This document shows positions 1-64,000 of a stretch of DNA of 64,000 nucleotides, one piece after another. Below the pieces are notes generated by a model that was not told the origin of the DNA, did not search any database, and saw nothing but the letters and a program-made list of their open reading frames with translations. Source of the DNA: Aeromicrobium sp. Sec7.5 (GTDB lineage Bacteria > Actinomycetota > Actinomycetes > Propionibacteriales > Nocardioidaceae). Position 1 is the first letter of the stretch, and each line of letters starts with the position of its first letter. The translations under genes were made by a program, and so were the position numbers. The stretch covers positions 1,860,001 to 1,924,000 of the forward strand of contig NZ_JBAJIJ010000001.1 in the NCBI RefSeq assembly GCF_036867135.1. Reading direction: 5' to 3'.

Positions 1-376
1 GCGACACCGCACCCCAGCCGATCGTCAGCACCGCCTCCTCGAGCTTGCCCGCGGTCGACACGATGCGAGTCACGACGACCGACGCGATGCGGTCGAGACC
101 GACCGCCTCGGACGTCGTGGACGTGTAGGGCCGGGGCACCAGGTCGTCGGGCGGGTGCTCGTCGGTGTGCAGCAGCACGACACGGGTGTCGGTGAGGACG
201 AGCACCGTCATGTGGCGGCGGATCTCGTCGCGGTCGAACGTCGGCTCGTGGTGCGCGACGAACGCCCAGACCTCCTCGCCCGCGAGTGCGTCACGGAGCC
301 CGTCGGCGACGATGTCGGGGTAGTAACCGCTGCGGGAGATCGCGGCGTACAGCTCGCCGGTGCGGTCGTGGGCCAT
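1..376 (-). CDS. DUF5998-like protein, partial (C-terminus beyond window)
   Basis: The reading frame starts at the ATG at 376 and runs off the left edge, giving about 125 residues beginning MAHDRTGELYAAISRSGYYP. The text around YYPDIVADGLRDALAGE and HHEPTFDRDEIRRHMTVLVL matches what I recall of the actinobacterial DUF5998 family, whose function is unknown. Its ATG overlaps the TGA of the upstream acetyltransferase gene as TGATG, so the two are probably translationally coupled and co-transcribed. No signal peptide or membrane segment is visible. The family call is from memory. Confidence 0.7.
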   Translation of the reverse strand, partial: MAHDRTGELYAAISRSGYYPDIVADGLRDALAGEEVWAFVAHHEPTFDRDEIRRHMTVLVLTDTRVVLLHTDEHPPDDLVPRPYTSTTSEAVGLDRIASVVVTRIVSTAGKLEEAVLTIGWGAVS

Positions 377-3084
377 CAGGCCAGCGTATCGCCCAGCGCA
401 CCGGCCGGGTTGAGTCGACGGGCGTACCACTCGCCGCGGCGGTCCTGCGTGGGCACGACCTTGGCCCGGGCGCTCAGCACCGTGATGCCGTCGGGGCGCA
501 CGACGACGGGCTCGAGGTCGAGCTCGGACACCTCGGGGAGGTCGTCCTTGAGCGCGGCGATGCGCAGCAGGACGTCGTGGATCCGGGGCACGTCGACCGG
601 ATCGGAGCCGCGGTAGCCGAACAGCAGGGGCGCGGCCCGCAGGTCGGTGACCATGGTCGAGACGTCGACGTCGGTCAGCGGCGGGATCCCGTAGGTGCGG
701 TCGCCCAGCAGCTCGCTGGGGGCACCGGACAGGCCGAACGACACGAGCGGACCGAACAGTCCGTCCTCGGAGGCGCTGAAGGCCAGCGGGACACCGTCGG
801 AGACCGTGCGCTGCACGTAGAAGCGGGTGTCGGCGCGGACGCCCGACCAGCGCGACATCTCGGCCCAGGCCCGCCGCATGTCGTCGGCGGAGTGGATCGA
901 GCGCCAGATGTGCGCCAGGTCGGGGCGGGCACGCAGGTGCTCGCTGCCCGCCTTCAGGACGACGTCCCACCCGAGCTGCTCGCCGGCGGCGACGGCCTGA
1001 TCGGCGTCGTGCACGTTGATCCAGGTCCACATGTCGATGCCGTAGCAGTCGAGCAGCTCGTGCACCTGCTCGGTCGACAGCACGGCGCCCCGCGGCGCGA
1101 GCTCGAGCACCTGGTCGATCAGGGCACGCGCGTCGCCGGCGCGGATGTCGTCGAACTGGGCGAAGTCACCATGCTCGCGTGAGGCCCACTCGGCGTAGTT
1201 GACGACGCGCGCCAGCGCGCGGACCGCGGACTCCGGCGCCGAGTACGACGGCACCGAGCCACGGCCCGCCGAGCCTCCGGCGACGTCCGGGACGCGCAGC
1301 AGCTCGGGCACGCCCTCGCTGCCGAGGAAGGTCGACACGATGGGCTTGTCCGACTGCTCGCCGATCGCCGCCAGGACGTCGGCGACCTCCTCGCCGCTGG
1401 TGTTGAGCGGCGGGATGTAGACCACGACGAGGGCGTCGACGTGCGGATTGGCCAGCGCGCTCTCGATCGCGGCCTCGAAGTCCTCGGCGTCGGCGGACGC
1501 GCCCAGCGAGACGGGCTTGAGCACCTCCAGGCCGGCGGCACTGCCCGCGTCGGCCACGAGCAGGGCCATGGCGTCGGAGTTGCCCACGATCGCGACCCGG
1601 TTGCCGCGCGGCAGCGGCTGGTGCGCCAGGACCTGCGCGACGTCGAACATCTCGTCGAGCGTGTCGACCTGGATGACGCCGGCCTGACGGAACATCGCGT
1701 CGACGGCGGCCTGCGGCGCGGAGCTGCGACGGACGGTGTGCCCGACCGGCACACCCTGGGTGGATCGACCGGACTTCACGGCGACGATCGGCTTGGTGGC
1801 CGCCACGCGACGGGCGATGCGCGAGAACTTGCGCGGGTTGCCGATCGACTCCAGGTAGAGCAGCACGACCTCGGTCGCGTCGTCCTCCTGCCAGAACTGC
1901 AGCAGGTCGTTGCCCGAGACGTCGGCGCGGTTGCCCGCGGAGACGAACGTCGAGAGGCCGAGGCCGCGGCGCGACACGGTCTCGAGGATCGCGGTGCCGA
2001 GGGCTCCGGACTGGCAGAAGAAGCCGACGCGCCCCTGCGGCGGCATGGCCGGCGAGAGTGAGGCGTTGAGCTGACGGTGCGGCGCGGTATTGATGACGCC
2101 GAGGCAGTTGGGTCCGATCAGGCGCAACCCGTAGGAGCGGCACAGGCCGAGCAGGGCGCGCTGGCGCTTGCGTCCCTCGATGCCTTCCTCGGCGAAGCCC
2201 GCGGAGATCACGACCAGCCCGTGCACCCCCTTGGCGGCGCAGTCGAGCACGACGTCGGTGACGGACTCGGCCGGCACGGCCACGATCGCGATCTCGACCT
2301 CGTCGGGGATGTCCTGGACTGAGGCGTACGCCGGCAGGCCCGACACGGCCTCGGCGCTGCTGTTGACGGCGTAGACCGCGCCGGAGTAGTCGCCCAGCAC
2401 GAGGTTGCGCACCATGGCCTGGCCGATCGAGTCCTGGCGACGGCTGGCGCCGATGACCGCGATGCTGCGCGCGTCGAAGATGCGGGCGATCGAGGCGGCC
2501 TCGGCACGCTGCTCGCGGGCCCGCATGACGCCGACCGCCGTGTCGGTGTTGTCCAGCGGGAAGGTCAGCTGCTGCACCCCGTCGGCGAGCTCGGCCGTGA
2601 GCGAGTAGCCCATCTCACGGAAGACCTGCAGCATCCGGGCGTTGCTCGGCAGGACCTCGGCGTGGAACCGCTCCAGCCCGCGCTCGCGACCGGCCTGGGC
2701 CAGGTGCTCGAGCAGGAGCTGGCCGATCCCGCGACCCTGGTGCGCGTCCTCGACCAGGAACGCGACCTCGGCCTCGTCGTCGCTCGTGGCGTCGTAGCGA
2801 CCCACCGCGATGATCTGGCCGTGCAGGGTCATGACGAAGGCGACCCGTCGTTCGTGGTCGACCACGGTGAACCGGCGGACGTCGCGAGCCGACAGGGTCG
2901 GGTACGGCGCGAAGAACCGGAAGTACTTGGACTCCTCGGAGACGCGGCCGTAGAACGCGATGAACTCGTCGGAGTCGGCCGCGACGATGGGCCGGAGCTG
3001 GGCCACGCGCCCGTCGCGCAGCAGGACGTCGGCCTCCCACTCGGGGACCGGGTGGAGATCCTCCACTTCGGGCGCTTCGGTCAC
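376..3084 (-). CDS. Pat-type protein lysine acetyltransferase (GNAT + acyl-CoA synthetase-like)
   Basis: Predicted to acetylate lysines of target enzymes, classically acyl-CoA synthetases, in the cytoplasm. The 902-residue product has an N-terminal GNAT domain (about 15-180) with the acetyl-CoA loop QGRGIG at 116-121. A CoA-binding Rossmann domain follows (SIAVIGASRRQDSIG near 210), then the ligase/CoA-ligase domain and a C-terminal ATP-grasp portion. This order is the reverse of Salmonella Pat, where GNAT is C-terminal, and matches the actinobacterial type. A GHTV sits roughly where ADP-forming acyl-CoA synthetases keep their phosphohistidine, so I cannot say whether that domain is catalytic or only sensory. 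The start is GTG at 3084. A TAGATT -10 box (3091-3096) lies 6 nt upstream, so the mRNA is probably leaderless. It is divergent from parC. Confidence 0.88.
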   Translation of the reverse strand: MTEAPEVEDLHPVPEWEADVLLRDGRVAQLRPIVAADSDEFIAFYGRVSEESKYFRFFAPYPTLSARDVRRFTVVDHERRVAFVMTLHGQIIAVGRYDATSDDEAEVAFLVEDAHQGRGIGQLLLEHLAQAGRERGLERFHAEVLPSNARMLQVFREMGYSLTAELADGVQQLTFPLDNTDTAVGVMRAREQRAEAASIARIFDARSIAVIGASRRQDSIGQAMVRNLVLGDYSGAVYAVNSSAEAVSGLPAYASVQDIPDEVEIAIVAVPAESVTDVVLDCAAKGVHGLVVISAGFAEEGIEGRKRQRALLGLCRSYGLRLIGPNCLGVINTAPHRQLNASLSPAMPPQGRVGFFCQSGALGTAILETVSRRGLGLSTFVSAGNRADVSGNDLLQFWQEDDATEVVLLYLESIGNPRKFSRIARRVAATKPIVAVKSGRSTQGVPVGHTVRRSSAPQAAVDAMFRQAGVIQVDTLDEMFDVAQVLAHQPLPRGNRVAIVGNSDAMALLVADAGSAAGLEVLKPVSLGASADAEDFEAAIESALANPHVDALVVVYIPPLNTSGEEVADVLAAIGEQSDKPIVSTFLGSEGVPELLRVPDVAGGSAGRGSVPSYSAPESAVRALARVVNYAEWASREHGDFAQFDDIRAGDARALIDQVLELAPRGAVLSTEQVHELLDCYGIDMWTWINVHDADQAVAAGEQLGWDVVLKAGSEHLRARPDLAHIWRSIHSADDMRRAWAEMSRWSGVRADTRFYVQRTVSDGVPLAFSASEDGLFGPLVSFGLSGAPSELLGDRTYGIPPLTDVDVSTMVTDLRAAPLLFGYRGSDPVDVPRIHDVLLRIAALKDDLPEVSELDLEPVVVRPDGITVLSARAKVVPTQDRRGEWYARRLNPAGALGDTLA

Positions 3085-3220
3085 GCGGTCAATCTACCGC
3101 CTGCGCCGCCTGGATGGACTCGTGCCGGATCCGCCCGGCGTGGCAGGTGTCGCCTCGTCGGCGCGGACCGCCACAATGGTGGGCGGTCCCGAGCCGCGGG
3201 GCGGCAGTGGGAAGGACGGC

Positions 3221-5683
3221 ATGGCACGCAGGACGAGCACGGGCACCGAGGTCGACGACGACTTCGAGGAGCACATCGTCGACACCGACATCCGCGAGGA
3301 GATGCGGTCGAGCTTCCTGGAGTACTCCTACTCGGTCATCTACTCGCGCGCCCTCCCCGATGCGCGCGACGGCCTCAAGCCCGTGCAGCGCCGGATCCTC
3401 TACACGATGGACGAGATGGGCCTGCGGAGCGACCGCGGCCACGTCAAGTCCGCCCGACCCGTCGGTGAGGTCATGGGTCGGCTCCACCCGCACGGCGACA
3501 GCGCGATCTACGACGCCCTCGTCCGGCTCGTCCAGCACTGGTCGCTGCGCGTGCCGCTGGTCGACGGGCACGGCAACTTCGGCTCCCCCGACGACCCACC
3601 CGCCGCGATGCGCTACACCGAGTGCCGCATGGACCCGGCCGCCGAGGCCATGACCGCCTCCATCGAGGAGGACACGGTCGACTTCCGACCCAACTACGAC
3701 GGTCGCGAGACCGAGCCCGTCGTGCTCCCCGCCGCGCTGCCCAACCTGCTCGTCAACGGTGCCTCGGGCATCGCCGTGGGCATGGCCACCAACATCGCGC
3801 CGCACAACCTCGTCGAGGTCGTGCAGGCCTGTCGGCACCTCATCAAGCACCCCTCGGCGTCGCTCGAGGACCTGATGCGTTTCATCCCCGGGCCCGACCT
3901 GCCCACGGGCGGCAAGATCATCGGGCTCGACGGCGTGCGCGACGCGTACGCCACGGGCAACGGCTCGTTCCGCATGCGTGCCACCGCGCGCATCGACCAG
4001 GTCGGCCGCCGCAAGGCCGTCGTGATCACCGAGCTGCCCTACAACGTGGGCCCCGAGAAGGTCATCGAGGCCGTCAAGAAGCTCGTGCAGACCAAGAAGC
4101 TGCAGGGCATCGCCGACCTGAAGAACCTCTCCGACCGGCACTCGGGGCTCGAGATCGTGATCGAGGTCAAGAACGGCTTCGTCCCCGAGGCGATCCTCGA
4201 GCAGCTGTACAAGATGACGCCGCTCGAGACGTCGTTCGGCATCAACGCGGTCGCGCTGGTCGACGGCCAGCCACGCACCCTCGGGATCAAGGAGATGCTC
4301 GAGGTCTACCTCCAGCACCGCTGTGACGTCGTCCGGCGCCGCACCAGCTTCCGGCGCGCCAAGGCCGCCGCGCGCCTGCATCTCCTCGAGGGCCTGCTGC
4401 TGGCCCTGGTCGACATCGACGAGGTCATCCAGCTGATCCGCAGCAGCGAGAACCGCAGCGAGGCCCGCGAGCGCCTGATGAGCGTGTTCGACCTGTCGAC
4501 GGAGCAGGCCGAGTACATCCTCAACCTCACGCTGGGCCGACTGACGCGGTACGACCGCATCGCGGTCGAGAACGAGATCGACGAGCTGCGCCGCACGATC
4601 GAGGAGCTCGACGCGATCCTGGCCGACGAGATGCTGCTGCGTTCTGTCGTGGGCGACGAGCTGGCCGCCATGGCCAAGCAGTTCGGCACGCCGCGGCGCA
4701 CGATCCTGCTGGCGTCGGCCGGCCAGACCGTGACGGCCGCCACCCCCGTCGAGGTCGCCGACGACCCGTGCTGGGCGTTGCTCTCGGCCACGGGGCTGCT
4801 GGCGCGCACCGCGGACGCCAGCCCTCCGGGGCCCGCGGAGTCGCGGGCGGCGCACGACGTCGTGGTGGCGGCGGTGCGCACCACCGCCCGCGGCCAGATC
4901 GGCGTCGTCACGAGCGACGGCACGGTCCGCCGCGTCTCGGTGCTCGACCTCCCCGCGCTCCCTCCCACCGCGGGTGCACCGTCGGTCCAGGGCGGGGTGC
5001 CGGTCGGTGAGCTCGTCGCCACCGACGCTCGCACCGTGACCCTCATGACCTTCGGCGAGGACCAGCCCGGCATCGCCCTGGGCACGCGTCAGGGCACCGT
5101 CAAGCGCGTCCGGCCCGACCACCTCAAGGGCCGCGACGAGTGGGAGGTCGTCAGCCTGGCCGCCGGCGACGAGGTCGTCGGCGCCGTCGACCTCGTCACG
5201 GGTCACGAGCAGCTCGCCTTCGTCACCTCCGACGCCCAGCTGCTCCACTTCCCGGCCGACCTCGTGCGTCCGCAAGGACGTAGCGGCGGCGGCGTCGCCG
5301 GGGTCAAGCTCGCGGCGGGCCAGCACGTCGTCGCCTTCGGGGCGGTGCGCGACCCGGAGGCCGCCCATGTCGTCACGATCGCCGGCAGCAGCGACGCGCT
5401 GCCGGGCACCGAGACGGGATCGGCCAAGGTCACGCCGATGTCGGCCTACCCGGCCAAGGGGCGCGCCACCGGTGGCGTGCGCTGCCAGCGGCTGCTCCGG
5501 GGCGAGGACGCCCTCGTGGTCGCCTGGGTCGGCGACGGCCAACCCGTGGCCTGCGCCGCGAGCGGCTCGCCCGTGCCACTGCCCGAGGTCGACCCACGCC
5601 GCGACGGGTCCGGCACACCCCTGGACCAGCCCGTCCTGGCCGTCGCCGGACCTGCGGGGGCACTCTCGCCCGTGTCAGACTGA
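3221..5683 (+). CDS. parC: DNA topoisomerase IV subunit A
   Basis: This is the breakage-reunion subunit of a type IIA topoisomerase. The 820-aa protein carries the catalytic tyrosine at Y132 in [10 protein letters not shown]. The quinolone-determining region [11 protein letters not shown] holds Ser94 and Asp98 at the positions equivalent to GyrA Ser83 and Asp87, the susceptible form. The C-terminal beta-pinwheel has degenerate repeats such as [12 protein letters not shown] and no canonical GyrA box, which favours ParC over GyrA. I chose ATG 3221 because it has a GAAGGA ribosome site just upstream and the family's conserved text starts soon after it. The frame is open further upstream, but that stretch is unlike the family. 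ParE is not in this window. Confidence 0.9.
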
Positions 5684-5687
5684 CGAC

Positions 5688-6401
5688 GTGCGCTCACCCC
5701 GACTCGTCGTCCTCGGCGTCCTGCTCCCCGCCCTCCTGCTGGCCGGGTGCTCCGGCTCCGGGGACGCGATCGATCCCGACGAGGCTGCGGGCCGTCTCGA
5801 CACGGCCGCCGCGGCGCTCGGGGAGGCCGAGCGCATCGACTTCTCCATCGCGGTCGACGGCAGCCTCCCGAGCGGGGTCCGGGGCCTGGAGTCGGCCAAG
5901 GGCTTCGGCAACCGCACGCCCGCCTTCGAGGGCGACGTCACGATCGCGGCCGGCGGCACGAGCCTCTCGGCCGAGGTCGTCGCGGTCGACGGGCAGCTGT
6001 GGGCCAAGCTCGGCTTCTCGCCCGACTTCTTCACGATCGACCCCGCCGAGTACGGCGCGCCGGACCCCGCCACCCTCATCGGCCTGCCGGGCGAGGGCGT
6101 CGTGTCGCTGCTGAGCGACGTCGAGGTCGAGTCGACGAGCCAGGAGCGCGACGGCGAGACCGTCCTCACCGCCATCACGGGGACCGTGCCGGGCGAGATG
6201 GTCGCGGCGCTGATCCCCTCGGCCGATCCCGACGCGGACGTCGAGGTCGTCGTCCGCCTCACCGACGACGACGAGGTCCAGGACCTCACCTTGACCGGTG
6301 CGTTCTACCCGGACGCCGACGAGGTCACCTACGTCGTCACCGTCACGGCGTCCGACGAGTCGCCCACGATCGAGGCGCCGACCCGCACCGGCGGGGCGTG
6401 A
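5688..6401 (+). CDS. LppX/LprG-like lipoprotein
   Basis: The 237-aa protein is exported. Its signal peptide ends in the lipobox LLAG-C with the acylated Cys at residue 21, so it should sit on the outer face of the membrane. The rest resembles the actinobacterial LppX_LprAFG family of lipid-binding lipoproteins (DFSIAVDGSLPSG, the VDGQLWAKLG strand region, and a closing LTLTGAFYPD). The start is GTG 5688, 4 nt after the parC stop. A CAGACT -10-like box (5676-5681) lies 6 nt before it, which suggests its own leaderless transcript. An MFS gene follows after 10 nt. In mycobacteria a family member (LprG) pairs with an MFS exporter, so a joint role in lipid or glycolipid export is possible but inferred. 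Confidence 0.75.
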   Translation: MRSPRLVVLGVLLPALLLAGCSGSGDAIDPDEAAGRLDTAAAALGEAERIDFSIAVDGSLPSGVRGLESAKGFGNRTPAFEGDVTIAAGGTSLSAEVVAVDGQLWAKLGFSPDFFTIDPAEYGAPDPATLIGLPGEGVVSLLSDVEVESTSQERDGETVLTAITGTVPGEMVAALIPSADPDADVEVVVRLTDDDEVQDLTLTGAFYPDADEVTYVVTVTASDESPTIEAPTRTGGA

Positions 6402-6411
6402 GCGGCACGGG

Positions 6412-8166
6412 ATGAGCGATCCCACGGTCCGGGTCGCCACCCGCGGCCTGCTGACCCTCGCGGCCGTCGCGATCGGGTTCGCCGCCGCCGACACCTACGT
6501 CGTCGTCCTGGCGCTGCCCGACATGATGTCGGCCGTCGGCCTGGACATCGACGAGCTGCAGCGGGCCGCCCCCGTCGTGTCGGGCTTCCTCCTCGGCTAC
6601 GTCGCGGTGCTGCCCCTCATCGGGCGGATCGCCGACGTCCGTGGCCGACTCCCGGTGCTGACCGGATGCCTCGTCGTCTTCGCGATCGGCTCGGTCGTCA
6701 CGGCAGCGGCCTACGACCTCGAGTCGATGGTGGCCGGACGGTTCGTGCAGGGCCTGGGCGGCGGCGGACTCATCCCGCCGACCCTGGCGCTCGTGGCCGA
6801 CGCCTGGCCACCCGAGCGCCGCGGACTACCGCTCGGCATCGTCGGCGCCGTCCAGGAGCTGGGCAGCGTCATGGGTCCGCTGTACGGGGCCGTCGTCCTC
6901 GCGGTCGGCGACTGGCGCGACATCTTCTGGCTCAACGCCGCGGTGGGAGCCCTCATCGGTGCGGCCATCCTGAGCCTGCGCACGGGCGACGCCCCGACCG
7001 AGTCCCTGACGGAGGCCCCGACCGAGTCACCACCGGTCCGCGCGGGGCACCGTGACTGGATCGGGCTCGTCCTGGCCCTCGCGGCGCTCGTGGTCCTCGT
7101 CGTGGTGATGCTCGAGCCGGCGTCGCTGGCCCGCGGCATCACGTCCGGGCTGGCGTTCATCCCCGTCGTGGGCGAGTCGCGATGGCTCACCCCCCTCGCC
7201 CTGGCGCTCTACGCGATCGTCGTCGTGTTCGTGCTGCGCCAGGTCACCGCACGGCGCCCACTGCTCGTGGTGCGCGCCTGGCCCTCGGTGGCCCGGGAGG
7301 TCGATCTCCTGGGCGCGGCGCTCATGGCGGTCGCGCTCGGCACCGTGATCGTCTCCTTCGCGTCCGCCGACCCCGAGCAGCAGGCCATCTCCGAGGACGC
7401 ACCGGTGCTGCTGGCGATCGGCGGTGTCGCGCTGGTGGCGTTCGTGGTTCGCCAGCGCACCGCCCGCCAGCCGCTCATCCCCCGAGCGGCGCTCACGGCG
7501 CGGCAGGCCTGGGGCGCCGTGGCCGTGTCGTTCCTGATCGGCGCCTCCCTCATCGCCGCCCTGGTCGACATCCCGCTGTTCGCCCGCCTGACCGTGTACC
7601 GCGACTCCCAGCTCGACGCCGCGCTCGTGCTGGTGCGGTTCCTCGTGGCCCTCCCGGTCGGTGCGGTCCTGGGCGGCTTCCTGCTCCGCCGCGTCTCCCC
7701 CGCACCGCTGACGGCCGTCGCCATGCTCATGTCGGCGGGCGCGTTCTGGCACATGTCGACCTGGGACGCCACCTCCCTGGAGTCCCCGATCGAGACGCTC
7801 TCGCTGGTCGTCGGTGGTCTCGGCTTCGGCCTGGCGATCGCTCCGGTCAACGCGGCCCTGCTCGACCACACGCGTGACGCCGTGCACGGCATCGCGAGCG
7901 CGCTGCTCGTCGTGGCCCGCATGGTCGGCATGCTGATCGGCATCTCGGCGCTCACGACCCTCGGCCTGAGGTCGTTCTACGCCGAGGCCGGCGGCATCGA
8001 CTCCCCCGCCGACGTCTGCGGCGCGACCACGCGCTGCCAGGCCTACGACGACCTCCTCCTCGACGCCGGCATCGCCCAGCTCCACACGGTCTTCGCCGCC
8101 GCGGCGGTGCTCGCGCTCGCCGCGGCCGTGCTGGCCCTCGTCGTCCTGCGGAGACCCGCTCGGTAG
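6412..8166 (+). CDS. MFS transporter, DHA2-like (about 14 TM)
   Basis: This is an integral membrane transporter of 584 aa with alternating hydrophobic segments throughout. The first helix region (GFAAADTYVVVLALPDMM) and motif A-like GRIADVRGRLPVL between TM2 and TM3 are typical of drug:H+ antiporters, and RFVQGLGGGGLIPPT fits motif B. Long loops occur around 215-230 and 350-365. It starts at ATG 6412, 10 nt after the preceding lipoprotein, probably in the same transcript. Pairing with an LppX/LprG-like lipoprotein recalls the mycobacterial lprG-p55 pair. The substrate cannot be read from the sequence. Confidence 0.82.
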   Translation: MSDPTVRVATRGLLTLAAVAIGFAAADTYVVVLALPDMMSAVGLDIDELQRAAPVVSGFLLGYVAVLPLIGRIADVRGRLPVLTGCLVVFAIGSVVTAAAYDLESMVAGRFVQGLGGGGLIPPTLALVADAWPPERRGLPLGIVGAVQELGSVMGPLYGAVVLAVGDWRDIFWLNAAVGALIGAAILSLRTGDAPTESLTEAPTESPPVRAGHRDWIGLVLALAALVVLVVVMLEPASLARGITSGLAFIPVVGESRWLTPLALALYAIVVVFVLRQVTARRPLLVVRAWPSVAREVDLLGAALMAVALGTVIVSFASADPEQQAISEDAPVLLAIGGVALVAFVVRQRTARQPLIPRAALTARQAWGAVAVSFLIGASLIAALVDIPLFARLTVYRDSQLDAALVLVRFLVALPVGAVLGGFLLRRVSPAPLTAVAMLMSAGAFWHMSTWDATSLESPIETLSLVVGGLGFGLAIAPVNAALLDHTRDAVHGIASALLVVARMVGMLIGISALTTLGLRSFYAEAGGIDSPADVCGATTRCQAYDDLLLDAGIAQLHTVFAAAAVLALAAAVLALVVLRRPAR

Positions 8167-8176
8167 AGTTTTCCCG

Positions 8177-10042
8177 ATGTCGTGGATCCCAGCGCTGCGC
8201 CGCAGCGCCGTGCCCGACCTCGCGCTCGCGGCCGTCGCCGCCTATCTCGTCGTCTGGCTGATGACCACGCCGATCCACGAGGTCGCCGCCGAACGAGGCG
8301 TCGCCACGCACGACATCCTCGACGACGCCGTCGGGCTCGGGCTGGTGTGGCTGCTCGTCGCCCTGCTCCTCGTCGTGACCCGGCAACGATGGCTCGTGCT
8401 CGCCGCGGTCGTCGGGATCGCGGTCGCGGGGCACGTCGCCCAGCGCGAGAAGCTCACGGTGCTCGGTGAGCCGCTGCTGCCGACCGACCTCGGCTTCCTG
8501 TCCAACCCCGACTTCCTGTCGTCGCAGACGAGCACGGCCACGATCGTCCTGCCGCTCCTGGGCGCGGGCCTCGTCATGGCGCTGGCCGTCTGGGCCGACC
8601 GGCGTCGCCGACGGCACGTCGCGGGCGCGTCCGAGGCGGTACGCCGGCGCCGCCGGCTCGTGAGCCTCGGACTCGCCCCGGTGCTGGCCCTGACCGTCGC
8701 GGTCGCGCTCGACTTCAACCGGCCCGGCAACCCGCTGCGTAGCCTCTACGCCGGGAGCAGCGTCGGCTGCTGTCCGTGGGGTCAGCTCGAGAACTATGCC
8801 GCCAACGGCTTCGTGGCCGGGTTCCTGACCAACGTGCCGGGCCTCGCGATGCAGGTGCCCGACGGCTACAGCCGCGAACGGATCGAGGAGATCGTCGCGC
8901 GCTACTCCGAGGACCTGCCCGACCGGGACGGGGACACCCCGAGCCTGGCCGACATGGACGTGGTCGTGGTGCTCTCGGAGAGCTTCTCCGATCCGACCCG
9001 ACTCAGTGGGCTCTCGATCGAGCGTGACCCCCTGCCGCAGCTCCGCGCCCGCGGCGGCGAGGGATGGTCGGGCCAGACCGTGGCGTCCTACTACGGCACC
9101 GGCACCTCGACGATGGAGTACCAGGTGCTCACGGGGCAGTCCATCGGCCTGCTCGAGCCGCAGATCTTCTCGCCGTACCAGTCGTTCGTCGCCGGCAGCC
9201 GAACCTTCCCGTCAGCGGCCGGCTGGCTCACCTCCCACGGCTCCGAGGCCGTCGCGGTCCACCCGTTCAGCGCATCGATGTACCAGCGTCGGTCGGTGTA
9301 CGACGCCTTCGGGTTCGACGAGTTCCTCGACGAGGACGACTTCGCGTCGGTGGATCCGCTCGGCGGCAACCCGTTCATCTCGGACGCCGAGGCCTTCGGC
9401 CGCACGCTCGAGGTGCTCGACGATGCCACGGCACCAACCCTGGTCAACCTCGTCACGATCCAGAATCACTCACCGTTCTTCGGCTGGTACGCCGGCATGC
9501 CCGGGGTCGAGGGGCTGGTCGGCGACGACGACGAGCGCGTCCACCTGGCGACGTGGATCCGCGGGCTGGAGCACAGCGACGCGGCGCTCGACGAGTTCCT
9601 TGCCGCTCTCGCCGAACGGGAGCGACCGACGGTGGTCGTCTACTACGGCGACCACTACCCCGGTGTCCTCCCGGCCGACCTGCGGGAGGCCAACGAGCCG
9701 ATCGGGACGCTCTTGACCCCGGTCCTGCTGTGGTCGAACCTCGACGTCATCGACCCTGGCCGCGACATCGGCGTCGTCGACGCGACCGGCCTGCTGCCGA
9801 TGGCCGCAGAGATGGTCGGCGCTCCGCTCCCCCCGTACTACCGGCTCCTGCAGCACGTGCAGGACGAGATCGGATCGGTCGGCCGGGGCTTGATCGTGGC
9901 CGGAGACGGCACCCCCGTCGACGAGGAGGACCTGTCCGAGGACCAACGTCGCCTGCTCGAGGACTACCGGCTCGTGCAGTACGACTTCTCGGCCGGGAAG
10001 GGCTACGGCGTCGAACCCCTCTGGTACGACTGGGTCCCCTGA
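8177..10042 (+). CDS. LTA synthase family phosphoglycerol transferase
   Basis: A membrane-anchored alkaline-phosphatase-superfamily enzyme expected to transfer phosphoglycerol to a cell-surface polymer or lipoglycan outside the membrane. The N-terminal about 240 residues contain several membrane segments and a basic loop (ADRRRRRH). The extracellular sulfatase-fold domain follows, with VVVLSESFSD (metal site), YGTGTSTMEYQVLTG (catalytic Thr region) and VVYYGDHYPG (Asp-His metal ligands). At 621 aa it is close to the usual length for the family. The start is ATG 8177, with TAGAGT (8164-8169) 7 nt upstream, so it is probably leaderless and separate from the MFS gene that ends 10 nt earlier. The acceptor is unknown. 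Confidence 0.82.
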   Translation: MSWIPALRRSAVPDLALAAVAAYLVVWLMTTPIHEVAAERGVATHDILDDAVGLGLVWLLVALLLVVTRQRWLVLAAVVGIAVAGHVAQREKLTVLGEPLLPTDLGFLSNPDFLSSQTSTATIVLPLLGAGLVMALAVWADRRRRRHVAGASEAVRRRRRLVSLGLAPVLALTVAVALDFNRPGNPLRSLYAGSSVGCCPWGQLENYAANGFVAGFLTNVPGLAMQVPDGYSRERIEEIVARYSEDLPDRDGDTPSLADMDVVVVLSESFSDPTRLSGLSIERDPLPQLRARGGEGWSGQTVASYYGTGTSTMEYQVLTGQSIGLLEPQIFSPYQSFVAGSRTFPSAAGWLTSHGSEAVAVHPFSASMYQRRSVYDAFGFDEFLDEDDFASVDPLGGNPFISDAEAFGRTLEVLDDATAPTLVNLVTIQNHSPFFGWYAGMPGVEGLVGDDDERVHLATWIRGLEHSDAALDEFLAALAERERPTVVVYYGDHYPGVLPADLREANEPIGTLLTPVLLWSNLDVIDPGRDIGVVDATGLLPMAAEMVGAPLPPYYRLLQHVQDEIGSVGRGLIVAGDGTPVDEEDLSEDQRRLLEDYRLVQYDFSAGKGYGVEPLWYDWVP

Positions 10043-10076
10043 GCGCGGACCCGGTCGCCAGCGATAATCTTGGACC

Positions 10077-10568
10077 ATGGCCTTCGATGATCTCCTCGCC
10101 GCCAATCGCACCTACGCCGACGACTTCCAGAACGGAGGGTTCGACGGCATCGCCAAGGCCGGTGTGGCCATGGTGACGTGCATGGATTCACGCATCGACC
10201 CCCTGAAGATGATCGGCCTCGAGCCGGGCGACGCGAAGATCCTGCGCAACCCCGGCGGCCGCGTCACCGACCAGGTGCTCGTCGCCGTCGTGCTCGGCGT
10301 CACGCTCCTCCAGGTCCGCCGCGTCCTGGTGATCCAGCACACCCGCTGCGCGATGGCCTCGGCGCCCGAGGCCGAGCTGCAGGCCCGGGTCGGAGCCGCC
10401 ACGGGCACCGACGCGAGCTGGATGAGCCTTGGCGCAATCACCGACCAGGAGTCCACGATCCGCGCCGACGTGCACAAGATCGAGAGCCACCCGCTCGTCC
10501 CGGACGAGATCGAGGTCGGCGGCTTCGTCTACGACGTCGACAGTGGTCTGCTGACGCCGGTCGCCTGA
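10077..10568 (+). CDS. Beta-class carbonic anhydrase
   Basis: Interconverts CO2 and bicarbonate in the cytoplasm. The short 163-aa protein shows the zinc ligands Cys35 with Asp37 and Arg39 (TCMDSR), His88 and Cys91 (QHTRC). The NPGGR glycine-rich segment is also present. This size fits the compact actinobacterial subclass related to Rv1284. The start is ATG 10077. TAATCT (10065-10070) sits exactly 6 nt upstream, a good leaderless -10. It converges on the SLH-CAP gene with only 15 nt between the stop codons. Confidence 0.9.
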   Translation: MAFDDLLAANRTYADDFQNGGFDGIAKAGVAMVTCMDSRIDPLKMIGLEPGDAKILRNPGGRVTDQVLVAVVLGVTLLQVRRVLVIQHTRCAMASAPEAELQARVGAATGTDASWMSLGAITDQESTIRADVHKIESHPLVPDEIEVGGFVYDVDSGLLTPVA

Positions 10569-10583
10569 GCCGCCGACCAGGAC

Positions 10584-11867
10584 TCAGTACTTCGCGAACA
10601 CCTGCACGAAGGTGCGGGGGTGGCCGCACGGCGAGCTCTCGACGAACCCGATCCCCAGGTGGGTGAAGTCGCCGAGCAGGTTCGCCCGGTGCCCTGGGGA
10701 GTTGATCCAGGCCTGGACGACCTCGGTGTACTGCTGGCCGCGAGCAATGTTCTCACCCCAGGCTCGCCACCCGCCCGGGATGAGCTGGCCGACGCTCGAG
10801 TTGTGCGCGAACACGCAGGTGGACGACATCTGCTGGGCCCAGGCTTGGGCGACCGAGGAGATGGGCGCATTGAGCTGCAGCGGAGCACGACCGTTCGAGG
10901 CTCGGAACTGGTTCGTGTCGGTCAGGATCCGCTGGACGACGACGTCGAGGGGCGACGCCGTCACGGCGCCCGTGGCGGCGCTCGTGCGGACCGATGCTGC
11001 GGCTCCGGGACGGTTCGCGGTCGCCCGGAACGACAGCGTCGCCCCCAGGTCGCTCTGCCGGACGGTGTAGCCCAGGGACGTGGCGCCCGAGATCGGTGTC
11101 CCGTTGCGGAGCCACTGGTACGTGACCGAGGCGGGCTGCGGCGTCCACGTGCCGGGGACACCCCGCAGCCGCGAGCCCACGTAGGCGTTGCCGCTGACGG
11201 TGGGCGTCGGCGCCGACGTGAACGGGCCGGACGCAGCACCGTCGCCGCCGCCGAACTGGTCGTCGTACCGGAACAGGAAGGCGGCCATCTGCTCGCGGAG
11301 CACGGGCTGCGACGGCCGGAACGACCCGTCGGGATACCCCGTCGAGATCCCCGAGCCGCTGAGCCACTGGATCTGGGTCCGGAACGTGCTGCCGGTCGGG
11401 ACGTCGCTGAACGATCCGGAGCCACCGCTCGGCGCCGCCTCGAGCGCGCGGAACCGCTGCAGGAACGCCGCCATCTGCTCGCGGAGCACGGGCTGCGACG
11501 GCCGGAACGTGCCGTCGGGATACCCCGTCGAGATCCCGGAGTCCGCGAGCCAGACGATCGCGCGGTAGAAGCCGTGCGACGTCGGGACGTCGACGAACGG
11601 GCTCGAGGCGGGCAGGTCGCTCACGGCGGGCTCGCCCGCCTGGCGCCACAGGAACACCGCCATCTGCTCGCGCAGCACCGAGGCGCCCGGCCGGAACGAC
11701 CCGTCGGGGTACCCGGTCGTGATTCCCGTGCCGGCGAGCCAGCCGATCTCGTCGACGAAAGTGTGGGCGTCGGGCACATCGGTGAATCGGGCCGCCGAGG
11801 CGGGCGCGGTTCCGGTGGCGACGACGAAACAGGCGGTCAGCGCGACGGTCAAAAATCGATTCAGCAT
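10584..11867 (-). CDS. Secreted SLH-repeat / Ig-like / CAP-domain protein
   Basis: A predicted cell-surface protein of 427 aa. A Sec signal peptide (MLNRFLTVALTACFVV, ending near ASAA) is followed by three SLH-like repeats of about 60 residues. Each carries F-DVP, WLA-GI-TGYPDGSFRP and REQMA-FL text. An Ig-like segment follows (VTYQWLRNGTPISGATS). The C-terminal CAP/SCP domain is recognised by FRASNGRAPLQLN, CVFAHNSS, GENIARG, INSPGHRANLL and FVQVFAKY. I chose ATG 11867 because GGGAGGAG lies just upstream (11873-11880) and a clean signal peptide follows. SLH repeats normally anchor proteins to wall polymers, and the CAP activity is unknown. Confidence 0.86.
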   Translation of the reverse strand: MLNRFLTVALTACFVVATGTAPASAARFTDVPDAHTFVDEIGWLAGTGITTGYPDGSFRPGASVLREQMAVFLWRQAGEPAVSDLPASSPFVDVPTSHGFYRAIVWLADSGISTGYPDGTFRPSQPVLREQMAAFLQRFRALEAAPSGGSGSFSDVPTGSTFRTQIQWLSGSGISTGYPDGSFRPSQPVLREQMAAFLFRYDDQFGGGDGAASGPFTSAPTPTVSGNAYVGSRLRGVPGTWTPQPASVTYQWLRNGTPISGATSLGYTVRQSDLGATLSFRATANRPGAAASVRTSAATGAVTASPLDVVVQRILTDTNQFRASNGRAPLQLNAPISSVAQAWAQQMSSTCVFAHNSSVGQLIPGGWRAWGENIARGQQYTEVVQAWINSPGHRANLLGDFTHLGIGFVESSPCGHPRTFVQVFAKY

Positions 11868-11932
11868 GGTGACTCCTCCCAAAGTCACCTCGACCGTAAC
11901 CTCCGGGAGGGTCAATCGTTACACCGCGGTTG

Positions 11933-13075
11933 TCAGCCGCCGGAAGTCGCGTCCTCGGCCTCCGGATCGAGGTCGCCGTCGACCTCCCGCGAGTCGAGCC
12001 ACCCCTCCGGGACCACGACCCGCTTGGGGGTGCCCTGGCGCCCGCGGGGGCGCCCGAGCTCGGCCGCGGGGAACGGCTCGTCGGTGTCGAGGTCGGCCAG
12101 CAGTGCGTCGAGCGCGGCGTAGGACGACACCTTGCCGAGGCTGCTGCGCACGACCGAGCCGGCCGCGAACCCCTTCAGGTACCAGGCGACGTGCTTGCGG
12201 AACTCGATGCAGCCGCGCTCCTCACCCATCCACTGCCCGAGCAGCTGGGCATGGCGACGCATGACCGCGGCGACCTCCCCCAGGTTCGGCGTGGTGAGCA
12301 CCTCGGTGCCCGTCAAGGCCGCGGCGAGGTCGCGGAACAACCACGGCCGGCCCAGGCAGCCGCGGCCGACGACGACGCCGTCACACCCGGTCTCGGCCAT
12401 CATGCGGACCGCATCGGACGCCTCCCAGACGTCGCCGTTGCCGAGCACGGGGATCGAGGTCGAGGCCTTCAGCTCGGCGATCGCGTCCCAGTCGGCGTGG
12501 CCGGAGTAGTGCTGGACAGCGGTGCGGCCGTGGAGGGCGATCGCGGCGCACCCGGCGTCGGCCGCGATCCGGCCCGCGTCGAGGTACGTGAGGTGGTCGT
12601 CGTCGATGCCCTTGCGGGTCTTCATCGTGACCGGCACCCCGTAGGGCTGCGCGGCCTCGACCGCGGAGGTGAGGATCCGGCCGAGCAGGTTCGCCTTCCA
12701 CGGGAGGGCGGCACCACCGCCCTTGCGGGTGACCTTGGGGACGGGGCAGCCGAAGTTGAGGTCGACGTGCTGGACCCCGTGCTCGTCGCACAGGATCGAG
12801 ACCGCGCGGCCGATGATGTCGGGGTCGATGCCGTACAGCTGCACGGACCGCACCGACTCCGCCCCCGAGAACGTCAGCATCGACAGGCTCGTGCGGTCGC
12901 CCTCGACGATGCCGCGGGACGTGATCATCTCGCACACGTACAGACCGGCGCCCTGCTCGGCGCAGAGCTGGCGGAACGCGGCGTTCGTGACCCCGGCCAT
13001 CGGCGCCAGCACGACCGGGACGGGGACCTCGAGGTCCCCGAGGCGCAGGGGCGCCGCCATGGTCGAGGTGGTCAT
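11933..13075 (-). CDS. dusB: tRNA-dihydrouridine synthase
   Basis: An FMN enzyme that reduces specific uridines of tRNA to dihydrouridine. The 380-aa protein has the Dus hallmarks: APMAGVTNAAFR at the N-terminus, the catalytic Cys in NFGCPVPKV, MKTRKG, HGRTAVQHYSG and NGDV. A basic, low-complexity tail follows. I chose ATG 13075 because GACAAT (13082-13087) lies 6 nt upstream (leaderless layout). ATG 13057 is an alternative. It lies downstream of glyS and a lipoprotein gene on the same strand. Confidence 0.92.
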   Translation of the reverse strand: MTTSTMAAPLRLGDLEVPVPVVLAPMAGVTNAAFRQLCAEQGAGLYVCEMITSRGIVEGDRTSLSMLTFSGAESVRSVQLYGIDPDIIGRAVSILCDEHGVQHVDLNFGCPVPKVTRKGGGAALPWKANLLGRILTSAVEAAQPYGVPVTMKTRKGIDDDHLTYLDAGRIAADAGCAAIALHGRTAVQHYSGHADWDAIAELKASTSIPVLGNGDVWEASDAVRMMAETGCDGVVVGRGCLGRPWLFRDLAAALTGTEVLTTPNLGEVAAVMRRHAQLLGQWMGEERGCIEFRKHVAWYLKGFAAGSVVRSSLGKVSSYAALDALLADLDTDEPFPAAELGRPRGRQGTPKRVVVPEGWLDSREVDGDLDPEAEDATSGG

Positions 13076-13132
13076 CCTCCGATTGTCCCACCCGGCGCCG
13101 TCAGGTCGGGCGCAGCCACCCGGGGCAGCACG

Positions 13133-13723
13133 TCACGGCGACCAGGTGATCGCCGAGTCGTCGCCGTCGGGCTGCAGGTCGACCGAGACCAGCGCCTGGC
13201 CGGCGGGCACCAGGTAGACCAGGCACAGGTTCGCCGACTCCCCCGGCAGGAAGCTCTCGGGCAGCTGACCGGACGGGCACGGCGCGAAGCTGCCGACGAT
13301 CGGCGTCGGCGGGAGCAGCATGTCGGAGTCGTCACGGGCGAACACCGGCAGCGCCGCACCTCCGAGCCCGGCCGGACCCTCGTTCACGACCGTCAGGTCG
13401 ACGTAGAACGGCGAGGAGGCCAGCTGGTCGGGCGTGAGCGAGAAGAAGCGGAAGTCCTCGATGACGCCCCGGCGGACGTTCGCGATCGTCACCGTGATGG
13501 CACTCGCGGCCTGCTCATCGACCTGGTAGACCACCGTCGCGGTCTCGCCCGGCTTGCGCTGGGCACCGGGCTTGCTGATCGTGACGCCGTCGGGCACCTC
13601 GAAGCCGGCCGGGACCGACGAGACCGGCTTCGGGTCGTCCTCGCCGCCGCCACACGCGGCCACGGGCACGAGCAGTGCCAGGGCGCACAGGACCAGACGA
13701 AGACGGCGACGCGACGAGATCAC
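13133..13723 (-). CDS. Putative lipoprotein, unknown function
   Basis: A 196-aa protein with a basic N-terminus, a hydrophobic segment and a lipobox VAAC at Cys24, followed by the GGGEDDPKP linker usual for exported actinobacterial lipoproteins. The rest is beta-rich, with a second cysteine pair (APCPSG and LCLVYLV) that could form a disulfide. The layout recalls DUF4352-like extracellular domains, but I cannot assign a family. The start is GTG 13723 with GACAAT (13730-13735) 6 nt upstream, so it is probably leaderless. It lies 25 nt downstream of glyS. Confidence 0.72.
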   Translation of the reverse strand: MISSRRRLRLVLCALALLVPVAACGGGEDDPKPVSSVPAGFEVPDGVTISKPGAQRKPGETATVVYQVDEQAASAITVTIANVRRGVIEDFRFFSLTPDQLASSPFYVDLTVVNEGPAGLGGAALPVFARDDSDMLLPPTPIVGSFAPCPSGQLPESFLPGESANLCLVYLVPAGQALVSVDLQPDGDDSAITWSP

Positions 13724-13748
13724 GCCGAGATTGTCACCCCGCGCAGGG

Positions 13749-15161
13749 TCAGCAGCCGGGGAGGCGCGCCGCGAGCCAGTCACGAACCTGGCTGAGGGCG
13801 ACGCGCTCCTGCTGCATCGTGTCGCGCTCGCGGATCGTGACGGCCTGGTCGTCGAGCGTCTCGAAGTCGACCGTGATGCAGAACGGCGTGCCGATCTCGT
13901 CCTGGCGGCGGTACCGACGGCCGATCGCCTGGGCGTCGTCGAAGTCGACGTTCCAGTAGCCGCGGAGCTCCTTCGCGAGGTCCCGGGCGGCGGGCGACAG
14001 CGCCTCGTTGCGCGACAGGGGCAGCACCGCGGCCTTGACGGGAGCCAGCCGGTGGTCGAGCCGCAGCACGGTGCGCACGTCGACGCCACCCTTGGTGTTG
14101 GGCGCCTCGTCCTCGGCGTAGGCATCGACGAGGAAGGCCATCATCGAGCGGTTCACGCCGGCTGCGGGCTCGATGACGTACGGCGTCCAGCGCTCGCCCG
14201 TGGCCTGGTCGTGGTACGACAGCTCGCTGCCCGAGTGCTGGCTGTGCGTCGACAGGTCGAAGTCGGTGCGGTTGGCGACACCCTCGAGCTCGCCCCACTC
14301 CGATCCCTGGAAGCCGAAGCGGTACTCGATGTCGACGGTGCGCTTGGCGTAGTGCGAGAGCTTCTCGGCCGCGTGCTCGTAGAAGCGCAGGTTGTCGGGC
14401 GTGACGCCGAGACCGGTGTACCACCCCATGCGCTCGGCGAGCCAGTACTCGTGCCACTGCTCGTCCTCGCCGGGCTTGACGAAGAACTCCATCTCCATCT
14501 GCTCGAACTCGCGCGTGCGGAAGATGAAGTTGCCCGGCGTGATCTCGTTGCGGAAGCTCTTGCCGATCTGGCCGATGCCGAACGGGGGCTTCTTGCGGGC
14601 GCTCGTCATGACCTGGCCGAAGTTGACGAAGATCCCCTGGGCGGTCTCGGGACGCAGGTAGTGCAGGCCCTCCTCCGACTCGACGGGGCCCAGGTAGGTC
14701 TTGAGCAGGCCGTTGAACATGCGCGGCTCGGTCCACTGGCCCTTGGTGCCGCAGTTGGCGCAGACGATGAGGTCCATCGCGACGGTGTCGGGGTCGATCT
14801 CGTCCTGCCCCGCCTGTCCGCCCTTCGCCTTCTTCTCGACGTAGGCCTCCTGCAGGTGGTCCTGCCGGTAGCGGCGGTGGCAGCTCAGGCACTCCACGAG
14901 CGGGTCGACGAAGGCCGCGAGGTGCCCCGAGGCCTCCCACACGCGGGTGGGAAGGATGACCGAGGAGTCCAGGCCGACGACGTCGTCGCGTCCCTGCACC
15001 ATCGATCGCCACCACTGGCGCTTGATGTTCTCCTTGAGCTCGACGCCGAGGGGCCCGTAGTCCCACGCCGACTTCGTGCCGCCGTAGATCTCGCCGCACT
15101 GGTAGACGAAGCCGCGACGCTTGCAGAGGCTGGTGACGGTGTCGATCGTGGACGCAGGCAT
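13749..15161 (-). CDS. glyS: Glycyl-tRNA synthetase, homodimeric type
   Basis: Charges tRNA-Gly. The 470-aa class II enzyme starts [18 protein letters not shown] and continues with [17 protein letters not shown]. It contains a zinc-binding insert (CLSCHRRY and [10 protein letters not shown]), motif 2 ([25 protein letters not shown] region), and the family's SKYA-like end replaced here by [10 protein letters not shown]. Length and motifs fit the alpha-2 enzyme. I chose ATG 15161 because it has a GGGAGA ribosome site about 10 nt upstream and the conserved text begins right after it. It is divergent from znuA. Confidence 0.94.
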
Positions 15162-15276
15162 AGGTGCAGTTCTCCCGGCTGGATGTCGGCGGGGCGCGCG
15201 GCCGTCGTGACGGACCGCTCCCGTGGATCGGGCCAGCGTATCGAGACCGGCGTGACCAGCGGCACCTGCCGTCAGT

Positions 15277-15306
15277 TTGACAATGGTTCCCATCCGCGTG
15301 AACGAT
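15277..15306 (+). promoter_or_regulatory. znuA promoter with overlapping Zur box
   Basis: A -35 box TTGACA (15277-15282), an 18-nt spacer and AACGAT (15301-15306) lie immediately before znuA, with 6 nt from the -10 to the ATG at 15313. TGACAATGGTTCCCA (15278-15292) overlaps the -35. It agrees with a TGAAAATGATTTTCA-type actinobacterial Zur box at 11 of 15 positions and would block RNA polymerase when zinc is sufficient. The box assignment is an inference supported by the zur gene in the same cluster. Confidence 0.65.
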
Positions 15307-15312
15307 AGGGGC

Positions 15313-16296
15313 ATGCGCCGTGCCACCCTGATCGCCCCTGCCCTCCTGCTCTCCCCCCTCCTCGTCGCGTGCGGCGCCGGGGGTGGCGACGGCGGGCCCA
15401 CCGTGGTGACCTCGGCCTACCCGTTCCAGTTCCTCGTCGAGCGGGTCGCCGGCGAGCACTACACGGTCGAGAACCTGACGCGTCCCGGCGGCGAGCCGCA
15501 CGACCTCGAGCTGACGCCCCGACAGGTCGCCGACGTGCAGGGCTCGGACCTGGTCGTCTACGTCGACGCGTTCCAGACCGCGGTGGACGAGGCCGTGGAG
15601 CAGGCCGACCGCGAGGACGGCACCACGCTGGACCTCGCGAGCGTCGTCGACCTCATCGAGTCCGAGGACGGAGGCCACGACCACGAGGGCCACGACCACG
15701 CCGAAGGTGAGGAGCACGCCGAGGACGAGGAGCACGCCGAGGACGAGGAGGGCCACGAGGGCCACGACCACGGCGGCGTCGACCCGCACTTCTGGCTCGA
15801 CCCGCACCGCATGGAGCTCGCCGCCCGGGCGATCGGCGACCGGATGGCCGAGGTCGACCCCGAGCACTCCGACGACTACACCGCCAACGCCGATGCCCTG
15901 GTGACCGAGCTCCAGGACCTCGACGCGGACTACACGGTCGGCCTGCAGACCTGCGAGCTCCGCACCATCGTCACGGCCCATGCGGCGTTCGCCTACCTGG
16001 CCGACGCGTACGACCTCGTCCAGGTGCCGATCGCCGGCCTCGAGCCGAGCGCCGAACCGTCCTCGGCCCAGCTCGCCGAGATCAGTGACCTCGTGACCTC
16101 CCAGGGCATCACCACGGTCTTCACCGAGCAGCTCGTGGACCCGGCCGTGGCCGAGACCGTCGCGAGCACGACGGGCGCCACGACGGCTATCCTCGACCCG
16201 ATCGAGGGTCTCAGCGACGCCACCGCGGACGAGGACTACCTGTCCCTGATGCGGAGCAACCTCGACGCGATCCGGGAGGCCAACAGGTGCCAGTGA
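15313..16296 (+). CDS. znuA: Zinc ABC transporter substrate-binding lipoprotein
   Basis: Captures extracellular zinc for the ZnuBC permease. The 327-aa protein has a lipoprotein signal with LVAC (Cys20), [27 protein letters not shown] with the first zinc His, and a His/Asp/Glu-rich loop of about 40 residues at 118-160 (repeats of [17 protein letters not shown] type). [23 protein letters not shown] and TEQLVDP follow. The acidic His loop is characteristic of zinc, rather than manganese, binding proteins. ATG 15313 is preceded by a promoter that makes the transcript leaderless. Its stop overlaps the start of znuC. Confidence 0.92.
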
Positions 16297-17063
16297 GCCA
16301 GGGCGACCGTGCCGTGCTCGAGGCGCGCGGTGTCACGGTCGACCTCGGCGGCCGGCCCGTGCTGTCAGGGGTCGACCTCGTCGTCGGCCGGGGCGAGGTG
16401 GTCGCCGTGCTCGGCGCCAACGGCTCCGGCAAGTCCACGCTGGTGCGGGCCGTCATCGGCCTGGTGCCCCGCCGAACGGGCGAGGTCAGCCTCTTCGGCA
16501 CCCCCATCGCGCAGTTCCGCGACCGCGCCCGCCTGGGGTACGTGCCCCAGCGCAGCGTCAGCGCAGCCGGGGTGCCGGCCACGGTGCGCGAGGTCGTGCT
16601 CAGCGGACGCCTCGCCCGGCGCCGACTCGTCGGTCCCGCGCGGCGCGCCGACCGTGAGGCCGCCGACCGCGCCATCGACCTCGTCGGGCTCACCGACCTG
16701 CGCCGGCGGCCCGTCACGGAGCTCTCCGGCGGTCAGCACCAACGCACCCTGATCGCCCGGGCCCTGGCCTCCGAGCCGGACCTGTTGGTCATGGACGAAC
16801 CCCTGGCCGGGGTCGACGCCGCCAGCGGCCAGGGCCTCGCGCGCACCGTGGCTGATCTCGTCGCGGCGGGCACCGCCGTGCTGCTGGTGGAGCACGACCT
16901 CGGCCCCTTGACGGACGTCGTCGACCGGGCCGTCGTGATCGATCACGGCCAGGTCGTCTACGACGGCCCCCCGCAGTCGGCACCCGCCGAGCACGTCCAC
17001 CACCACCCCCACACCGGCGAGCCCGGTCGGATCGAGCCGCTGCCGCACGAGGGGGTGCTCTGA
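16287..17063 (+). CDS. znuC: Zinc ABC transporter ATP-binding protein
   Basis: The cytoplasmic ATPase of the zinc importer, 258 aa. Walker A GANGSGKST is at 43-51. The Q-loop, signature LSGGQHQR, Walker B LLVMDEPL and the switch histidine in LLVEHDL are all present. The C-terminus is histidine-rich (HVHHHPH), which may bind zinc. GTG 16287 overlaps the end of znuA by 10 nt and has GGGAGG upstream. An in-frame GTG at 16293 is an alternative. It is coupled to znuB by a TGATG overlap. Confidence 0.92.
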   Translation: MPVSQGDRAVLEARGVTVDLGGRPVLSGVDLVVGRGEVVAVLGANGSGKSTLVRAVIGLVPRRTGEVSLFGTPIAQFRDRARLGYVPQRSVSAAGVPATVREVVLSGRLARRRLVGPARRADREAADRAIDLVGLTDLRRRPVTELSGGQHQRTLIARALASEPDLLVMDEPLAGVDAASGQGLARTVADLVAAGTAVLLVEHDLGPLTDVVDRAVVIDHGQVVYDGPPQSAPAEHVHHHPHTGEPGRIEPLPHEGVL

Positions 17064-17905
17064 TGCTGGAGCTGTTGAACTACGACTTCATGCAGCGAGC
17101 CCTGCTCGCGGCGCTCATCACCGGCATCACGGCGCCGGCGATCGGCACGTTCCTGGTGCAGCGCCGTCTGGCGCTCCTGGGCGACGGCATCGGCCACGTG
17201 GCGCTCACCGGCGTCGCGGCCGGGCTGCTCACGGGCACCGCACCGCTGCTCACCGCGGTCATCGCCGCCACGCTCGGAGCCCTAGCGATCGAGCTCATGC
17301 GCACCTACGCCAAGACCTCGGGCGACGTCGCGCTCGCGATGCTGTTCTACGGCGGCCTCGCCGCGGGCGTCCTGCTGATCAACCTCGCCGGCGACAGTGC
17401 CTCGACCCTCAACAGCTATCTCTTCGGCTCGATCGTCACCGTGACCTCCGACGACCTGGTCGTCGTGGGGGTCCTCGGGGCCCTGGTGCTGGCGGTGGTG
17501 GTCGCGGCCACGCCGCAGCTGTTCGCGGTGTGCCAGGACGAGGAGCACGCCCGGGTCAGCGGTGTGCCGGTGCGCCTGTACGGGATCCTCATCGCGGTGC
17601 TGGCCGCCGTCACCATCACGGTCGCGATGCGCACCGTCGGGCTGCTGCTCGTGTCGGCGCTCATGGTCGTTCCCGTGGCGGCCGCCCAGCAGGTCGCCCG
17701 GAGCTTCCGGGGCACGCACCTGCTCGCGATGCTGCTCGGACTCGTCGCGGCGATCGGCGGGGTCGTGGCGAGCTTCGAGATCGACACCCAGCCGGGCCCC
17801 ACGATCGTCCTCACCGCGATGCTGTGCTTCGCCGTGCTGGCGGCGGCGCGCGGGGTCATGACGCTCAGCCGACGCTGGAAGAGGCGCCCACTACAGTTGG
17901 GCTGA
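17063..17905 (+). CDS. znuB: Zinc ABC transporter permease
   Basis: The integral membrane channel of the zinc importer (ABC-3 family), 280 aa with about 8 hydrophobic segments. It opens with YDFMQRALLAALITGI and contains GTFLVQRRLALLGDGIGH, a family hallmark. The start ATG 17063 overlaps the znuC TGA. The zur gene follows 14 nt after the stop, so the whole unit znuA-C-B-zur should be one transcript. Confidence 0.92.
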   Translation: MLELLNYDFMQRALLAALITGITAPAIGTFLVQRRLALLGDGIGHVALTGVAAGLLTGTAPLLTAVIAATLGALAIELMRTYAKTSGDVALAMLFYGGLAAGVLLINLAGDSASTLNSYLFGSIVTVTSDDLVVVGVLGALVLAVVVAATPQLFAVCQDEEHARVSGVPVRLYGILIAVLAAVTITVAMRTVGLLLVSALMVVPVAAAQQVARSFRGTHLLAMLLGLVAAIGGVVASFEIDTQPGPTIVLTAMLCFAVLAAARGVMTLSRRWKRRPLQLG

Positions 17906-17919
17906 GGAGGATCGAGAGC

Positions 17920-18309
17920 ATGGTCAGCACCCCCCGCAACACCCGTCAGCGTCGCGCCGTCGCCGCGATCCTGGAGGACCTCGACGGCTTCGCGAGTGCT
18001 CAGGAGATCCATGATCTGCTGCGCCACCGCGGCGAGTCGGTCGGCCTGTCGACCGTCTACCGCAACCTGCAGGCCCTGAGCGACTCCGCCGAGATCGACG
18101 CGCTTCGCAACGACGACGGCGAGACCCTCTACCGGCAGTGCAGCACGGGTCACCACCACCACTTGGTGTGCCGTGCGTGCGGGCGCACGGTCGAGGTCGC
18201 CGGCCCCACGGTCGAGCGCTGGGCCGACTCGATCGCCGCCGAGCACGGCTTCGTCGACGTCGCCCACACCCTCGAGATCTTCGGGACCTGCGGCGACTGC
18301 CCCCGGTGA
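17920..18309 (+). CDS. zur: Fur-family zinc uptake regulator
   Basis: A zinc-responsive repressor of 129 aa. The N-terminal winged helix includes the recognition text SVGLSTVYRNLQAL. The metal-binding half has HHHHLVC, a CRAC pair and a C-terminal CGDC pair, the structural zinc ligands of Fur proteins. Its position at the end of znuACB marks it as Zur rather than Fur. A GAGGAGGA ribosome site (17904-17911) precedes ATG 17920. Being in the operon it controls, it is probably autoregulated through the box at 15278-15292. Confidence 0.9.
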   Translation: MVSTPRNTRQRRAVAAILEDLDGFASAQEIHDLLRHRGESVGLSTVYRNLQALSDSAEIDALRNDDGETLYRQCSTGHHHHLVCRACGRTVEVAGPTVERWADSIAAEHGFVDVAHTLEIFGTCGDCPR

Positions 18310-18319
18310 GCACTCCCCC

Positions 18320-19237
18320 ATGAGCCCGGCCCCGGCGTCTCGCACCGTTGAGTCCAGCCCCGTGATCGTCCTCTCTCGGGAGGAGTGGTCTCCACGCGCG
18401 CAGGCCCATCGCGAGCGCGCCGAGCACTGGACCGTCCCACACCTGCGCCGCCGGGCCTCGGGCGAGGACCACCCCGTCGAGGACTTCCTGTTCGAGTACT
18501 ACAACTTCTCCCCCGGCGCGCTCGCACGCTGGCACCCCGGCCTCGGCGTGGGGCTCGTCGATTCACCCGACCACGCGGCACTCGGTGCCTACGAGACCGA
18601 GGACGGCGTGTCCCGAGTCGATCCGGGGCGCCTGGAGCGGCGTCTGCCCGGCCTGCGATGGACCCATGCGCTCCTGTCGCGCACCCGCGACGCCGAGCCG
18701 CGGTGGAGCTGCTTCGGCCTGCACGAGTGGGCCATGGTGCACGGCGCGGCTCAGCAGCGTCGCCACGGCGACCAGCCCCTCCGACTCGGCGCGGCCGGCA
18801 CCGACGAGGTCGTCCGGTCGCACACGCTGCAGTGCACGCACGTCGACGCGTTCCGGTTCTTCACGCCCGAGGCAGCCCCACTCAACGCCCACCAGCCGAC
18901 CCGCGACGACCAGCTGCAACTCGAGCAGCCCGGCTGCGTGCACGTCACGATGGACCTGTACCGATTGGCCTTCCGTCTCGTGCCGTTCATCGAGCCCACG
19001 GTCGTCCTCGACACCTTCGAGCTCGCGCTCGACGCCCGCCAGGTCGACATGCGGGCGTCGCCCTACGACGTCACCGACCTCGGCCTCGAGCCCATTCCGG
19101 TCGAGACGGCCGACGGCAAGGCGGCCTACGTGCAGGAGCAGCGCCGCCTCGCCGGGCTGGCGCAGCCGCTCAGGGAGCGGCTGCTGGGCGCTGTCGGCGA
19201 GCTGCTGGACCACGGTTCAGCGCCGTCCGGAGCCTGA
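18320..19237 (+). CDS. Conserved actinobacterial protein, function unassigned
   Basis: A 305-aa soluble protein. Related actinobacterial proteins are, as I recall, often auto-labelled 3-methyladenine DNA glycosylase, but I see no helix-hairpin-helix or other glycosylase motif. Visible features are DHPVEDFLFEYYNFSPG, GLHEWAMVHG, LQCTHVDAFRFFTPEA and PGCVHVTMDLYRLAFRL. Several conserved-looking His, Asp and Glu residues cluster here and could bind a metal. It starts at ATG 18320, 10 nt after zur, with no clear ribosome site. GTG 18361 is an alternative start. I do not assign a function. Confidence 0.7.
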   Translation: MSPAPASRTVESSPVIVLSREEWSPRAQAHRERAEHWTVPHLRRRASGEDHPVEDFLFEYYNFSPGALARWHPGLGVGLVDSPDHAALGAYETEDGVSRVDPGRLERRLPGLRWTHALLSRTRDAEPRWSCFGLHEWAMVHGAAQQRRHGDQPLRLGAAGTDEVVRSHTLQCTHVDAFRFFTPEAAPLNAHQPTRDDQLQLEQPGCVHVTMDLYRLAFRLVPFIEPTVVLDTFELALDARQVDMRASPYDVTDLGLEPIPVETADGKAAYVQEQRRLAGLAQPLRERLLGAVGELLDHGSAPSGA

Positions 19238-19338
19238 CGAACCTGGGACCGACCGACATGCAGCCTGACCGGCGAGTTCTCCACAGCACGCTTCCCGATC
19301 TCATGGGCTTGTCGGTGGGTGGGTGTTGGGTTTGAGTC

Positions 19339-20439
19339 ATGAGCAGCAACCGGCCGGGTCTGGAGGACCTGAGTGGCATCGCGCGTGACCGCGCGATGGC
19401 CGAGGCCTGCGAGTGGCTGGCGATGCTCGACTACCGCGACGGCGAGCTCGACCGCATCGAGGCCTCCGACGCCAGCCCGATGCGCAAGGTCATCGAACGG
19501 TCCACCATCGCGGTCGAGATCGGGCTGCACCTCAACCTCTCCGAGGGCCAGGTCATCGATCGACTCGCCGCCGGCGACCGGCTGCGCTGCCAGACACCAC
19601 GGGTCTGGTTGATGTTCCAGCGCGGGGTCCTCGACGCCGCCCGCGTGCGTGAGATCTCCCTGGCCGTGCGCCGACTCGAGCGCCCCGAGTCCTCCGACCG
19701 TCTCGACACCCAGGTCGTGTCCTACGCGGCCACGCACACGCTCACCGAGCTGCGCTCCTGGCTGCGCCGGTTCGTCTCACGGGTCGAGGCCGACCTGGCC
19801 GTCGAGCGCGCCAACGCCGAACGCGAGCTGCGGCACGTCGACGTCGTGCAGGCCGACGACGCCATGGCCTGGCTCAACGCCTACCTCCCCGCCCACGAAG
19901 CAGCCGCGATCGCCACCCGGCTGCGCAAGGCCGCGAAGGCCGCCCGCGCCGCCGGTGACGAACGCACCCAGGCCCAGCTCCAGGCCGAGCTGCTCACCGA
20001 ATGGACCCTCACCGCTGAGGAGTCCCAGACCGCCCGCGGCCGAGGGCTCGCGATCGACATCGCCGTCACCCTCGACGCGAAGGTCGCCGCCGGCGCCGAG
20101 CCCGGTCACGCCGAAGCGGCCGACGGGTCCTGGGAGGTCCCTGCCGAGTGGCTGCTCGACTCGGCCGTCGAGGGCGACGCCCTCTGGCACCGATTGCTGA
20201 TCGAACCGATCACCGGCAACACGCTGGCCCACTCGTGCAGCTGCCTCAGCCAACCCTCAGCCACGGGGCGGGCGAAGCCCGCCTGCCGGGCCGTGGCGAG
20301 CTCCAGCGAGCTACGGGTTGAGCGCGAGGAACGAGCGCGGCCCGGCACCACCGAGAACCCTGGCCCGACGGACCCACGTCGGGCGACAACCTCGATCCCC
20401 GCTGCCGCGGAGACCATGCCCGCAAGGGCCATGGCGTGA
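19339..20439 (+). pseudogene. DUF222 (13E12 repeat) protein lacking its HNH domain
   Basis: The first about 285 residues are a typical DUF222 domain (MLDYRDGELDRIE, LSEGQVIDRLAAGDRL, VDVVQADDAMAWLNAYLPA, LLIEPITGNTLAHS). In this family LIEPITG is followed directly by a C-terminal HNH nuclease. Here the frame instead runs into low-complexity sequence (SATGRAKPACRAVASSSELR). That sequence is encoded by a GC-rich palindromic stretch from 20267, and the frame stops at 366 aa without an HNH motif. I read this as a truncated gene, probably disrupted by a small palindromic element. It has no ribosome site at ATG 19339. A shorter domain-only protein may still be made. Confidence 0.72.
20267..20283. 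repeat. Perfect hairpin inside the degenerate DUF222 3' end
   Basis: GGCGGGC and GCCCGCC form a perfect 7-bp stem around a GAA loop. Imperfect inverted and direct echoes follow (GAGCTCCAGCGAGCT and GAGCGCGAGGAACGAGCGC, to about 20340). The layout is like a REP or small palindromic mobile element. It marks the point where the DUF222 similarity ends. Confidence 0.6.
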
Positions 20440-20598
20440 TCGACGACGTCCTCCGACGCCTCCACCAGATCGAGCAGACACCACCGAACCGACACCGGCT
20501 CGCGCCCTACCGACCCGACCCGGTCGCCAAAGAGCTCGCGCACCGCCTCGCCCACCGCACCGACGACGACCTCCTCGCCACAGACAGCGAACTCGCCG

Positions 20599-20617
20599 CT
20601 TGAGCGGGGCGCTCAAG
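20599..20617. terminator. Perfect stem-loop upstream of the GNAT gene
   Basis: CTTGAGCG, a GGG loop and CGCTCAAG form an 8-bp perfect stem. There is no T-run, but it could end transcription from the DUF222 remnant before the GNAT promoter at 20622. Confidence 0.45.
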
Positions 20618-20633
20618 ACCGTAGGCTGAGCCG

Positions 20634-21071
20634 GTGCCGAGCCTCCACCTCACCGACGGCAGGTCACTGACCGGTGCCGAGGTGCACGCGATCTGGACCA
20701 TCCGCGACCTCGTCTTCAACGTCGAGCAGCGCTGCGAGGACGCCGACCCCGACGCGGTCGACCTCGAGCCGACCACGACACACCTCTGGTACGCCGACAA
20801 CGGAGGCATCACGAGCTACCTGCGCACCTACGTCACCGCCGACGGGGTGCGCCACGTGGGTCGCGTGTGCACCCGGCGCGACGCCCGCGGCGCCGGGCTG
20901 TCGGGCAGCCTCCTGCGCGAGGTGCTGGACCGCTGGGGCCACGCCAGGATCGATCTGGGCGCGCAGGCCTACCTGCACGACTGGTACGCCGGCTTCGGTT
21001 TCGTCCAGGACGGTGAGCCCTACGTCGACGCCGGCATCGACCACGTGCCGATGACCCGCGTCCCCCGCTGA
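20634..21071 (+). CDS. GNAT family N-acetyltransferase, ElaA-like
   Basis: A 145-aa acetyltransferase of unknown substrate. The ElaA-type opening IWTIRDLVFNVEQRCEDAD, VGRVCTRRDARGAGLSGSLL (acetyl-CoA binding loop) and AQAYLHDWYAGFGF match that subfamily closely. The start is GTG 20634. TAGGCT (20622-20627) lies exactly 6 nt upstream, so it is probably leaderless. It stands alone on this strand. Confidence 0.87.
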   Translation: MPSLHLTDGRSLTGAEVHAIWTIRDLVFNVEQRCEDADPDAVDLEPTTTHLWYADNGGITSYLRTYVTADGVRHVGRVCTRRDARGAGLSGSLLREVLDRWGHARIDLGAQAYLHDWYAGFGFVQDGEPYVDAGIDHVPMTRVPR

Positions 21072-21120
21072 CCCAGACGCGGCAGGGGTGCCGGGCCCCG
21101 GGCGGCGAGGTCGAGCCCGT

Positions 21121-21966
21121 TCAGCTCTCGGTGAGCTCTTCCGCCGGGTCGCCACCGCCGGACTCGCCGTCCTCGTCCTCGCTGTCGTCGTCGGAGCTCG
21201 ACTCCTCCAGGTCCTCGTCGGCGCCGAAGGACTCGACCGCGGACGACAACGCGTCCTCCTGGGACGACTCGGCCTCGTTGAGGGCCAGCTCGGCCGCGCC
21301 GTACTGCTCGGTGAACTCGAAGGAGTACGACTGGCCGCCGTCGAGCGACGCCGCCGTCTGGTTCAGGTTGTCGAGCACGAACTGCAGCGCGGCGGACGTG
21401 AGCTCCGCCGCCTCCTCGTAGCCCTCCGGCACCTCGACGGCCTCGAAGGTGTCCTTGACCGCCTGCATCCCCGGGATCGAGGAGTCGCGCACGGGCTGGC
21501 CGCTCGAGAACGGACCCGGACCCAAGAGCTCGCCCGGCGTCCCGCGATCGAGCGCGACGGCGACGGCGTCCTGGAACTCGGTGGCTGCCAGGCGATCCTC
21601 GGCCAAGGACTCCAGGACGTCGAGGTCGTCGGAGATCTCCTGCTCGACCTTCGCTGCCGCGGCGTAGTCGCCGGAGTTCTCACGCCCGTACTCGGGCGCG
21701 TCTCCGATCGACGGCACGGCATCCTTCGCCTCGGCGATCGCGTCGAGGACGGACTCGTCGTCCGACAGCTCGTCGTCGATGACCGACGCCTGGTCCTCGC
21801 GGAAGGTCGCGACCTCGGCGAGGTAGTCGTCGGCGGCACGGTCGGCCGCAGCGATGTCGTTCTGGTGGTTCTGGTGGATCACGAGGACCGCGGTCGTGAC
21901 CGCGATGCCAGCCAGGACGACCACTCCCAGGACGGAGAAGAGGATGATCTTCGCGCGCGTGCTCAT
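21121..21966 (-). CDS. Membrane-anchored extracytoplasmic protein (paralogue 1)
   Basis: A 281-aa protein with a single N-terminal membrane helix (IILFSVLGVVVLAGIAVTTAVL) and a helical, acidic extracytoplasmic domain. The last about 35 residues are almost all Asp, Glu, Ser and Gly. Near residue 215 it has SYSFEFTEQYGAAELAL, which matches NYSFSYGEQLAIAAEGV in the neighbouring 22064-22816 product. The two therefore look like tandem paralogues. No known domain is recognised. ATG 21966 has no strong ribosome site. Confidence 0.7.
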   Translation of the reverse strand: MSTRAKIILFSVLGVVVLAGIAVTTAVLVIHQNHQNDIAAADRAADDYLAEVATFREDQASVIDDELSDDESVLDAIAEAKDAVPSIGDAPEYGRENSGDYAAAAKVEQEISDDLDVLESLAEDRLAATEFQDAVAVALDRGTPGELLGPGPFSSGQPVRDSSIPGMQAVKDTFEAVEVPEGYEEAAELTSAALQFVLDNLNQTAASLDGGQSYSFEFTEQYGAAELALNEAESSQEDALSSAVESFGADEDLEESSSDDDSEDEDGESGGGDPAEELTES

Positions 21967-22063
21967 GGCAGAACGGTGGCCGGACGCTCAGGTGGTGTCA
22001 AACTCAACCGGCGTCCCGGGGACCTCTCCCCATCGGCGGTTCGGCACTCGCCGGGTCCGACCC

Positions 22064-22816
22064 TCACGCGGGCAGCACGGCGTCGACCGCGGTCGCGAGC
22101 TCGGCGTCGACCGTGAGTCCGTACAGACGAACCCCTTCGGCGGCGATCGCCAGCTGCTCGCCGTAGCTGAACGAGTAGTTCTGCCCCAGTGCCGCGAACG
22201 CCACCAGCAGCTCGCACTGGTCGATCACGTTCTGCACGGCAGCCGTCACGGTCCGGGCCAGCTCCTCCTGCCCGCCCGGGACCGGAACTGCCGCGAGGTC
22301 CGCGAGCGCGTCCTCGTAGGCCGGGATCACCTCGCGCTCGACGACCGCGGTGTCGCGGATCGTCGACGACCCGGTGATCGTCTCGATGCGGAGGGCCAGT
22401 GCCGTGTCGGCGGCCGCGATGAAGGTGCGGGCCACCGCGACGCGGCCGAGCACGTCGACCAGCTCCACGTACGGGTCGGCGAGCGTGGCCTCGAGGTACT
22501 GGGCGTCGCGGTACTCCGACGACAGCTCGGCACCCTCACCGTCGACCGGGGGAAGGCGCGGTGGGTCGTCGAGCCGCGCCTGCACCTGGGCCTGGAGGTC
22601 GGCGGGCGGGCCGTCGCGTCCGGCCAGGACGATCTCCGCCAGCTCGCCGCGGTAGCGCTCGACCTGCTCCACGAACTCGGCGGCGACCGCGTCGGCCTCG
22701 TCGCCGGCCCGCACCTGACGCTGCTGCTCGACGATCACGAGCGCGCCCACCACCGCGACGACGAGCACCGTCACGATCACCGGCAGGACGATCGCGAGCC
22801 GTCTCCATCTCGTCAT
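22064..22816 (-). CDS. Membrane-anchored extracytoplasmic protein (paralogue 2)
   Basis: A 250-aa protein with an N-terminal membrane helix (LAIVLPVIVTVLVVAVVGALVIV) after a basic MTRWRR start. A mostly helical outside domain follows. Overall design, helix positions and the NYSFSYGEQ segment near the C-terminus resemble the downstream gene at 21121-21966. It lacks that paralogue's acidic tail. It lies 21 nt downstream of cimA, so it may be read through from that promoter. The function is not recognised. Confidence 0.68.
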   Translation of the reverse strand: MTRWRRLAIVLPVIVTVLVVAVVGALVIVEQQRQVRAGDEADAVAAEFVEQVERYRGELAEIVLAGRDGPPADLQAQVQARLDDPPRLPPVDGEGAELSSEYRDAQYLEATLADPYVELVDVLGRVAVARTFIAAADTALALRIETITGSSTIRDTAVVEREVIPAYEDALADLAAVPVPGGQEELARTVTAAVQNVIDQCELLVAFAALGQNYSFSYGEQLAIAAEGVRLYGLTVDAELATAVDAVLPA

Positions 22817-22837
22817 GGCCGTCTCACGCCGAGGCCG

Positions 22838-24457
22838 TCACGAACCCGCAGGGGCCACTCCGTGCGCCCGCAGACCGTAGGTCAGGGCGTCCGTGAGGGC
22901 GATCCAGGAGGCCTCGATCATGTTGGCGCCGACGCCGACCGTGACCCAGGAGTCCTTGCCGTCGGAGGTCTCGATGAGCACCCGCGTGACGGCGTCGGTG
23001 CCGTGACCCTGGTCGAGGATCCGGACGCGGAAGTCGGTCAGGTGGAACTGCACGACGTCCGGGTACACCTGCTCGATCGCCAGGCGCAGGGCGTGGTCGA
23101 GGGCGTTGACGGGGCCGTTGCCCTCACCGATCACCGCCAGCCGCTGGCCTCCGGCGACGATCTTGACGGTGGCCTCCGCCAGCGCGCCCTCGCGCAGCCC
23201 ACTCGACTCGGCGATGACCCGCCAGGACTCGATGTCGAAGTAGCGCGGCCGGGCTCCCTCGACCTCCTCGACCAGCAGCAGCTCGAACGAGGCGTCCGCC
23301 GCCTCGAAGGTGTAGCCGGACTGCTCGAGCTCCTTGACGCGGTCGGTCAGCCGCGCGAGCCGCGCGGGGTCGTCGGTGAGGTCGAACCCCAGCTCGCGTC
23401 CCTTGAGCTCGATCGTCGCGCGTCCGGCCATCTCCGAGACCAGCAGTCGCATGTCGTTGCCGACCAGGGCCGGGTCGATGTGCTGGTACAGGTCGGGGTC
23501 GACACGGATCGCGCTGGCGTGCAGGCCCGCCTTGTGCGCGAACGACGAGACGCCGGTGTACGGCTGGCGGGCGAGCGGCGGATAGTTGGTGATCTCGGAG
23601 ACGGCGTGCGCGATGCGCGTCGCCTCCGCGAGCCGGCCCGCCGGCAGCACCGGTCGCCCGAGCTTGAGCTCGAGATTGGCGACGCACGTCACGAGGTCGG
23701 CGTTGCCCGTGCGCTCCCCGTACCCGTTCAGGCAGCCCTGCACGTGCGTGACTCCCGCGAGGACCGCCGCCATCGAGTTGGCGACCGCGCAGCCGGTGTC
23801 GTTGTGCGCGTGGATGCCCAGCCGGGCGCCCGTCGCGGCCAGCACGTCGCCGACCACGTCGGTGACCTGGTGCGGCAGCATGCCGCCGTTGGTGTCGCAC
23901 AGCACGGCGACCTCGGCGCCGGCCTCCGTGGCGGCGCCGACGACCTCCAGGGCGTAGGCGCGGTTGGCGAGGTAGCCGTCGAAGAAGTGCTCGAGGTCGA
24001 CGAAGACCCGCTGCCCCTCCGCCCGCAGGTGCGAGACCGTGTCGCGCACCATCGCGAGGTTCTCCTCGAGGGTCGTGCGCAGGGCCAGCTCCACGTGGCG
24101 GTCGTGGCTCTTCGCCACCAGGGTCACGACCGAGGCGCCGGACTCCCGCAGTGCCGCCACGAGCGGGTCGTCACCCGCCACCGCTCCGGCTCGACGCGTG
24201 GCCCCGAACGCGGCGAGCGTCGCGTGCTGCAGCTCGAGCTCCTTGGCCGCCAGCGCGAAGAACTCGGTGTCCTTGGGGTTCGATCCCGGCCAACCGCCCT
24301 CGATGTAGCCCACGCCGAGGTCGTCCAGGTGCCGCGCGATGTGCATCTTGTCCTGCACGGAGAGGTTGAGACCCTCCTGCTGGGCGCCGTCGCGCATCGT
24401 CGTGTCGTAGACGTGGAAGGTGGGATCGGGAGCGTGGGGGTCGGGTGCGGCGGTCAT
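22838..24457 (-). CDS. cimA: (R)-citramalate synthase
   Basis: Condenses pyruvate with acetyl-CoA to citramalate, starting the threonine-independent route to 2-ketobutyrate and isoleucine. The 539-aa DRE-TIM enzyme has YDTTMRDGAQQEG (DRE motif), GIHAHNDTGCAVANS, QGCLNGYGERTGNADL and a C-terminal LeuA allosteric domain (LTDFRVRILD, GVGANMIEASWIALTD). Those features and the GWPGSNPKD text are of the CimA type and not plain LeuA. ATG 24457 has GAAGGAAC just upstream. It lies downstream of a leader peptide and terminator (24476-24579), indicating attenuation by branched-chain aminoacyl-tRNA. Confidence 0.9.
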   Translation of the reverse strand: MTAAPDPHAPDPTFHVYDTTMRDGAQQEGLNLSVQDKMHIARHLDDLGVGYIEGGWPGSNPKDTEFFALAAKELELQHATLAAFGATRRAGAVAGDDPLVAALRESGASVVTLVAKSHDRHVELALRTTLEENLAMVRDTVSHLRAEGQRVFVDLEHFFDGYLANRAYALEVVGAATEAGAEVAVLCDTNGGMLPHQVTDVVGDVLAATGARLGIHAHNDTGCAVANSMAAVLAGVTHVQGCLNGYGERTGNADLVTCVANLELKLGRPVLPAGRLAEATRIAHAVSEITNYPPLARQPYTGVSSFAHKAGLHASAIRVDPDLYQHIDPALVGNDMRLLVSEMAGRATIELKGRELGFDLTDDPARLARLTDRVKELEQSGYTFEAADASFELLLVEEVEGARPRYFDIESWRVIAESSGLREGALAEATVKIVAGGQRLAVIGEGNGPVNALDHALRLAIEQVYPDVVQFHLTDFRVRILDQGHGTDAVTRVLIETSDGKDSWVTVGVGANMIEASWIALTDALTYGLRAHGVAPAGS

Positions 24458-24475
24458 GGTGTTCCTTCGGCCAAC

Positions 24476-24502
24476 AAAAAAGCCCCCCGGGGATCGGGAG
24501 GC
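24476..24502 (-). terminator. cimA attenuator terminator
   Basis: On the minus strand GCCTCCC, a 7-nt loop and GGGGGGC form a 7-bp stem (one G-U pair) followed by six T residues. It lies between the leader peptide stop (24523) and the cimA ribosome site, where an attenuator terminator is expected. Confidence 0.8.
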
Positions 24503-24522
24503 GGCGCGCTGGTTCCTGTCGG

Positions 24523-24579
24523 TCAGGACCCGGCGCGCCCGGCAATGATGATGACGGTGGTCGTCGTGGGGCTCGTCAC
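24523..24579 (-). CDS. cimA leader peptide (18 aa)
   Basis: GTG 24579 encodes MTSPTTTTVIIIAGRAGS before TGA. The run Val-Ile-Ile-Ile (GTC ATC ATC ATT), after four Thr codons, would stall a ribosome when charged tRNA-Ile or tRNA-Val is scarce. That stalling should prevent the terminator at 24476-24502 and let RNA polymerase reach cimA. The start lies 8 nt after a TAGACT -10, so the leader is probably translated from a leaderless 5' end. Confidence 0.8.
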   Translation of the reverse strand: MTSPTTTTVIIIAGRAGS

Positions 24580-24587
24580 GGTTCCTG

Positions 24588-24616
24588 AGTCTAGACTTCG
24601 AGCCGATGCTTGCCAA
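24588..24616. promoter_or_regulatory. Divergent promoter pair with palindromic -10 element
   Basis: AGTCTAGACT (24588-24597) is a perfect 10-bp palindrome giving TAGACT on both strands. On the minus strand it pairs with TTGGCA (24611-24616) at 17-bp spacing and drives the cimA leader. On the plus strand the same element lies 8 nt before ATG 24606. Distances from -10 to the first start codon are 8 nt in both directions. No plus-strand -35 is obvious. Confidence 0.65.
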
Positions 24617-24635
24617 GACGGGACCGAACCGATGA
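24606..24635 (+). CDS. Possible short upstream ORF (9 aa) coupled to 24632 gene
   Basis: ATG 24606 encodes MLAKTGPNR and stops at a TGA that overlaps the next gene's ATG as ATGA. With TAGACT 8 nt upstream, it would be the first codon of a nearly leaderless transcript. The main gene at 24632 has no ribosome site of its own, so re-initiation after this uORF is a plausible way to translate it. It is short, so chance cannot be excluded. Confidence 0.4.
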   Translation: MLAKTGPNR

Positions 24636-25327
24636 CCGTGCCTGTGCCCGACGTCCGTCACAGCGTTCACGCGGTGGTGACCGCCGTGCCGCTCGAGCCG
24701 GTCGAGCCGGTGCCGGTGCCCCTGCCGACCGTCGCGCTCCTGCGGCGCTTCGGTGCCGACGCCGACCAGCTCGCCGCGTTCGAGGCGCGGACGCACGCGC
24801 GGGTGCTGCACCGGTCCGGGTCGGTCGCGTCCGCCCGGGCCGACGCCGTCGCCGCCCGTCTCGAGGCGCTCACGCTGGCGGCGCAGCACGACGGGCTCGT
24901 CGTCGACCTCGCGGTGCCCCGCCTCGTCACGCACACGGTCGACGAGACCGACCCCCACGCACCTCGTCAGTGGGTCGCGCTCGACGTCGACGACGTCCGG
25001 GCCACGGGATCCGACGTCGTGTCGCACGGGCTGGCCACCTTCGGCCTGCCCGAGATCCGATGCGCCGACGTGCCGCTCATCGCGCTGGCGGCGACGATCG
25101 CGGTCCTGACGGGCCTGACGCACCGGTTGCTCGCCGAGTGGCCGGACAACGACCCGGTGGGTGCCGCCACGGTCACCCTCGCCGACGTCGCCGATGCGCT
25201 CGGCGAACCGGCCCCTCCGCGCGACCCCGCGGCGGAGGGCGGCTACGGCGTCGACGTCGCGCTCGCGCTGGTGGGCGACGAGCTCGTGGTGACGATCGAG
25301 GGCGACGCCGTGGCCCTCTTCACCTGA
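24632..25327 (+). CDS. Hypothetical protein
   Basis: A 231-aa soluble protein with no signal peptide or membrane helix and no family I recognise. The sequence is rich in Val, Ala and Asp. It contains VPLPTVALLRRFGADADQLAAFEARTHARVL near the N-terminus, LVTHTVDETDPHAPRQWVALDVDDVRA in the middle and a C-terminal beta-rich VVTIEGDAVALFT. Codon use and GC match the neighbours. ATG 24632 is chosen because the frame opens there and couples with the uORF. Its 3' end overlaps the aspA stop by 8 nt, tail to tail. Confidence 0.65.
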   Translation: MTVPVPDVRHSVHAVVTAVPLEPVEPVPVPLPTVALLRRFGADADQLAAFEARTHARVLHRSGSVASARADAVAARLEALTLAAQHDGLVVDLAVPRLVTHTVDETDPHAPRQWVALDVDDVRATGSDVVSHGLATFGLPEIRCADVPLIALAATIAVLTGLTHRLLAEWPDNDPVGAATVTLADVADALGEPAPPRDPAAEGGYGVDVALALVGDELVVTIEGDAVALFT

Positions 25328-26753
25328 CCGGCGGCTTCGGGCCCAGGTTCGCCAGCGTCTCGGGCCGCAGGATCCGCTGGAGCTGCTCGGGCGGGAGCAG
25401 ACCCTTCTCGAGGACCAGCTCCGCGACACCGCGCCCCGTCGCCAGCGCCTCCTTGGCCACGAGCGTCGCGGCCTCGTAGCCGATGAAGGGGTTGAGCGCC
25501 GTCACGAGGCCGATCGACCGCTCGACCTCGGCACGCAGGTGCCCCACGTTCGCCGTGATGCCGTCGACGCACCGCTCGGCGAGCACCTCGATGGCCTGCT
25601 CGAGCCGGGAGATGCCGGCGGCCAGCGAGAAGCAGATCACCGGCTCGAACGCGTTGAGCTGCAGCTGCCCGGCCTCGGCCGCCATCGACACCGTCACGTC
25701 GTGGCCGATGATCTGGAAGGCCACCTGGTTCACGACCTCGGGGATCACGGGATTGACCTTGCCCGGCATGATGCTCGATCCCGCCTGGACGGCCGGCAGG
25801 TTGATCTCGCCGAACCCGGCTCGCGGTCCCGACGACAGCAGGCGCAGGTCGTTGCAGATCTTCCCGAGCTTGACCGCGACCCGCTTGAGGGTGCCGGACA
25901 CCTGCACGAACGCCCCGCAGTCCTGCGTCGCCTCGATCAGGTCGACTGCCGTCTCGAGCGGCAGGTCGGTGATGACGCGCAGGTGGGAGCACGCGATCTC
26001 GACGTAGCCCACCGGTGCGTTCAACATCGTGCCGATCGCCGTGGCGCCGAGGTTGATCTCGTGCAGCAGGGCCACGGCCTCCGACAGCCGCGCGCGGTCC
26101 TCGGTCAGCATCTGCGCGTACGTGCCGAACTCCTGACCGAGGGTCATCGGGACGGCATCCTGCAGCTGGGTTCGGCCCATCTTGAGCACGTCGTGGAACT
26201 CCAGCGCCTTGCGGGCGAAGGACTCCTCCAGCCGCGCCATCGCGGCGAGCAAGTCGCGTGCGGCCAGGATGATCGAGATCTTGACGGCCGTCGGGTACAC
26301 GTCGTTGGTCGACTGACTCAGGTTGACGTGCTCGTTGGGGTGCAGGACGTGGTGGTCGCCCCGGGCGTGGCCCATGATCTCGAGGGCGCGGTTCGCGATG
26401 ACCTCGTTGGCGTTCATGTTGGTCGAGGTCCCCGCACCGCCCTGGATCACGTCGACCACGAACTGGTCGTGCCACTGGCCGGCCCGGATCTCCTCGCAGG
26501 CATCGCGGATCGCCTCGAACCGGGCGTCGTCGAGCAGCCCGAGCTGGTGGTTGGCGAGCGCGGCGGCCTCCTTGACCGAGGCCAGCGCCTCGACCAGGTA
26601 GGGGCTCTCGGAGATCGGGATGCCGGTGATGGGAAAGTTCTCGAGGGCGCGCAGGGTGTGCACGCCCCAGTAGACCTCCGCCGGCACGTGACGCTCCCCG
26701 ATCAGGTCGTGCTCGAGTCGCGTCACCGGTGCCTCAGGTGTGATGTGCGTCAT
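25320..26753 (-). CDS. aspA: Aspartate ammonia-lyase
   Basis: Reversibly deaminates aspartate to fumarate and ammonia. The 477-aa fumarase/aspartase-superfamily enzyme has the signature GSSIMPGKVNP, TSTNMNANEVIANRA, HPNEHVNLSQSTND (catalytic region) and KMGRTQLQDAVPMTLGQEFG. RHVPAEVYWGVHTLRALENFPI near the start is typical of aspartase. Class II fumarase is the main alternative. ATG 26753 has a TCTGAT -10-like box (26760-26765) 6 nt upstream and no ribosome site. Confidence 0.88.
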   Translation of the reverse strand: MTHITPEAPVTRLEHDLIGERHVPAEVYWGVHTLRALENFPITGIPISESPYLVEALASVKEAAALANHQLGLLDDARFEAIRDACEEIRAGQWHDQFVVDVIQGGAGTSTNMNANEVIANRALEIMGHARGDHHVLHPNEHVNLSQSTNDVYPTAVKISIILAARDLLAAMARLEESFARKALEFHDVLKMGRTQLQDAVPMTLGQEFGTYAQMLTEDRARLSEAVALLHEINLGATAIGTMLNAPVGYVEIACSHLRVITDLPLETAVDLIEATQDCGAFVQVSGTLKRVAVKLGKICNDLRLLSSGPRAGFGEINLPAVQAGSSIMPGKVNPVIPEVVNQVAFQIIGHDVTVSMAAEAGQLQLNAFEPVICFSLAAGISRLEQAIEVLAERCVDGITANVGHLRAEVERSIGLVTALNPFIGYEAATLVAKEALATGRGVAELVLEKGLLPPEQLQRILRPETLANLGPKPPVR

Positions 26754-26790
26754 ATCTCGATCAGACCACAGGTCCGAACCACTGCCACGA

Positions 26791-26822
26791 CCCGACACGG
26801 GAACAGGCCCGACACGGGAACA
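26791..26822. repeat. 15-bp tandem direct repeat in the aspA upstream region
   Basis: CCCGACACGGGAACA occurs at 26791-26805 and 26808-26822, 17 bp apart, between aspA and the divergent 26877 gene. It may be a regulator binding site on one face of the helix (period about 1.6 turns) or a small duplication. Confidence 0.55.
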
Positions 26823-26876
26823 TCGGGGCCGCACGGCGCCTCTGACTCCATGACCATCCCAGACCGGAGGCTTCAC

Positions 26877-27428
26877 ATGTCGCACCAGACGCCCACGCCC
26901 ACCAAGGACACCACCCGCATCGCCCTCGTCGTGGGCATCGCCCTGACCGCCCTGCTCCTCGTGGGTGTCGGCGTCGTGGCCCTGGTGCTCGCCCTCGGCG
27001 GCGGCGACGGCGAGAAGGACGACGACACCTCGGCGGGCCAGACCCCGGAGGACGCGATGCGGGGGTTCATCCAGGCCACGAACGACGCGGACTGCGAGGT
27101 CCTCGTCCTCCATCCGGTCACTGACCTCGACTCCGTCGAGGACTGCGAGTCAGAGCTCGACGACGCCCGCGACGAGGCCGACGAAGGCGGCTACGACTTC
27201 GACTCGTTCACCCTCGAGGTCGACGACCTCGAGGTGGCCTCCGAGACCGACACCGAGGCCACGATCACGATCGAGGCCACCCAGACCTTCGAGCTCGACG
27301 GTGACCCCGAGGAGTACTCGGCCACCTACACCTACGAGCTCGAGAAGGACGGGGACAGCTGGCTCGTGACCGACGTCGAGACGGAGGGAGTGGACGCACC
27401 CGAGCCGCGCAGCACCGACGAGGACTGA
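26877..27428 (+). CDS. Membrane-anchored protein with NTF2-like (DUF4878-type) outer domain
   Basis: A 183-aa protein with one N-terminal membrane helix (IALVVGIALTALLLVGVGVVALVLAL) after a short Thr/Pro-rich cytoplasmic start. An acidic linker follows, then a domain starting TPEDAMRGFIQATNDADCEVL. That segment resembles the DUF4878/NTF2-like proteins that follow a single helix in many actinobacteria. Two cysteines (DCEVL, DCESEL) may pair. ATG 26877 has CCGGAGG 6 nt upstream, better supported than the in-frame ATG at 26850. It converges on ilvE with a 10-nt gap. Confidence 0.72.
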   Translation: MSHQTPTPTKDTTRIALVVGIALTALLLVGVGVVALVLALGGGDGEKDDDTSAGQTPEDAMRGFIQATNDADCEVLVLHPVTDLDSVEDCESELDDARDEADEGGYDFDSFTLEVDDLEVASETDTEATITIEATQTFELDGDPEEYSATYTYELEKDGDSWLVTDVETEGVDAPEPRSTDED

Positions 27429-27438
27429 GCCACCGGCC

Positions 27439-28548
27439 TCAGACGAGCTGGGTCATCCAGCCGTGGCGGTCCTCGGCCCGGCCGTACTGGATGTCGACCA
27501 GGGCTGCACGCAGCTCGGCGGTGACCTTGCCGATCTCGCCCTGGGCGCTGTCGACCTCGCCACCGGCCCAGGCCAGCCGGCCGACCGGGGTGACCACGGC
27601 GGCGGTGCCGCACGCGAACACCTCGGTGATCTGGCCGCTCGCCACCCCGTCGCGCCACTCGTCGATCCCGACCTTGCGCTCGACGACCTCGTGGCCGAGG
27701 TCGCGGGCGAGCGTCATGATCGAGTCCCGCGTGATGCCCTCGAGGATCGAGCCGGTCAGCTCGGGGGTGACGATCGAGCCGTCGGCCTGCACGAAGTAGA
27801 GGTTCATGCCGCCGAGCTCCTCGACCCACCGGTTCTCCACCGAGTCCAGGAAGGCGACCTGCTCGCAGCCGTGGGCGAAGGCCTCCTGCTGCGGCAGCAG
27901 GCTGGCGGCGTAGTTGCCCCCGCACTTGGCCGCGCCGGTGCCGCCGGCACCCGCGCGCGTGAAGGTCTCCGAGAGCCAGATGTCGACCGGCTTGAGGCCC
28001 GCCCTGAAGTACGCCCCGGCAGGCGAGGCGATGACCGAGTAGGTCACGTGCTGCGACGGCCGCACCCCGAGGAAGACCTCCGAGGCGAACATGAAGGGAC
28101 GCAGGTAGAGGCTGCGCTCCTCGCCGGTCGGCACCCAGGCGCGGTCGGCCGTGACGAGCTCGCGGATGGAACCGAGGAACCAGTCCTCGGGCAGCTCAGG
28201 CAGCGCGAGTCGATGGGCCGAGCGGGCCAGCCGCGCGGCGTTCGCCTCGGGACGGAAGCCCCACACGGAGCCGTCCGCGTGGGCGTAGGCCTTCAGCCCC
28301 TCGAAGATCTCCTGCGCATAGTGCAGGACCGCGGTGGCCGGGTCCAGCAGGAGCGGGCCGTACGGGACGACCCGGCCGTCCTGCCAGCCGGCGTCCGGAG
28401 TCCACTCGGCGAGGAACATGTGGTCGGTGAAGTGGTTGCCGAACCCGGGATCGGCGAGGACCGCCGACCGCTCGGCGTCCGTGCGCGCAGCGGAGTTCGA
28501 GGTGAACGTGCTGGCGAACGGCCCGGTGCTGGAGGACGGAGTGGTCAT
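27439..28548 (-). CDS. ilvE: Branched-chain amino-acid aminotransferase
   Basis: A PLP enzyme making the last step to Ile, Val and Leu. The 369-aa class IV (fold IV) aminotransferase has HYAQEIFEGLKAYAH, YLRPFMFASE, GTGAAKCGGNYAASL (PLP lysine region), VEELGGMNLYFV and EVFACGTAAVVTPVG. It lies 46 nt downstream of leuB on the same strand. TACCGT (28556-28561) also lies 7 nt before ATG 28548, suggesting an additional leaderless promoter of its own. Confidence 0.93.
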   Translation of the reverse strand: MTTPSSSTGPFASTFTSNSAARTDAERSAVLADPGFGNHFTDHMFLAEWTPDAGWQDGRVVPYGPLLLDPATAVLHYAQEIFEGLKAYAHADGSVWGFRPEANAARLARSAHRLALPELPEDWFLGSIRELVTADRAWVPTGEERSLYLRPFMFASEVFLGVRPSQHVTYSVIASPAGAYFRAGLKPVDIWLSETFTRAGAGGTGAAKCGGNYAASLLPQQEAFAHGCEQVAFLDSVENRWVEELGGMNLYFVQADGSIVTPELTGSILEGITRDSIMTLARDLGHEVVERKVGIDEWRDGVASGQITEVFACGTAAVVTPVGRLAWAGGEVDSAQGEIGKVTAELRAALVDIQYGRAEDRHGWMTQLV

Positions 28549-28594
28549 GAAGGTCACGGTAGTGCTTTCGACGAGGGCGGGACAGGGTGGACGG

Positions 28595-29674
28595 TCAGCC
28601 CACCGATACGCCCGCGGCCAGCAGCGAACCGATGGCCTCCCCCACCTCCTGCGTGGAACGCGCGGCCGTGCCGGCGCCCGAGCGGGCGGCGATGTCGGCC
28701 TCGACGGCGGCCGTGATCTCGGCGGCTGCAGCCGGGTGCCCGAGGTGCTCCAGGAGCAGCCCGGCGGACAGGATCGCGGCGGTCGGGTCGGCCTTGCTCT
28801 GACCGGCGATGTCCGGGGCCGAGCCGTGGACCGGCTCGAACATGCTCGGCGAGCTGCGGTCGGGGTTGACGTTGCCGCTGGCCGCGAGGCCGATGCCACC
28901 GGTGATGGCAGCCGCGAGGTCGGTCAGGATGTCGCCGAACAGGTTGTCGGTGACGATCACGTCGAAGCGTGACGGGTCGGTGGCCAGGAAGATCGTGGCG
29001 GCGTCGACGTGCAGGTAGTCGACCGTGACCTCCGGGAACTCCGTCGCGACGGCGTCGACCGTGCGGCTCCAGAGGTGGCCCGCGTGCACGAGCACGTTGT
29101 TCTTGTGCACGAGCGTGAGCTTGCGGCGGGGGCGGGCCTGGGCCCGCGCGAACGCGTCGCGCACGACCCGCTCCACGCCGAAGGCCGTGTTCAGGCTCAC
29201 CTCGGTGGCGACCTCCTGCGGGGTGCCCACGCGAATGGCGCCGCCGTTGCCGACGTACGGGCCCTCGGTGCCCTCCCGGACGACCACGAAGTCGATGTCG
29301 CCCCGGTCGGTGACATGGCCGGCGAGCGGCGTCGGGACGCCCGGGAACAGCTTCGAGGGGCGCAGGTTGACGTAGTGGTCGAGCTCGAAGCGCAGCTTGA
29401 GCAGTAGGCCCCGCTCGAGCACGCCCGACGGCACGCTCGGGTCGCCGACCGCGCCCAGGAGGATGGCGTCCTGGCCACGGATCTCCTCCAGGACGCCGTC
29501 GGGCAGGGTCTCGCCCGTCGCGTGCCACCGCCGCGCCCCGAGGTCGTACTCGGTGCGGGCGAAGGCGAGGCCGTGCCCGGAGGCCACCTGGTCGAGGACC
29601 TGGAGGGCCTGGCCGGTGACCTCCGGGCCGATGCCGTCGCCGGGAACGATCGCGAGGTTGTAGGTCTGCGTCAT
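28595..29674 (-). CDS. leuB: 3-isopropylmalate dehydrogenase
   Basis: Oxidatively decarboxylates 3-isopropylmalate in leucine synthesis, using NAD. The 359-aa protein has [46 protein letters not shown], the lysine of LVHKNNVL, and [17 protein letters not shown] with [15 protein letters not shown] 29674 is preceded by TAGGAT (29681-29686) exactly 6 nt upstream, a strong leaderless -10. leuA, leuC and leuD are not in the window. Confidence 0.94.
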
Positions 29675-29700
29675 GAACTCATCCTAGGACGACCGGTCTC

Positions 29701-29720
29701 AGATGCTGAAACCGGCATCT
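29701..29720. terminator. Stem-loop between the 33-aa ORF and leuB
   Basis: AGATGC, an 8-nt loop and GCATCT form a perfect 6-bp stem. It lies downstream of the 33-aa ORF and just upstream of the leuB promoter. It has no T-run, so it is a weak terminator candidate or an mRNA-end stabiliser. Confidence 0.35.
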
Positions 29721-29745
29721 CGCCTTTTGGTCGACGGTCGGATCG

Positions 29746-29847
29746 TCAGTTGTCGTCGGGACGGTCGGCGTCGGCGAACGCGTCCAGCAGCTCGCTGGCG
29801 TCGTCGCGCAGGTGCGCAGGTCCCCACTCGATCACAGGATTGGACAT
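29746..29847 (-). CDS. 33-aa acidic small protein with sequestered ribosome site
   Basis: ATG 29847 opens a 33-residue frame starting MSNPVIEWGPAHLRDD and ending in an Asp-rich tail. A strong Shine-Dalgarno, AGAAGGAG, sits at a good distance. The peptide is predicted helical, acidic and soluble. I recognise no family. The Shine-Dalgarno lies in an 11-nt segment (29854-29864) that is the exact complement of 29930-29940, so its translation is probably controlled by RNA folding. A predicted leaderless leader peptide lies 173 nt upstream on the same strand. Codon use (GC at third positions) is like that of genes. Confidence 0.55.
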   Translation of the reverse strand: MSNPVIEWGPAHLRDDASELLDAFADADRPDDN

Positions 29848-29853
29848 GATGAT

Positions 29854-29940
29854 GCTCCTTCTCGGTTCTGATGGTCAGCGGTCTGACAGACAGCTGGTCC
29901 GCGGAACCACTTCGTCGGGGTGACCGACGCGAGAAGGAGC
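29854..29940 (-). promoter_or_regulatory. Candidate translational switch sequestering a Shine-Dalgarno
   Basis: GCTCCTTCTCG and CGAGAAGGAGC (29930-29940 and 29854-29864, read on the minus strand) form a perfect 11-bp helix hiding the ribosome site of the 33-aa ORF. The 65-nt loop contains smaller stems (CGTCGG-TCACC-CCGACG at 29913-29929) and GTGGTTCCGCG (29900-29910), which differs from the T-box core at one position. No protein or RNA family is assigned. Confidence 0.5.
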
Positions 29941-29998
29941 AGATCAGGGTGGTGATCGATGCGATCCTGCAGCGGCTCAGCGGTCCAACGCTGGAACT

Positions 29999-30038
29999 CC
30001 GCGGCAGGAGGTCGGACCTTTAGGAGACCCTGCCGCGG
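29999..30038 (-). ncRNA. Leader-peptide hairpin, 10-bp perfect stem
   Basis: CCGCGGCAGG (minus strand, 30038-30029) pairs with CCTGCCGCGG (30008-29999) around a 20-nt loop. The first arm coincides with the Cys-Arg-Gly-Arg codons of the leader peptide, so ribosome position would decide whether it folds. There is no T-run, so it is a regulatory fold rather than a plain terminator. The remaining sequence of the 29848-30169 gap shows nothing else beyond the neighbouring switch and promoters. Confidence 0.55.
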
Positions 30039-30067
30039 CAAGCGATGGATACGAGCTGCTTCCGCAT
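30020..30067 (-). CDS. 15-aa leader peptide MRKQLVSIACRGRVS
   Basis: ATG 30067 follows TACAGT (30075-30080) after 7 nt, the leaderless layout used by many genes here. It encodes MRKQLVSIACRGRVS before TAA. Its last codons form one arm of the hairpin at 29999-30038. A single Cys and two Arg codons near the end could be the sensing residues. It resembles leader peptides of attenuated operons in design. The signal is not known. Confidence 0.5.
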   Translation of the reverse strand: MRKQLVSIACRGRVS

Positions 30068-30169
30068 GGGCAGGACTGTACCCCACCGCCCCAACACCTG
30101 CCGACCGATCGGCAACGACTGCGGTCCCGGCGTGTCGGCACGCCGCTTGACGCGTGACAGACTGACGCG

Positions 30170-30733
30170 GTGTCCTCTCCATTCGACGTCCCGGCGCTGG
30201 TCGGACGCACCCTCGACCTCGCCCGCCAGCGCGGGTTCATCACGTCGACGCGCCACGAGACCGGCCGCCTGCTCGCGACCCTGGCCGCCGCACGGTCCGG
30301 CACGCTCGCCGAGCTCGGCACCGGCACCGGCGTCGGCTCCGCGTGGCTGTCGAGCGGCGCCGCCGAGGGCACCCGCATCGTGAGCGCGGAGCTCGACCCG
30401 TCGCTGGCCGAGGACGTGCAGAAGATCTTCAGCGACGTCGCGAACGTCGACATCGTGTCGGGCGACTGGACCACGCTCGAGGAGTACGCGCCGTTCTCGT
30501 TGATCTTCGTCGACGTCCGTGAGGTCATGGCGGAGATCGACCACCTCGCGGCGCTCCTCGAGCCGGGGGGCATCGCGGTGCTCGACGACTTCACCGCCTC
30601 AGCGCACTGGCCGCCCATCGTCGACGGCCAGGTCGACACCGTCCGCGAGCAGTGGCTGACCGACGAGCGGTTCGTCGCCGTGGAGCTCCTGATCGACGCC
30701 GACGCCAGCCTGGTCATCGCCACGCGGCGCTGA
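30170..30733 (+). CDS. SAM-dependent O-methyltransferase-like protein
   Basis: A 187-aa class I methyltransferase with motif I AELGTGTGVGSAWL (SAM binding, residues 47-60), the acidic end of strand 2 in RIVSAELDPSLAED, SGDW, FVDVRE and LLEPGGIAVLDDF. It resembles the COG4122-type O-methyltransferases, but the substrate is unknown. The start is GTG 30170 with CAGACT (30158-30163) 6 nt upstream (leaderless). The last 135 nt overlap the convergent YczE-family gene. Confidence 0.82.
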   Translation: MSSPFDVPALVGRTLDLARQRGFITSTRHETGRLLATLAAARSGTLAELGTGTGVGSAWLSSGAAEGTRIVSAELDPSLAEDVQKIFSDVANVDIVSGDWTTLEEYAPFSLIFVDVREVMAEIDHLAALLEPGGIAVLDDFTASAHWPPIVDGQVDTVREQWLTDERFVAVELLIDADASLVIATRR

Positions 30734-31348
30734 CGCACCGCGGGACCCGTCGAGCAGCACCAGGAACACCTGCACGAGCGGACCGATCAGCACGGCGTAG
30801 AGAACGGTGCCGACGCCGACCGTGCCGCCGAGCGCGAAGCCGACCGCCAGCACCGTGATCTCGAGCGAGGTCCGCACGACGCGGATGCTCAGCCCGGTCC
30901 TGCGGACGATCCCGCTCCACAGACCGTCGCGCGGTCCCGTGCCGAAGTCCGCACCGATGTACAGGGCGCCGGCGAGGGCGTTGCCCACGATGCCGATCGT
31001 CAGGAACGACACCTGGACGCCGAGGTGGTCGGGCGTCGGCAGCCACGCCAGCGTGACGTCGGCCGCGATGCCGATCAGGATCACGTTGAGCAGGGTGCCG
31101 ATGCCCGGACGCTGGCGCAGCGGGATCCATGCCAGCATCACCACGGCCCCCGTCAGGATCACGACCTGGCCGAATGTGAGCGGCACGATGCCGGCGACGC
31201 CCTCGTGGAACACGTCCCACGGGTCGAGCCCCAGACCGGCCTCGACCAGGAAGCCCATCGTGGCGCCGTAGAGCCACAGGCCCACCAGGAGCCGGACGAA
31301 CCGGCCGGCCGGGCTCGTGGGGATCAGGCGCGCCACGGCGCGACCCAC
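30599..31348 (-). CDS. YczE/YitT-type membrane protein
   Basis: A 249-aa integral membrane protein with about 5-6 hydrophobic helices. The text FVRLLVGLWLYGATMGFLVEAGLGLDPWDVFHEGVA and GADFGTGPRDGLWSGIVRRTG marks the YczE family. The last about 55 residues are hydrophilic and encoded wholly opposite the 3' end of the methyltransferase gene. That suggests an ancestral stop was lost and the frame extended antisense. The GTG 31348 lies within the end of a 46-aa ORF (overlap 25 nt), so translation may be coupled; GTG 31336 is an alternative. It is divergent from a MocR regulator, the usual partner of YczE genes. Confidence 0.78.
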   Translation of the reverse strand: MGRAVARLIPTSPAGRFVRLLVGLWLYGATMGFLVEAGLGLDPWDVFHEGVAGIVPLTFGQVVILTGAVVMLAWIPLRQRPGIGTLLNVILIGIAADVTLAWLPTPDHLGVQVSFLTIGIVGNALAGALYIGADFGTGPRDGLWSGIVRRTGLSIRVVRTSLEITVLAVGFALGGTVGVGTVLYAVLIGPLVQVFLVLLDGSRGASAPRGDDQAGVGVDQELHGDEPLVGQPLLADGVDLAVDDGRPVR

Positions 31349-31464
31349 TCGTGGTCGTGGCTGCGCGGCGGCGGGACGTCGCCCCGACCGTCGGTGCGGA
31401 CGAGGACGGCGGTGCGCCAGGTCGTCCAGGACACGAGTGCGAGAAGTGCGACGATCAGCAACAT
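31324..31464 (-). CDS. 46-aa small membrane protein
   Basis: ATG 31464, preceded directly by GGAGGC, encodes 46 residues. A hydrophobic N-terminal helix (MLLIVALLALVSWTTW) is followed by a basic segment and DGRGDVPPPRSHDHEWVAPW. Similar short proteins with a TM start and a DGxG-PPPRSH tail are, as I recall, common in actinobacteria, without known function. The end overlaps the YczE gene by 25 nt in another frame, and both would share the promoter divergent from the MocR gene. Confidence 0.6.
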   Translation of the reverse strand: MLLIVALLALVSWTTWRTAVLVRTDGRGDVPPPRSHDHEWVAPWRA

Positions 31465-31482
31465 GCCTCCATCGTCGCGCAG

Positions 31483-31510
31483 ATTGGCCTTGCGCTAAAT
31501 ATCCAATTGG
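31483..31510. promoter_or_regulatory. Candidate MocR operator between mocR and yczE
   Basis: ATTGG occurs at 31483-31487 and 31506-31510, with the overlapping inverse CCAAT at 31503-31507, so CCAATTGG is a palindrome. MocR-family YczR proteins are known to bind repeated sites in such divergent regions. A TAAATA -10-like sequence (31496-31501) lies between the repeats. The assignment is inferred from position and symmetry only. Confidence 0.4.
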
Positions 31511-31524
31511 GGGAAGGTGGCTTC

Positions 31525-32967
31525 ATGGCAGTGGTCATCTCCGCACGGCGTCTCGCGACCGTCATCGGCGAGCTCGATGACGATGGTCCGGCGTACCTCG
31601 AGATCAGCGACCGCATCCGGGTCGCGGCGATGGACGGGCGACTGGCCGACGGCACCCGCCTCCCGAGCGAGCGTGAGCTGGCCTCCGCCCTGCGGGTGAG
31701 TCGCACCACGACCACGCGGGTCTACGCCGAGCTCCGCGAGGCCGGGCTGGTCGAGTCGCGTCGTGGCTCCGGCAGCACGATCGCGCTGCCCATGCAGGCC
31801 TCCTCCGCCAGCACGCTGATCGGCATGCACGACGACACCGACACGTTGGCCTTCACCTACTCGGCGCCGGTCGGGCCGCCCGGCATGGCGCGGGCCTTCG
31901 AGCGCGCATGCGAGAAGCTGCCCGGCCTGCTGGCCACGAGCGGCTACCTGCCCGACGGGCTCCCGGTCCTGCGCGAGCTGGTGGCGCAGTACTACGCCGA
32001 CCGCGGGCTCCCGACCGATCCTGCACAGATCATCGTCACGAACGGGGCCATGGGCGCGATCTCGCTGCTCGCGCGCACCCTGCTCTCCCCCGGCGACCGG
32101 GTCCTCGTCGAGGGCAGCAGCTATCCCCACGCGCACGACGCCTTCGTGGCCGCCGGTGGTCGCCTCTCCCCCCTGCCCGTCGGCGGCTCCCCGTGGGACA
32201 GCGAGGCCATGTCGACCACGCTGGCGGCCGGCCGGCACCGACTGGCCTACGTGATCCCCGACTTCCACAACCCCACCGCGGCCGTCATGTCCGGTGAGGA
32301 GCGGGAGCGCTGGGCGCGCGAGCTGCGACGCCACGGGGTGACGGCGATCGTCGACGAGTCGATGCGCGAGGTCAACCTCGACGGCATCGACCTGCCGCCC
32401 AGCCTCGCCGAGCTCGACCCGTCGGCCGTGGTCCTCGGTTCGTCGTCGAAACCCTTCTGGGGCGGGCTGCGGGTCGGGTGGATGCGCGTGCCACGGTCGA
32501 TGGTGATGGGCCTGGTGCAGGCCCGCATGATCGACGACCTGAGCTCGTCGGCCTTCGACCAGATGGTCTTCGCCGAGCTCCTGACCGACGGTGGCCAGAC
32601 GGCAGCGGCCGGGCGAGCGGCCCTGCGTACCGGGCGCGACCACCTGCTCGCCGAGCTGGCCACGCACGTCCCGGAGATCACCGCGCCGTGCCCGGCCGGT
32701 GGCCTGAACCTGTGGGTGACGTTGCCCGGCCGCCTGTCGACGCGGCTGTGCGCGGCCGCCGAGCGTCGCCGGCTGCTGCTCACGCCCGGACCGCGGTTCT
32801 TCTCGCACGGCGGCACCGCGGGCGAGCGACACCTGCGGCTGCCCTACGCCCACTCCCCCGACCGGCTCACCGAGGGCGTGGCGCGGCTGCGCCTGGCCCT
32901 CGACGACGTCCTGGAGGGCCGGGCCGCCGGCTCCTCGCGGGCCACCCCCATCGACCTGATCGCGTAG
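31525..32967 (+). CDS. MocR-family regulator (GntR DNA-binding + aminotransferase-like)
   Basis: A 480-aa PLP-dependent transcription factor. The N-terminal winged helix (about 20-90) has YLEISDRIRVAAMDGRLADGTRLPSERELA and VSRTTTTRVYAELREAG. The C-terminal fold-type I aminotransferase-like domain has TNGAMGAISLLARTLLSPGD, PDFHNPTAAVM and the PLP lysine in GSSSKPFWGGLRVGW. Divergent pairing with a YczE membrane protein gene is the known YczR-YczE arrangement, so it probably controls that gene. ATG 31525 has GGGAAGG about 8 nt upstream. Confidence 0.87.
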   Translation: MAVVISARRLATVIGELDDDGPAYLEISDRIRVAAMDGRLADGTRLPSERELASALRVSRTTTTRVYAELREAGLVESRRGSGSTIALPMQASSASTLIGMHDDTDTLAFTYSAPVGPPGMARAFERACEKLPGLLATSGYLPDGLPVLRELVAQYYADRGLPTDPAQIIVTNGAMGAISLLARTLLSPGDRVLVEGSSYPHAHDAFVAAGGRLSPLPVGGSPWDSEAMSTTLAAGRHRLAYVIPDFHNPTAAVMSGEERERWARELRRHGVTAIVDESMREVNLDGIDLPPSLAELDPSAVVLGSSSKPFWGGLRVGWMRVPRSMVMGLVQARMIDDLSSSAFDQMVFAELLTDGGQTAAAGRAALRTGRDHLLAELATHVPEITAPCPAGGLNLWVTLPGRLSTRLCAAAERRRLLLTPGPRFFSHGGTAGERHLRLPYAHSPDRLTEGVARLRLALDDVLEGRAAGSSRATPIDLIA

Positions 32968-32972
32968 AGACA

Positions 32973-33018
32973 CCGCTGGGAGTGGCCCCGGTGCGAAACC
33001 GAGTGCCACTCCCAGCGG
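32973..33018. terminator. Bidirectional terminator between mocR and ilvC
   Basis: CCGCTGGGAGTGGC (32973-32986) and GCCACTCCCAGCGG (33005-33018) are perfect 14-bp arms around an 18-nt loop that itself holds CGGT-GCGAA-ACCG. It lies between two convergent genes. Confidence 0.75.
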
Positions 33019-33035
33019 AGCAGTGAGGTCAGTGC

Positions 33036-34061
33036 TCAGCGAGCGGCGGAACCCTCGACGTAGTCGGAGTCGGTCTGCTTCCACGCGAAGTGCGAGCGCA
33101 GGTCCTTGCCGGTGGCCTCGATGGCGTGCCCAGCCTCCTTCTCGCGGAGCTCGAGGAACTCCTTGCCACCGTTGTCCTGGTCGGCGATGAAGCGCTCGGC
33201 GAAGGCCCCCGACTGGATGTCGGCGAGGACCTCCTTCATGCGCTCCTTGACCGAGCCGTCGATGACGCGGGGACCGGAGACGTAGTCGCCGTACTCAGCG
33301 GTGTCGGAGATGCTCCAGCGCTGCTTGGCGATGCCGCCCTCCCACATGAGGTCGACGATGAGCTTGAGCTCGTGGAGCACCTCGAAGTACGCGATCTCCG
33401 GCTGGTAGCCGGCCTCGGTCAGGGTCTCGAAGCCCGCCTGCACCAGGTGCGAGACGCCACCGCACAGGACGGCCTGCTCGCCGAAGAGATCGGTCTCGGT
33501 CTCCTCGGTGAAGGTCGTCTTGATGACGCCGGCGCGCGTGCCGCCGATCGCCTTGGCGTACGAGAGCGCGAGGTCCCACGCCTTGCCGGTGGCGTCCTGC
33601 TCGACACCGATGATGTCGGGGATGCCGCGGCCGGCGACGAACTCGCGGCGCACCGTGTGGCCGGGGGCCTTGGGGGCGACGAGCACGACGTCGACGCCCT
33701 CGGGCGCCTCGATGTAGCCGAAGCGGATGTTGAAGCCGTGGCCGAACACCAGGGCGTCGCCCGCGACGAGGTTCGGGGCGATGTCCTCGGCGTAGACCGT
33801 GCGCTGGACCTGGTCCGGCGTCAGGATCACGATGACGTCGGCCTCCTCCACGGCCTCGGCGACGGAGAGGACCTTGAGGCCCTCGGCCTCGGCCTTGGCG
33901 CGGCTCGACGAGCCGTCCTTCAGGCCGACGCGGACGTCGACGCCCGAGTCACGGAGGTTGAGCGCGTGGGCGTGGCCCTGGCTTCCGTAGCCGATGACCG
34001 CGACGTTGCGGCCCTGGATGATCGACAGGTCGGCGTTGTCGTCGTAGAACAGCTCGGGCAC
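33036..34061 (-). CDS. ilvC: Ketol-acid reductoisomerase
   Basis: Isomerises and reduces acetolactate and acetohydroxybutyrate with NADPH in Val and Ile synthesis. The 341-aa class I enzyme has the Rossmann motif [28 protein letters not shown] (NADPH-phosphate contacts), [12 protein letters not shown] and the acidic metal site in [18 protein letters not shown]. The start is GTG 34061 with AAGGAGAG upstream. It is the last gene of ilvB-ilvN-ilvC, 26 nt after ilvN. Confidence 0.95.
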
Positions 34062-34087
34062 GAGAATCTCTCCTTGGGTGGGGTGGT

Positions 34088-34621
34088 TCAGCCGGCCTGG
34101 GTGCCGGGGACGGCGCGCAGGCTGCGGTCGGTGATGGAACGGGCGCCTCGGCCGATCGCGACGCGACCGGACTGGGCGATCTCGCGGATGCCGAAGGGCT
34201 CGAGGACCTTGAGCATCGCGTTGAGCTTGCCGGAGTCGCCGGTCGCCTCGATCGTGACGGCGTCGGTGGCGACGTCGACGACCTTGGCACGGAACAGCTG
34301 CACGGTCTCGAGCACCTGGCCGCGCGTGGCGGGGTCGGTCTTGACCTTGATCAGCATGAGCTCGCGCTCGACCGCGGAGTCGGAGTCGAGCTCGACGATC
34401 TTGAGCACGTTGACGAGCTTGTTGAGCTGCTTCGTGACCTGCTCGAGCGGCAGCTCGTCGACGTTGACAACGATCGTCATGCGGCTGATCTCGGGGATCT
34501 CCGTGGGTCCGACCGCGAGCGACTCGATGTTGAAGCCGCGGCGCATGAACAGGCTCGAGACGCGCGCGAGGACACCGGGGGTGTTCTCGACGAGGACGGA
34601 GAGGGTGTGTTGTGTCGTCAT
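34088..34621 (-). CDS. ilvN: Acetolactate synthase small (regulatory) subunit
   Basis: Stabilises IlvB and mediates feedback inhibition by valine. The 177-aa protein opens with an ACT domain ([33 protein letters not shown]) followed by the ALS-SS C-terminal domain ([30 protein letters not shown]). ATG 34621 fits the family start. It lies 79 nt after ilvB. Confidence 0.94.
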
Positions 34622-34700
34622 GCCGACACCTCCGTGTGAAAGGCAGAGTACGAAGACGTCGTCATGACATCTGGACTGGTCACTCGCTGGCGCTCGCTCA

Positions 34701-36497
34701 TCAGAGGTCGTCGTTCTCCCACTCGGGCGCGAGGTCACGCGCGATCTTGATGGCATCGTTGCTCGTGCCGGCGGCGACCATGGGCCAGACCATCGCGTCG
34801 CGCTCGACCACGAAGTCGATCACGACGGGACGGTCGGTGATGGCCATGGCCTTCTCGATCGTGGCGTCGAGGTCCTCGACGGAGTCGCACCGGAGCCCGA
34901 CGCAGCCGTACGCATCGGCGAGCTTGACGAAGTCGGGGATGCGGCGGGCGCCGATGCTCTCCGGGCCGGTGTTGAGGTCGGTGTTGGAGTAGCGGCCCTC
35001 GTAGAACAGGGTCTGCCACTGCCGCACCATGCCCAGCGAGGAGTTGTTGATGACCGCGACCTTGATCGGGATGCCCTCGAGCGCGCACGTGGCGAGCTCC
35101 TGGTTGGTCATCTGGAAGCAGCCGTCGCCGTCGATGGCCCAGACGACACGATCGGGATCGGCCACCTGCGCGCCCATCGCGGCCGGGACCGCGTAGCCCA
35201 TCGTGCCGAGGCCGCCGGAGTTGAGCCACTGGCGCGGACGCTCGTAGTCGACGTAGTGGGCCGCCCACATCTGGTGCTGGCCCACGCCCGCGGCGTAGAT
35301 CGCCTCGGGACCGGCGATGGCACTCAGCCGCTCGATCACGGTCTGCGGGGCGAGACCCTCGGCGGGCGCGTCGTAGCCGACCGGGTACTTGGTCTTGACC
35401 GCACCCATCTGCTCACGCCAGGCGGTGTAGTCGCCCTTCTCGCCGTCCTCGGCCAGGGCCGCCAGGACCACGAGCAGGTCGCTGATGACCTCCCGGCAGT
35501 CGCCCACGATCGGGACGTCCGCGTGGCGGTTCTTGGAGATCTCAGCCGGGTCGATGTCGGCGTGGATCACCTTGGCCAGCGGCGCGAAGGAGTCGAGGTT
35601 ACCGGTCACGCGGTCGTCGAACCGCGCACCGAGGCTGACCAGGAGGTCCGACTTCTGGAGCGCGGACACTGCGGCGACCGTGCCGTGCATCCCGGGCATG
35701 CCCAGGTGCAGCTCGTGGCTGTCGGGGAACGCTCCGCGGGCCATCAGGGTCGTCACGACCGGGATGCCGTAGATCTCGGCGAGGCGCAGCAGCTCGGCGG
35801 ACGCCTCGGCCTTGATGACACCGCCGCCGACGTAGAGCACGGGGCGCTCGGCGTCGATCAGCAGCCGGGCCGCCTCGCGCACCTGCTTGCCGTGCGGATG
35901 CGTCGTGGGCCGGTAGCCGGGCAGGGCCAGCTCGTTCGGCCAGTCGAACGTCGTGGTGGCCTGCAGCGCGTCCTTCGCGATGTCGACCAGGACCGGGCCG
36001 GGGCGTCCCGTGCCGGCGATGTGGAAGGCCTCGGCGATGACGCGCGGGATCTGCGACGCGTCGGTGACGAGGTAGCTGTGCTTGGTGATCGGCATCGTGA
36101 TGCCGCGGATGTCGGCCTCCTGGAAGCCGTCGGTACCGATGAGGCTCGACGAGACCTGGCCCGTGATGGCCACGATCGGGATGGAGTCCATGTAGGCGTC
36201 CGCGATCGCGGTGACCAGGTTGGTCGCCCCGGGGCCCGAGGTGGCCATGCACACGCCGACGCGGCCGGAGGCGGACGCGTAGCCCTGGGCCGCGTGTCCC
36301 GCGCCCTGCTCGTGGCGCACCAGGATGTGACGGATCGAGGAGTCGAACAGCGGGTCGTACGCCGGGAGGATCGCGCCGCCCGGGATGCCGAAGATGACCT
36401 CGACGCCGGAGTTCTCGAGGGCGCGGACGAGGCTCTCGGCACCCGTCAGCGTGGGCGTGCTCGTCTCGATCGACGAGAGGTTCGTCTGGCCCGTCAT
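34701..36497 (-). CDS. ilvB: Acetolactate synthase large subunit
   Basis: A TPP- and FAD-dependent catalytic subunit committing pyruvate to Val/Leu and ketobutyrate to Ile. The 598-aa protein has [12 protein letters not shown], the catalytic Glu in [32 protein letters not shown] and the TPP motif [31 protein letters not shown] 36497 has AAAGGGAC upstream. Expression is probably governed by the leader and terminator at 36553-36644. Confidence 0.95.
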
Positions 36498-36552
36498 GCG
36501 ATGTCCCTTTTCGGTCGTGCGGGAGGTGTGGTGCCCGCTTGTCCTGTCACAT

Positions 36553-36586
36553 AAAAAAACCCCTCGGCCGGAACGGCAGACGAGGG
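36553..36586 (-). terminator. ilvB attenuator terminator
   Basis: On the minus strand CCCTCG, then GCCG-TTC-CGGC, then CGAGGG build an interrupted stem, followed by G and seven T residues. It sits between the leader peptide and the ilvB ribosome site. Confidence 0.82.
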
Positions 36587-36614
36587 AGACGTGCGCCCGG
36601 GGAGGGCGGTCACG

Positions 36615-36644
36615 TCATACGGATACGAGCAGGAGCGCGTGCAC
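36615..36644 (-). CDS. ilvB leader peptide (9 aa) MHALLLVSV
   Basis: GTG 36644 encodes MHALLLVSV then TGA. Three consecutive Leu codons and two rare GTA Val codons make it a sensor of Leu and Val supply. It is only nine codons long and probably translated from the transcript's first nucleotide. Stalling on CTC-CTG-CTC-GTA should prevent the terminator at 36553-36586. Confidence 0.8.
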   Translation of the reverse strand: MHALLLVSV

Positions 36645-36650
36645 GCGACC

Positions 36651-36679
36651 AGTGTGTCCCGCAGGTCAGGCGTGGTCAA
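36651..36679 (-). promoter_or_regulatory. ilvBNC promoter
   Basis: TTGACC (36674-36679), a 17-bp spacer and CACACT (36651-36656), then 6 nt to the leader GTG at 36644. The spacing predicts transcription starting at the leader start codon. Confidence 0.65.
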
Positions 36680-36765
36680 GTTGCGAGACGACCGGTACCA
36701 CCATGTGGAACGCCAGTCCGGCAGATTCATGCCCGCGCGGACCCCGCCGCACCTACGATGCCCGC

Positions 36766-37068
36766 ATGCCCTCGTCCCGTGTCCGCGTCGCCGGCGCCGC
36801 CCTGGTCCCCGTCCTGCTCCTCACGGCCTGCTCCGCCGGCCGCGCTGCGACCGAGGACGTCGAGTCCGGGCTCACCGCGAGCGGATCGCACTTCCCCGTC
36901 GCCGAGCAGCAGGCCGCCTGCGCCGCGAAGATCCTCGTGGCGTCCGACCTCTCCGACGAGGACCTGCAGGTCGTGGCCGATGCCGATCCGAAGGCCGAGC
37001 TGTCCGCCGATGCCGCCTCGATCCTCGCCAAGGCCCAGGTGAAGGTGCTCCAGGACTGCGCGGTCTGA
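36766..37068 (+). CDS. Small lipoprotein, tandem family member 1
   Basis: A 100-aa predicted lipoprotein with a lipobox ending TAC (Cys22). The mature part has an ACAAKIL segment, SDLSDEDLQVVADAD and a final DCAV. The same layout (one Cys before a helix, SDLSD-L, a DGD/DAD turn, one Cys 3-4 residues from the end) recurs in the next three genes. ATG 36766 has TACGAT (36754-36759) 6 nt upstream, so it is leaderless. It is divergent from ilvB. No known function. Confidence 0.72.
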   Translation: MPSSRVRVAGAALVPVLLLTACSAGRAATEDVESGLTASGSHFPVAEQQAACAAKILVASDLSDEDLQVVADADPKAELSADAASILAKAQVKVLQDCAV

Positions 37069-37070
37069 CG

Positions 37071-37090
37071 GATCCCGCGGTCGCGGGATC
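37071..37090. terminator. Stem-loop after lipoprotein 1
   Basis: GATCCCGC, GGTC loop and GCGGGATC form a perfect 8-bp stem 2 nt after the stop codon. There is no T-run. Confidence 0.5.
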
Positions 37091-37156
37091 GGCGTTCTCG
37101 CACTTGAATGGTGCCGCACGACAGCGCGTCGTGTCCTGAACCAGGGGGTTGTCCAG

Positions 37157-37462
37157 ATGAAGAAGACCATGGCCATGGCCACGTCGGCCGCACTGCTCGT
37201 GTTCACCGCTGCCTGCGGGGGCGGAGGTCGTCCGTCGGTCGACGAGCTGTCCGAGGCCCTGACGAGCGAGGACAACGTCTTCGGCGCCGTGCTCGACGGC
37301 GACCAGGCCGACTGCGCGGCCGAGGCCCTGGTCGACTCCGACCTGTCCGACGACACCCTCCAGGCCATCGTCGACGGCGACGAGGACTACGAGGGCTCGG
37401 ACGACGAGCAGGACAAGCTCGACGGCCTCTCGACCGACCTGGGCGCCTGCGTCTCCGAGTGA
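37157..37462 (+). CDS. Small lipoprotein, tandem family member 2
   Basis: A 101-aa predicted lipoprotein: MKKTMAMATS opening, lipobox TAAC (Cys20), then GGGGRPSVDELSEALTSED. The family pattern follows: DCAAEALVDSDLSDDTLQAIVDGDEDY and a terminal GACVSE. Two mature cysteines could form a disulfide. The mature domain is acidic. It has an AGGGGG ribosome site. TTGAAT at 37104-37109 lies 53 nt upstream of the start, as in the next two members. Confidence 0.75.
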   Translation: MKKTMAMATSAALLVFTAACGGGGRPSVDELSEALTSEDNVFGAVLDGDQADCAAEALVDSDLSDDTLQAIVDGDEDYEGSDDEQDKLDGLSTDLGACVSE

Positions 37463-37661
37463 CGCAGGCCCGTGGGTCATGGGTCATGGGGAGCGGTCCC
37501 TATCGCGGACGGGACCGTCCTCGGCTTGACTGGGCGTCGCGGGCCGATCCGGTGGCCGGTGGGCGTCGTTTTCCGACCCGGCCGACCGGCCACGGGTCAC
37601 CTGCAGGTTGAATACCGCACAGAAGCGTGGCAGGGGTCCGCGCCAACACCCAGGAGTTCCC

Positions 37662-37967
37662 ATGAAGAAGCTCATGACGGCCGCCGCCGTCTCCGTCATC
37701 ATCGTGACCTCGGCCTGCGGCGCGGGTCGCCCGAGCGTCGACGACCTCCAGGCCTCGATCCTGGAGCAGGGCGAGTCGCTCGGCATCACCGAGGAGTCGG
37801 CCGAGTGCATCGCCGAGAAGGTCCACGAGTCCGACATCTCCGACGACACCCTGAACAAGATCGTCGACGGTGACATCGACGTCACGGGCGTCTCGGCCGT
37901 TCCGCAGGACGACGCCGACGCGTTCGAGGCCCTCACCGACGACGTCACCAGCTGCGTCACCGGCTGA
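37662..37967 (+). CDS. Small lipoprotein, tandem family member 3
   Basis: A 101-aa predicted lipoprotein with a lipobox TSAC (Cys19). After GAGRPSVDDLQASILEQGE come ECIAEKVHESDISDDTLNKIVDGDIDV and the terminal SCVTG. It is closest to members 2 and 4. CAGGAG precedes ATG 37662 (spacing about 6 nt). TTGAAT lies at 37608-37613. A long perfect stem-loop follows at 37989-38029. Confidence 0.75.
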   Translation: MKKLMTAAAVSVIIVTSACGAGRPSVDDLQASILEQGESLGITEESAECIAEKVHESDISDDTLNKIVDGDIDVTGVSAVPQDDADAFEALTDDVTSCVTG

Positions 37968-37988
37968 CACCACTCACGCCAGCCGGCA

Positions 37989-38029
37989 CGAACTGGCCCG
38001 GGATCCGCCTTGGATCCCGGGCCAGTTCG
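37989..38029. terminator. 18-bp perfect stem-loop terminator
   Basis: 37989-38006 and 38012-38029 are perfect inverted 18-bp arms (core AACTGGCCCGGGATCC) around a GCCTT loop, between lipoproteins 3 and 4. The strength of the stem suggests efficient termination or a cruciform, despite the lack of a T-run. Confidence 0.7.
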
Positions 38030-38100
38030 CTCTGCGGGGGCCCGTCCGATTGAATGTCGGTGCGCGGCAGGAAGCTGCGACCGACGAAGGGCACTACCTC

Positions 38101-38409
38101 ATGAAGAAGACTCTGGCCACCACCGCGGCCGTCTCGATGCTCGTCCTCACGGCCGCGTGCGGCGGCGGTGGCGATCGCCCGTCCGCCGACGACATCGCCG
38201 ACGCCATCAAGAGCGACGACAGCTTCAGCAGCGAGGACGCCACGGACGAGCAGGTCGACTGCGTCGCCAAGGCGTACGCCGACTCCGACCTCTCCGACGA
38301 GGCCCTCCGGGCCCTGGTCGACGGTGACGAGGACTACGACGCCTCCGACGAGGACGAGGGCGCCGTCGAGTCCCTGACGCCCGCACTCGCGGAGTGCATC
38401 GGCGGCTGA
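38101..38409 (+). CDS. Small lipoprotein, tandem family member 4
   Basis: A 102-aa predicted lipoprotein with an MKKTLATTAAVS start and lipobox TAAC (Cys20). GGGGDRPSADDIADAIKSDD is followed by DCVAKAYADSDLSDEALRALVDGDEDY and a terminal ECIGG. ATG 38101 has GAAGGGC some 12 nt upstream. TTGAAT at 38050-38055 is the shared upstream element. A GGCGGC-TGAC-GCCGCC hairpin (38401-38416) straddles its stop codon. Confidence 0.75.
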   Translation: MKKTLATTAAVSMLVLTAACGGGGDRPSADDIADAIKSDDSFSSEDATDEQVDCVAKAYADSDLSDEALRALVDGDEDYDASDEDEGAVESLTPALAECIGG

Positions 38410-38416
38410 CGCCGCC
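38401..38416. terminator. Hairpin over the stop codon of lipoprotein 4
   Basis: A 6-bp perfect GGCGGC/GCCGCC stem with a TGAC loop that contains the stop codon. It lies in the 31-nt gap region between convergent genes. Confidence 0.4.
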
Positions 38417-38440
38417 CCGTCGCTTCGGCGTGCTGCCGTC

Positions 38441-39868
38441 TCACCAGGGCGACGGTGCGTAGTCCTTGAGGAAGACGCCGAACAGGTCCTCGCCCGCCTC
38501 GCCGCGCACGACGGGGTCGTAGACCCGGGCCGCGCCGTCGACGAGGTCGAGTGGCGCCTTAAAGCCCTCGTCAGCCAGGCGCACCTTCGTCGTGTACGGG
38601 CGCTCGTCAGTGATCCACCCCGTGTCCACCGCCGTCATGAGGATGCCGTCGCTCTCGAGCATCTCCTCGGCACTCGTGCGCGTCAGCATGTTGAGCGCCG
38701 CCTTGGCCATGTTGGTGTGCGGGTGGCCGGCCCCCTTGTACCGACGGCCGAACTGACCCTCCATCGCCGAGACGTTGACGACGTACGTCCGGCGGGCCGG
38801 CGACGCCGCCATCGCCGGTCGCAGACGGCTGACCAGGATGAACGGCGCCACACTGTTGCAGAGCTGCACCTCGAGCAGCTCGAGCGCGTCGACCTCCGAG
38901 ACGGTCTGCACCCAGCTGTTGGTGTCGACGACGTCCGGCAGCAGACCACCGGCGTCGATGCGGTCGACGTCGGCCGAGCCCGCGGTCAGCGCCAGCGAGG
39001 TCAGGGCGTCCGCGGTGGCGGTGTCCCCCGCCAGCACCGGGTGGGCCGACACCGAGCCCACGAGCGAGGCCGGGTGGGCGTCGCTCGTGTGGCCGAACGT
39101 CACGAGCTCGACGGGCGACCCCGCCGGCAACGGCGCCGACTCCGCGTCCGAGATCGCCGAGTAGGCGCCCGGCTGCCGCTTGACGGTCTGCGCGGCGTTG
39201 TTGATCAGGATGTCGAGCGGTCCCGCCGCGGCCACGTCGTCGGCCAGGCCGATGACCTGCGCCGGGTCGCGCAGGTCGATGCCGACCACCTTGAGCCGGT
39301 GCAGCCAGTCCGCCGAGTCGGGCATCTGCGTGAAGCGGCGCACCGCGTCACGCGGGAAGCGCGTCGTGATCGTGAGGTGCGCGCCGTCGCGGAGCAGGCG
39401 CAGGGCGATGTACATGCCGATCTTGGCGCGCCCACCGGTCAGCAGGGCGCGCCGACCCGTGAGGTCGGTGCGCGCGTCGCGCTTGGCGTGGCTGAACGCC
39501 GCGCACGTCGGACAGAGCTGGTGGTAGAACGCGTCGACCGTCGTGTACTTGGTCTTGCACATGTAGCAGCCGCGCGGCACCAGCAGCTCCCCCGCGGTGG
39601 CCCCTGGCGCGTTCGAGACGAGCGGGATCCCGGCGGTCTCGTCGTCGATCCGGCTCGCCGAGCCCGTCGCGGTCAGCTCGATCACGGCACGGTCGGCCGC
39701 GTTGACCTCGTCGCGCTTGGACTTGCGGCGCTCGCGCTTGGCGGCCTTGAAGAACCCGCCCGTCGCCCGTCGCAGCGCGACGTACGAGGGGTCGTCCTCG
39801 TCGAGCGCGCCAGCCTGGTCCAGGACGCGGAGGGCGGTCGCGAGGTCGTCGTCGGTGAAGTCGGGCAC
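38441..39868 (-). CDS. SDR-fold oxidoreductase with N-terminal zinc-ribbon-like insert
   Basis: A 475-aa protein. About 100 residues of unknown helical sequence (FFKAAKRERRKSKRDEVNAADR) are followed by a Cys4 motif CYMCKTKYTT...LCPTC, probably zinc binding. A short-chain dehydrogenase domain follows: LTGRRALLTGGRAKIGMYIAL (nucleotide binding), LINNAAQ, VNVSAMEGQFGRRYKGAGHPHTNMAKAALN (catalytic Ser/Tyr/Lys region, although the Tyr spacing is unusual). An insertion of about 60 residues lies before the active site. The substrate is unknown. GTG 39868 has TAGAAT (39875-39880) 6 nt upstream (leaderless). Confidence 0.75.
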   Translation of the reverse strand: MPDFTDDDLATALRVLDQAGALDEDDPSYVALRRATGGFFKAAKRERRKSKRDEVNAADRAVIELTATGSASRIDDETAGIPLVSNAPGATAGELLVPRGCYMCKTKYTTVDAFYHQLCPTCAAFSHAKRDARTDLTGRRALLTGGRAKIGMYIALRLLRDGAHLTITTRFPRDAVRRFTQMPDSADWLHRLKVVGIDLRDPAQVIGLADDVAAAGPLDILINNAAQTVKRQPGAYSAISDAESAPLPAGSPVELVTFGHTSDAHPASLVGSVSAHPVLAGDTATADALTSLALTAGSADVDRIDAGGLLPDVVDTNSWVQTVSEVDALELLEVQLCNSVAPFILVSRLRPAMAASPARRTYVVNVSAMEGQFGRRYKGAGHPHTNMAKAALNMLTRTSAEEMLESDGILMTAVDTGWITDERPYTTKVRLADEGFKAPLDLVDGAARVYDPVVRGEAGEDLFGVFLKDYAPSPW

Positions 39869-39883
39869 CGGCGAATTCTACGC

Positions 39884-39983
39884 GGCCGGTCAGCCGGTCA
39901 TCGCCCCCGGCCGGTCAGCCGGTCATCGCCCCCGGGCGTCAGCCCGTGATGGCCCCCCGGGCGTCAGCCCGTGATGGCACCGT
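39884..39983. repeat. Four 25-bp tandem repeats covering the ilvD stop codon
   Basis: Units start at 39884, 39909, 39934 and 39959. Units 1 and 2 are identical (GGCCGGTCAGCCGGTCATCG plus C run). Units 3 and 4 are variants (GGGCGTCAGCCCGTGATGGC). Unit 4 holds the real end of ilvD (Ala-Ile-Thr-Gly-stop). The array therefore looks like repeated duplication of the ilvD 3' end into the gap. Confidence 0.8.
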
Positions 39984-41664
39984 GGGCCGCCGAGCTCACG
40001 AGCTTGCGGTACTTCGCGAGCACGCCCGAGGTGTACTTCGGCGGCAGGGGCTCCCAGCCGACCTTGCGGGCGTCGAGCTCGTCGGCGTCGACGGCGACGT
40101 CGAGCCGCTTGTTGGCCACGTCCAGGGTGATCTGGTCGCCGTCCTTCACGAAGGCGATCGGCCCGCCGTCGACGGCCTCGGGAGCGACGTGGCCGACACA
40201 CAGGCCCGTCGTGCCGCCCGAGAAGCGTCCGTCGGTCATCAGCAGGACGTCCTTGCCGAGCCCGGCTCCCTTGATCGCGCCGGTGATGGCGAGCATCTCG
40301 CGCATGCCCGGCCCACCCTTGGGACCCTCGTAGCGGATCACGACGACGTCGCCGGCCACGATCGTGCCGGCCTCGAGGGCGTCCATCGCCTTGCGCTCGC
40401 CGTCGAAGACGCGGGCCGTGCCGGTGAACACGTCGGAGTCGAAGCCGGCGCTCTTGACGACGGCTCCCTCGGGCGCCAGCGTTCCGTGCAGGATCGTGAG
40501 CCCGCCGGTCCGGTGGATCGGCCGGTCGATCGCGCGGATGACGTCGCCGTCGATGCGCTGCTCGATGTGGGCCAGGTTCTCGGCCATGGTCCTGCCGGTG
40601 ACCGTCAGGCAGTCGCCGTGCATCAGGCCGGCATCGAGCAGGGCCTTCATGATGACGGGGATGCCGCCGACCTTGTCGACGTCGTTCATGACGTAGCGAC
40701 CGAACGGCTTGAGGTCGCCCAGGTGCGGGACCTTGTCGCCGATGCGGCTGAAGTCCTCGAGCGTCAGGTCGACCTCGGCCTCGCGGGCGATCGCCAACAG
40801 GTGCAGGACCGCGTTGGTCGATCCGCCCAGGGCCATGACGACCGTGATGGCGTTCTCGAACGCCTCCTTGGTCAGGATCTGTCGGGCGGTGATGCCCTGA
40901 CGGAGCATCTCGACGACGGCCTCGCCGGACTTGATCGCGTACTCGTCGCGACGGCTGTCGATCGCCGGCGGGGCGGACGAGCCGGGCAGGCTCATGCCGA
41001 GCGCCTCGGCGGCCGACGCCATCGTGTTGGCCGTGTACATGCCGCCGCACGCGCCCTCGCCGGGGCAGATCGCGCGCTCGATCTTGTCGACCTGCTCGCG
41101 TGACATCTTGCCGGCCAGGCACGCACCGACTGCCTCGAAGGCATCGATGATCGTGACGTCCTTGCCGTCGACGTTGCCGGGCATGATCGAGCCGGCGTAG
41201 ACGAAGACGCTCGCGAGGTCGAGGCGCGCGGCGGCCATGAGCATGCCGGGCAGGCTCTTGTCGCAGCCGGCCAGCAGCACCGAGCCGTCAAGGCGCTCGG
41301 CCATCATGACGGTCTCGACCGAGTCGGCGATGACCTCGCGGCTGACGAGCGAGAAGTGCATGCCCTCGTGGCCCATCGAGATGCCGTCGGACACCGAGAT
41401 CGTGCCGAACTCGAGCGGGTAGCCGCCACCGGCGTGCACGCCCTCCTTGGCGCGCTTGGCCAGGCGGTCGAGCGACAGGTTGCAGGGCGTGATCTCGTTC
41501 CAGCTCGACGCCACGCCGATCTGGGGCTTGGCCCAGTCGTCGTCACCCATGCCGACCGCACGGAGCATGCCGCGGGAGGCGGTGGCCTCGAGACCGTCGG
41601 TGACGGTGCGGCTGCGGGGCTTGATGTCGGGCGTGGTGGGGTTCGCGGGGCGATCGTCGGCCAT
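39964..41664 (-). CDS. ilvD: Dihydroxy-acid dehydratase
   Basis: An iron-sulfur enzyme dehydrating dihydroxyisovalerate and its homologue in Val and Ile synthesis. The 566-aa protein has [37 protein letters not shown] (cluster Cys) and [17 protein letters not shown] (third cluster Cys). [11 protein letters not shown] near the C-terminus is also typical. ATG 41664 has TAATCT (41671-41676) 6 nt upstream, a leaderless layout. It is separate from ilvBNC by about 3.5 kb, and I see no attenuator. Confidence 0.95.
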
Positions 41665-41683
41665 GAGGCCAGATTACGTCGGG

Positions 41684-42907
41684 CTACGGCCCGAGCTCGG
41701 GCGGGGCCGGAACCCCGGGGACCGCCGGGCAGTCGCCGGTTCCCTCGTCGGCGCGTTCGACGACGTGCCGGCCGAATCCCGGCAGGGTGAAGCGCAGCCT
41801 GCCGCGGCCGGCCTCCTCGACGATGCCCTTGTCGATCAGACGGTCACGGGGCACGCCCAGCTTCTCGGAGGCCATCTCGAGGATCCTGGCGATCTCCCCG
41901 CGGGCCACGACGGGCTCGCCGGTGCTGGCCATCGCCACGATGAAGCGACGCTCGGCCGGGGAGGCCGCCTGCCAGCGGGCCTCGTACATCTCGGTGACCT
42001 GGTCGCTGACACCGACCAGGCCGTGCTCGACGTGGTCGACGGTGATGGTGTCGCCCCGGGCCGGGTCGGCGGCCTCCCACGCGTGGGCCGCGATGAGCTG
42101 CAGGAAGTACGGGTGCCCGCCCGCCTGCAGCGCCACGAGGTCGAGCGCCGCCGAGTCCCAGCCGACGCCGAGCTGGGCCGCCGGCTCCAGCACCAGCTCG
42201 CGCGACGGGTCCGGGTCGAGCTCACGCAGGCGGACCCATGCCGTGCGCTCGGCGAAGGTCGCCGCCCTGGTCAGCGTGCCCACGACCGAGGGCAGGCCGG
42301 CACCGACGACCGCGAGCGGATTCTCCTCCGGGCGACCGCCGAGGGCCTGCACCGCGTTCAGCAGGACGCTCGTGTCGCTCTCGCGGCCCGCGTGCCACTC
42401 GTCGACGAACAGGACCAGGCCTGCGCCACCGGAGGCACGGATCCGTGCGGCCGCTTCGTGGAGATGACGTCCGACGGCGGCGACCGACGCCTCGGGCGCC
42501 TCCTGGTCGGCCGCGCTGGACTCGACCTGGGCCGTGACCTTGAGGCCGGGCAGGCCCACCTCGGCGCCGAGCGTGCGCCGGCCGGTCGACCGCGACGCGG
42601 GCGACCCCGCGAGCGCGGTCCGCGCCAGTCCCTCCCGCACCGCCGCCTCGAGGTCGGGCAGGTACGGTGCGGCCTTCGCGCAGGCGACCCAGGCCGTCAC
42701 GAAGCCCAGCGCCTCGGCCTCGCGCTGGGCGTGGCGCAGGAGCGAGGTCTTGCCGAGGCCCCGGACCGCGTGGAACACCGTGGGAGCGCCGGCGAACTCG
42801 CCGTAGGCGACCACGGGAGCCAGGAAGCGACGGATGCGACGGATCTCGCCCTCGCGCCCGGCGAGGTGGCGCGGCAGGGCGCCGGGCGTGTAGGGCTGCA
42901 GGTCCAC
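41684..42907 (-). CDS. AAA-type ATPase with C-terminal winged-helix-like region
   Basis: A 407-aa STAND/ORC-like ATPase. Walker A is VRGLGKTSLL near residue 48, Walker B GLVLFVDEWH and a sensor-like AVVGAGLPSVVGTL. GGHPYFLQLIAAHAWEAA and the winged-helix-like tail (VPRDRLIDKGIVEEAGRGRLRFTLPGF) resemble proteins annotated as ATP-binding or MSP-domain NTPases. GTG 42907 has AGGAG about 8 nt upstream. A perfect 14-bp inverted repeat lies directly in its promoter region, suggesting tight or self regulation. The role is unknown. Confidence 0.75.
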   Translation of the reverse strand: MDLQPYTPGALPRHLAGREGEIRRIRRFLAPVVAYGEFAGAPTVFHAVRGLGKTSLLRHAQREAEALGFVTAWVACAKAAPYLPDLEAAVREGLARTALAGSPASRSTGRRTLGAEVGLPGLKVTAQVESSAADQEAPEASVAAVGRHLHEAAARIRASGGAGLVLFVDEWHAGRESDTSVLLNAVQALGGRPEENPLAVVGAGLPSVVGTLTRAATFAERTAWVRLRELDPDPSRELVLEPAAQLGVGWDSAALDLVALQAGGHPYFLQLIAAHAWEAADPARGDTITVDHVEHGLVGVSDQVTEMYEARWQAASPAERRFIVAMASTGEPVVARGEIARILEMASEKLGVPRDRLIDKGIVEEAGRGRLRFTLPGFGRHVVERADEGTGDCPAVPGVPAPPELGP

Positions 42908-42921
42908 GGCGCCGCTCCTGA

Positions 42922-42956
42922 CTGTCTGTTACTGACGCTTCTTCAGTAACAGACAG
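42922..42956. promoter_or_regulatory. 14-bp perfect inverted repeat in divergent promoter region
   Basis: CTGTCTGTTACTGA (42922-42935), 7-nt loop, TCAGTAACAGACAG (42943-42956). CAGTAAC occurs three times (42928-42934 inverted, 42944-42950 and 42954-42960 direct, 10 bp apart). It lies between the AAA ATPase and the ATP-grasp gene and looks like an operator for a dimeric regulator. Confidence 0.55.
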
Positions 42957-43000
42957 TAACGGCGGCCACCGACAGTCACGGTTGTGACAGCATGCGGTCC

Positions 43001-43858
43001 ATGACCCGCCTCGCCTGGGTGACGGGGGTCGGATTCGCGGCCGCCGACGCCGACCTTCCCCTCCTGACCACCGCAGCCGACCGGGCCGGACTCGCCAGCG
43101 AGATCGTGGTCTGGGACGACCCGGACGTCGACTGGGCCTCCTTCGACCTGGTCGTCGTGCGGTCGTGCTGGGACTACGTGCCGCGTCGCGACGAGTTCCT
43201 GGCCTGGGCCGACGCTGTCCCGCGCCTGGCCAACCCCGCTGGCGTGCTGCGCTGGAACACCGACAAGACCTATCTGCGCGAGCTCGAGGCCGCCGGCGTC
43301 GCGATCGTGCCCACGGCGTGGTCGGTCGAGCACGCCGAGGACCTGCCGTCCGCCGCCGAGTGGGTCGTCAAGCCCACGATCTCCGCCGGCTCGGCCGACA
43401 CGGCCCGCTGGAGCGATCCCGAGCGCGCTCTCGAGCACGGCCGCTCGCTCCTCGCCGCGGGCCGACCCACGATGACCCAGCCCTACGTCGACGCGGTCGA
43501 CAGCGAGGGCGAGACCGGCCTGCTGCTGTTCGGCGGCCGGTTCTCCCACGCCTTCCGCAAGGGCGCACTCCTGACCACGGGCGACGATCCTCGCGAGCTG
43601 CCCGAGCTCAAGGAGGACATCCGGGCCCGCGAGCCGTCGGCCGAGCAGATCGCCTTCGCCGAGCGCACGGTGACCGTGGCCGCCGAGATCCTCGGCTCCG
43701 AGCCGCTCTACGCCCGGGTCGACGTCGTGACCGATGCCGACGGCAGCCTGCGACTCATGGAGCTCGAGCTCGCCGAGCCGTCGTTCTTCCTCGATCACAC
43801 CGACGTCGGCGCCGACCGGCTGATCCAGGCTGCGCTCGACCTGTTCCGCCGCCCCTAG
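43001..43858 (+). CDS. ATP-grasp domain protein (DcsG-like family)
   Basis: A 285-aa ATP-dependent ligase-like protein. The N-terminal domain has EIVVWDDPDVDWASFDLVVVRSCWDYVPRRDEFLAW and NPAGVLRWNTDKTYLRELEAAG. The grasp domain has VVKPTISAGSADTARW (ATP lysine) and ARVDVVTDADGSLRLMELELAEPSFFL (metal-binding Glu). This pattern matches the family that includes the cycloserine ligase DcsG, but the substrate is unknown. ATG 43001 or ATG 42992 (3 residues longer) could be the start. It overlaps the convergent patatin gene by 4 nt. Confidence 0.78.
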   Translation: MTRLAWVTGVGFAAADADLPLLTTAADRAGLASEIVVWDDPDVDWASFDLVVVRSCWDYVPRRDEFLAWADAVPRLANPAGVLRWNTDKTYLRELEAAGVAIVPTAWSVEHAEDLPSAAEWVVKPTISAGSADTARWSDPERALEHGRSLLAAGRPTMTQPYVDAVDSEGETGLLLFGGRFSHAFRKGALLTTGDDPRELPELKEDIRAREPSAEQIAFAERTVTVAAEILGSEPLYARVDVVTDADGSLRLMELELAEPSFFLDHTDVGADRLIQAALDLFRRP

Positions 43859-44844
43859 GCCAGCGGCCGACCGGCGCGGCGCTCGATCCACCGCTGCGCC
43901 GCCGCGAATCCGTCGTCGTACAGCGACTGCTGCTGCGCAGGCGTGATGTCGAAGTCGGTCCACCCGACGCCACGCGGCTTCGCGAAGATCGTGCGCTCGG
44001 CGTCGCGCGGGTCCTCGACGTGACGGATCTGCGTCGAGTCGACCGTGGTGTGGATCAGGCTGCGGAGCATCGAGATCGGACCGGTCACGGGGACCGCCGG
44101 CGCGCGCTCGCTCGCCGGAGAGCTGAGTCGCACCCCGATCGTGGGCCAGCGTGGTGCCGCACCGTCGTCGCGGTCGAAGGCGGCGACCGGAAAGGTCTCG
44201 AGCAGGGAGCCGTCGGCCAACGTCGACTCCCCGTGGGCGCCGCGCAGCCGCACCGGCTCGAACATGAAGGGGATCCCGGCCGAGGCCCGCACCGCCGTCG
44301 CGACGTCGACGTCGTCAGGCCGCACCCCGTAGGACGGCAGGTCCCACGGGATGCGGAGGACCCGCTGCCGCGAGAGGTCGCTCGTGGACACGACGAGCCG
44401 GTACCGCTGGCGCAGATCGGTCGCGCCCGGGTCGAGCAGCAGGTCACCGAACGTCCGCACCCCCAGATCGCCCAGGACCCCGCGGAGCCACTGCGTCAGG
44501 TACTCCCCCGGATGCATGCCGAGGTGGAACAGGATGCCCCAGGCGTCGGCCGCGCGCGGCCACCACTGCAGCCACCGCAGGCCGGGCCGGCGGTCCTGCA
44601 TCAGCGTGTAGTCGAGCGTGCGCATGATGTCGTCGGCGCGCGCCATCGGCTCCCCCGCGTGCCGCATCGCGGCCATCACCGCGCCCACGACGGCCCCCGC
44701 GGACGAGCCCGCGACCCGCTCGAACCGCCACCCGGCGTCGTCGAGCGCGACGGCGGCTCCCACCAGGGCGATGCCCTTGACCCCGCCGCCCTCGAGGACG
44801 AGATCGGCGGATCCGTGTCGCGCGTCGTGGGGTTCGCCTGCCAT
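43855..44844 (-). CDS. Patatin-like phospholipase
   Basis: A 329-aa lipid acyl hydrolase of the patatin family with a Ser-Asp dyad. The oxyanion loop is EGGGVKGIALVGA, the nucleophile elbow GSSAGAVVGA and the catalytic Asp LADGSLLETFPV. No signal peptide, so it is cytoplasmic or peripheral. ATG 44844 has TACAGT (44851-44856) 6 nt upstream (leaderless). It is divergent from the alpha/beta hydrolase at 44897, so two lipid- or ester-acting enzymes share this promoter region. Confidence 0.88.
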   Translation of the reverse strand: MAGEPHDARHGSADLVLEGGGVKGIALVGAAVALDDAGWRFERVAGSSAGAVVGAVMAAMRHAGEPMARADDIMRTLDYTLMQDRRPGLRWLQWWPRAADAWGILFHLGMHPGEYLTQWLRGVLGDLGVRTFGDLLLDPGATDLRQRYRLVVSTSDLSRQRVLRIPWDLPSYGVRPDDVDVATAVRASAGIPFMFEPVRLRGAHGESTLADGSLLETFPVAAFDRDDGAAPRWPTIGVRLSSPASERAPAVPVTGPISMLRSLIHTTVDSTQIRHVEDPRDAERTIFAKPRGVGWTDFDITPAQQQSLYDDGFAAAQRWIERRAGRPLA

Positions 44845-44896
44845 GGTCCGACTGTAGAGCCGTGCCGCCGGTGCGAGCGCGTGACAGGATGCTCGC

Positions 44897-45775
44897 GTGA
44901 TCCAGCCCGCCCTCGTCCGCTTCCACGACGTCCGCAGCGCCGACGGCACGGTGCTTCGCGCCTGGGGGAACGGCGGATCAGGTCCGGCCGTGCTGATCTC
45001 GAACGGGCTGGGCACCAACCCGTACGCCTGGCCCGCTCTCCTGCGCCCCGACAACGGGATGCGGGTGCTGGGGTGGAACCACCGCGGCATCGGCGGTTCG
45101 GAGCGCCCCGAGTCGGGCCGCGTCGACATGGATGCCCACCTCGAGGACATGGCGGCCGTCATGGACGATGCCGGCGTCGATTCCGCCGTCGTGGTCGGCT
45201 GGTCGATCGGCGTGAACGTGGCTTTCGAGTTCGCCGTCCGGTATCCCGACCGCGTCAGCGGGATCCTGGCGGTCTGCGGCGTCCCGGGCGCCACGTTCTC
45301 GACGATGCTCGAACCGTGGCGGGTGCCCCCGATCGTGGCGCAGAACCTCATGGTCGGTCTGGCCCGGCTCTCGACCGTGACCGGTCACGGCCTGGCGCCC
45401 GTCACCAGCCGGATCCCCTGGACCCGGTTCTCGGTCAACCTGCTCAAGATGGCCCGCGTGTTCGCGCCGAGCGCCGACGACACGGTGCTGCGCGCCGTCG
45501 TGCAGGAGTTCTTCACGTCCCACCCCGCCTGGTACGCCCAGCTGGCGCTGGAGGCGGCCCGGCACGACCGGGTCTCGCTCTCGCAGATCACCGTGCCGAC
45601 CACGCTCGTGGCCGGCACGAAGGACCTCCTGGCCGGTGCCGGGGCGATGCGCTCGGCCGCCGAGCGCATCCCCGGTGCGCGCTACCGCGTCGTCGAGGGC
45701 ACGCACTTCCTGCCGATCGAGTGGCCCGAGGTCGTGCTCGAGGAGCTCGAGTGGCTCCTCGAGCGCGTCAGCTGA
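44897..45775 (+). CDS. Alpha/beta hydrolase
   Basis: A 292-aa serine hydrolase. The HG-equivalent region is [12 protein letters not shown], then [13 protein letters not shown], the nucleophile elbow [15 protein letters not shown] (Ser), the acid in [11 protein letters not shown] and the catalytic His in [13 protein letters not shown]. The substrate cannot be assigned. GTG 44897 has CAGGAT (44885-44890) 6 nt upstream, so it is probably leaderless. The last 8 nt overlap the gatB stop tail to tail. Confidence 0.87.
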
Positions 45776-47291
45776 GCTTCTCGAGGATCAGCTCGCGGAC
45801 GCGGCCGGCGTCGGCCTGACCGCGCATCTCCTTCATGACCGCGCCGATCAGCGCGCCGGCGGCCTGGAGCTTGCCGTCGCGGATCTTGTCGGCCACGTCA
45901 GGGTTGGCCTCGATCGCCCGGTCGACCGCGTCGCCGAGGGCGCCGTCGTCGGAGACGACCTCCAGACCACGGGCCGCCACGACCTCCTCGGGCGTGCCCT
46001 CACCGGCGAGGACGCCGTCGAAGACGTCACGCGCGAGCTTGTCGTTGATGCGTCCGGCGTCGATGAGCGCCTGGACCCCGGCGACCTGCTCCGGGGTGAT
46101 CGGCAGGTCCGCCAGGTCGACACCCGTGTCGTTGGAGCGCCGGGCCAGCTCGCCGAGCCACCACTTGCGTGCGGCCTGGGGCGCGGCGCCCGCCGTGACC
46201 GTCGTGGCGACGAGCTCGAGGGCCCCCGCACCGATCGTGTCGCGCATGTCGAGGTCGGAGAAGTCCCACTCCGCCTGGAGCCGCTTGCGACGCTCCGAGG
46301 GCGGCTCGGGCAGCGTGCCGCGCAGCTCGTCGACCCACTCGCGCGACGGGGCGACGGGCGCCAGGTCGGGCTCCGGGAAGTAGCGGTAGTCCTCGGCGTC
46401 GGACTTCTCACGTCCGGGCGACGTCGTGCCGTCGGACTCGTGGAAGTGACGGGTCTCCTGGACGACCTTCTGGCCGGCGTCGAGGATGCCGGCGTGGCGG
46501 CCGACCTCGTACCGGACGGCGCGCTCGACGGAGCGGAAGGAGTTGACGTTCTTGGTCTCGCTGCGCGTGCCGAGGGTGCTTGAGCCGACCGGCTTCAGCG
46601 AGAGGTTGACGTCGGCGCGGAGCGAGCCCTGGTCCATCCGGGCGTCCGAGACCCCGAGGGCCACCATCAGGTCACGCAGCTGGTTCACGTAGGCGCGGGC
46701 GACCAACGGTGCCTTGTCGCCGGGCACCTCGATCGTGCGCGTGACGATCTCGATCAGCGGGATGCCGGCGCGGTTGTAGTCGAGCAGCGAGTGGTCGGCA
46801 CCGTGGATACGGCCCGTCGCGCCGCCCACGTGGAGGCTCTTGCCGGTGTCCTCCTCCATGTGCGCGCGCTCGATCTCGATGCGGTAGACCTCGCCGTCGC
46901 CCCCGTCTTCAGAAGGCAGAGTGACGTCGGTGTAGCCGTCGAACGCGATCGGCTCGTCGTACTGCGACGTCTGGAAGTTCTTCGGCTGGTCCGGGTAGAA
47001 GTAGTTCTTGCGGGCGAACCGGCACCACTCGGCGATCTCGCAGTTGAGCGCGAGTCCGATGCGGATGGCCGACTCGATCGCCTTGGCGTTGACGACCGGG
47101 AGCGCGCCGGGCAGGCCCAGGCACACGGGGCAGACCTGGGTGTTGGGCTCAGCGCCGAACTCGGTGGCGCAGCCGCAGAACATCTTGGTGTTCGTGCCGA
47201 GCTCGACGTGGACCTCCAGGCCCATGACCGGCTCGTAGCGCGTGAGCGCCTCGTCGAACGGCACCAGCGGGGTCTTCGTCGCGGCGTTCAT
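45768..47291 (-). CDS. gatB: Aspartyl/glutamyl-tRNA amidotransferase subunit B
   Basis: With GatA and GatC it converts mischarged Glu-tRNA-Gln and Asp-tRNA-Asn to the correct amides. The 507-aa protein has [38 protein letters not shown] (zinc Cys pairs), [19 protein letters not shown] and [13 protein letters not shown]-like [15 protein letters not shown]. The C-terminal YqeY-like tail domain is present. ATG 47291 overlaps the gatA stop as ATGA and has GAGGAGG upstream. Confidence 0.95.
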
Positions 47292-48766
47292 CGGGCGACC
47301 TCCTCGAGGACGGGGGCGGGCACGAGGCGCTCGAGGGCAGCGCCCGCGTTGTACAGACGGTCGTCGGCCTGGGCCGGAGCGAGGAACTGCCCACCGACGG
47401 GGAGGCCGGAGTCGTCGGCCAGACCGATCGGCACGCTGATGCCGGGCACACCCGCGAGGTTGGCCGGGATCGTGCAGACGTCCTCGAGGTACATCGCCAG
47501 CGGGTCGTCGGACTTCTCGCCGAGACGCCACGCCGTGGTGGGCGCGGTGGGCGAGAACAGCACGTCGACCTGTCCGAAGGCGGCACTGAAGTCCTGGGCG
47601 ATCAGCGTGCGGACCTTCTGCGCCGAGCCGTAGTAGGCGTCGTAGTAGCCGCTCGAGAGGGCATAGGTGCCCAGGATGATGCGGCGCTTGACCTCGTCGC
47701 CGAAGCCGGCGTCGCGCGTGGCGGCCATGACCTGCTCCGCCGAGGGCGACGGGTTGCCCTCGGGCGTGACGCGCAGGCCGTAGCGCATCGCGTCGAAGCG
47801 GGCGAGGTTGCTGGAGACCTCGCTCGGCATCACGAGGTAGTACGCCGCGATGCCGTGCTGGAAGCTCGGGCAGGAGACGTCAACGATCTCGGCGCCGGCC
47901 TCGGCGAGCTTGGCGACCGCCTCGTCGAAGCGGCGCTGGACGCCCGGCTGGAAGCCCTCCCCACCGAACTCGCGGACGATGCCGATGCGCAGACCGGCGA
48001 CGTCGCCGCGGCGCGCGGCCTCGACGACCGAGGGCACCGGGGCATCGATGCTGGTGGAGTCCCGCGGGTCGTGCCCCGCGATGACCTCGTGCAGCAGGGC
48101 CGCGTCGAGCACCGAGCGCGCCATGGGACCGACCTGGTCGAGGCTGCTCGCCATCGCGATGACGCCGTAGCGCGAGACGCCGCCGTAGGTGGGCTTGACG
48201 CCCACGATGCCGGTCATGGCGCCGGGCTGGCGGATCGAGCCGCCGGTGTCGGTGCCGAGCGCGAGCGGGGCCTCGTAGGCGGCGACGGCCGCGGCCGAGC
48301 CGCCGCTGGAGCCACCCGGGATGCGGCCGGTGTCCCACGGGTTGCGTGCAGGCCCGTAGGCGGAGTGCTCGTTGGACGAGCCCATCGCGAACTCGTCGAG
48401 GTTGGTCTTGCCGAGGATCGGCAGTCCGGCGGCACGCAGGCGCGCGACGACGGTGGCGTCGTACGGCGGGATCCAGCCCTCGAGGATCTTCGACCCGGCC
48501 GTGGTGGGCTGGCCCGTGGTGTTGATGAGGTCCTTGACCGCGATCGGCACACCCGCGAGCGTCGGCAGGGTCTCCCCCGCGGCACGGCGCGCATCGACGT
48601 CCGCCGCCGCCGCCAGGGCACCCTCGGCATCGACGTGCAGGAAGGCGTTGAGGTCGCCATCGACCATGGCGATGCGGTCGAGCTGGGCCTGGGTCGCCTC
48701 GACCGAGGTGACGCTGCCGTCGGCGAGCTGTGCTGCCAGGTCGGAGGCGTGGAGGCGGGTGGTCAT
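47288..48766 (-). CDS. gatA: Glutamyl-tRNA(Gln) amidotransferase subunit A
   Basis: An amidase subunit of 492 aa releasing ammonia from glutamine for GatB. The Ser-cisSer-Lys triad is visible as VKDLINTTG (Lys), [13 protein letters not shown] (cis-Ser) and [13 protein letters not shown] (nucleophile Ser). The start ATG 48766 overlaps the gatC TGA as ATGA, so the order gatC-gatA-gatB is a coupled operon. Confidence 0.95.
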
Positions 48767-49074
48767 GCCTCCTCCCCCAGGATCTTCGGGACCAGGAAGC
48801 GGTCCTCCTCGGCTGCCGGGGCGCCGGCGAGCGCCTCGTCGCGGGACAGGCCGGGGGTCGGCTCGTCGGCCCGGAACACGTTGGTGATCGGCACCGGGTG
48901 GCTCATGGGCGCGACGTCGGTGCCGGCCGACTCGACGACGCCCTGCACGGCGGCGACGTGGTCGAGGATGGCCGGCAGCTCGGCGCCGAGCCGGTCGAGC
49001 TCGGCGTCACTGAGGCTGATGCGGGCGAGGCTCGCCAGGTGGGCGACGTCCTCACGCGAGAGGGGCGACGACAT
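48763..49074 (-). CDS. gatC: Glutamyl-tRNA(Gln) amidotransferase subunit C
   Basis: A small subunit of 103 aa that stabilises GatAB. The [22 protein letters not shown] start and the [26 protein letters not shown] text are typical. ATG 49074 has CAGGAGAC as ribosome site, with a TAGGAT -10-like sequence 30-40 nt upstream. It is divergent from ppk2. Confidence 0.94.
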
Positions 49075-49177
49075 GCGTCTCCTGGGTCGTGGGGTCAGTA
49101 CCGCGCCATCCTAGTGACACCCGCGCCCTCACCTGACGCGTCACCGGCCGTTCACCCGGCACCCCTACCGTCCGTCC

Positions 49178-50074
49178 GTGCCCGAGACCCTGCAGATCGA
49201 TCGGCTCGACGGATTCAGCGTCGACGACTCCGACGACGACGACCCCGTCCTGCTCGACGCCTCCGGCCTCCCGGTCGACACCTGGCGGGAGGGCTACCCG
49301 TACGACGAGCGGCTCGACCGCACGACGTACGACCTCGAGAAGCGGCTCCTGCAGATCGAGCTGATCAAGCTGCAGAGCTGGGTCAAGGACACCGGCCAGC
49401 GGATCGTGCTGGTGTTCGAGGGACGCGACGCGGCCGGCAAGGGCGGCACGATCAAGCGTTTCACCGAGCACCTGAACCCGCGTGGTGCCCGGGTCGTCGC
49501 GCTCGTGAAGCCCACCGACCGCGAGCAGAGCCAGTGGTACCTGCAGCGCTACGTGGCCCACCTGCCGAGCGCCGGGGAGGTCGTGTTCTTCGACCGCTCC
49601 TGGTACAACCGGGCGGGCGTCGAGCGGGTCATGGGGTTCTGCACGCCCGACCAGTACACGGAGTTCCTGCGGCAGGCACCGGCGTTCGAGAAGATGCTGG
49701 TCAACGACGGCGTGCACGTCGTGAAGTTCTGGTTCTCGGTCTCGCGCGCCGAGCAGCTGACGCGCTTCACGATCCGCCAGATCGACCCGGTGCGGCAGTG
49801 GAAGCTCTCGCCGATGGACCTCGCGTCGCTCGACAAGTGGGACGCCTACACGCAGGCCAAGGAGGCGATGTTCCGCAAGACCGACACGCGGCACTCGCCG
49901 TGGACCGTCGTGAAGAGCAACGACAAGAAGCGGGCCCGGCTCGAGGCGATGCGCCACGTGCTCCACCGCTTCGACTACCCGGGCAAGGACCACGACGTCG
50001 TGCGCACGCCCGACCCGCTCGTCGTGGGCGCTGCGGCGGACCTGTTCGACCCGGACGACGCCGACGTCGACTGA
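49178..50074 (+). CDS. ppk2: Polyphosphate kinase 2 family protein
   Basis: Transfers phosphate between polyphosphate and nucleotides. The 298-aa P-loop protein has Walker A FEGRDAAGKGGTIKRFTEHLNPRG, TDREQSQWYLQRYVAHLP, Walker B EVVFFDRSWYNRAGVERVMGF and a lid region (SRAEQLTRFTIRQIDPVRQWKLSPMD). Class and preferred nucleotide (ADP or AMP) are not resolved. GTG 49178 has TACCGT (49166-49171) 6 nt upstream (leaderless). A strong palindrome follows. Confidence 0.92.
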   Translation: MPETLQIDRLDGFSVDDSDDDDPVLLDASGLPVDTWREGYPYDERLDRTTYDLEKRLLQIELIKLQSWVKDTGQRIVLVFEGRDAAGKGGTIKRFTEHLNPRGARVVALVKPTDREQSQWYLQRYVAHLPSAGEVVFFDRSWYNRAGVERVMGFCTPDQYTEFLRQAPAFEKMLVNDGVHVVKFWFSVSRAEQLTRFTIRQIDPVRQWKLSPMDLASLDKWDAYTQAKEAMFRKTDTRHSPWTVVKSNDKKRARLEAMRHVLHRFDYPGKDHDVVRTPDPLVVGAAADLFDPDDADVD

Positions 50075-50099
50075 CCGGCGAGCGGGACGGCGGACAAGA

Positions 50100-50141
50100 G
50101 ATGATGCATCGGGGTCGCCGGGGCAGCCCGGATGCATCATC
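50100..50141. terminator. Stem-loop after ppk2
   Basis: GATGATGCATC (50100-50110) and GATGCATCATC (50131-50141) are perfect 11-bp arms around a 20-nt GC-rich loop, between convergent genes. No T-run. Confidence 0.6.
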
Positions 50142-50218
50142 GCTCGTCGGCCCGCCGCCTGGTCCGTGGCCGCTTGTCCGAACCATCCCGGGGCGGTCAG
50201 GTGGTTGGTGGTGGGACC

Positions 50219-50668
50219 TCAGGCGCGGGCGCGGTTCTGGGCGAACAGTCGCGCGGCCAGCACCAGGATCGTGACGCCGAGGACGATGTCGGCCACGACG
50301 TGGGCCTGACGCCACAACGGCATGTCGAGCGCACCCGGGACGGTGTAGTGACCGATGCCGATCAGACCGCTCACCGAGTAGACGGCAAGCCCGACCACGG
50401 CAGGCACGACCCGGCCGCGCACGAGGTTCCAGACGCCCCAGGCTCCGAATGCCGTGAAGACGAACCACGCCAGCCCGACCACGGTGTCGCTCGGTGTCGG
50501 GATCGTCGCATCGGGTCCCGGGGCGGGGAAGTCGTCGTAGTTCACGTAGTTGTCGACGTAGTGCACGACCGACACCACCACGGCCAGGGCGACGACCAGC
50601 AGGATCGCGCGGGTGCCACGCAGCACCGAGGTGCCTCGCGGCGCCGTGGGGTCGGACATGGGGCTCAT
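50219..50668 (-). CDS. Small integral membrane protein
   Basis: A 149-aa protein with about four hydrophobic helices (ILLVVALAVVVSVVHYVDNYVNY, VVGLAWFVFTAFGAWGVW, VVGLAVYSVSGLIGIGHY, VVADIVLGVTILVLAARLF). The text between the first two helices (YDDFPAPGPDATIPTPSDTVVG) is probably outside. No catalytic motif is visible and I recognise no family. ATG 50668 or 50659 are both possible starts. Confidence 0.7.
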   Translation of the reverse strand: MSPMSDPTAPRGTSVLRGTRAILLVVALAVVVSVVHYVDNYVNYDDFPAPGPDATIPTPSDTVVGLAWFVFTAFGAWGVWNLVRGRVVPAVVGLAVYSVSGLIGIGHYTVPGALDMPLWRQAHVVADIVLGVTILVLAARLFAQNRARA

Positions 50669-50713
50669 GCTGCCCTGCCGTCGCCGACCTGACCAGTGGC
50701 TGCTGACCCGTGC

Positions 50714-51259
50714 CTACTGGCCCGTGCGGCCGTCGATCGCCTCGCGCAGGAGGTCGGCGTGCCCGCAGTGGCGGGCGTACTCCTCGATCATGTGCACCAG
50801 CAGGTCGCGGATCGTGACGACCTCACCGCCCCGGCGACGGATGACCAGCTCGCGCCCGAGGTCGGACTCCGGCACCTGCGCGAACCACTCCTCGGCCCGG
50901 GAGACCTCGGCACGCCACCGGTCGAACGCCTCGGTCACGCAGGCGTCGGTGGGCTCGGCACCGACGAAGTCGAGATCGGCCACCTCGGCGTCACGGAACG
51001 GCTGGGGCTCCTCCAGGCCCAGCCCCACCTGAGCGAACCAGAACTGCTCCACGCTCGCCAGGTGCCGCACGAGGCCCAGCAGGCTCATGGTGCTGGGCAG
51101 CACGCTGCGGGTCGCGAGCTGCTCGGCAGAGAGCCCCTCACACTTCAGCACGAGTGTGTGGCGGTAGATGCGCAGGTAGTCGGCATAGGTGGCCTTCTCA
51201 CCGACCGGCTGCTCGCCGTCGCGCGGGTCGGGACCGGACGTGAGCCACAGGTCGGCCAT
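50714..51259 (-). CDS. DinB/DUF664-family protein
   Basis: A 181-aa four-helix-bundle protein of the DinB superfamily, which contains mycothiol-dependent transferases in actinobacteria. The start MADLWLTSGPDPRDGEQPVGEK, LLGLVRHLASVEQFWF (first metal His), and TIRDLLVHMIEEYARHCGHADLLREAIDGRTG (the His-x3-His metal pair) are typical of DUF664. The metal or thiol cofactor is inferred from the family. ATG 51259 overlaps the TGA of the DUF1272 gene (TGATG). Confidence 0.85.
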   Translation of the reverse strand: MADLWLTSGPDPRDGEQPVGEKATYADYLRIYRHTLVLKCEGLSAEQLATRSVLPSTMSLLGLVRHLASVEQFWFAQVGLGLEEPQPFRDAEVADLDFVGAEPTDACVTEAFDRWRAEVSRAEEWFAQVPESDLGRELVIRRRGGEVVTIRDLLVHMIEEYARHCGHADLLREAIDGRTGQ

Positions 51260-51501
51260 CAGTGCGCGCCGCAGTTCTCCGCGAGGACCCGGACGCGCGA
51301 CACGCGTCCGGCGGCCAGCCGCGAGGGCGAGGGGACCGGACGGCGCACGAGCTCGCCGCCGCAGTTGGGGCACACGCCGTGCAGCACGTTCTCGGCGCAC
51401 TCGCGGCACCACGTGCACTCGAACGAGCAGATCAGCACGTCGGTCGACTCCGGGGGGAGGTCGCGGTCGCAGCACTCGCAGCTCGGGCGGATCTCCAGCA
51501 C
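51259..51501 (-). CDS. DUF1272 zinc-ribbon-like protein
   Basis: An 80-aa cysteine-rich protein: LEIRPSCECCDRDLPPESTDVLICSFECTWCRECAENVLHGVCPNCGGEL. It contains nine cysteines in the first 50 residues, arranged as three or four pairs, followed by a basic tail (RRPVPSPSRLAAGRVSRVR). This is the DUF1272 pattern, function unknown. GTG 51501 begins 1 nt after the ligA stop, and its own stop overlaps the DinB start. It sits in a ligA-DUF1272-dinB cluster. The last about 20 residues go beyond the usual domain. Confidence 0.82.
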   Translation of the reverse strand: MLEIRPSCECCDRDLPPESTDVLICSFECTWCRECAENVLHGVCPNCGGELVRRPVPSPSRLAAGRVSRVRVLAENCGAH

Positions 51502-51502
51502 G

Positions 51503-53923
<2,421 letters not shown>

Positions 53924-54889
53924 CTAGTGGCGGGCACCGACGTTCGCCGCGAGCGCGAGGGCCTGCCGGGCCCAGGCCGGGGTGGCGCTGGCGAGCCCGC
54001 AGGACGGACTGACGACGACGCGGGGATCGGCCGTCTCCTCGTCGAACCCCAGGCGACCGAGGAAGGACTCGACCCGTCCGATCAGCACCGACGAGGTGGG
54101 CACCGTCGCGGGGTCGACCGATGGCACGACGCCCATCCACAGGTCGAGGCCCGCCTCGAACGCCTCGCCCCAGGCATCACTCGGCGGCGTCAGCGCGAGG
54201 TCGAACCCGACCGCCGCGAACCCGGCGCCGTGCAGGAGCGCGACCGGCACGTCGCTGGCACAGACGTGCACGACCGGCGTGGCACCCGCGTCGCGCACGA
54301 CGTCGGTGAGCAGGCGCAGGTGCGCGTCGGCCTCCGGCGGGTGGATCGTGCGGTGGCGACCGAACCCGCTGGCCGTGGGGATCCCGGCGTCGAGCACCGC
54401 CGGGAGCGCCGGCTCGTCGACCTGGACCACGAGCTGGGCCTTCGGGAACCGCCGCTTCAGGTCGCCGAGGTGCTCGGCGAGGCCGGCCGCGAGCGACTCG
54501 GCGAGGTCGCGTCGGGCGCCGTGGTCGACCAGGATCTTCTCGCCGCGGGCGAGCTCGGCAGTGGCGGAGAGGGTCCACGGTCCGGCGAGCTGCTGCTTGA
54601 GAGGTCCCTCGTGATCGGCGCCGAGCTCCTCGAGGGCGTCCAGGTCCTGCGCGAGGAGCGACTCCGCCAGGCGGTGGTCACGCCCCGAGCCGACCCCGAC
54701 CCGCCAGCCCGCAGGCTGCAGGTCGGCCTGGAGTCCGTCGAGCAGCGCCAGCGAGCGACCGATCATGGCCGCGTGGACGCCGCGGGCCGGCAGCTCGGGC
54801 ACGAACGGCAGGTCGAGCCCGCCGAGCGACACCTTGGCCCACTCCCGGAAGTCCTCGCCCGGAACTGACCCGACCCCCGTGGCACGCAT
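53924..54889 (-). CDS. MetE C-terminal-like (cobalamin-independent methionine synthase family) protein
   Basis: A 321-aa protein of the UROD/MetE-like barrel family, half the length of MetE. It starts MRATGVGSVPGEDFREW. Zinc-site-like motifs are VVHVCASDVP (His-x-Cys) and VVSPSCGLASATPAWAR (Cys), with the acidic VQVDEPALPAV strand between. Such proteins next to ligA and mnmA are common in Nocardioidaceae, as I recall, and their methyl donor and acceptor are not established. ATG 54889 has TAGGGT (54896-54901) 6 nt upstream. That box includes the stop codon of the flavoprotein gene. Confidence 0.82.
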   Translation of the reverse strand: MRATGVGSVPGEDFREWAKVSLGGLDLPFVPELPARGVHAAMIGRSLALLDGLQADLQPAGWRVGVGSGRDHRLAESLLAQDLDALEELGADHEGPLKQQLAGPWTLSATAELARGEKILVDHGARRDLAESLAAGLAEHLGDLKRRFPKAQLVVQVDEPALPAVLDAGIPTASGFGRHRTIHPPEADAHLRLLTDVVRDAGATPVVHVCASDVPVALLHGAGFAAVGFDLALTPPSDAWGEAFEAGLDLWMGVVPSVDPATVPTSSVLIGRVESFLGRLGFDEETADPRVVVSPSCGLASATPAWARQALALAANVGARH

Positions 54890-54898
54890 GGTCTCACC

Positions 54899-55984
54899 CT
54901 AGGGGCGGAGGTGGCGGCGCACTGCGACGGCTGCGGTGCGGCCCGCGCGGTTGGCGCCGATCGTGGACGCCGACGGCCCATAGCCGACGAGCTGCACCCG
55001 GGGGTCGACGACGGACTCCGTCGCGGTCGCGCGCGTGGCCCCGAGCTGGATCCCCCCGCGCGAGGAACGCAGGTGCAGCGGCGCCAGGTGCTCGACGTCG
55101 GGGCGAAAGCCCGTGGCCCACAGGATCACGTCAACCGGCTCGAACGAGCCGTCGTCCCAGCGCACGCCGTCGGGCTCGACCCGCTGGAACATCGGCCGGC
55201 GCTCGTAGGCACCCAACCGCTCGGCCTCCGCCTCCTGCGGCCGCAGCATCAGTCCGGTGACACTGACGACGCTGCGGGGTGGCAGGCCCTGCTGCACCCG
55301 TTCGGCGACCATCGCGACGGCCTCGCGCCCCGCCTCGGGGTCGAACCTCCCGGTGCGCCACACCGGCTCGCGCCGCGTGACCCAGAGCGTGTCGGTGACC
55401 GGCCGCAGCGCCCCGAGGAACTGCACGGCCGACGCCCCACCCCCGACGACCAGCACGCGCTTCCCGCGGAAGTGCTCGCGGCCGGGGTAGCCCGCGGTGT
55501 GCAGCTGCTCCCCCGCGAACACCTCCTGGCCGGGATAGCGCGGGATGAACGGTCGCCGCCACGTGCCGCTGGCGTTCACGAGCGTCCTCGTGCGCCAGGT
55601 CCCTCCGCCGGAATCGACCAGCAGGAGCGCCGGGTCGTCGGGGTCCTGCCGCACGTGCTCGACCGGGACGGGTCGCTCGACGGGGAGTCCGTGGTCCTGC
55701 TCGTACGCCGCGAAGTAGGCCGGGACGAGCTCGTTGGCCCGCTCCGGCCCGACCGCCGCCGGCAGTGGGGCGTCGGGCAGGTCGGCCACACCGTGGACGT
55801 CGGCCATCGTCAAGGCGTCCCACCGGTGCTGCCAGGCTCCGCCGGCAGCGTCGTTCGCGTCGAGGACGACGTGGTCGATCCCGAGCCGGCGCAGGTGGAA
55901 CGAGGACGACAGGCCGGCCTGGCCGGCGCCGATCACGAGGCTGTCGAGCACCGCCTCGGTCGCCGGGTCCGTCGCCGGGGTCAC
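54899..55984 (-). CDS. FAD/NAD(P)-binding oxidoreductase (flavin monooxygenase-like)
   Basis: A 361-aa flavoprotein. The first Rossmann motif is [22 protein letters not shown] (FAD), the second [17 protein letters not shown] (NAD(P)H). [17 protein letters not shown] near the C-terminus is the ATG motif of this superfamily. It lacks a clear FMO signature FxGxxxHxxxY, although [15 protein letters not shown] is close. The substrate is unknown. GTG 55984 overlaps the mnmA TGA (GTGA), so it is translationally coupled to mnmA. Confidence 0.85.
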
Positions 55985-57162
55985 GCCGGACTCGTGGACC
56001 GCCGCCGCGTCCGGGAGATCGTGGCCGAGCCGACGACCCGGGTGCCGTCGTAGACGACGCACGCCTGGCCGGGCGCGATGCCCTCGGCCGGGTCGAGCAG
56101 CTCGACGTGGACGGTGCTCGCTCGGTCGTCGTCCACTCCGGGATCACGATCGACACGGACCCGCGCCCGGTGCTCGGCACCGTGGGCGCGCAGCTGCACC
56201 GTGCACGTGATCTCGCGGGTCGGCGCCGCGGTGCACCACAGCGGCGAGACGCCGTCGAGCGCGTCGACGAGCAGCTGGTCGCGCGGCCCCACCGTGACGG
56301 TGCCCGACACGGGCTCGATGTCGAGCACGAACCGCGGCTTGCCGTCGTCGGCCGGCACGCCCAGGCGCAGGCCGCGGCGCTGTCCGATCGTGAAGGCGTA
56401 GGCACCGTCGTGCTCGCGCAGCACCTCGCCGGACTCGTCGACGATCGTGCCCGGACGAGGACCGATCTTCTCGGCCAGCCAGCCCGCGTTGTCGCCGTCA
56501 GCTACGAAGCAGATGTCGTGGCTGTCGGGCTTGCTCGCGACCTGCAGGCCGCGCTCCTCGGCCTCGCGGCGCACGTCCGGCTTGGTCGAGTCGCCCAGCG
56601 GGAAGTGCGACCGGCTCAGCTGGTCCTGCGTCAGCACGCCGAGGACGTAGCTCTGATCCTTGGCCATGTCGACCGCGCGATGCATCTCGACGAGTCCGTC
56701 GTCGCCCGTGCGCACCTGCGCGTAGTGACCTGTCACGACCCCGTCGAACCCGAGGGCGAGGGCCCGCTCCAGGACGGCCGCGAACTTGATCTTCTCGTTG
56801 CACCGCAGGCACGGGTTCGGAGTGCGACCGGCCTCGTACTCGCTGACGAAGTCGTCGACGACCGCCTCGGCGAACTCGTCGCTCATGTCCCAGACGTAGA
56901 ACGGGATGCCGATCGCGTCGGCGGCCCGGCGCGCGTCGTTCGAGTCCTCGATCGAGCAGCAGCCACGCGCACCCGACCGGTACGACTTGGGGTTGCGGCT
57001 GAGCGCCAGGTGCACGCCGGTGACCTCGTGGCCGGCGTCGACCGCGCGCGCCGCGGCAACGGCGGAGTCGACACCGCCGGACATCGCGGCGACGAGTCGC
57101 AGCCGCGCGCCCGTCATCCCCGCGCCCGTCATCCCCGCGCCCGTCATCGCCGTGCCCGTCAT
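55981..57162 (-). CDS. mnmA: tRNA-specific 2-thiouridylase
   Basis: Thiolates U34 of tRNA-Lys, -Glu and -Gln. The 393-aa protein has the PP-loop [13 protein letters not shown], the catalytic Cys in [31 protein letters not shown] and the second catalytic Cys in [12 protein letters not shown]. The N-terminus is a run of four MTGAx pentads encoded by a 15-bp tandem repeat, so four in-frame ATG codons exist (57162, 57147, 57132, 57117). The first overlaps the upstream desulfurase stop as ATGA, which favours it. The desulfurase probably supplies the sulfur. Confidence 0.94.
57103..57162. repeat. 15-bp tandem repeat at the mnmA 5' end
   Basis: Four copies of a 15-bp unit (minus strand ATGACGGGCGCGGGG and variants) encode [15 protein letters not shown] and MTGAR. 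Each copy carries an in-frame ATG, so copy number could change the start without a frame change. Confidence 0.8.
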
Positions 57163-58397
57163 CGCTGCCTCACCGCCCGCGCCGCGCTCGCGCGGTCATG
57201 GACCTCGGGCAGGACGGCCAGCACCCGGTCGATCTCGGCGTCGGTGGTGGTGCGGCCCAGGCTGAACCGCAGCGACCCGGCGGCGGCGTCCTCGTCGTAG
57301 CCCATCGCGAGCAGGACGTGGCTGGGCTGCGGGACGCCGGCGGTGCAGGCCGATCCGGTCGAGACCTCGATGCCGTGGGCGTCGAACAGCATCAGCATCG
57401 CGTCGCCGTCGCAGCCCGGGAACGTCACGTGGGCGACGTGCGGGAGGCGCTGGTCGGGACCTGACGGACCGTTGACCACGGCGTCGGGCACCAGGTGGAG
57501 GATGCCGGCGACGAGTCGGCCGCGGAGGGCCTCGAGGCGCTCCGCCTCCGCCGCCTGCGACCGGACCGACACGTCGACCGCGGCGGCGAACGAGGCGACG
57601 AGCGGTGCACCGAGGGTGCCCGACCGCACGTCGCGCTCCTGACCACCGCCGTGGAGCAGGGGCATGAGGTCCAGCTCACGCACCGCGAGGAGCGCCCCGA
57701 CACCGACCGGGCCACCGAGCTTGTGGGCCGTGACGGTCATGGCGTCGAGCCCGCTGGCGCCGAAGTCGATCGCCAGGTGACCCGCCGCCTGCACGGCATC
57801 ACTGTGCACGGGGATGCCGTGCTGCTTCGCCAGCGCGACGACCTCGGAGATCGGCTGGATGGAGCCCATCTCGTTGTTGGCCCACATCGTGGTGATCGCC
57901 GCGACGGCGCGCGGGTCGACGTCGATCGAGTCGCGCAGGTCGTCGAGCCGCAGCACCCCGTGACGGTCGACCGCGGTCGTGACGATGTCGGCCCCCTGCT
58001 CCTTGCCGAGCCAGACGACCGGGTCGAGCAGGGCGTGGTGCTCGATCGCGCTGAAGAGCAGGCGGCGGCGGGCCGGATCCTGCGCGTGCCGCGACCAGTA
58101 CAGGCCCTTGATGGCCAGGTTGTTGGCCTCGGTGCCACCGGACGTGAACACGACCTCGCTGGGACGTGCGCCGAGTCGCTCGGCGATGAGCTCGCGCGAC
58201 TCCTCGACGACGCGCCGCGCCGCGCGTCCGGAGGCGTGCAGCGACGACGGGTTGCCCGTGTGTCCGAGCTGCTCGGTCAGGACAGCGATCGCCTCTGTCA
58301 CCATCGGCGTGGTCGCCGCATGGTCGAGGTACACCGGAGGGTGCTGCTCGGGGCTGCGCTGCTCGTGGCTGCGCTGCTCGGGACGGGGGACGCTCAT
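57159..58397 (-). CDS. Cysteine desulfurase (IscS/NifS type)
   Basis: A PLP enzyme of 412 aa releasing sulfur from cysteine. It has [25 protein letters not shown], the PLP Lys in [13 protein letters not shown] and the catalytic Cys in [17 protein letters not shown]. The first about 20 residues are a short EQRS-repeat encoded by an 18-bp repeat, unlike the family start. Overlap with mnmA points to tRNA thiolation as the main client. ATG 58397 has weak upstream signals. A second desulfurase lies upstream at 58436-59548. Confidence 0.92.
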
Positions 58398-58435
58398 GGT
58401 CGTTCCAGCGTAGACCGCACGTTCACGCGCCGGGA

Positions 58436-59548
58436 TCAGGCACAGACCTCGACCACCGCGCGGGCCGCGTCATCGAGCTGGGCGGCGGTGACGGCCGCCC
58501 CGAACGTGAAGCGCACGGCGGTCTGCGCGACCTCGCGCTCCAGGCCCATCGCCGTCAGCACGTGGCTGGGCTCGTCGCTGCCGGCGTGGCAGGCCGATCC
58601 GCTGGACACGACGACGCCGCGCCGCTCGAGGTCGAGCAGGATCGACTCCCCCGAGCGCCCCGGGAACACGAAGGACGCGCTGCCCGGCAGCCGGTGGACG
58701 CGATGGCCCGTGAGCCGGGCCGTGGGCGCGCCCGCGAGCACCTGCTCGACGAAGCGGTCGCGGAGTGCGGCGACGCCCGACGCGTCCGGCCGAGCGGCGC
58801 GGACGGCGGCCGCCAGGCCCACCGCCGAGGCGACGTTCTCGGTGCCGGACCGTCGACCGTGCTCCTGGCCGCCCCCGTGCAGGAGTGGCTCGAACCGGAC
58901 CCGCCGCGCGACGAACAGCACGCCCACGCCCTTCGGGGCGCCGAGCTTGTGGCCCGAGAGGCTGAGCGCCTGCACCCCGAGGCGCGCGACGTCCAGGTCG
59001 AGCCATCCGGCGCCCTGCACCGCATCGGTGTGGAAGGGGACGCCCCGCTCGGCCGCGACCGCCGACAGCGCGGCGACGTCCTGCACCGTGCCGACCTCGT
59101 TGCTCGCGAGCTGCACGCTCACGACGGCAGTGTCGTCGCGGAGCGCGGCGGCGAGCTCGTCGGGCGCGACCCGCCCGAACGCGTCGACGCCGATCTCGGT
59201 GACCTCGAAGCCCTGGCGCGCGAGCCAGGCGGCCGACTCCAGGACGGCCGGGTGCTCGATCGCGCTCACCACGACGTGGCGACCGCGGGTCGAGGCGAGG
59301 GCCAGGCCCTTGACCGCCGCGTTGTCGGACTCGGTGCCGCCCGAGGTGAACGTGATCTCCCCCGGCCGCGCGCCGAGGAACGTGGCGACGTCGCGGCGCG
59401 CGTCCTCGAGGGCGCGGCGGGCGAGCTCTCCGGGCTCGTGCGTGCTGGAGGGGTTGCCGAACGTGCCGGTGAGGTACGGCCACATCGCCTCGAGCACGTC
59501 ACGCCGCACCGGGGTGGTGGCGGCTTCGTCCAGGTACACGGTGCTCAT
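58436..59548 (-). CDS. Cysteine desulfurase, NifS-like, associated with nadABC
   Basis: A 370-aa PLP enzyme, second of a tandem pair. It has VYLDEAATTPVR, TSGGTESDNAAVKG, LSGHKLGAPKGVGVLF (PLP Lys) and VSSGSACHAGSDEPSHVL (catalytic Cys). It follows nadC. NifS-type genes next to nadABC are known from Bacillus and other genera, where they serve the NadA 4Fe-4S cluster. I chose ATG 59548 because the conserved text begins there. The frame continues 12 codons upstream into a repeat. Overall identity with the neighbour is limited, consistent with different clients. Confidence 0.9.
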   Translation of the reverse strand: MSTVYLDEAATTPVRRDVLEAMWPYLTGTFGNPSSTHEPGELARRALEDARRDVATFLGARPGEITFTSGGTESDNAAVKGLALASTRGRHVVVSAIEHPAVLESAAWLARQGFEVTEIGVDAFGRVAPDELAAALRDDTAVVSVQLASNEVGTVQDVAALSAVAAERGVPFHTDAVQGAGWLDLDVARLGVQALSLSGHKLGAPKGVGVLFVARRVRFEPLLHGGGQEHGRRSGTENVASAVGLAAAVRAARPDASGVAALRDRFVEQVLAGAPTARLTGHRVHRLPGSASFVFPGRSGESILLDLERRGVVVSSGSACHAGSDEPSHVLTAMGLEREVAQTAVRFTFGAAVTAAQLDDAARAVVEVCA

Positions 59549-59549
59549 T

Positions 59550-59613
59550 CCCGCCCAGGGCCCGGGACCCCTGCCGGCACCCATCCCCGCCCAAGGCCCG
59601 GGACCCCTGCCGG
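59550..59613. repeat. 28-bp direct repeat between nadC and the desulfurase
   Basis: CCCGCCCAGGGCCCGGGACC and the next 8 bases occur at 59550-59577 and again at 59586-59613 with one mismatch, period 36. The unit contains the palindrome GGCCCGGG. It fills the 67-nt gap between the two genes. Confidence 0.7.
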
Positions 59614-59615
59614 GG

Positions 59616-60458
59616 TCACCGGGTGATCCTCATGTCGAGGCCCAGGTCGAGCGCGCGGACACCGTGGGTGAGGGCGCCGACGCTGATGACGTCGACGCCG
59701 GTCTCGGCGATCGCGCCGACGCTCTCGAGGTTGACCCCGCCGCTGGCCTCGACGATGGCCCGGCCGGCGACGACCTCGACCCCCGTGCGCAGGTCCTCGA
59801 GGGCGAAGTTGTCGAGCATGATCGTGTCGACGCCACCGGCGAGCACGGGCTCGACCTGGCCCAGCCGGTCGACCTCCACCTCGAGGTGCATCGTGTGCGG
59901 GATCTGGGCCCGGGCGGCCGTGATGGCGGCGGTGATGTCGTCGGTCAGGGCGAGGTGGTTGTCCTTGGCCATGACGGCGTCCGAGAGCGAGAAGCGGTGG
60001 TTGTGCCCACCCCCGCAGCGCACGGCGTGCCGCTCGAGGACGCGCAAGCCGGGCGTGGTCTTGCGGGTGTCGACGACGCGCGCCCGGGTGTGGGCGACCG
60101 CCGCGACGTACTGCGAGGTCAGGGTGGCGATGCCGCACATCCGCTGCAGGAGGTTCAGCGCGATGCGTTCGCCGCGGAGGATGGCGCGCGCCGGCCCGCT
60201 GATCGTGGCGAGCACGTCACCCGCGGCGAACTCCTCCCCGTCATCGATGTGCAGCACGACCTCGACGGTCGGGTCGACCTCGTCGAACACGACCTCGAGC
60301 ACCTGCACCCCGGCCATGACACCGGGCTCGCGCGCGACGACGTCGGCCGTGGCGACGGCGGCGGCGGGGACGAACACCTGCGACGTGACGTCCCCGGAGG
60401 GGGCGTCCTCGGCGAGCGCCGCCACGACGACGGGTCGGATCTGCGCGGGCTCAAGCAC
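59616..60458 (-). CDS. nadC: Nicotinate-nucleotide pyrophosphorylase (carboxylating)
   Basis: Converts quinolinate and PRPP to nicotinate mononucleotide. The 280-aa protein has EDAPSGDVTS, ALNLLQRMCGIATLT, VVDTRKTTPGLRVLERHAVRCGGGHNHRFSLSD (PRPP/quinolinate site) and IMLDNFALEDLR, ending VISVGALTHGVRALDLGLDM. GTG 60458 overlaps the end of nadB by 8 nt, so it is coupled to it. Confidence 0.95.
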   Translation of the reverse strand: MLEPAQIRPVVVAALAEDAPSGDVTSQVFVPAAAVATADVVAREPGVMAGVQVLEVVFDEVDPTVEVVLHIDDGEEFAAGDVLATISGPARAILRGERIALNLLQRMCGIATLTSQYVAAVAHTRARVVDTRKTTPGLRVLERHAVRCGGGHNHRFSLSDAVMAKDNHLALTDDITAAITAARAQIPHTMHLEVEVDRLGQVEPVLAGGVDTIMLDNFALEDLRTGVEVVAGRAIVEASGGVNLESVGAIAETGVDVISVGALTHGVRALDLGLDMRITR

Positions 60459-61980
60459 GTCGCTCCCCAGCCGCGGTCACCACGACACCGCTGTGGACGC
60501 CCGGACCGTCGCCCGGCTCCGGGAAGTCGATCCGGAAGTGCCCACCCCGCGACTCCCGCCGCGCCAGTGCGCTGGCGACGACGGCCTGGGCGACGACGTG
60601 CAGGTTGGCGTCCTCGGCCGACTTCGCGTCGGTGGCAGCAGGCACGGACCAGCGCGCGAGCTCGGCGGCGGCGGCGGACAGCCCAGCACCGTCGCGCGTC
60701 AGCCCGGCCGCGTCCCACATGAGCTGCTGCAGGTCGGCCCTGCTCGAGAGCACCCCGCCGCTCGGCAGGTGCACGACGATCGGTTCGGCCCACTCCTCGT
60801 CGAAGACGTGGTCGGGGACCCCCGCCGGGTCCAGGGCCGCGTCGACGACACGGCGGCCGTAGACGGCGCCCTCGAGCAGCGAGTTCGACGCCAGCCGGTT
60901 CGCGCCGTGCAGGCCGTTGCAGGCGACCTCCCCGACGGCGAAGAGCCCCGGCAGCGACGTCCGTGCCCAGAGATCGGTGCGCACGCCACCCATGAAGTAG
61001 TGCGCCGCCGGGGTGACAGGGATCGGGTCGCGGTCCCACGCGAACCCCCGCGCGCGCACGGCCGCGTCAATCGTGGGGAAGCGCTTCGCGAGGAACTCCG
61101 CGCCGAGGGCCGTGGCATCGAGCCGCACGGGCGCACCCCCCTGCAGCGCCATCTGGGCCGCGATCCCACGAGCGACGACGTCGCGGGGAGCCAGCTCGGC
61201 ATCCGGGTGGACGTCGACCATGAAGCGGCGTCCACCCGCGTCGACCAGCACGGCGCCCTCACCTCGCACCGCCTCGGACACCAGGTGGTTGCCCGGAGCC
61301 GCCAGGGACGTCGGGTGGAACTGGTAGAACTCCAGGTCGGCCGCGACCGCGCCCGCCCGCAGAGCCATTGCCAGGCCGTCGCCCGTGGCCACCGCCGGGT
61401 TGGTCGTGTACGGGTACAGCTGGCCGGCCCCGCCCGTCGCCAGGACGACGGCATCGGCGTCGATGCGGTCCCCGTCGAGGAGCGTGACGCCCACGACCCG
61501 GCCGTCCTCGACCACGAGGTCGACGGCGGTGGTGTTCTCACGGACCACGACCGACGAGTCACGCAGGCGGTCGATCAGCGCCGCCGCGATCGCCGCACCC
61601 GTGGCGTCGCCGCCCGCGTGCAGGATGCGCTCGTGCGAGTGCGCGGCCTCGAGCCCGCGGGCCAGGACGCCGTCGTGCACGTCGAACAGCACGCCGCGGT
61701 CGATCAGGTGCTGCACGGCCTCGGGCCCCTCAGCGCAGAGCACCTCGACGGCCTCGTCGTCGGACAGGCCGGCGCCGGCGGCCAGGGTGTCGGCCACGTG
61801 CTCGCCGACCGTGTCGTCGCTCGAGGTCACGACCGCGACGCCGCCCTGGGCGAACCAGGTGTTGGACGACTCGAGCGTGGCCTTCGTGAGCAGCGTGACC
61901 GAGACACCCGGGCGCCCGTCGGCGTCCAGGGCCGCGGTGAGTCCCGCGACACCGCTGCCGACCACCAGGAGATGAGTCAT
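60451..61980 (-). CDS. nadB: L-aspartate oxidase
   Basis: Oxidises aspartate to iminoaspartate with FAD, the first step of de novo NAD synthesis. The 509-aa protein has LLVVGSGVAGLTAALDA (FAD), SNTWFAQGGVAVV, HERILHAGGDATG, ATGGAGQLYPYTTNP, FYQFHPTSL and VGEVACNGLHGANRLASNSLLEGAVYG. ATG 61980 lies 9 nt after the nadA stop. Confidence 0.95.
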   Translation of the reverse strand: MTHLLVVGSGVAGLTAALDADGRPGVSVTLLTKATLESSNTWFAQGGVAVVTSSDDTVGEHVADTLAAGAGLSDDEAVEVLCAEGPEAVQHLIDRGVLFDVHDGVLARGLEAAHSHERILHAGGDATGAAIAAALIDRLRDSSVVVRENTTAVDLVVEDGRVVGVTLLDGDRIDADAVVLATGGAGQLYPYTTNPAVATGDGLAMALRAGAVAADLEFYQFHPTSLAAPGNHLVSEAVRGEGAVLVDAGGRRFMVDVHPDAELAPRDVVARGIAAQMALQGGAPVRLDATALGAEFLAKRFPTIDAAVRARGFAWDRDPIPVTPAAHYFMGGVRTDLWARTSLPGLFAVGEVACNGLHGANRLASNSLLEGAVYGRRVVDAALDPAGVPDHVFDEEWAEPIVVHLPSGGVLSSRADLQQLMWDAAGLTRDGAGLSAAAAELARWSVPAATDAKSAEDANLHVVAQAVVASALARRESRGGHFRIDFPEPGDGPGVHSGVVVTAAGERRA

Positions 61981-61989
61981 GAGGAGCTC

Positions 61990-63291
61990 CTACTTCGGCA
62001 GCGCCGCGAGCATGCGCTCGAGCGCGACCTTGGCGTGCGTGGCGACCTCGTCGTCGACCACGATCTCGTTGCGGACCTCGCCCTCGAGCAGGCCGTCGAG
62101 CACCCACGCGAGGTAGCCGGGATGGATCCGGTACATCGTCGAGCACGGGCAGATGACCGGGTCGAGGCAGAAGATCGTGCGGTCCGGGTACTCGGCGGCG
62201 AGCCGGTTGACCATGTTGATCTCGGTGCCGATCGCGATGACGTCGCCGGGCTCGCTGGCCGCGACGAACTTGCGGATGACGTCGGTCGACCCGGCGGCGT
62301 CGGCGGCGTCGACGACCGGCATGGGGCTCTCCGGGTGGACGACGACCTTGACGCCCGGGTGCTCGGCCCTCGCACGGTCGATCTGGGCCACGGTGAATCG
62401 CTTGTGCACCGAGCAGAAGCCCGGCCACAGCAGGACCCGGGCGTCACGCAGCTCCTGGGGCTCGACGCCCAGCCCGGGCTTGCGCGGGTTGATCATCGGC
62501 ATCTGCTCGAGCGGCACGCCCATGGCCTTGCCGGTGTTGCGGCCGAGGTGCTGGTCGGGGAAGAACAGGACGCGCCGCCCCCGCTCGAAGGCCCACTCGA
62601 GCACCGTCGCGGCGTTCGACGACGTGCACACGATGCCGCCGTGGCGACCGCAGAACGCCTTGAGCGCCGCCGAGGAGTTCATGTACGTGACCGGGATGAC
62701 GGAGGCTCTACCGTCTGCCGCCCCCGGCCCGGCACCCCCGCCGGTGCCGTCCGCCGCCGCGTCCTCGTCGGCGTAGAGCTCCATGAGCTCCTCCCACGCC
62801 GACTCGACCGAGTCCTCGTCGGCCATGTCGGCCATCGAGCAGCCGGCCGCGAGGTTGGGGAGGATCACGTGCTGCTCGGGAAGCGCCAGGATGTCGGCGG
62901 TCTCGGCCATGAAGTGCACCCCGCAGAACACGATCGTCTCGGCCTCCGGCTTGGTGAGCGCGGCGTTCGCCAGCTGGAACGAGTCGCCCACGAAGTCGGC
63001 GTGCTGCACGACCTCGTCGCGCTGGTAGAAGTGCCCCAGGATCACGAGCCTGTCGCCCAGCGTCTCCTTGGCGCGGACGATGCGGGCGTGCAGCTCGGCC
63101 TCGTCCATGCGCTGGTAGGCCACCGGCAGCTGACCGGGGCGCACGACGGGATCGGGGATCACGTCGTCCTCCGAGGCGCCCGGGCCGTAGCCCGGGCTGA
63201 GGTCGAAGGCCCATGGCCCTGCCGCGAGATCGGCGTCGCAGCTGGCCTCGGGCGAGGTAGTGATGAGCTCGTCGACGGAGAAGGTGGTCAT
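61990..63291 (-). CDS. nadA: Quinolinate synthase
   Basis: A 4Fe-4S enzyme joining iminoaspartate and DHAP to quinolinate. The 433-aa protein has LGHFYQRDEVVQHADFVGDSF, IVFCGVHFMAETA (cluster Cys), MNSSAALKAFCGRHGGIVCTSSNA (Cys) and LDPVICPCSTMYRI (Cys). An Ala/Gly-rich insertion (ADEDAAADGTGGGAGPGAAD) interrupts the middle. The first about 60 residues are an actinobacterial N-terminal extension. ATG 63291 overlaps the nrtR TGA as ATGA and has GGGAGTC as ribosome site. Confidence 0.94.
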   Translation of the reverse strand: MTTFSVDELITTSPEASCDADLAAGPWAFDLSPGYGPGASEDDVIPDPVVRPGQLPVAYQRMDEAELHARIVRAKETLGDRLVILGHFYQRDEVVQHADFVGDSFQLANAALTKPEAETIVFCGVHFMAETADILALPEQHVILPNLAAGCSMADMADEDSVESAWEELMELYADEDAAADGTGGGAGPGAADGRASVIPVTYMNSSAALKAFCGRHGGIVCTSSNAATVLEWAFERGRRVLFFPDQHLGRNTGKAMGVPLEQMPMINPRKPGLGVEPQELRDARVLLWPGFCSVHKRFTVAQIDRARAEHPGVKVVVHPESPMPVVDAADAAGSTDVIRKFVAASEPGDVIAIGTEINMVNRLAAEYPDRTIFCLDPVICPCSTMYRIHPGYLAWVLDGLLEGEVRNEIVVDDEVATHAKVALERMLAALPK

Positions 63292-63950
63292 CGGGACTCC
63301 CTTTCGAAGGACAGGGTGGTGCGGGACGTGGTGGGGTCGTGCCGGTAGAGGGCCGGGGGGCGGTGGCTGAGGCCTTCCAGGCAGCGACCCGTGGCCTGGA
63401 GCCGCCCGCGCATCTGGCGGCGGAAGTTCGCCGGATCGAGCTGGCGCCCGAGGACCGCCTCGTAGACCTCCCGCAGCTGCGCGAGCGTGAACTCGTCGGG
63501 CAGGAAGCCGTAGGCGATCGGCGAGTAGGTGATCTTGGCCCGCAGGCGGGCGAGGGCGTACTCGACGATGTCGTCGTGGTCGAAGGCCAGGCCCGACACC
63601 TCGTCGGCGACGAACCACTCGACGTTCGGGATCGGCACGACCTGGGCATCCTCCTCGGCGCGCACGAGGGCCCAGTAGACGATCGAGACCACCCGGTCGG
63701 GCGAGCGGTCGACCCGACCGAAGGCGTAGAGCTGCTCGAGGTAGTGGGGCGCCAGGCCCGTCGTGCGCTCGAGCGTGTGGCGCGCCGACGACGCGAGGTC
63801 CTCGTGCGACTCGAGCGGGCCGCCGGGCAGCGCCCAGCGACCCTCGAAGGGCTCACGGATGCGGCGCACGAGCGGCAGCCAGATCGTGGGACTCCCGGTG
63901 ACGGGGTGGGGACGCAGCGCGAAGATCACGGTGGACACCGCGAGGGCCAC
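63288..63950 (-). CDS. nrtR: Nudix-related transcriptional regulator of NAD biosynthesis (start may lie outside)
   Basis: The 220-aa protein is an N-terminal Nudix-like domain (ALPGGPLESHEDLASSARHTLERTTGL in place of a catalytic Nudix box) with a C-terminal winged-helix region (LPDEFTLAQLREVYEAVLGRQLDPANFRRQM). This is the NrtR layout, an ADP-ribose/NAD-responsive repressor. Position at the head of nadA-nadB-nadC-nifS fits. GTG 63950 is the only in-window start, but the frame stays open to the right edge, so a longer N-terminus is possible. Its operator would lie past the edge. Confidence 0.85.
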   Translation of the reverse strand: MALAVSTVIFALRPHPVTGSPTIWLPLVRRIREPFEGRWALPGGPLESHEDLASSARHTLERTTGLAPHYLEQLYAFGRVDRSPDRVVSIVYWALVRAEEDAQVVPIPNVEWFVADEVSGLAFDHDDIVEYALARLRAKITYSPIAYGFLPDEFTLAQLREVYEAVLGRQLDPANFRRQMRGRLQATGRCLEGLSHRPPALYRHDPTTSRTTLSFERESR

Positions 63951-64000
63951 CCGCTCGTCGGTCTCGGCGCCGGAGTCACGGGTCGCCGCGAGGTCGGACT

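Follow-up and report, generated by a model that had tools for sequence, protein, structure and literature searches.

Upstream of leuB in Aeromicrobium sp. Sec7.5, a short reading frame (uORF1) that shares its codons with a hairpin precedes a second, 33-codon frame (ORF2), which raises the question of what this leader senses and which of the genes behind it is its target. The locus lies on the minus strand of the window, i.e., the stretch of 64,000 nucleotides of DNA analysed here. A preliminary description, made from the sequence alone, had named a TACAGT box, a 15-aa uORF, a 10-bp hairpin, a complementarity between an anti-SD (SD, Shine-Dalgarno) and the SD, and the 33-aa ORF2, all of which are found where it had placed them. 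Absent from it are the branched-chain codons before the hairpin, a pseudoknot formed by the hairpin loop, an alternative partner strand (P1') and a putative separate promoter of leuB. The locus contains the following features:

30075-30080, minus strand: putative -10 box TACAGT, 7 nt before the uORF1 ATG
30020-30067, minus strand: uORF1 with its stop codon (ATG at 30067, stop TAA at 30022-30020), encoding the 15-aa leader peptide MRKQLVSIACRGRVS; its codons CTC GTA TCC ATC (Leu-Val-x-Ile) stand directly before the hairpin arm
30029-30038, minus strand: 5' arm of hairpin P1, CCGCGGCAGG, within the Cys-Arg-Gly-Arg codons of uORF1
30011-30018, minus strand: pseudoknot strand 1, GGTCCGAC, in the P1 loop
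29999-30008, minus strand: 3' arm of P1, CCTGCCGCGG, forming a perfect 10 bp with the 5' arm
29982-29989, minus strand: pseudoknot strand 2, GTTGGACC
29965-29975, minus strand: second copy of the P1 5' arm, CCGCTGCAGGA, able to pair with the P1 3' arm instead (P1')
29942-29957, minus strand: P3 hairpin, GATCA..TGATC (GACCA..TGGTC in relatives)
29930-29941, minus strand: anti-SD, TGCTCCTTCTCG, about 60 nt downstream of P1
29853-29864, minus strand: SD-bearing segment of ORF2, CGAGAAGGAGCA, complementary to the anti-SD
29746-29847, minus strand: ORF2, encoding the 33-aa acidic protein MSNPVIEWGPAHLRDDASELLDAFADADRPDDN
29696-29712, minus strand: imperfect palindrome GTTTCAGCATCTGAGAC (GTTTCA-N5-TGAGAC) at the leuB promoter, a putative operator
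29681-29686, minus strand: putative leuB -10 box TAGGAT, 6 nt before the leuB ATG
28595-29674, minus strand: leuB, 3-isopropylmalate dehydrogenase (NF002898), the downstream neighbour

The comparison covers the genus of the window, in which leuB is present in 47 of 49 genomes and loci were studied from 46 of these 47 (the remaining one is split over contigs), and 24 fetched loci from the rest of the family, which named relatives (Nocardioides, Marmoricola and Mumia) place as the Nocardioidaceae. The leaders recognised number 128, of which 111 are distinct and 110 have an ORF2 start; these 110 comprise 31 leaders from the genus, being the distinct ones among its 46 loci, and 79 others. After filtering for 93% identity and loop length 95 leaders are left, and 66 of these make up alignment A3, long-loop and similar rows having been excluded by hand.

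Conserved elements of the leader

uORF1 is present in all 46 leuB loci of the genus, in two of them as a variant (L059 has no ATG or GTG start, and L072 has Ser for Cys), and in 22 of the 24 loci from other members of the family. Among the 59 named loci fetched with the ORF2 profile it was found by pattern in 44, by patterns that initially missed Micromonosporaceae-type, Ser and unusual-start variants. The codons ahead of the hairpin arm are mostly Leu-Val-x-Ile in the genus, with GTA at the second of these positions in 29 of the 31 leaders. This rare valine codon occurs in 110 of the 111 distinct leaders, standing four codons ahead of the Cys/Arg codon in 84 of these, and accounts for 1 of the 238 valine codons across six neighbouring reading frames. 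The Cys-Arg-Gly codons of uORF1 are frozen, whereas the synonymous sites of ORF2 are free to change. Some relatives have Arg, Ser or Gly at the position of the Cys, yet their RNA arm is unchanged; these codons therefore look as if they are kept for the arm, and sensing of Cys, Arg or Gly is rejected on the same ground. The residues sensed by uORF1 are probably Leu, Val and Ile; the leader peptide counts as rich in its regulated amino acid on the condition that the leader regulates the branched-chain pathway. In addition, 106 of the 111 distinct leaders, compared to 2 of 550 control windows, have a TAnnnT box no more than 20 nt before uORF1, which suggests a near-leaderless transcript with its 5' end on or beside the start codon.

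The 328-nt RNA folds at z = -3.5, and none of 100 shuffled sequences folds equally well. P1 is paired in 98.1% of the cells, a conservation that is partly due to row selection because the leader patterns required parts of the peptide and of the arms. Changes on both sides of P1 are seen in 53 cells, whereas shuffles average 12.5 and none of 500 is as high; four pairs are changed on both sides, a pair count that by itself is less special, being reached by 29 of the 500 shuffles. The arm search patterns do not extend to the covarying pairs in columns 43-46 of A3, and pairing drops to 65% or less when the partner strand is slid. The small leader frame, with its conserved and covarying hairpin in front of a conserved small ORF, supports the preliminary description in this respect. 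That description had also called for an Rfam scan, which returns no known family for the window at the gathering score; with permissive settings, three hits at chance level are obtained in 29680-30110. Terminator-like sites are likewise not found in 29500-30400, so that the ORF2 leader has none of the intrinsic terminators with U tract that characterize a classical attenuator.

The P1 loop pairs with a downstream strand to form the predicted pseudoknot. In the 79 leaders from outside the genus own loops score 20.3 and foreign loops 15.5, with 20 of 79 at a rank of 0.05 or below. The corresponding values for the 31 genus leaders are 16.6 and 15.2, with 4 of 31 at this rank; the signal in the genus is small because its sequences are alike. 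One pair of the pseudoknot differs between the window, with GGTCC/GGACC, and the near relative L006, with GGGCC/GGCCC (T-A versus G-C). The alternative helix P1' is equalled by at most 5% of shuffles in 19 of the 31 leaders of the genus and in 35 of the 79 others, where the signal is weak (own 20.8, foreign 20.4), and it forms in the stalled-state fold of the window's leader, i.e., with the 5' arm blocked. The P3 hairpin varies as GATCA/TGATC and GACCA/TGGTC.

Kinship with the LEU element of leuA

The LEU element, described upstream of leuA in Actinobacteria, combines a conserved pseudoknot with a uORF of Leu codons (Seliverstov et al. 2005, PMC1262725). Like this element, the ORF2 leader has a short uORF with branched-chain codons, a hairpin arm inside this uORF, a loop pseudoknot and no terminator. 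Unlike the LEU element, it precedes a small-protein gene and leuB and not leuA, its codons are those for Leu, Val and Ile, with GTA in 110 of 111 leaders in place of a Leu run, and it has a P1' copy and, in the genus, a separate anti-SD. Built from 66 leaders of the ORF2/leuB type, the covariance model R1 has exactly two matches at E≤1 in the genome of the window, namely the ORF2 leader (2.0e-19) and the leuA leader (2.9e-9), the latter with the peptide MRIANLLLRCRVEV and a hairpin of the same kind. R1 also matches the leuA leader in 12 of the 12 genomes with leuA located. As a single covariance model finds both the ORF2 leader and the LEU element of leuA, the former is taken as a second, retuned leader of the LEU type.

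Pairing of the uORF1 codon run with the SD of ORF2, as in the base stem of the LEU element, was looked for and is found in 0 of the 31 leaders of the genus and in 5 of the 79 others (at most 5% of shuffles as good), by a test that is weak in that a like test is positive in only 2 of 12 leuA leaders. With neither a Leu run nor this pairing, the ORF2 leader is a derived relative of the LEU element and not a plain member. The preliminary description goes too far in claiming that no such system has been described, in that the leader half of the locus is related to the LEU element of leuA; the ORF2 family, for its part, is without a match in Pfam, NCBIfam, PHROGs or the literature searched. A LEU-type leader would have been duplicated and re-tuned from leucine to valine, isoleucine and leucine, and the presence of two related elements in one genome makes the unsolved mechanism of the LEU element testable by comparison.

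The leader of M. tuberculosis ilvB1 also has a branched-chain uORF, for which its authors propose stalling at LVVI codons that include a regulatory GUA codon and report leader reporters (PMC13236596). Ribosome-mediated attenuators of the ilvB type, as described for the Corynebacterium ilvB-II motif (PMC10272879) and for ilvB1 (PMC13236596), share the branched-chain uORF and carry an intrinsic terminator, whereas the ORF2 leader has none. The LeuL1 leader of Streptomyces lividans, MRFGLLLLSCRGEGL, is reported in PMC8079986; its peptide layout is that of uORF1 in the family, e.g., MRKFVVILSCRGEAT, but LeuL1 controls leuA and has a Leu-specific run. The window's ilvB gene is preceded on the minus strand, at 36644-36552, by the uORF VHALLLVSV with two GTA codons and by a hairpin (36586-36552) followed by seven T, and judging from these motifs ilvB seems to have a classical attenuator of its own. 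A second LEU-like match is also seen in a genome from another family of the class, at G110:C1:2025580-2025681 (E 1.3e-5), the other match in that genome being at 863400 (E 1.1e-7).

ORF2 and the putative promoter of leuB

ORF2 is found in 46 of the 46 leuB loci of the genus and in 22 of the 24 loci of other Nocardioidaceae. Its pN/pS is 0.35 over 28 close pairs within the genus, with synonymous sites free to vary, and each residue of the motif EWGPAHLR is present in all 31 distinct frames of the genus; L072, which is outside this set, has HHR. Outside the genus ORF2 reads MYDMYPEWGP...AVQxALDLRDNGGERPDDN. The RRDNGG core that ORF2 has elsewhere was lost in the genus of the window, and the members listed from outside the Nocardioidaceae are without RPDDN. 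A chance ORF or a chance hairpin is ruled out by conservation, covariation and pN/pS. As judged by its pattern of substitutions and its distribution, ORF2 is a protein gene under protein-level selection and a member of a small-protein family that is usually located upstream of leuB.

At E≤0.01 the ORF2 profile has matches in 91 of the 296 genomes from the class; a few of these matches, those with the weakest scores, are probably due to chance. Of 40 ORF2 loci fetched (the 30 best-scoring and 10 hand-picked ones) 38 hold leuB, and leuB is held by 50 of the 59 named loci fetched by the profile, starting at most ∼100 nt from the ORF2 stop in 47. Within the family, ORF2 is absent by profile from 9 of the 9 genomes without leuB, several of which are incomplete, and present in 9 of the 11 genomes that bear leuB. 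The two exceptions are G461 and G491; in G461 leuB is present with neither ORF2 nor its leader. In genome G443 (locus L234, G443:C4:169100-171000) only fragments of leuB are left between ORF2, whose frame is open, and an ilvE frame that looks intact; the leader is retained, and this locus is a natural test of ORF2 without LeuB. The ORF2 matches also include Streptomyces-like loci, and uORF1 is missing in the three that were read. In the Streptomyces-like loci L107, L108 and L115 a highly conserved stretch, AGATAGTAGGAAGTCCGAGTAAYTGTRGAGACAG, lies in place of uORF1, some 270-300 nt before the ORF2 core.

None of the ORF2 members scanned matches a Pfam, NCBIfam or PHROGs family. The PDB gives one match, with E 0.36, to a chain named ZnO48_baseKO_ES_Complex, and no convincing relative. 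The AF2 model of ORF2 is a single helix of low confidence (pLDDT 67, pTM 0.26). The literature searched, with subscription journals and preprints outside its scope, contains no recognised description of ORF2 or of such a leuB leader. The locus thus adds a widely conserved small protein beside leuB, found in none of the databases and literature searched, for which the leader predicts when it is made.

In the genus, the gap between ORF2 and leuB is 56-80 nt, and a TAnnnT box stands 6-7 nt before the leuB ATG in 28 of the 28 distinct loci with a locatable leuB start. In 42 loci from outside the genus the leuB frame starts at most 13 nt from the ORF2 stop, some of these frames beginning at GTG with uncertain starts. 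The stop codon is TAG or TAA in all 42 and, together with the next 3 nt, reads TAnnnT in 41 of them, 6-8 nt before leuB; the sole short-gap locus without this box is L094, of the Streptosporangiaceae type, and its close leuB start is probably spurious. None of the 42 loci has an SD-like motif before leuB. ORF2 ends in TGA in 29 of 31 cases in the genus, whose promoter box lies further down. A scan for the box confined to the ORF2-leuB gap is positive in 21 of 64 non-genus loci, having missed the boxes that include the stop codon. The position of these boxes suggests a separate, near-leaderless promoter for leuB, with a -10 that includes the ORF2 stop codon in many Nocardioidaceae.

Near the leuB box, a GTTTC[AG]-N4-6-[TC]GAGA repeat is present in 30 of the 31 distinct loci of the genus. 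A stricter version of the palindrome pattern has one exact match in the genome, at the leuB promoter, and a regulon-wide operator is rejected on this basis. The palindrome is a candidate operator of an unnamed repressor.

In several Streptosporangiaceae loci ORF2 and leuB are not adjacent. In L188 and L193 the next frame after the leader and ORF2 is a long one on the opposite strand (frames chosen by codon-position G+C), and in 5 of 15 leader-bearing loci of the Streptosporangiaceae type leuB is not found in at least 1000 nt downstream. As leuB seems to have a promoter of its own, and as the leader and ORF2 occur in Streptosporangiaceae with no adjacent leuB, the target of the leader is probably ORF2. 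In Microtetraspora (L191 and L192) leuB starts ∼1.3 kb after ORF2, and in L191 a gene for a ROK-family protein lies between the two.

Proposed sensing by the leader and its probable target

We consider it reasonably probable that this second LEU-type leader, retuned to Leu, Val and Ile, senses the charging of branched-chain tRNAs, that its immediate target is ORF2 and that leuB is separately promoted. The codon run would have shifted from Leu-Leu-Leu to Leu/Val/Ile around a near-invariant, rare GUA valine codon, and it is this change that points to sensing of branched-chain tRNA charging, which, measured chiefly at GUA, most likely sets the output of ORF2. The transcript would begin at or next to the start codon of uORF1. 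A ribosome that reads through would cover and then free the 5' arm, such that P1 and the pseudoknot can form, and a ribosome held at GUA/AUC, presumably by stalling, would cover the 5' arm, such that the 3' arm pairs with the downstream copy to form P1'. In amino-acid shortage P1' would be expected to raise the output of ORF2, with either translation start or Rho-dependent termination as the presumed output step. ORF2 would be made as a product of its own and might act in trans on branched-chain or leucine metabolism, and leuB would be served by the ORF2 leader only via read-through.

Sequence-level support for this model is provided by conservation, P1 covariation, pseudoknot complementarity, selection on ORF2, the promoter-like boxes and the kinship with the leuA element. 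The output step is missing from the model, because there is neither a terminator-like site nor, at equilibrium, a coupling between uORF1 and the SD of ORF2. In addition, mutated leader codons of S. coelicolor leuA/ilvB deviated from classical attenuation (Craster 1999, as summarised in PMC1262725), and by analogy these codon changes would count against a sensing model of the classical-attenuation kind, as a warning.

A more far-reaching reading, to which we give slightly less than even odds, is that in ORF2 an actinomycete small-protein family has its first recognised member, made under shortage of branched-chain aminoacyl-tRNA by way of a duplicated, re-tuned LEU leader and acting in trans on leucine or branched-chain metabolism (e.g., on LeuB, IlvE or a leuB regulator), with a stop codon that doubles as part of the leuB -10 in many Nocardioidaceae.

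ORF2 may instead be a second leader peptide that works in cis and feeds or gates leuB by reinitiation or Rho protection, its nascent chain being conserved for an effect on the ribosome. Such a role, which we regard as unlikely but worth serious consideration, becomes conceivable because ORF2 adjoins leuB in most loci (at most ∼100 nt away in 47 of 59) and is absent from the 9 of 9 genomes in which leuB is missing. It would also fit the conservation of ORF2 up to its last codon (RPDDN) and the 42 loci with leuB at most 13 nt from the ORF2 stop and no SD-like motif, 10-11 nt being the distance that has been linked to reinitiation (Korolev et al., PMC4833913). However, the short gap is explained by the leuB TAnnnT box, which shares the ORF2 stop codon, and with the stop codon part of the box in 41 of 42 loci reinitiation is rejected as the sole reason for it. 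TAnnnT stands 6-8 nt before leuB in both arrangements, also in the window's genus with its gap of 56-80 nt. Moreover, some Streptosporangiaceae have the leader and ORF2 with an opposite-strand frame next, and RPDDN is absent in the members listed from outside the Nocardioidaceae.

It is improbable that the leader mainly targets leuB, or leuB and ilvE, by attenuating a long transcript, with ORF2 as an incidental or decaying frame. Genomic adjacency is in line with this arrangement, as is the loss of the RRDNGG core from ORF2 in the genus; moreover, ilvE comes after leuB and makes Val, Ile and Leu, a product range that fits the mixed codons. Attenuation of this kind is, however, at odds with the lack of a terminator-like site in 29500-30400, with the purifying selection on ORF2 and the invariance of its EWGPAHLR residues across the 31 distinct frames of the genus, with the promoter box of leuB itself and with the existence of stand-alone ORF2 units.

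The anti-SD bears on the mechanism put forward in the preliminary description. GCTCCTTCTCG (29940-29930) is complementary to CGAGAAGGAGC (29864-29854), which gives 12 bp when the flanking T/A is counted. In the genus this helix is species-matched (own 20.3, foreign 16.2; 11 of 31 at a rank of 0.05 or below) and is re-formed in the variants CTCCTCTGAA/TTCAGAGGAG and CTCCTCGGT/ACCGAGGAG, whereas in the 79 leaders from outside the genus it is not species-matched (15.8 versus 15.7; 4 of 79). Folds were forced at equilibrium with either P1 and the pseudoknot strands held or the 5' arm blocked ('stalled'), in a model with no pseudoknot energies and no co-transcriptional folding. The mean accessibility of the SD in the genus is 0.19 when free, 0.16 with P1 and the pseudoknot strands held and 0.18 for the blocked 5' arm. 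From one forced state to the other it stays within 0.1 in 29 of the 31 genus leaders and rises by more than 0.1 in the other 2, with none falling; outside the genus, where forcing failed for one of the 79 leaders, shifts above 0.1 are upward in 5 and downward in 8. In these models P1/P1' and the SD helix are separate, independent folding modules. The anti-SD:SD helix is thus real in the window's genus, but equilibrium folding does not support a control of it by uORF1.

That translation of uORF1 refolds the RNA and so exposes or hides the SD of ORF2 through the anti-SD helix is very improbable, because this helix, for all its species-matched and re-formed pairing of up to 12 bp in the genus, is genus-specific and, as a module separate from P1/P1', shows no coupling in equilibrium folding (a shift above 0.1 in only 2 of 31 genus leaders). 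A kinetic, co-transcriptional version of the switch survives.

The preliminary description had further suggested that the locus occupies the place of serA. This is contradicted by Streptosporangiaceae loci in which serA lies directly upstream of it (L186, L188, L189 and L193; TIGR01327), uORF1 not being recognised in L189. In the window, a divergent pair encoding a YczE membrane protein and a MocR-like YczR regulator, at 30602-32964, lies between ilvC and the uORF1-ORF2 locus.
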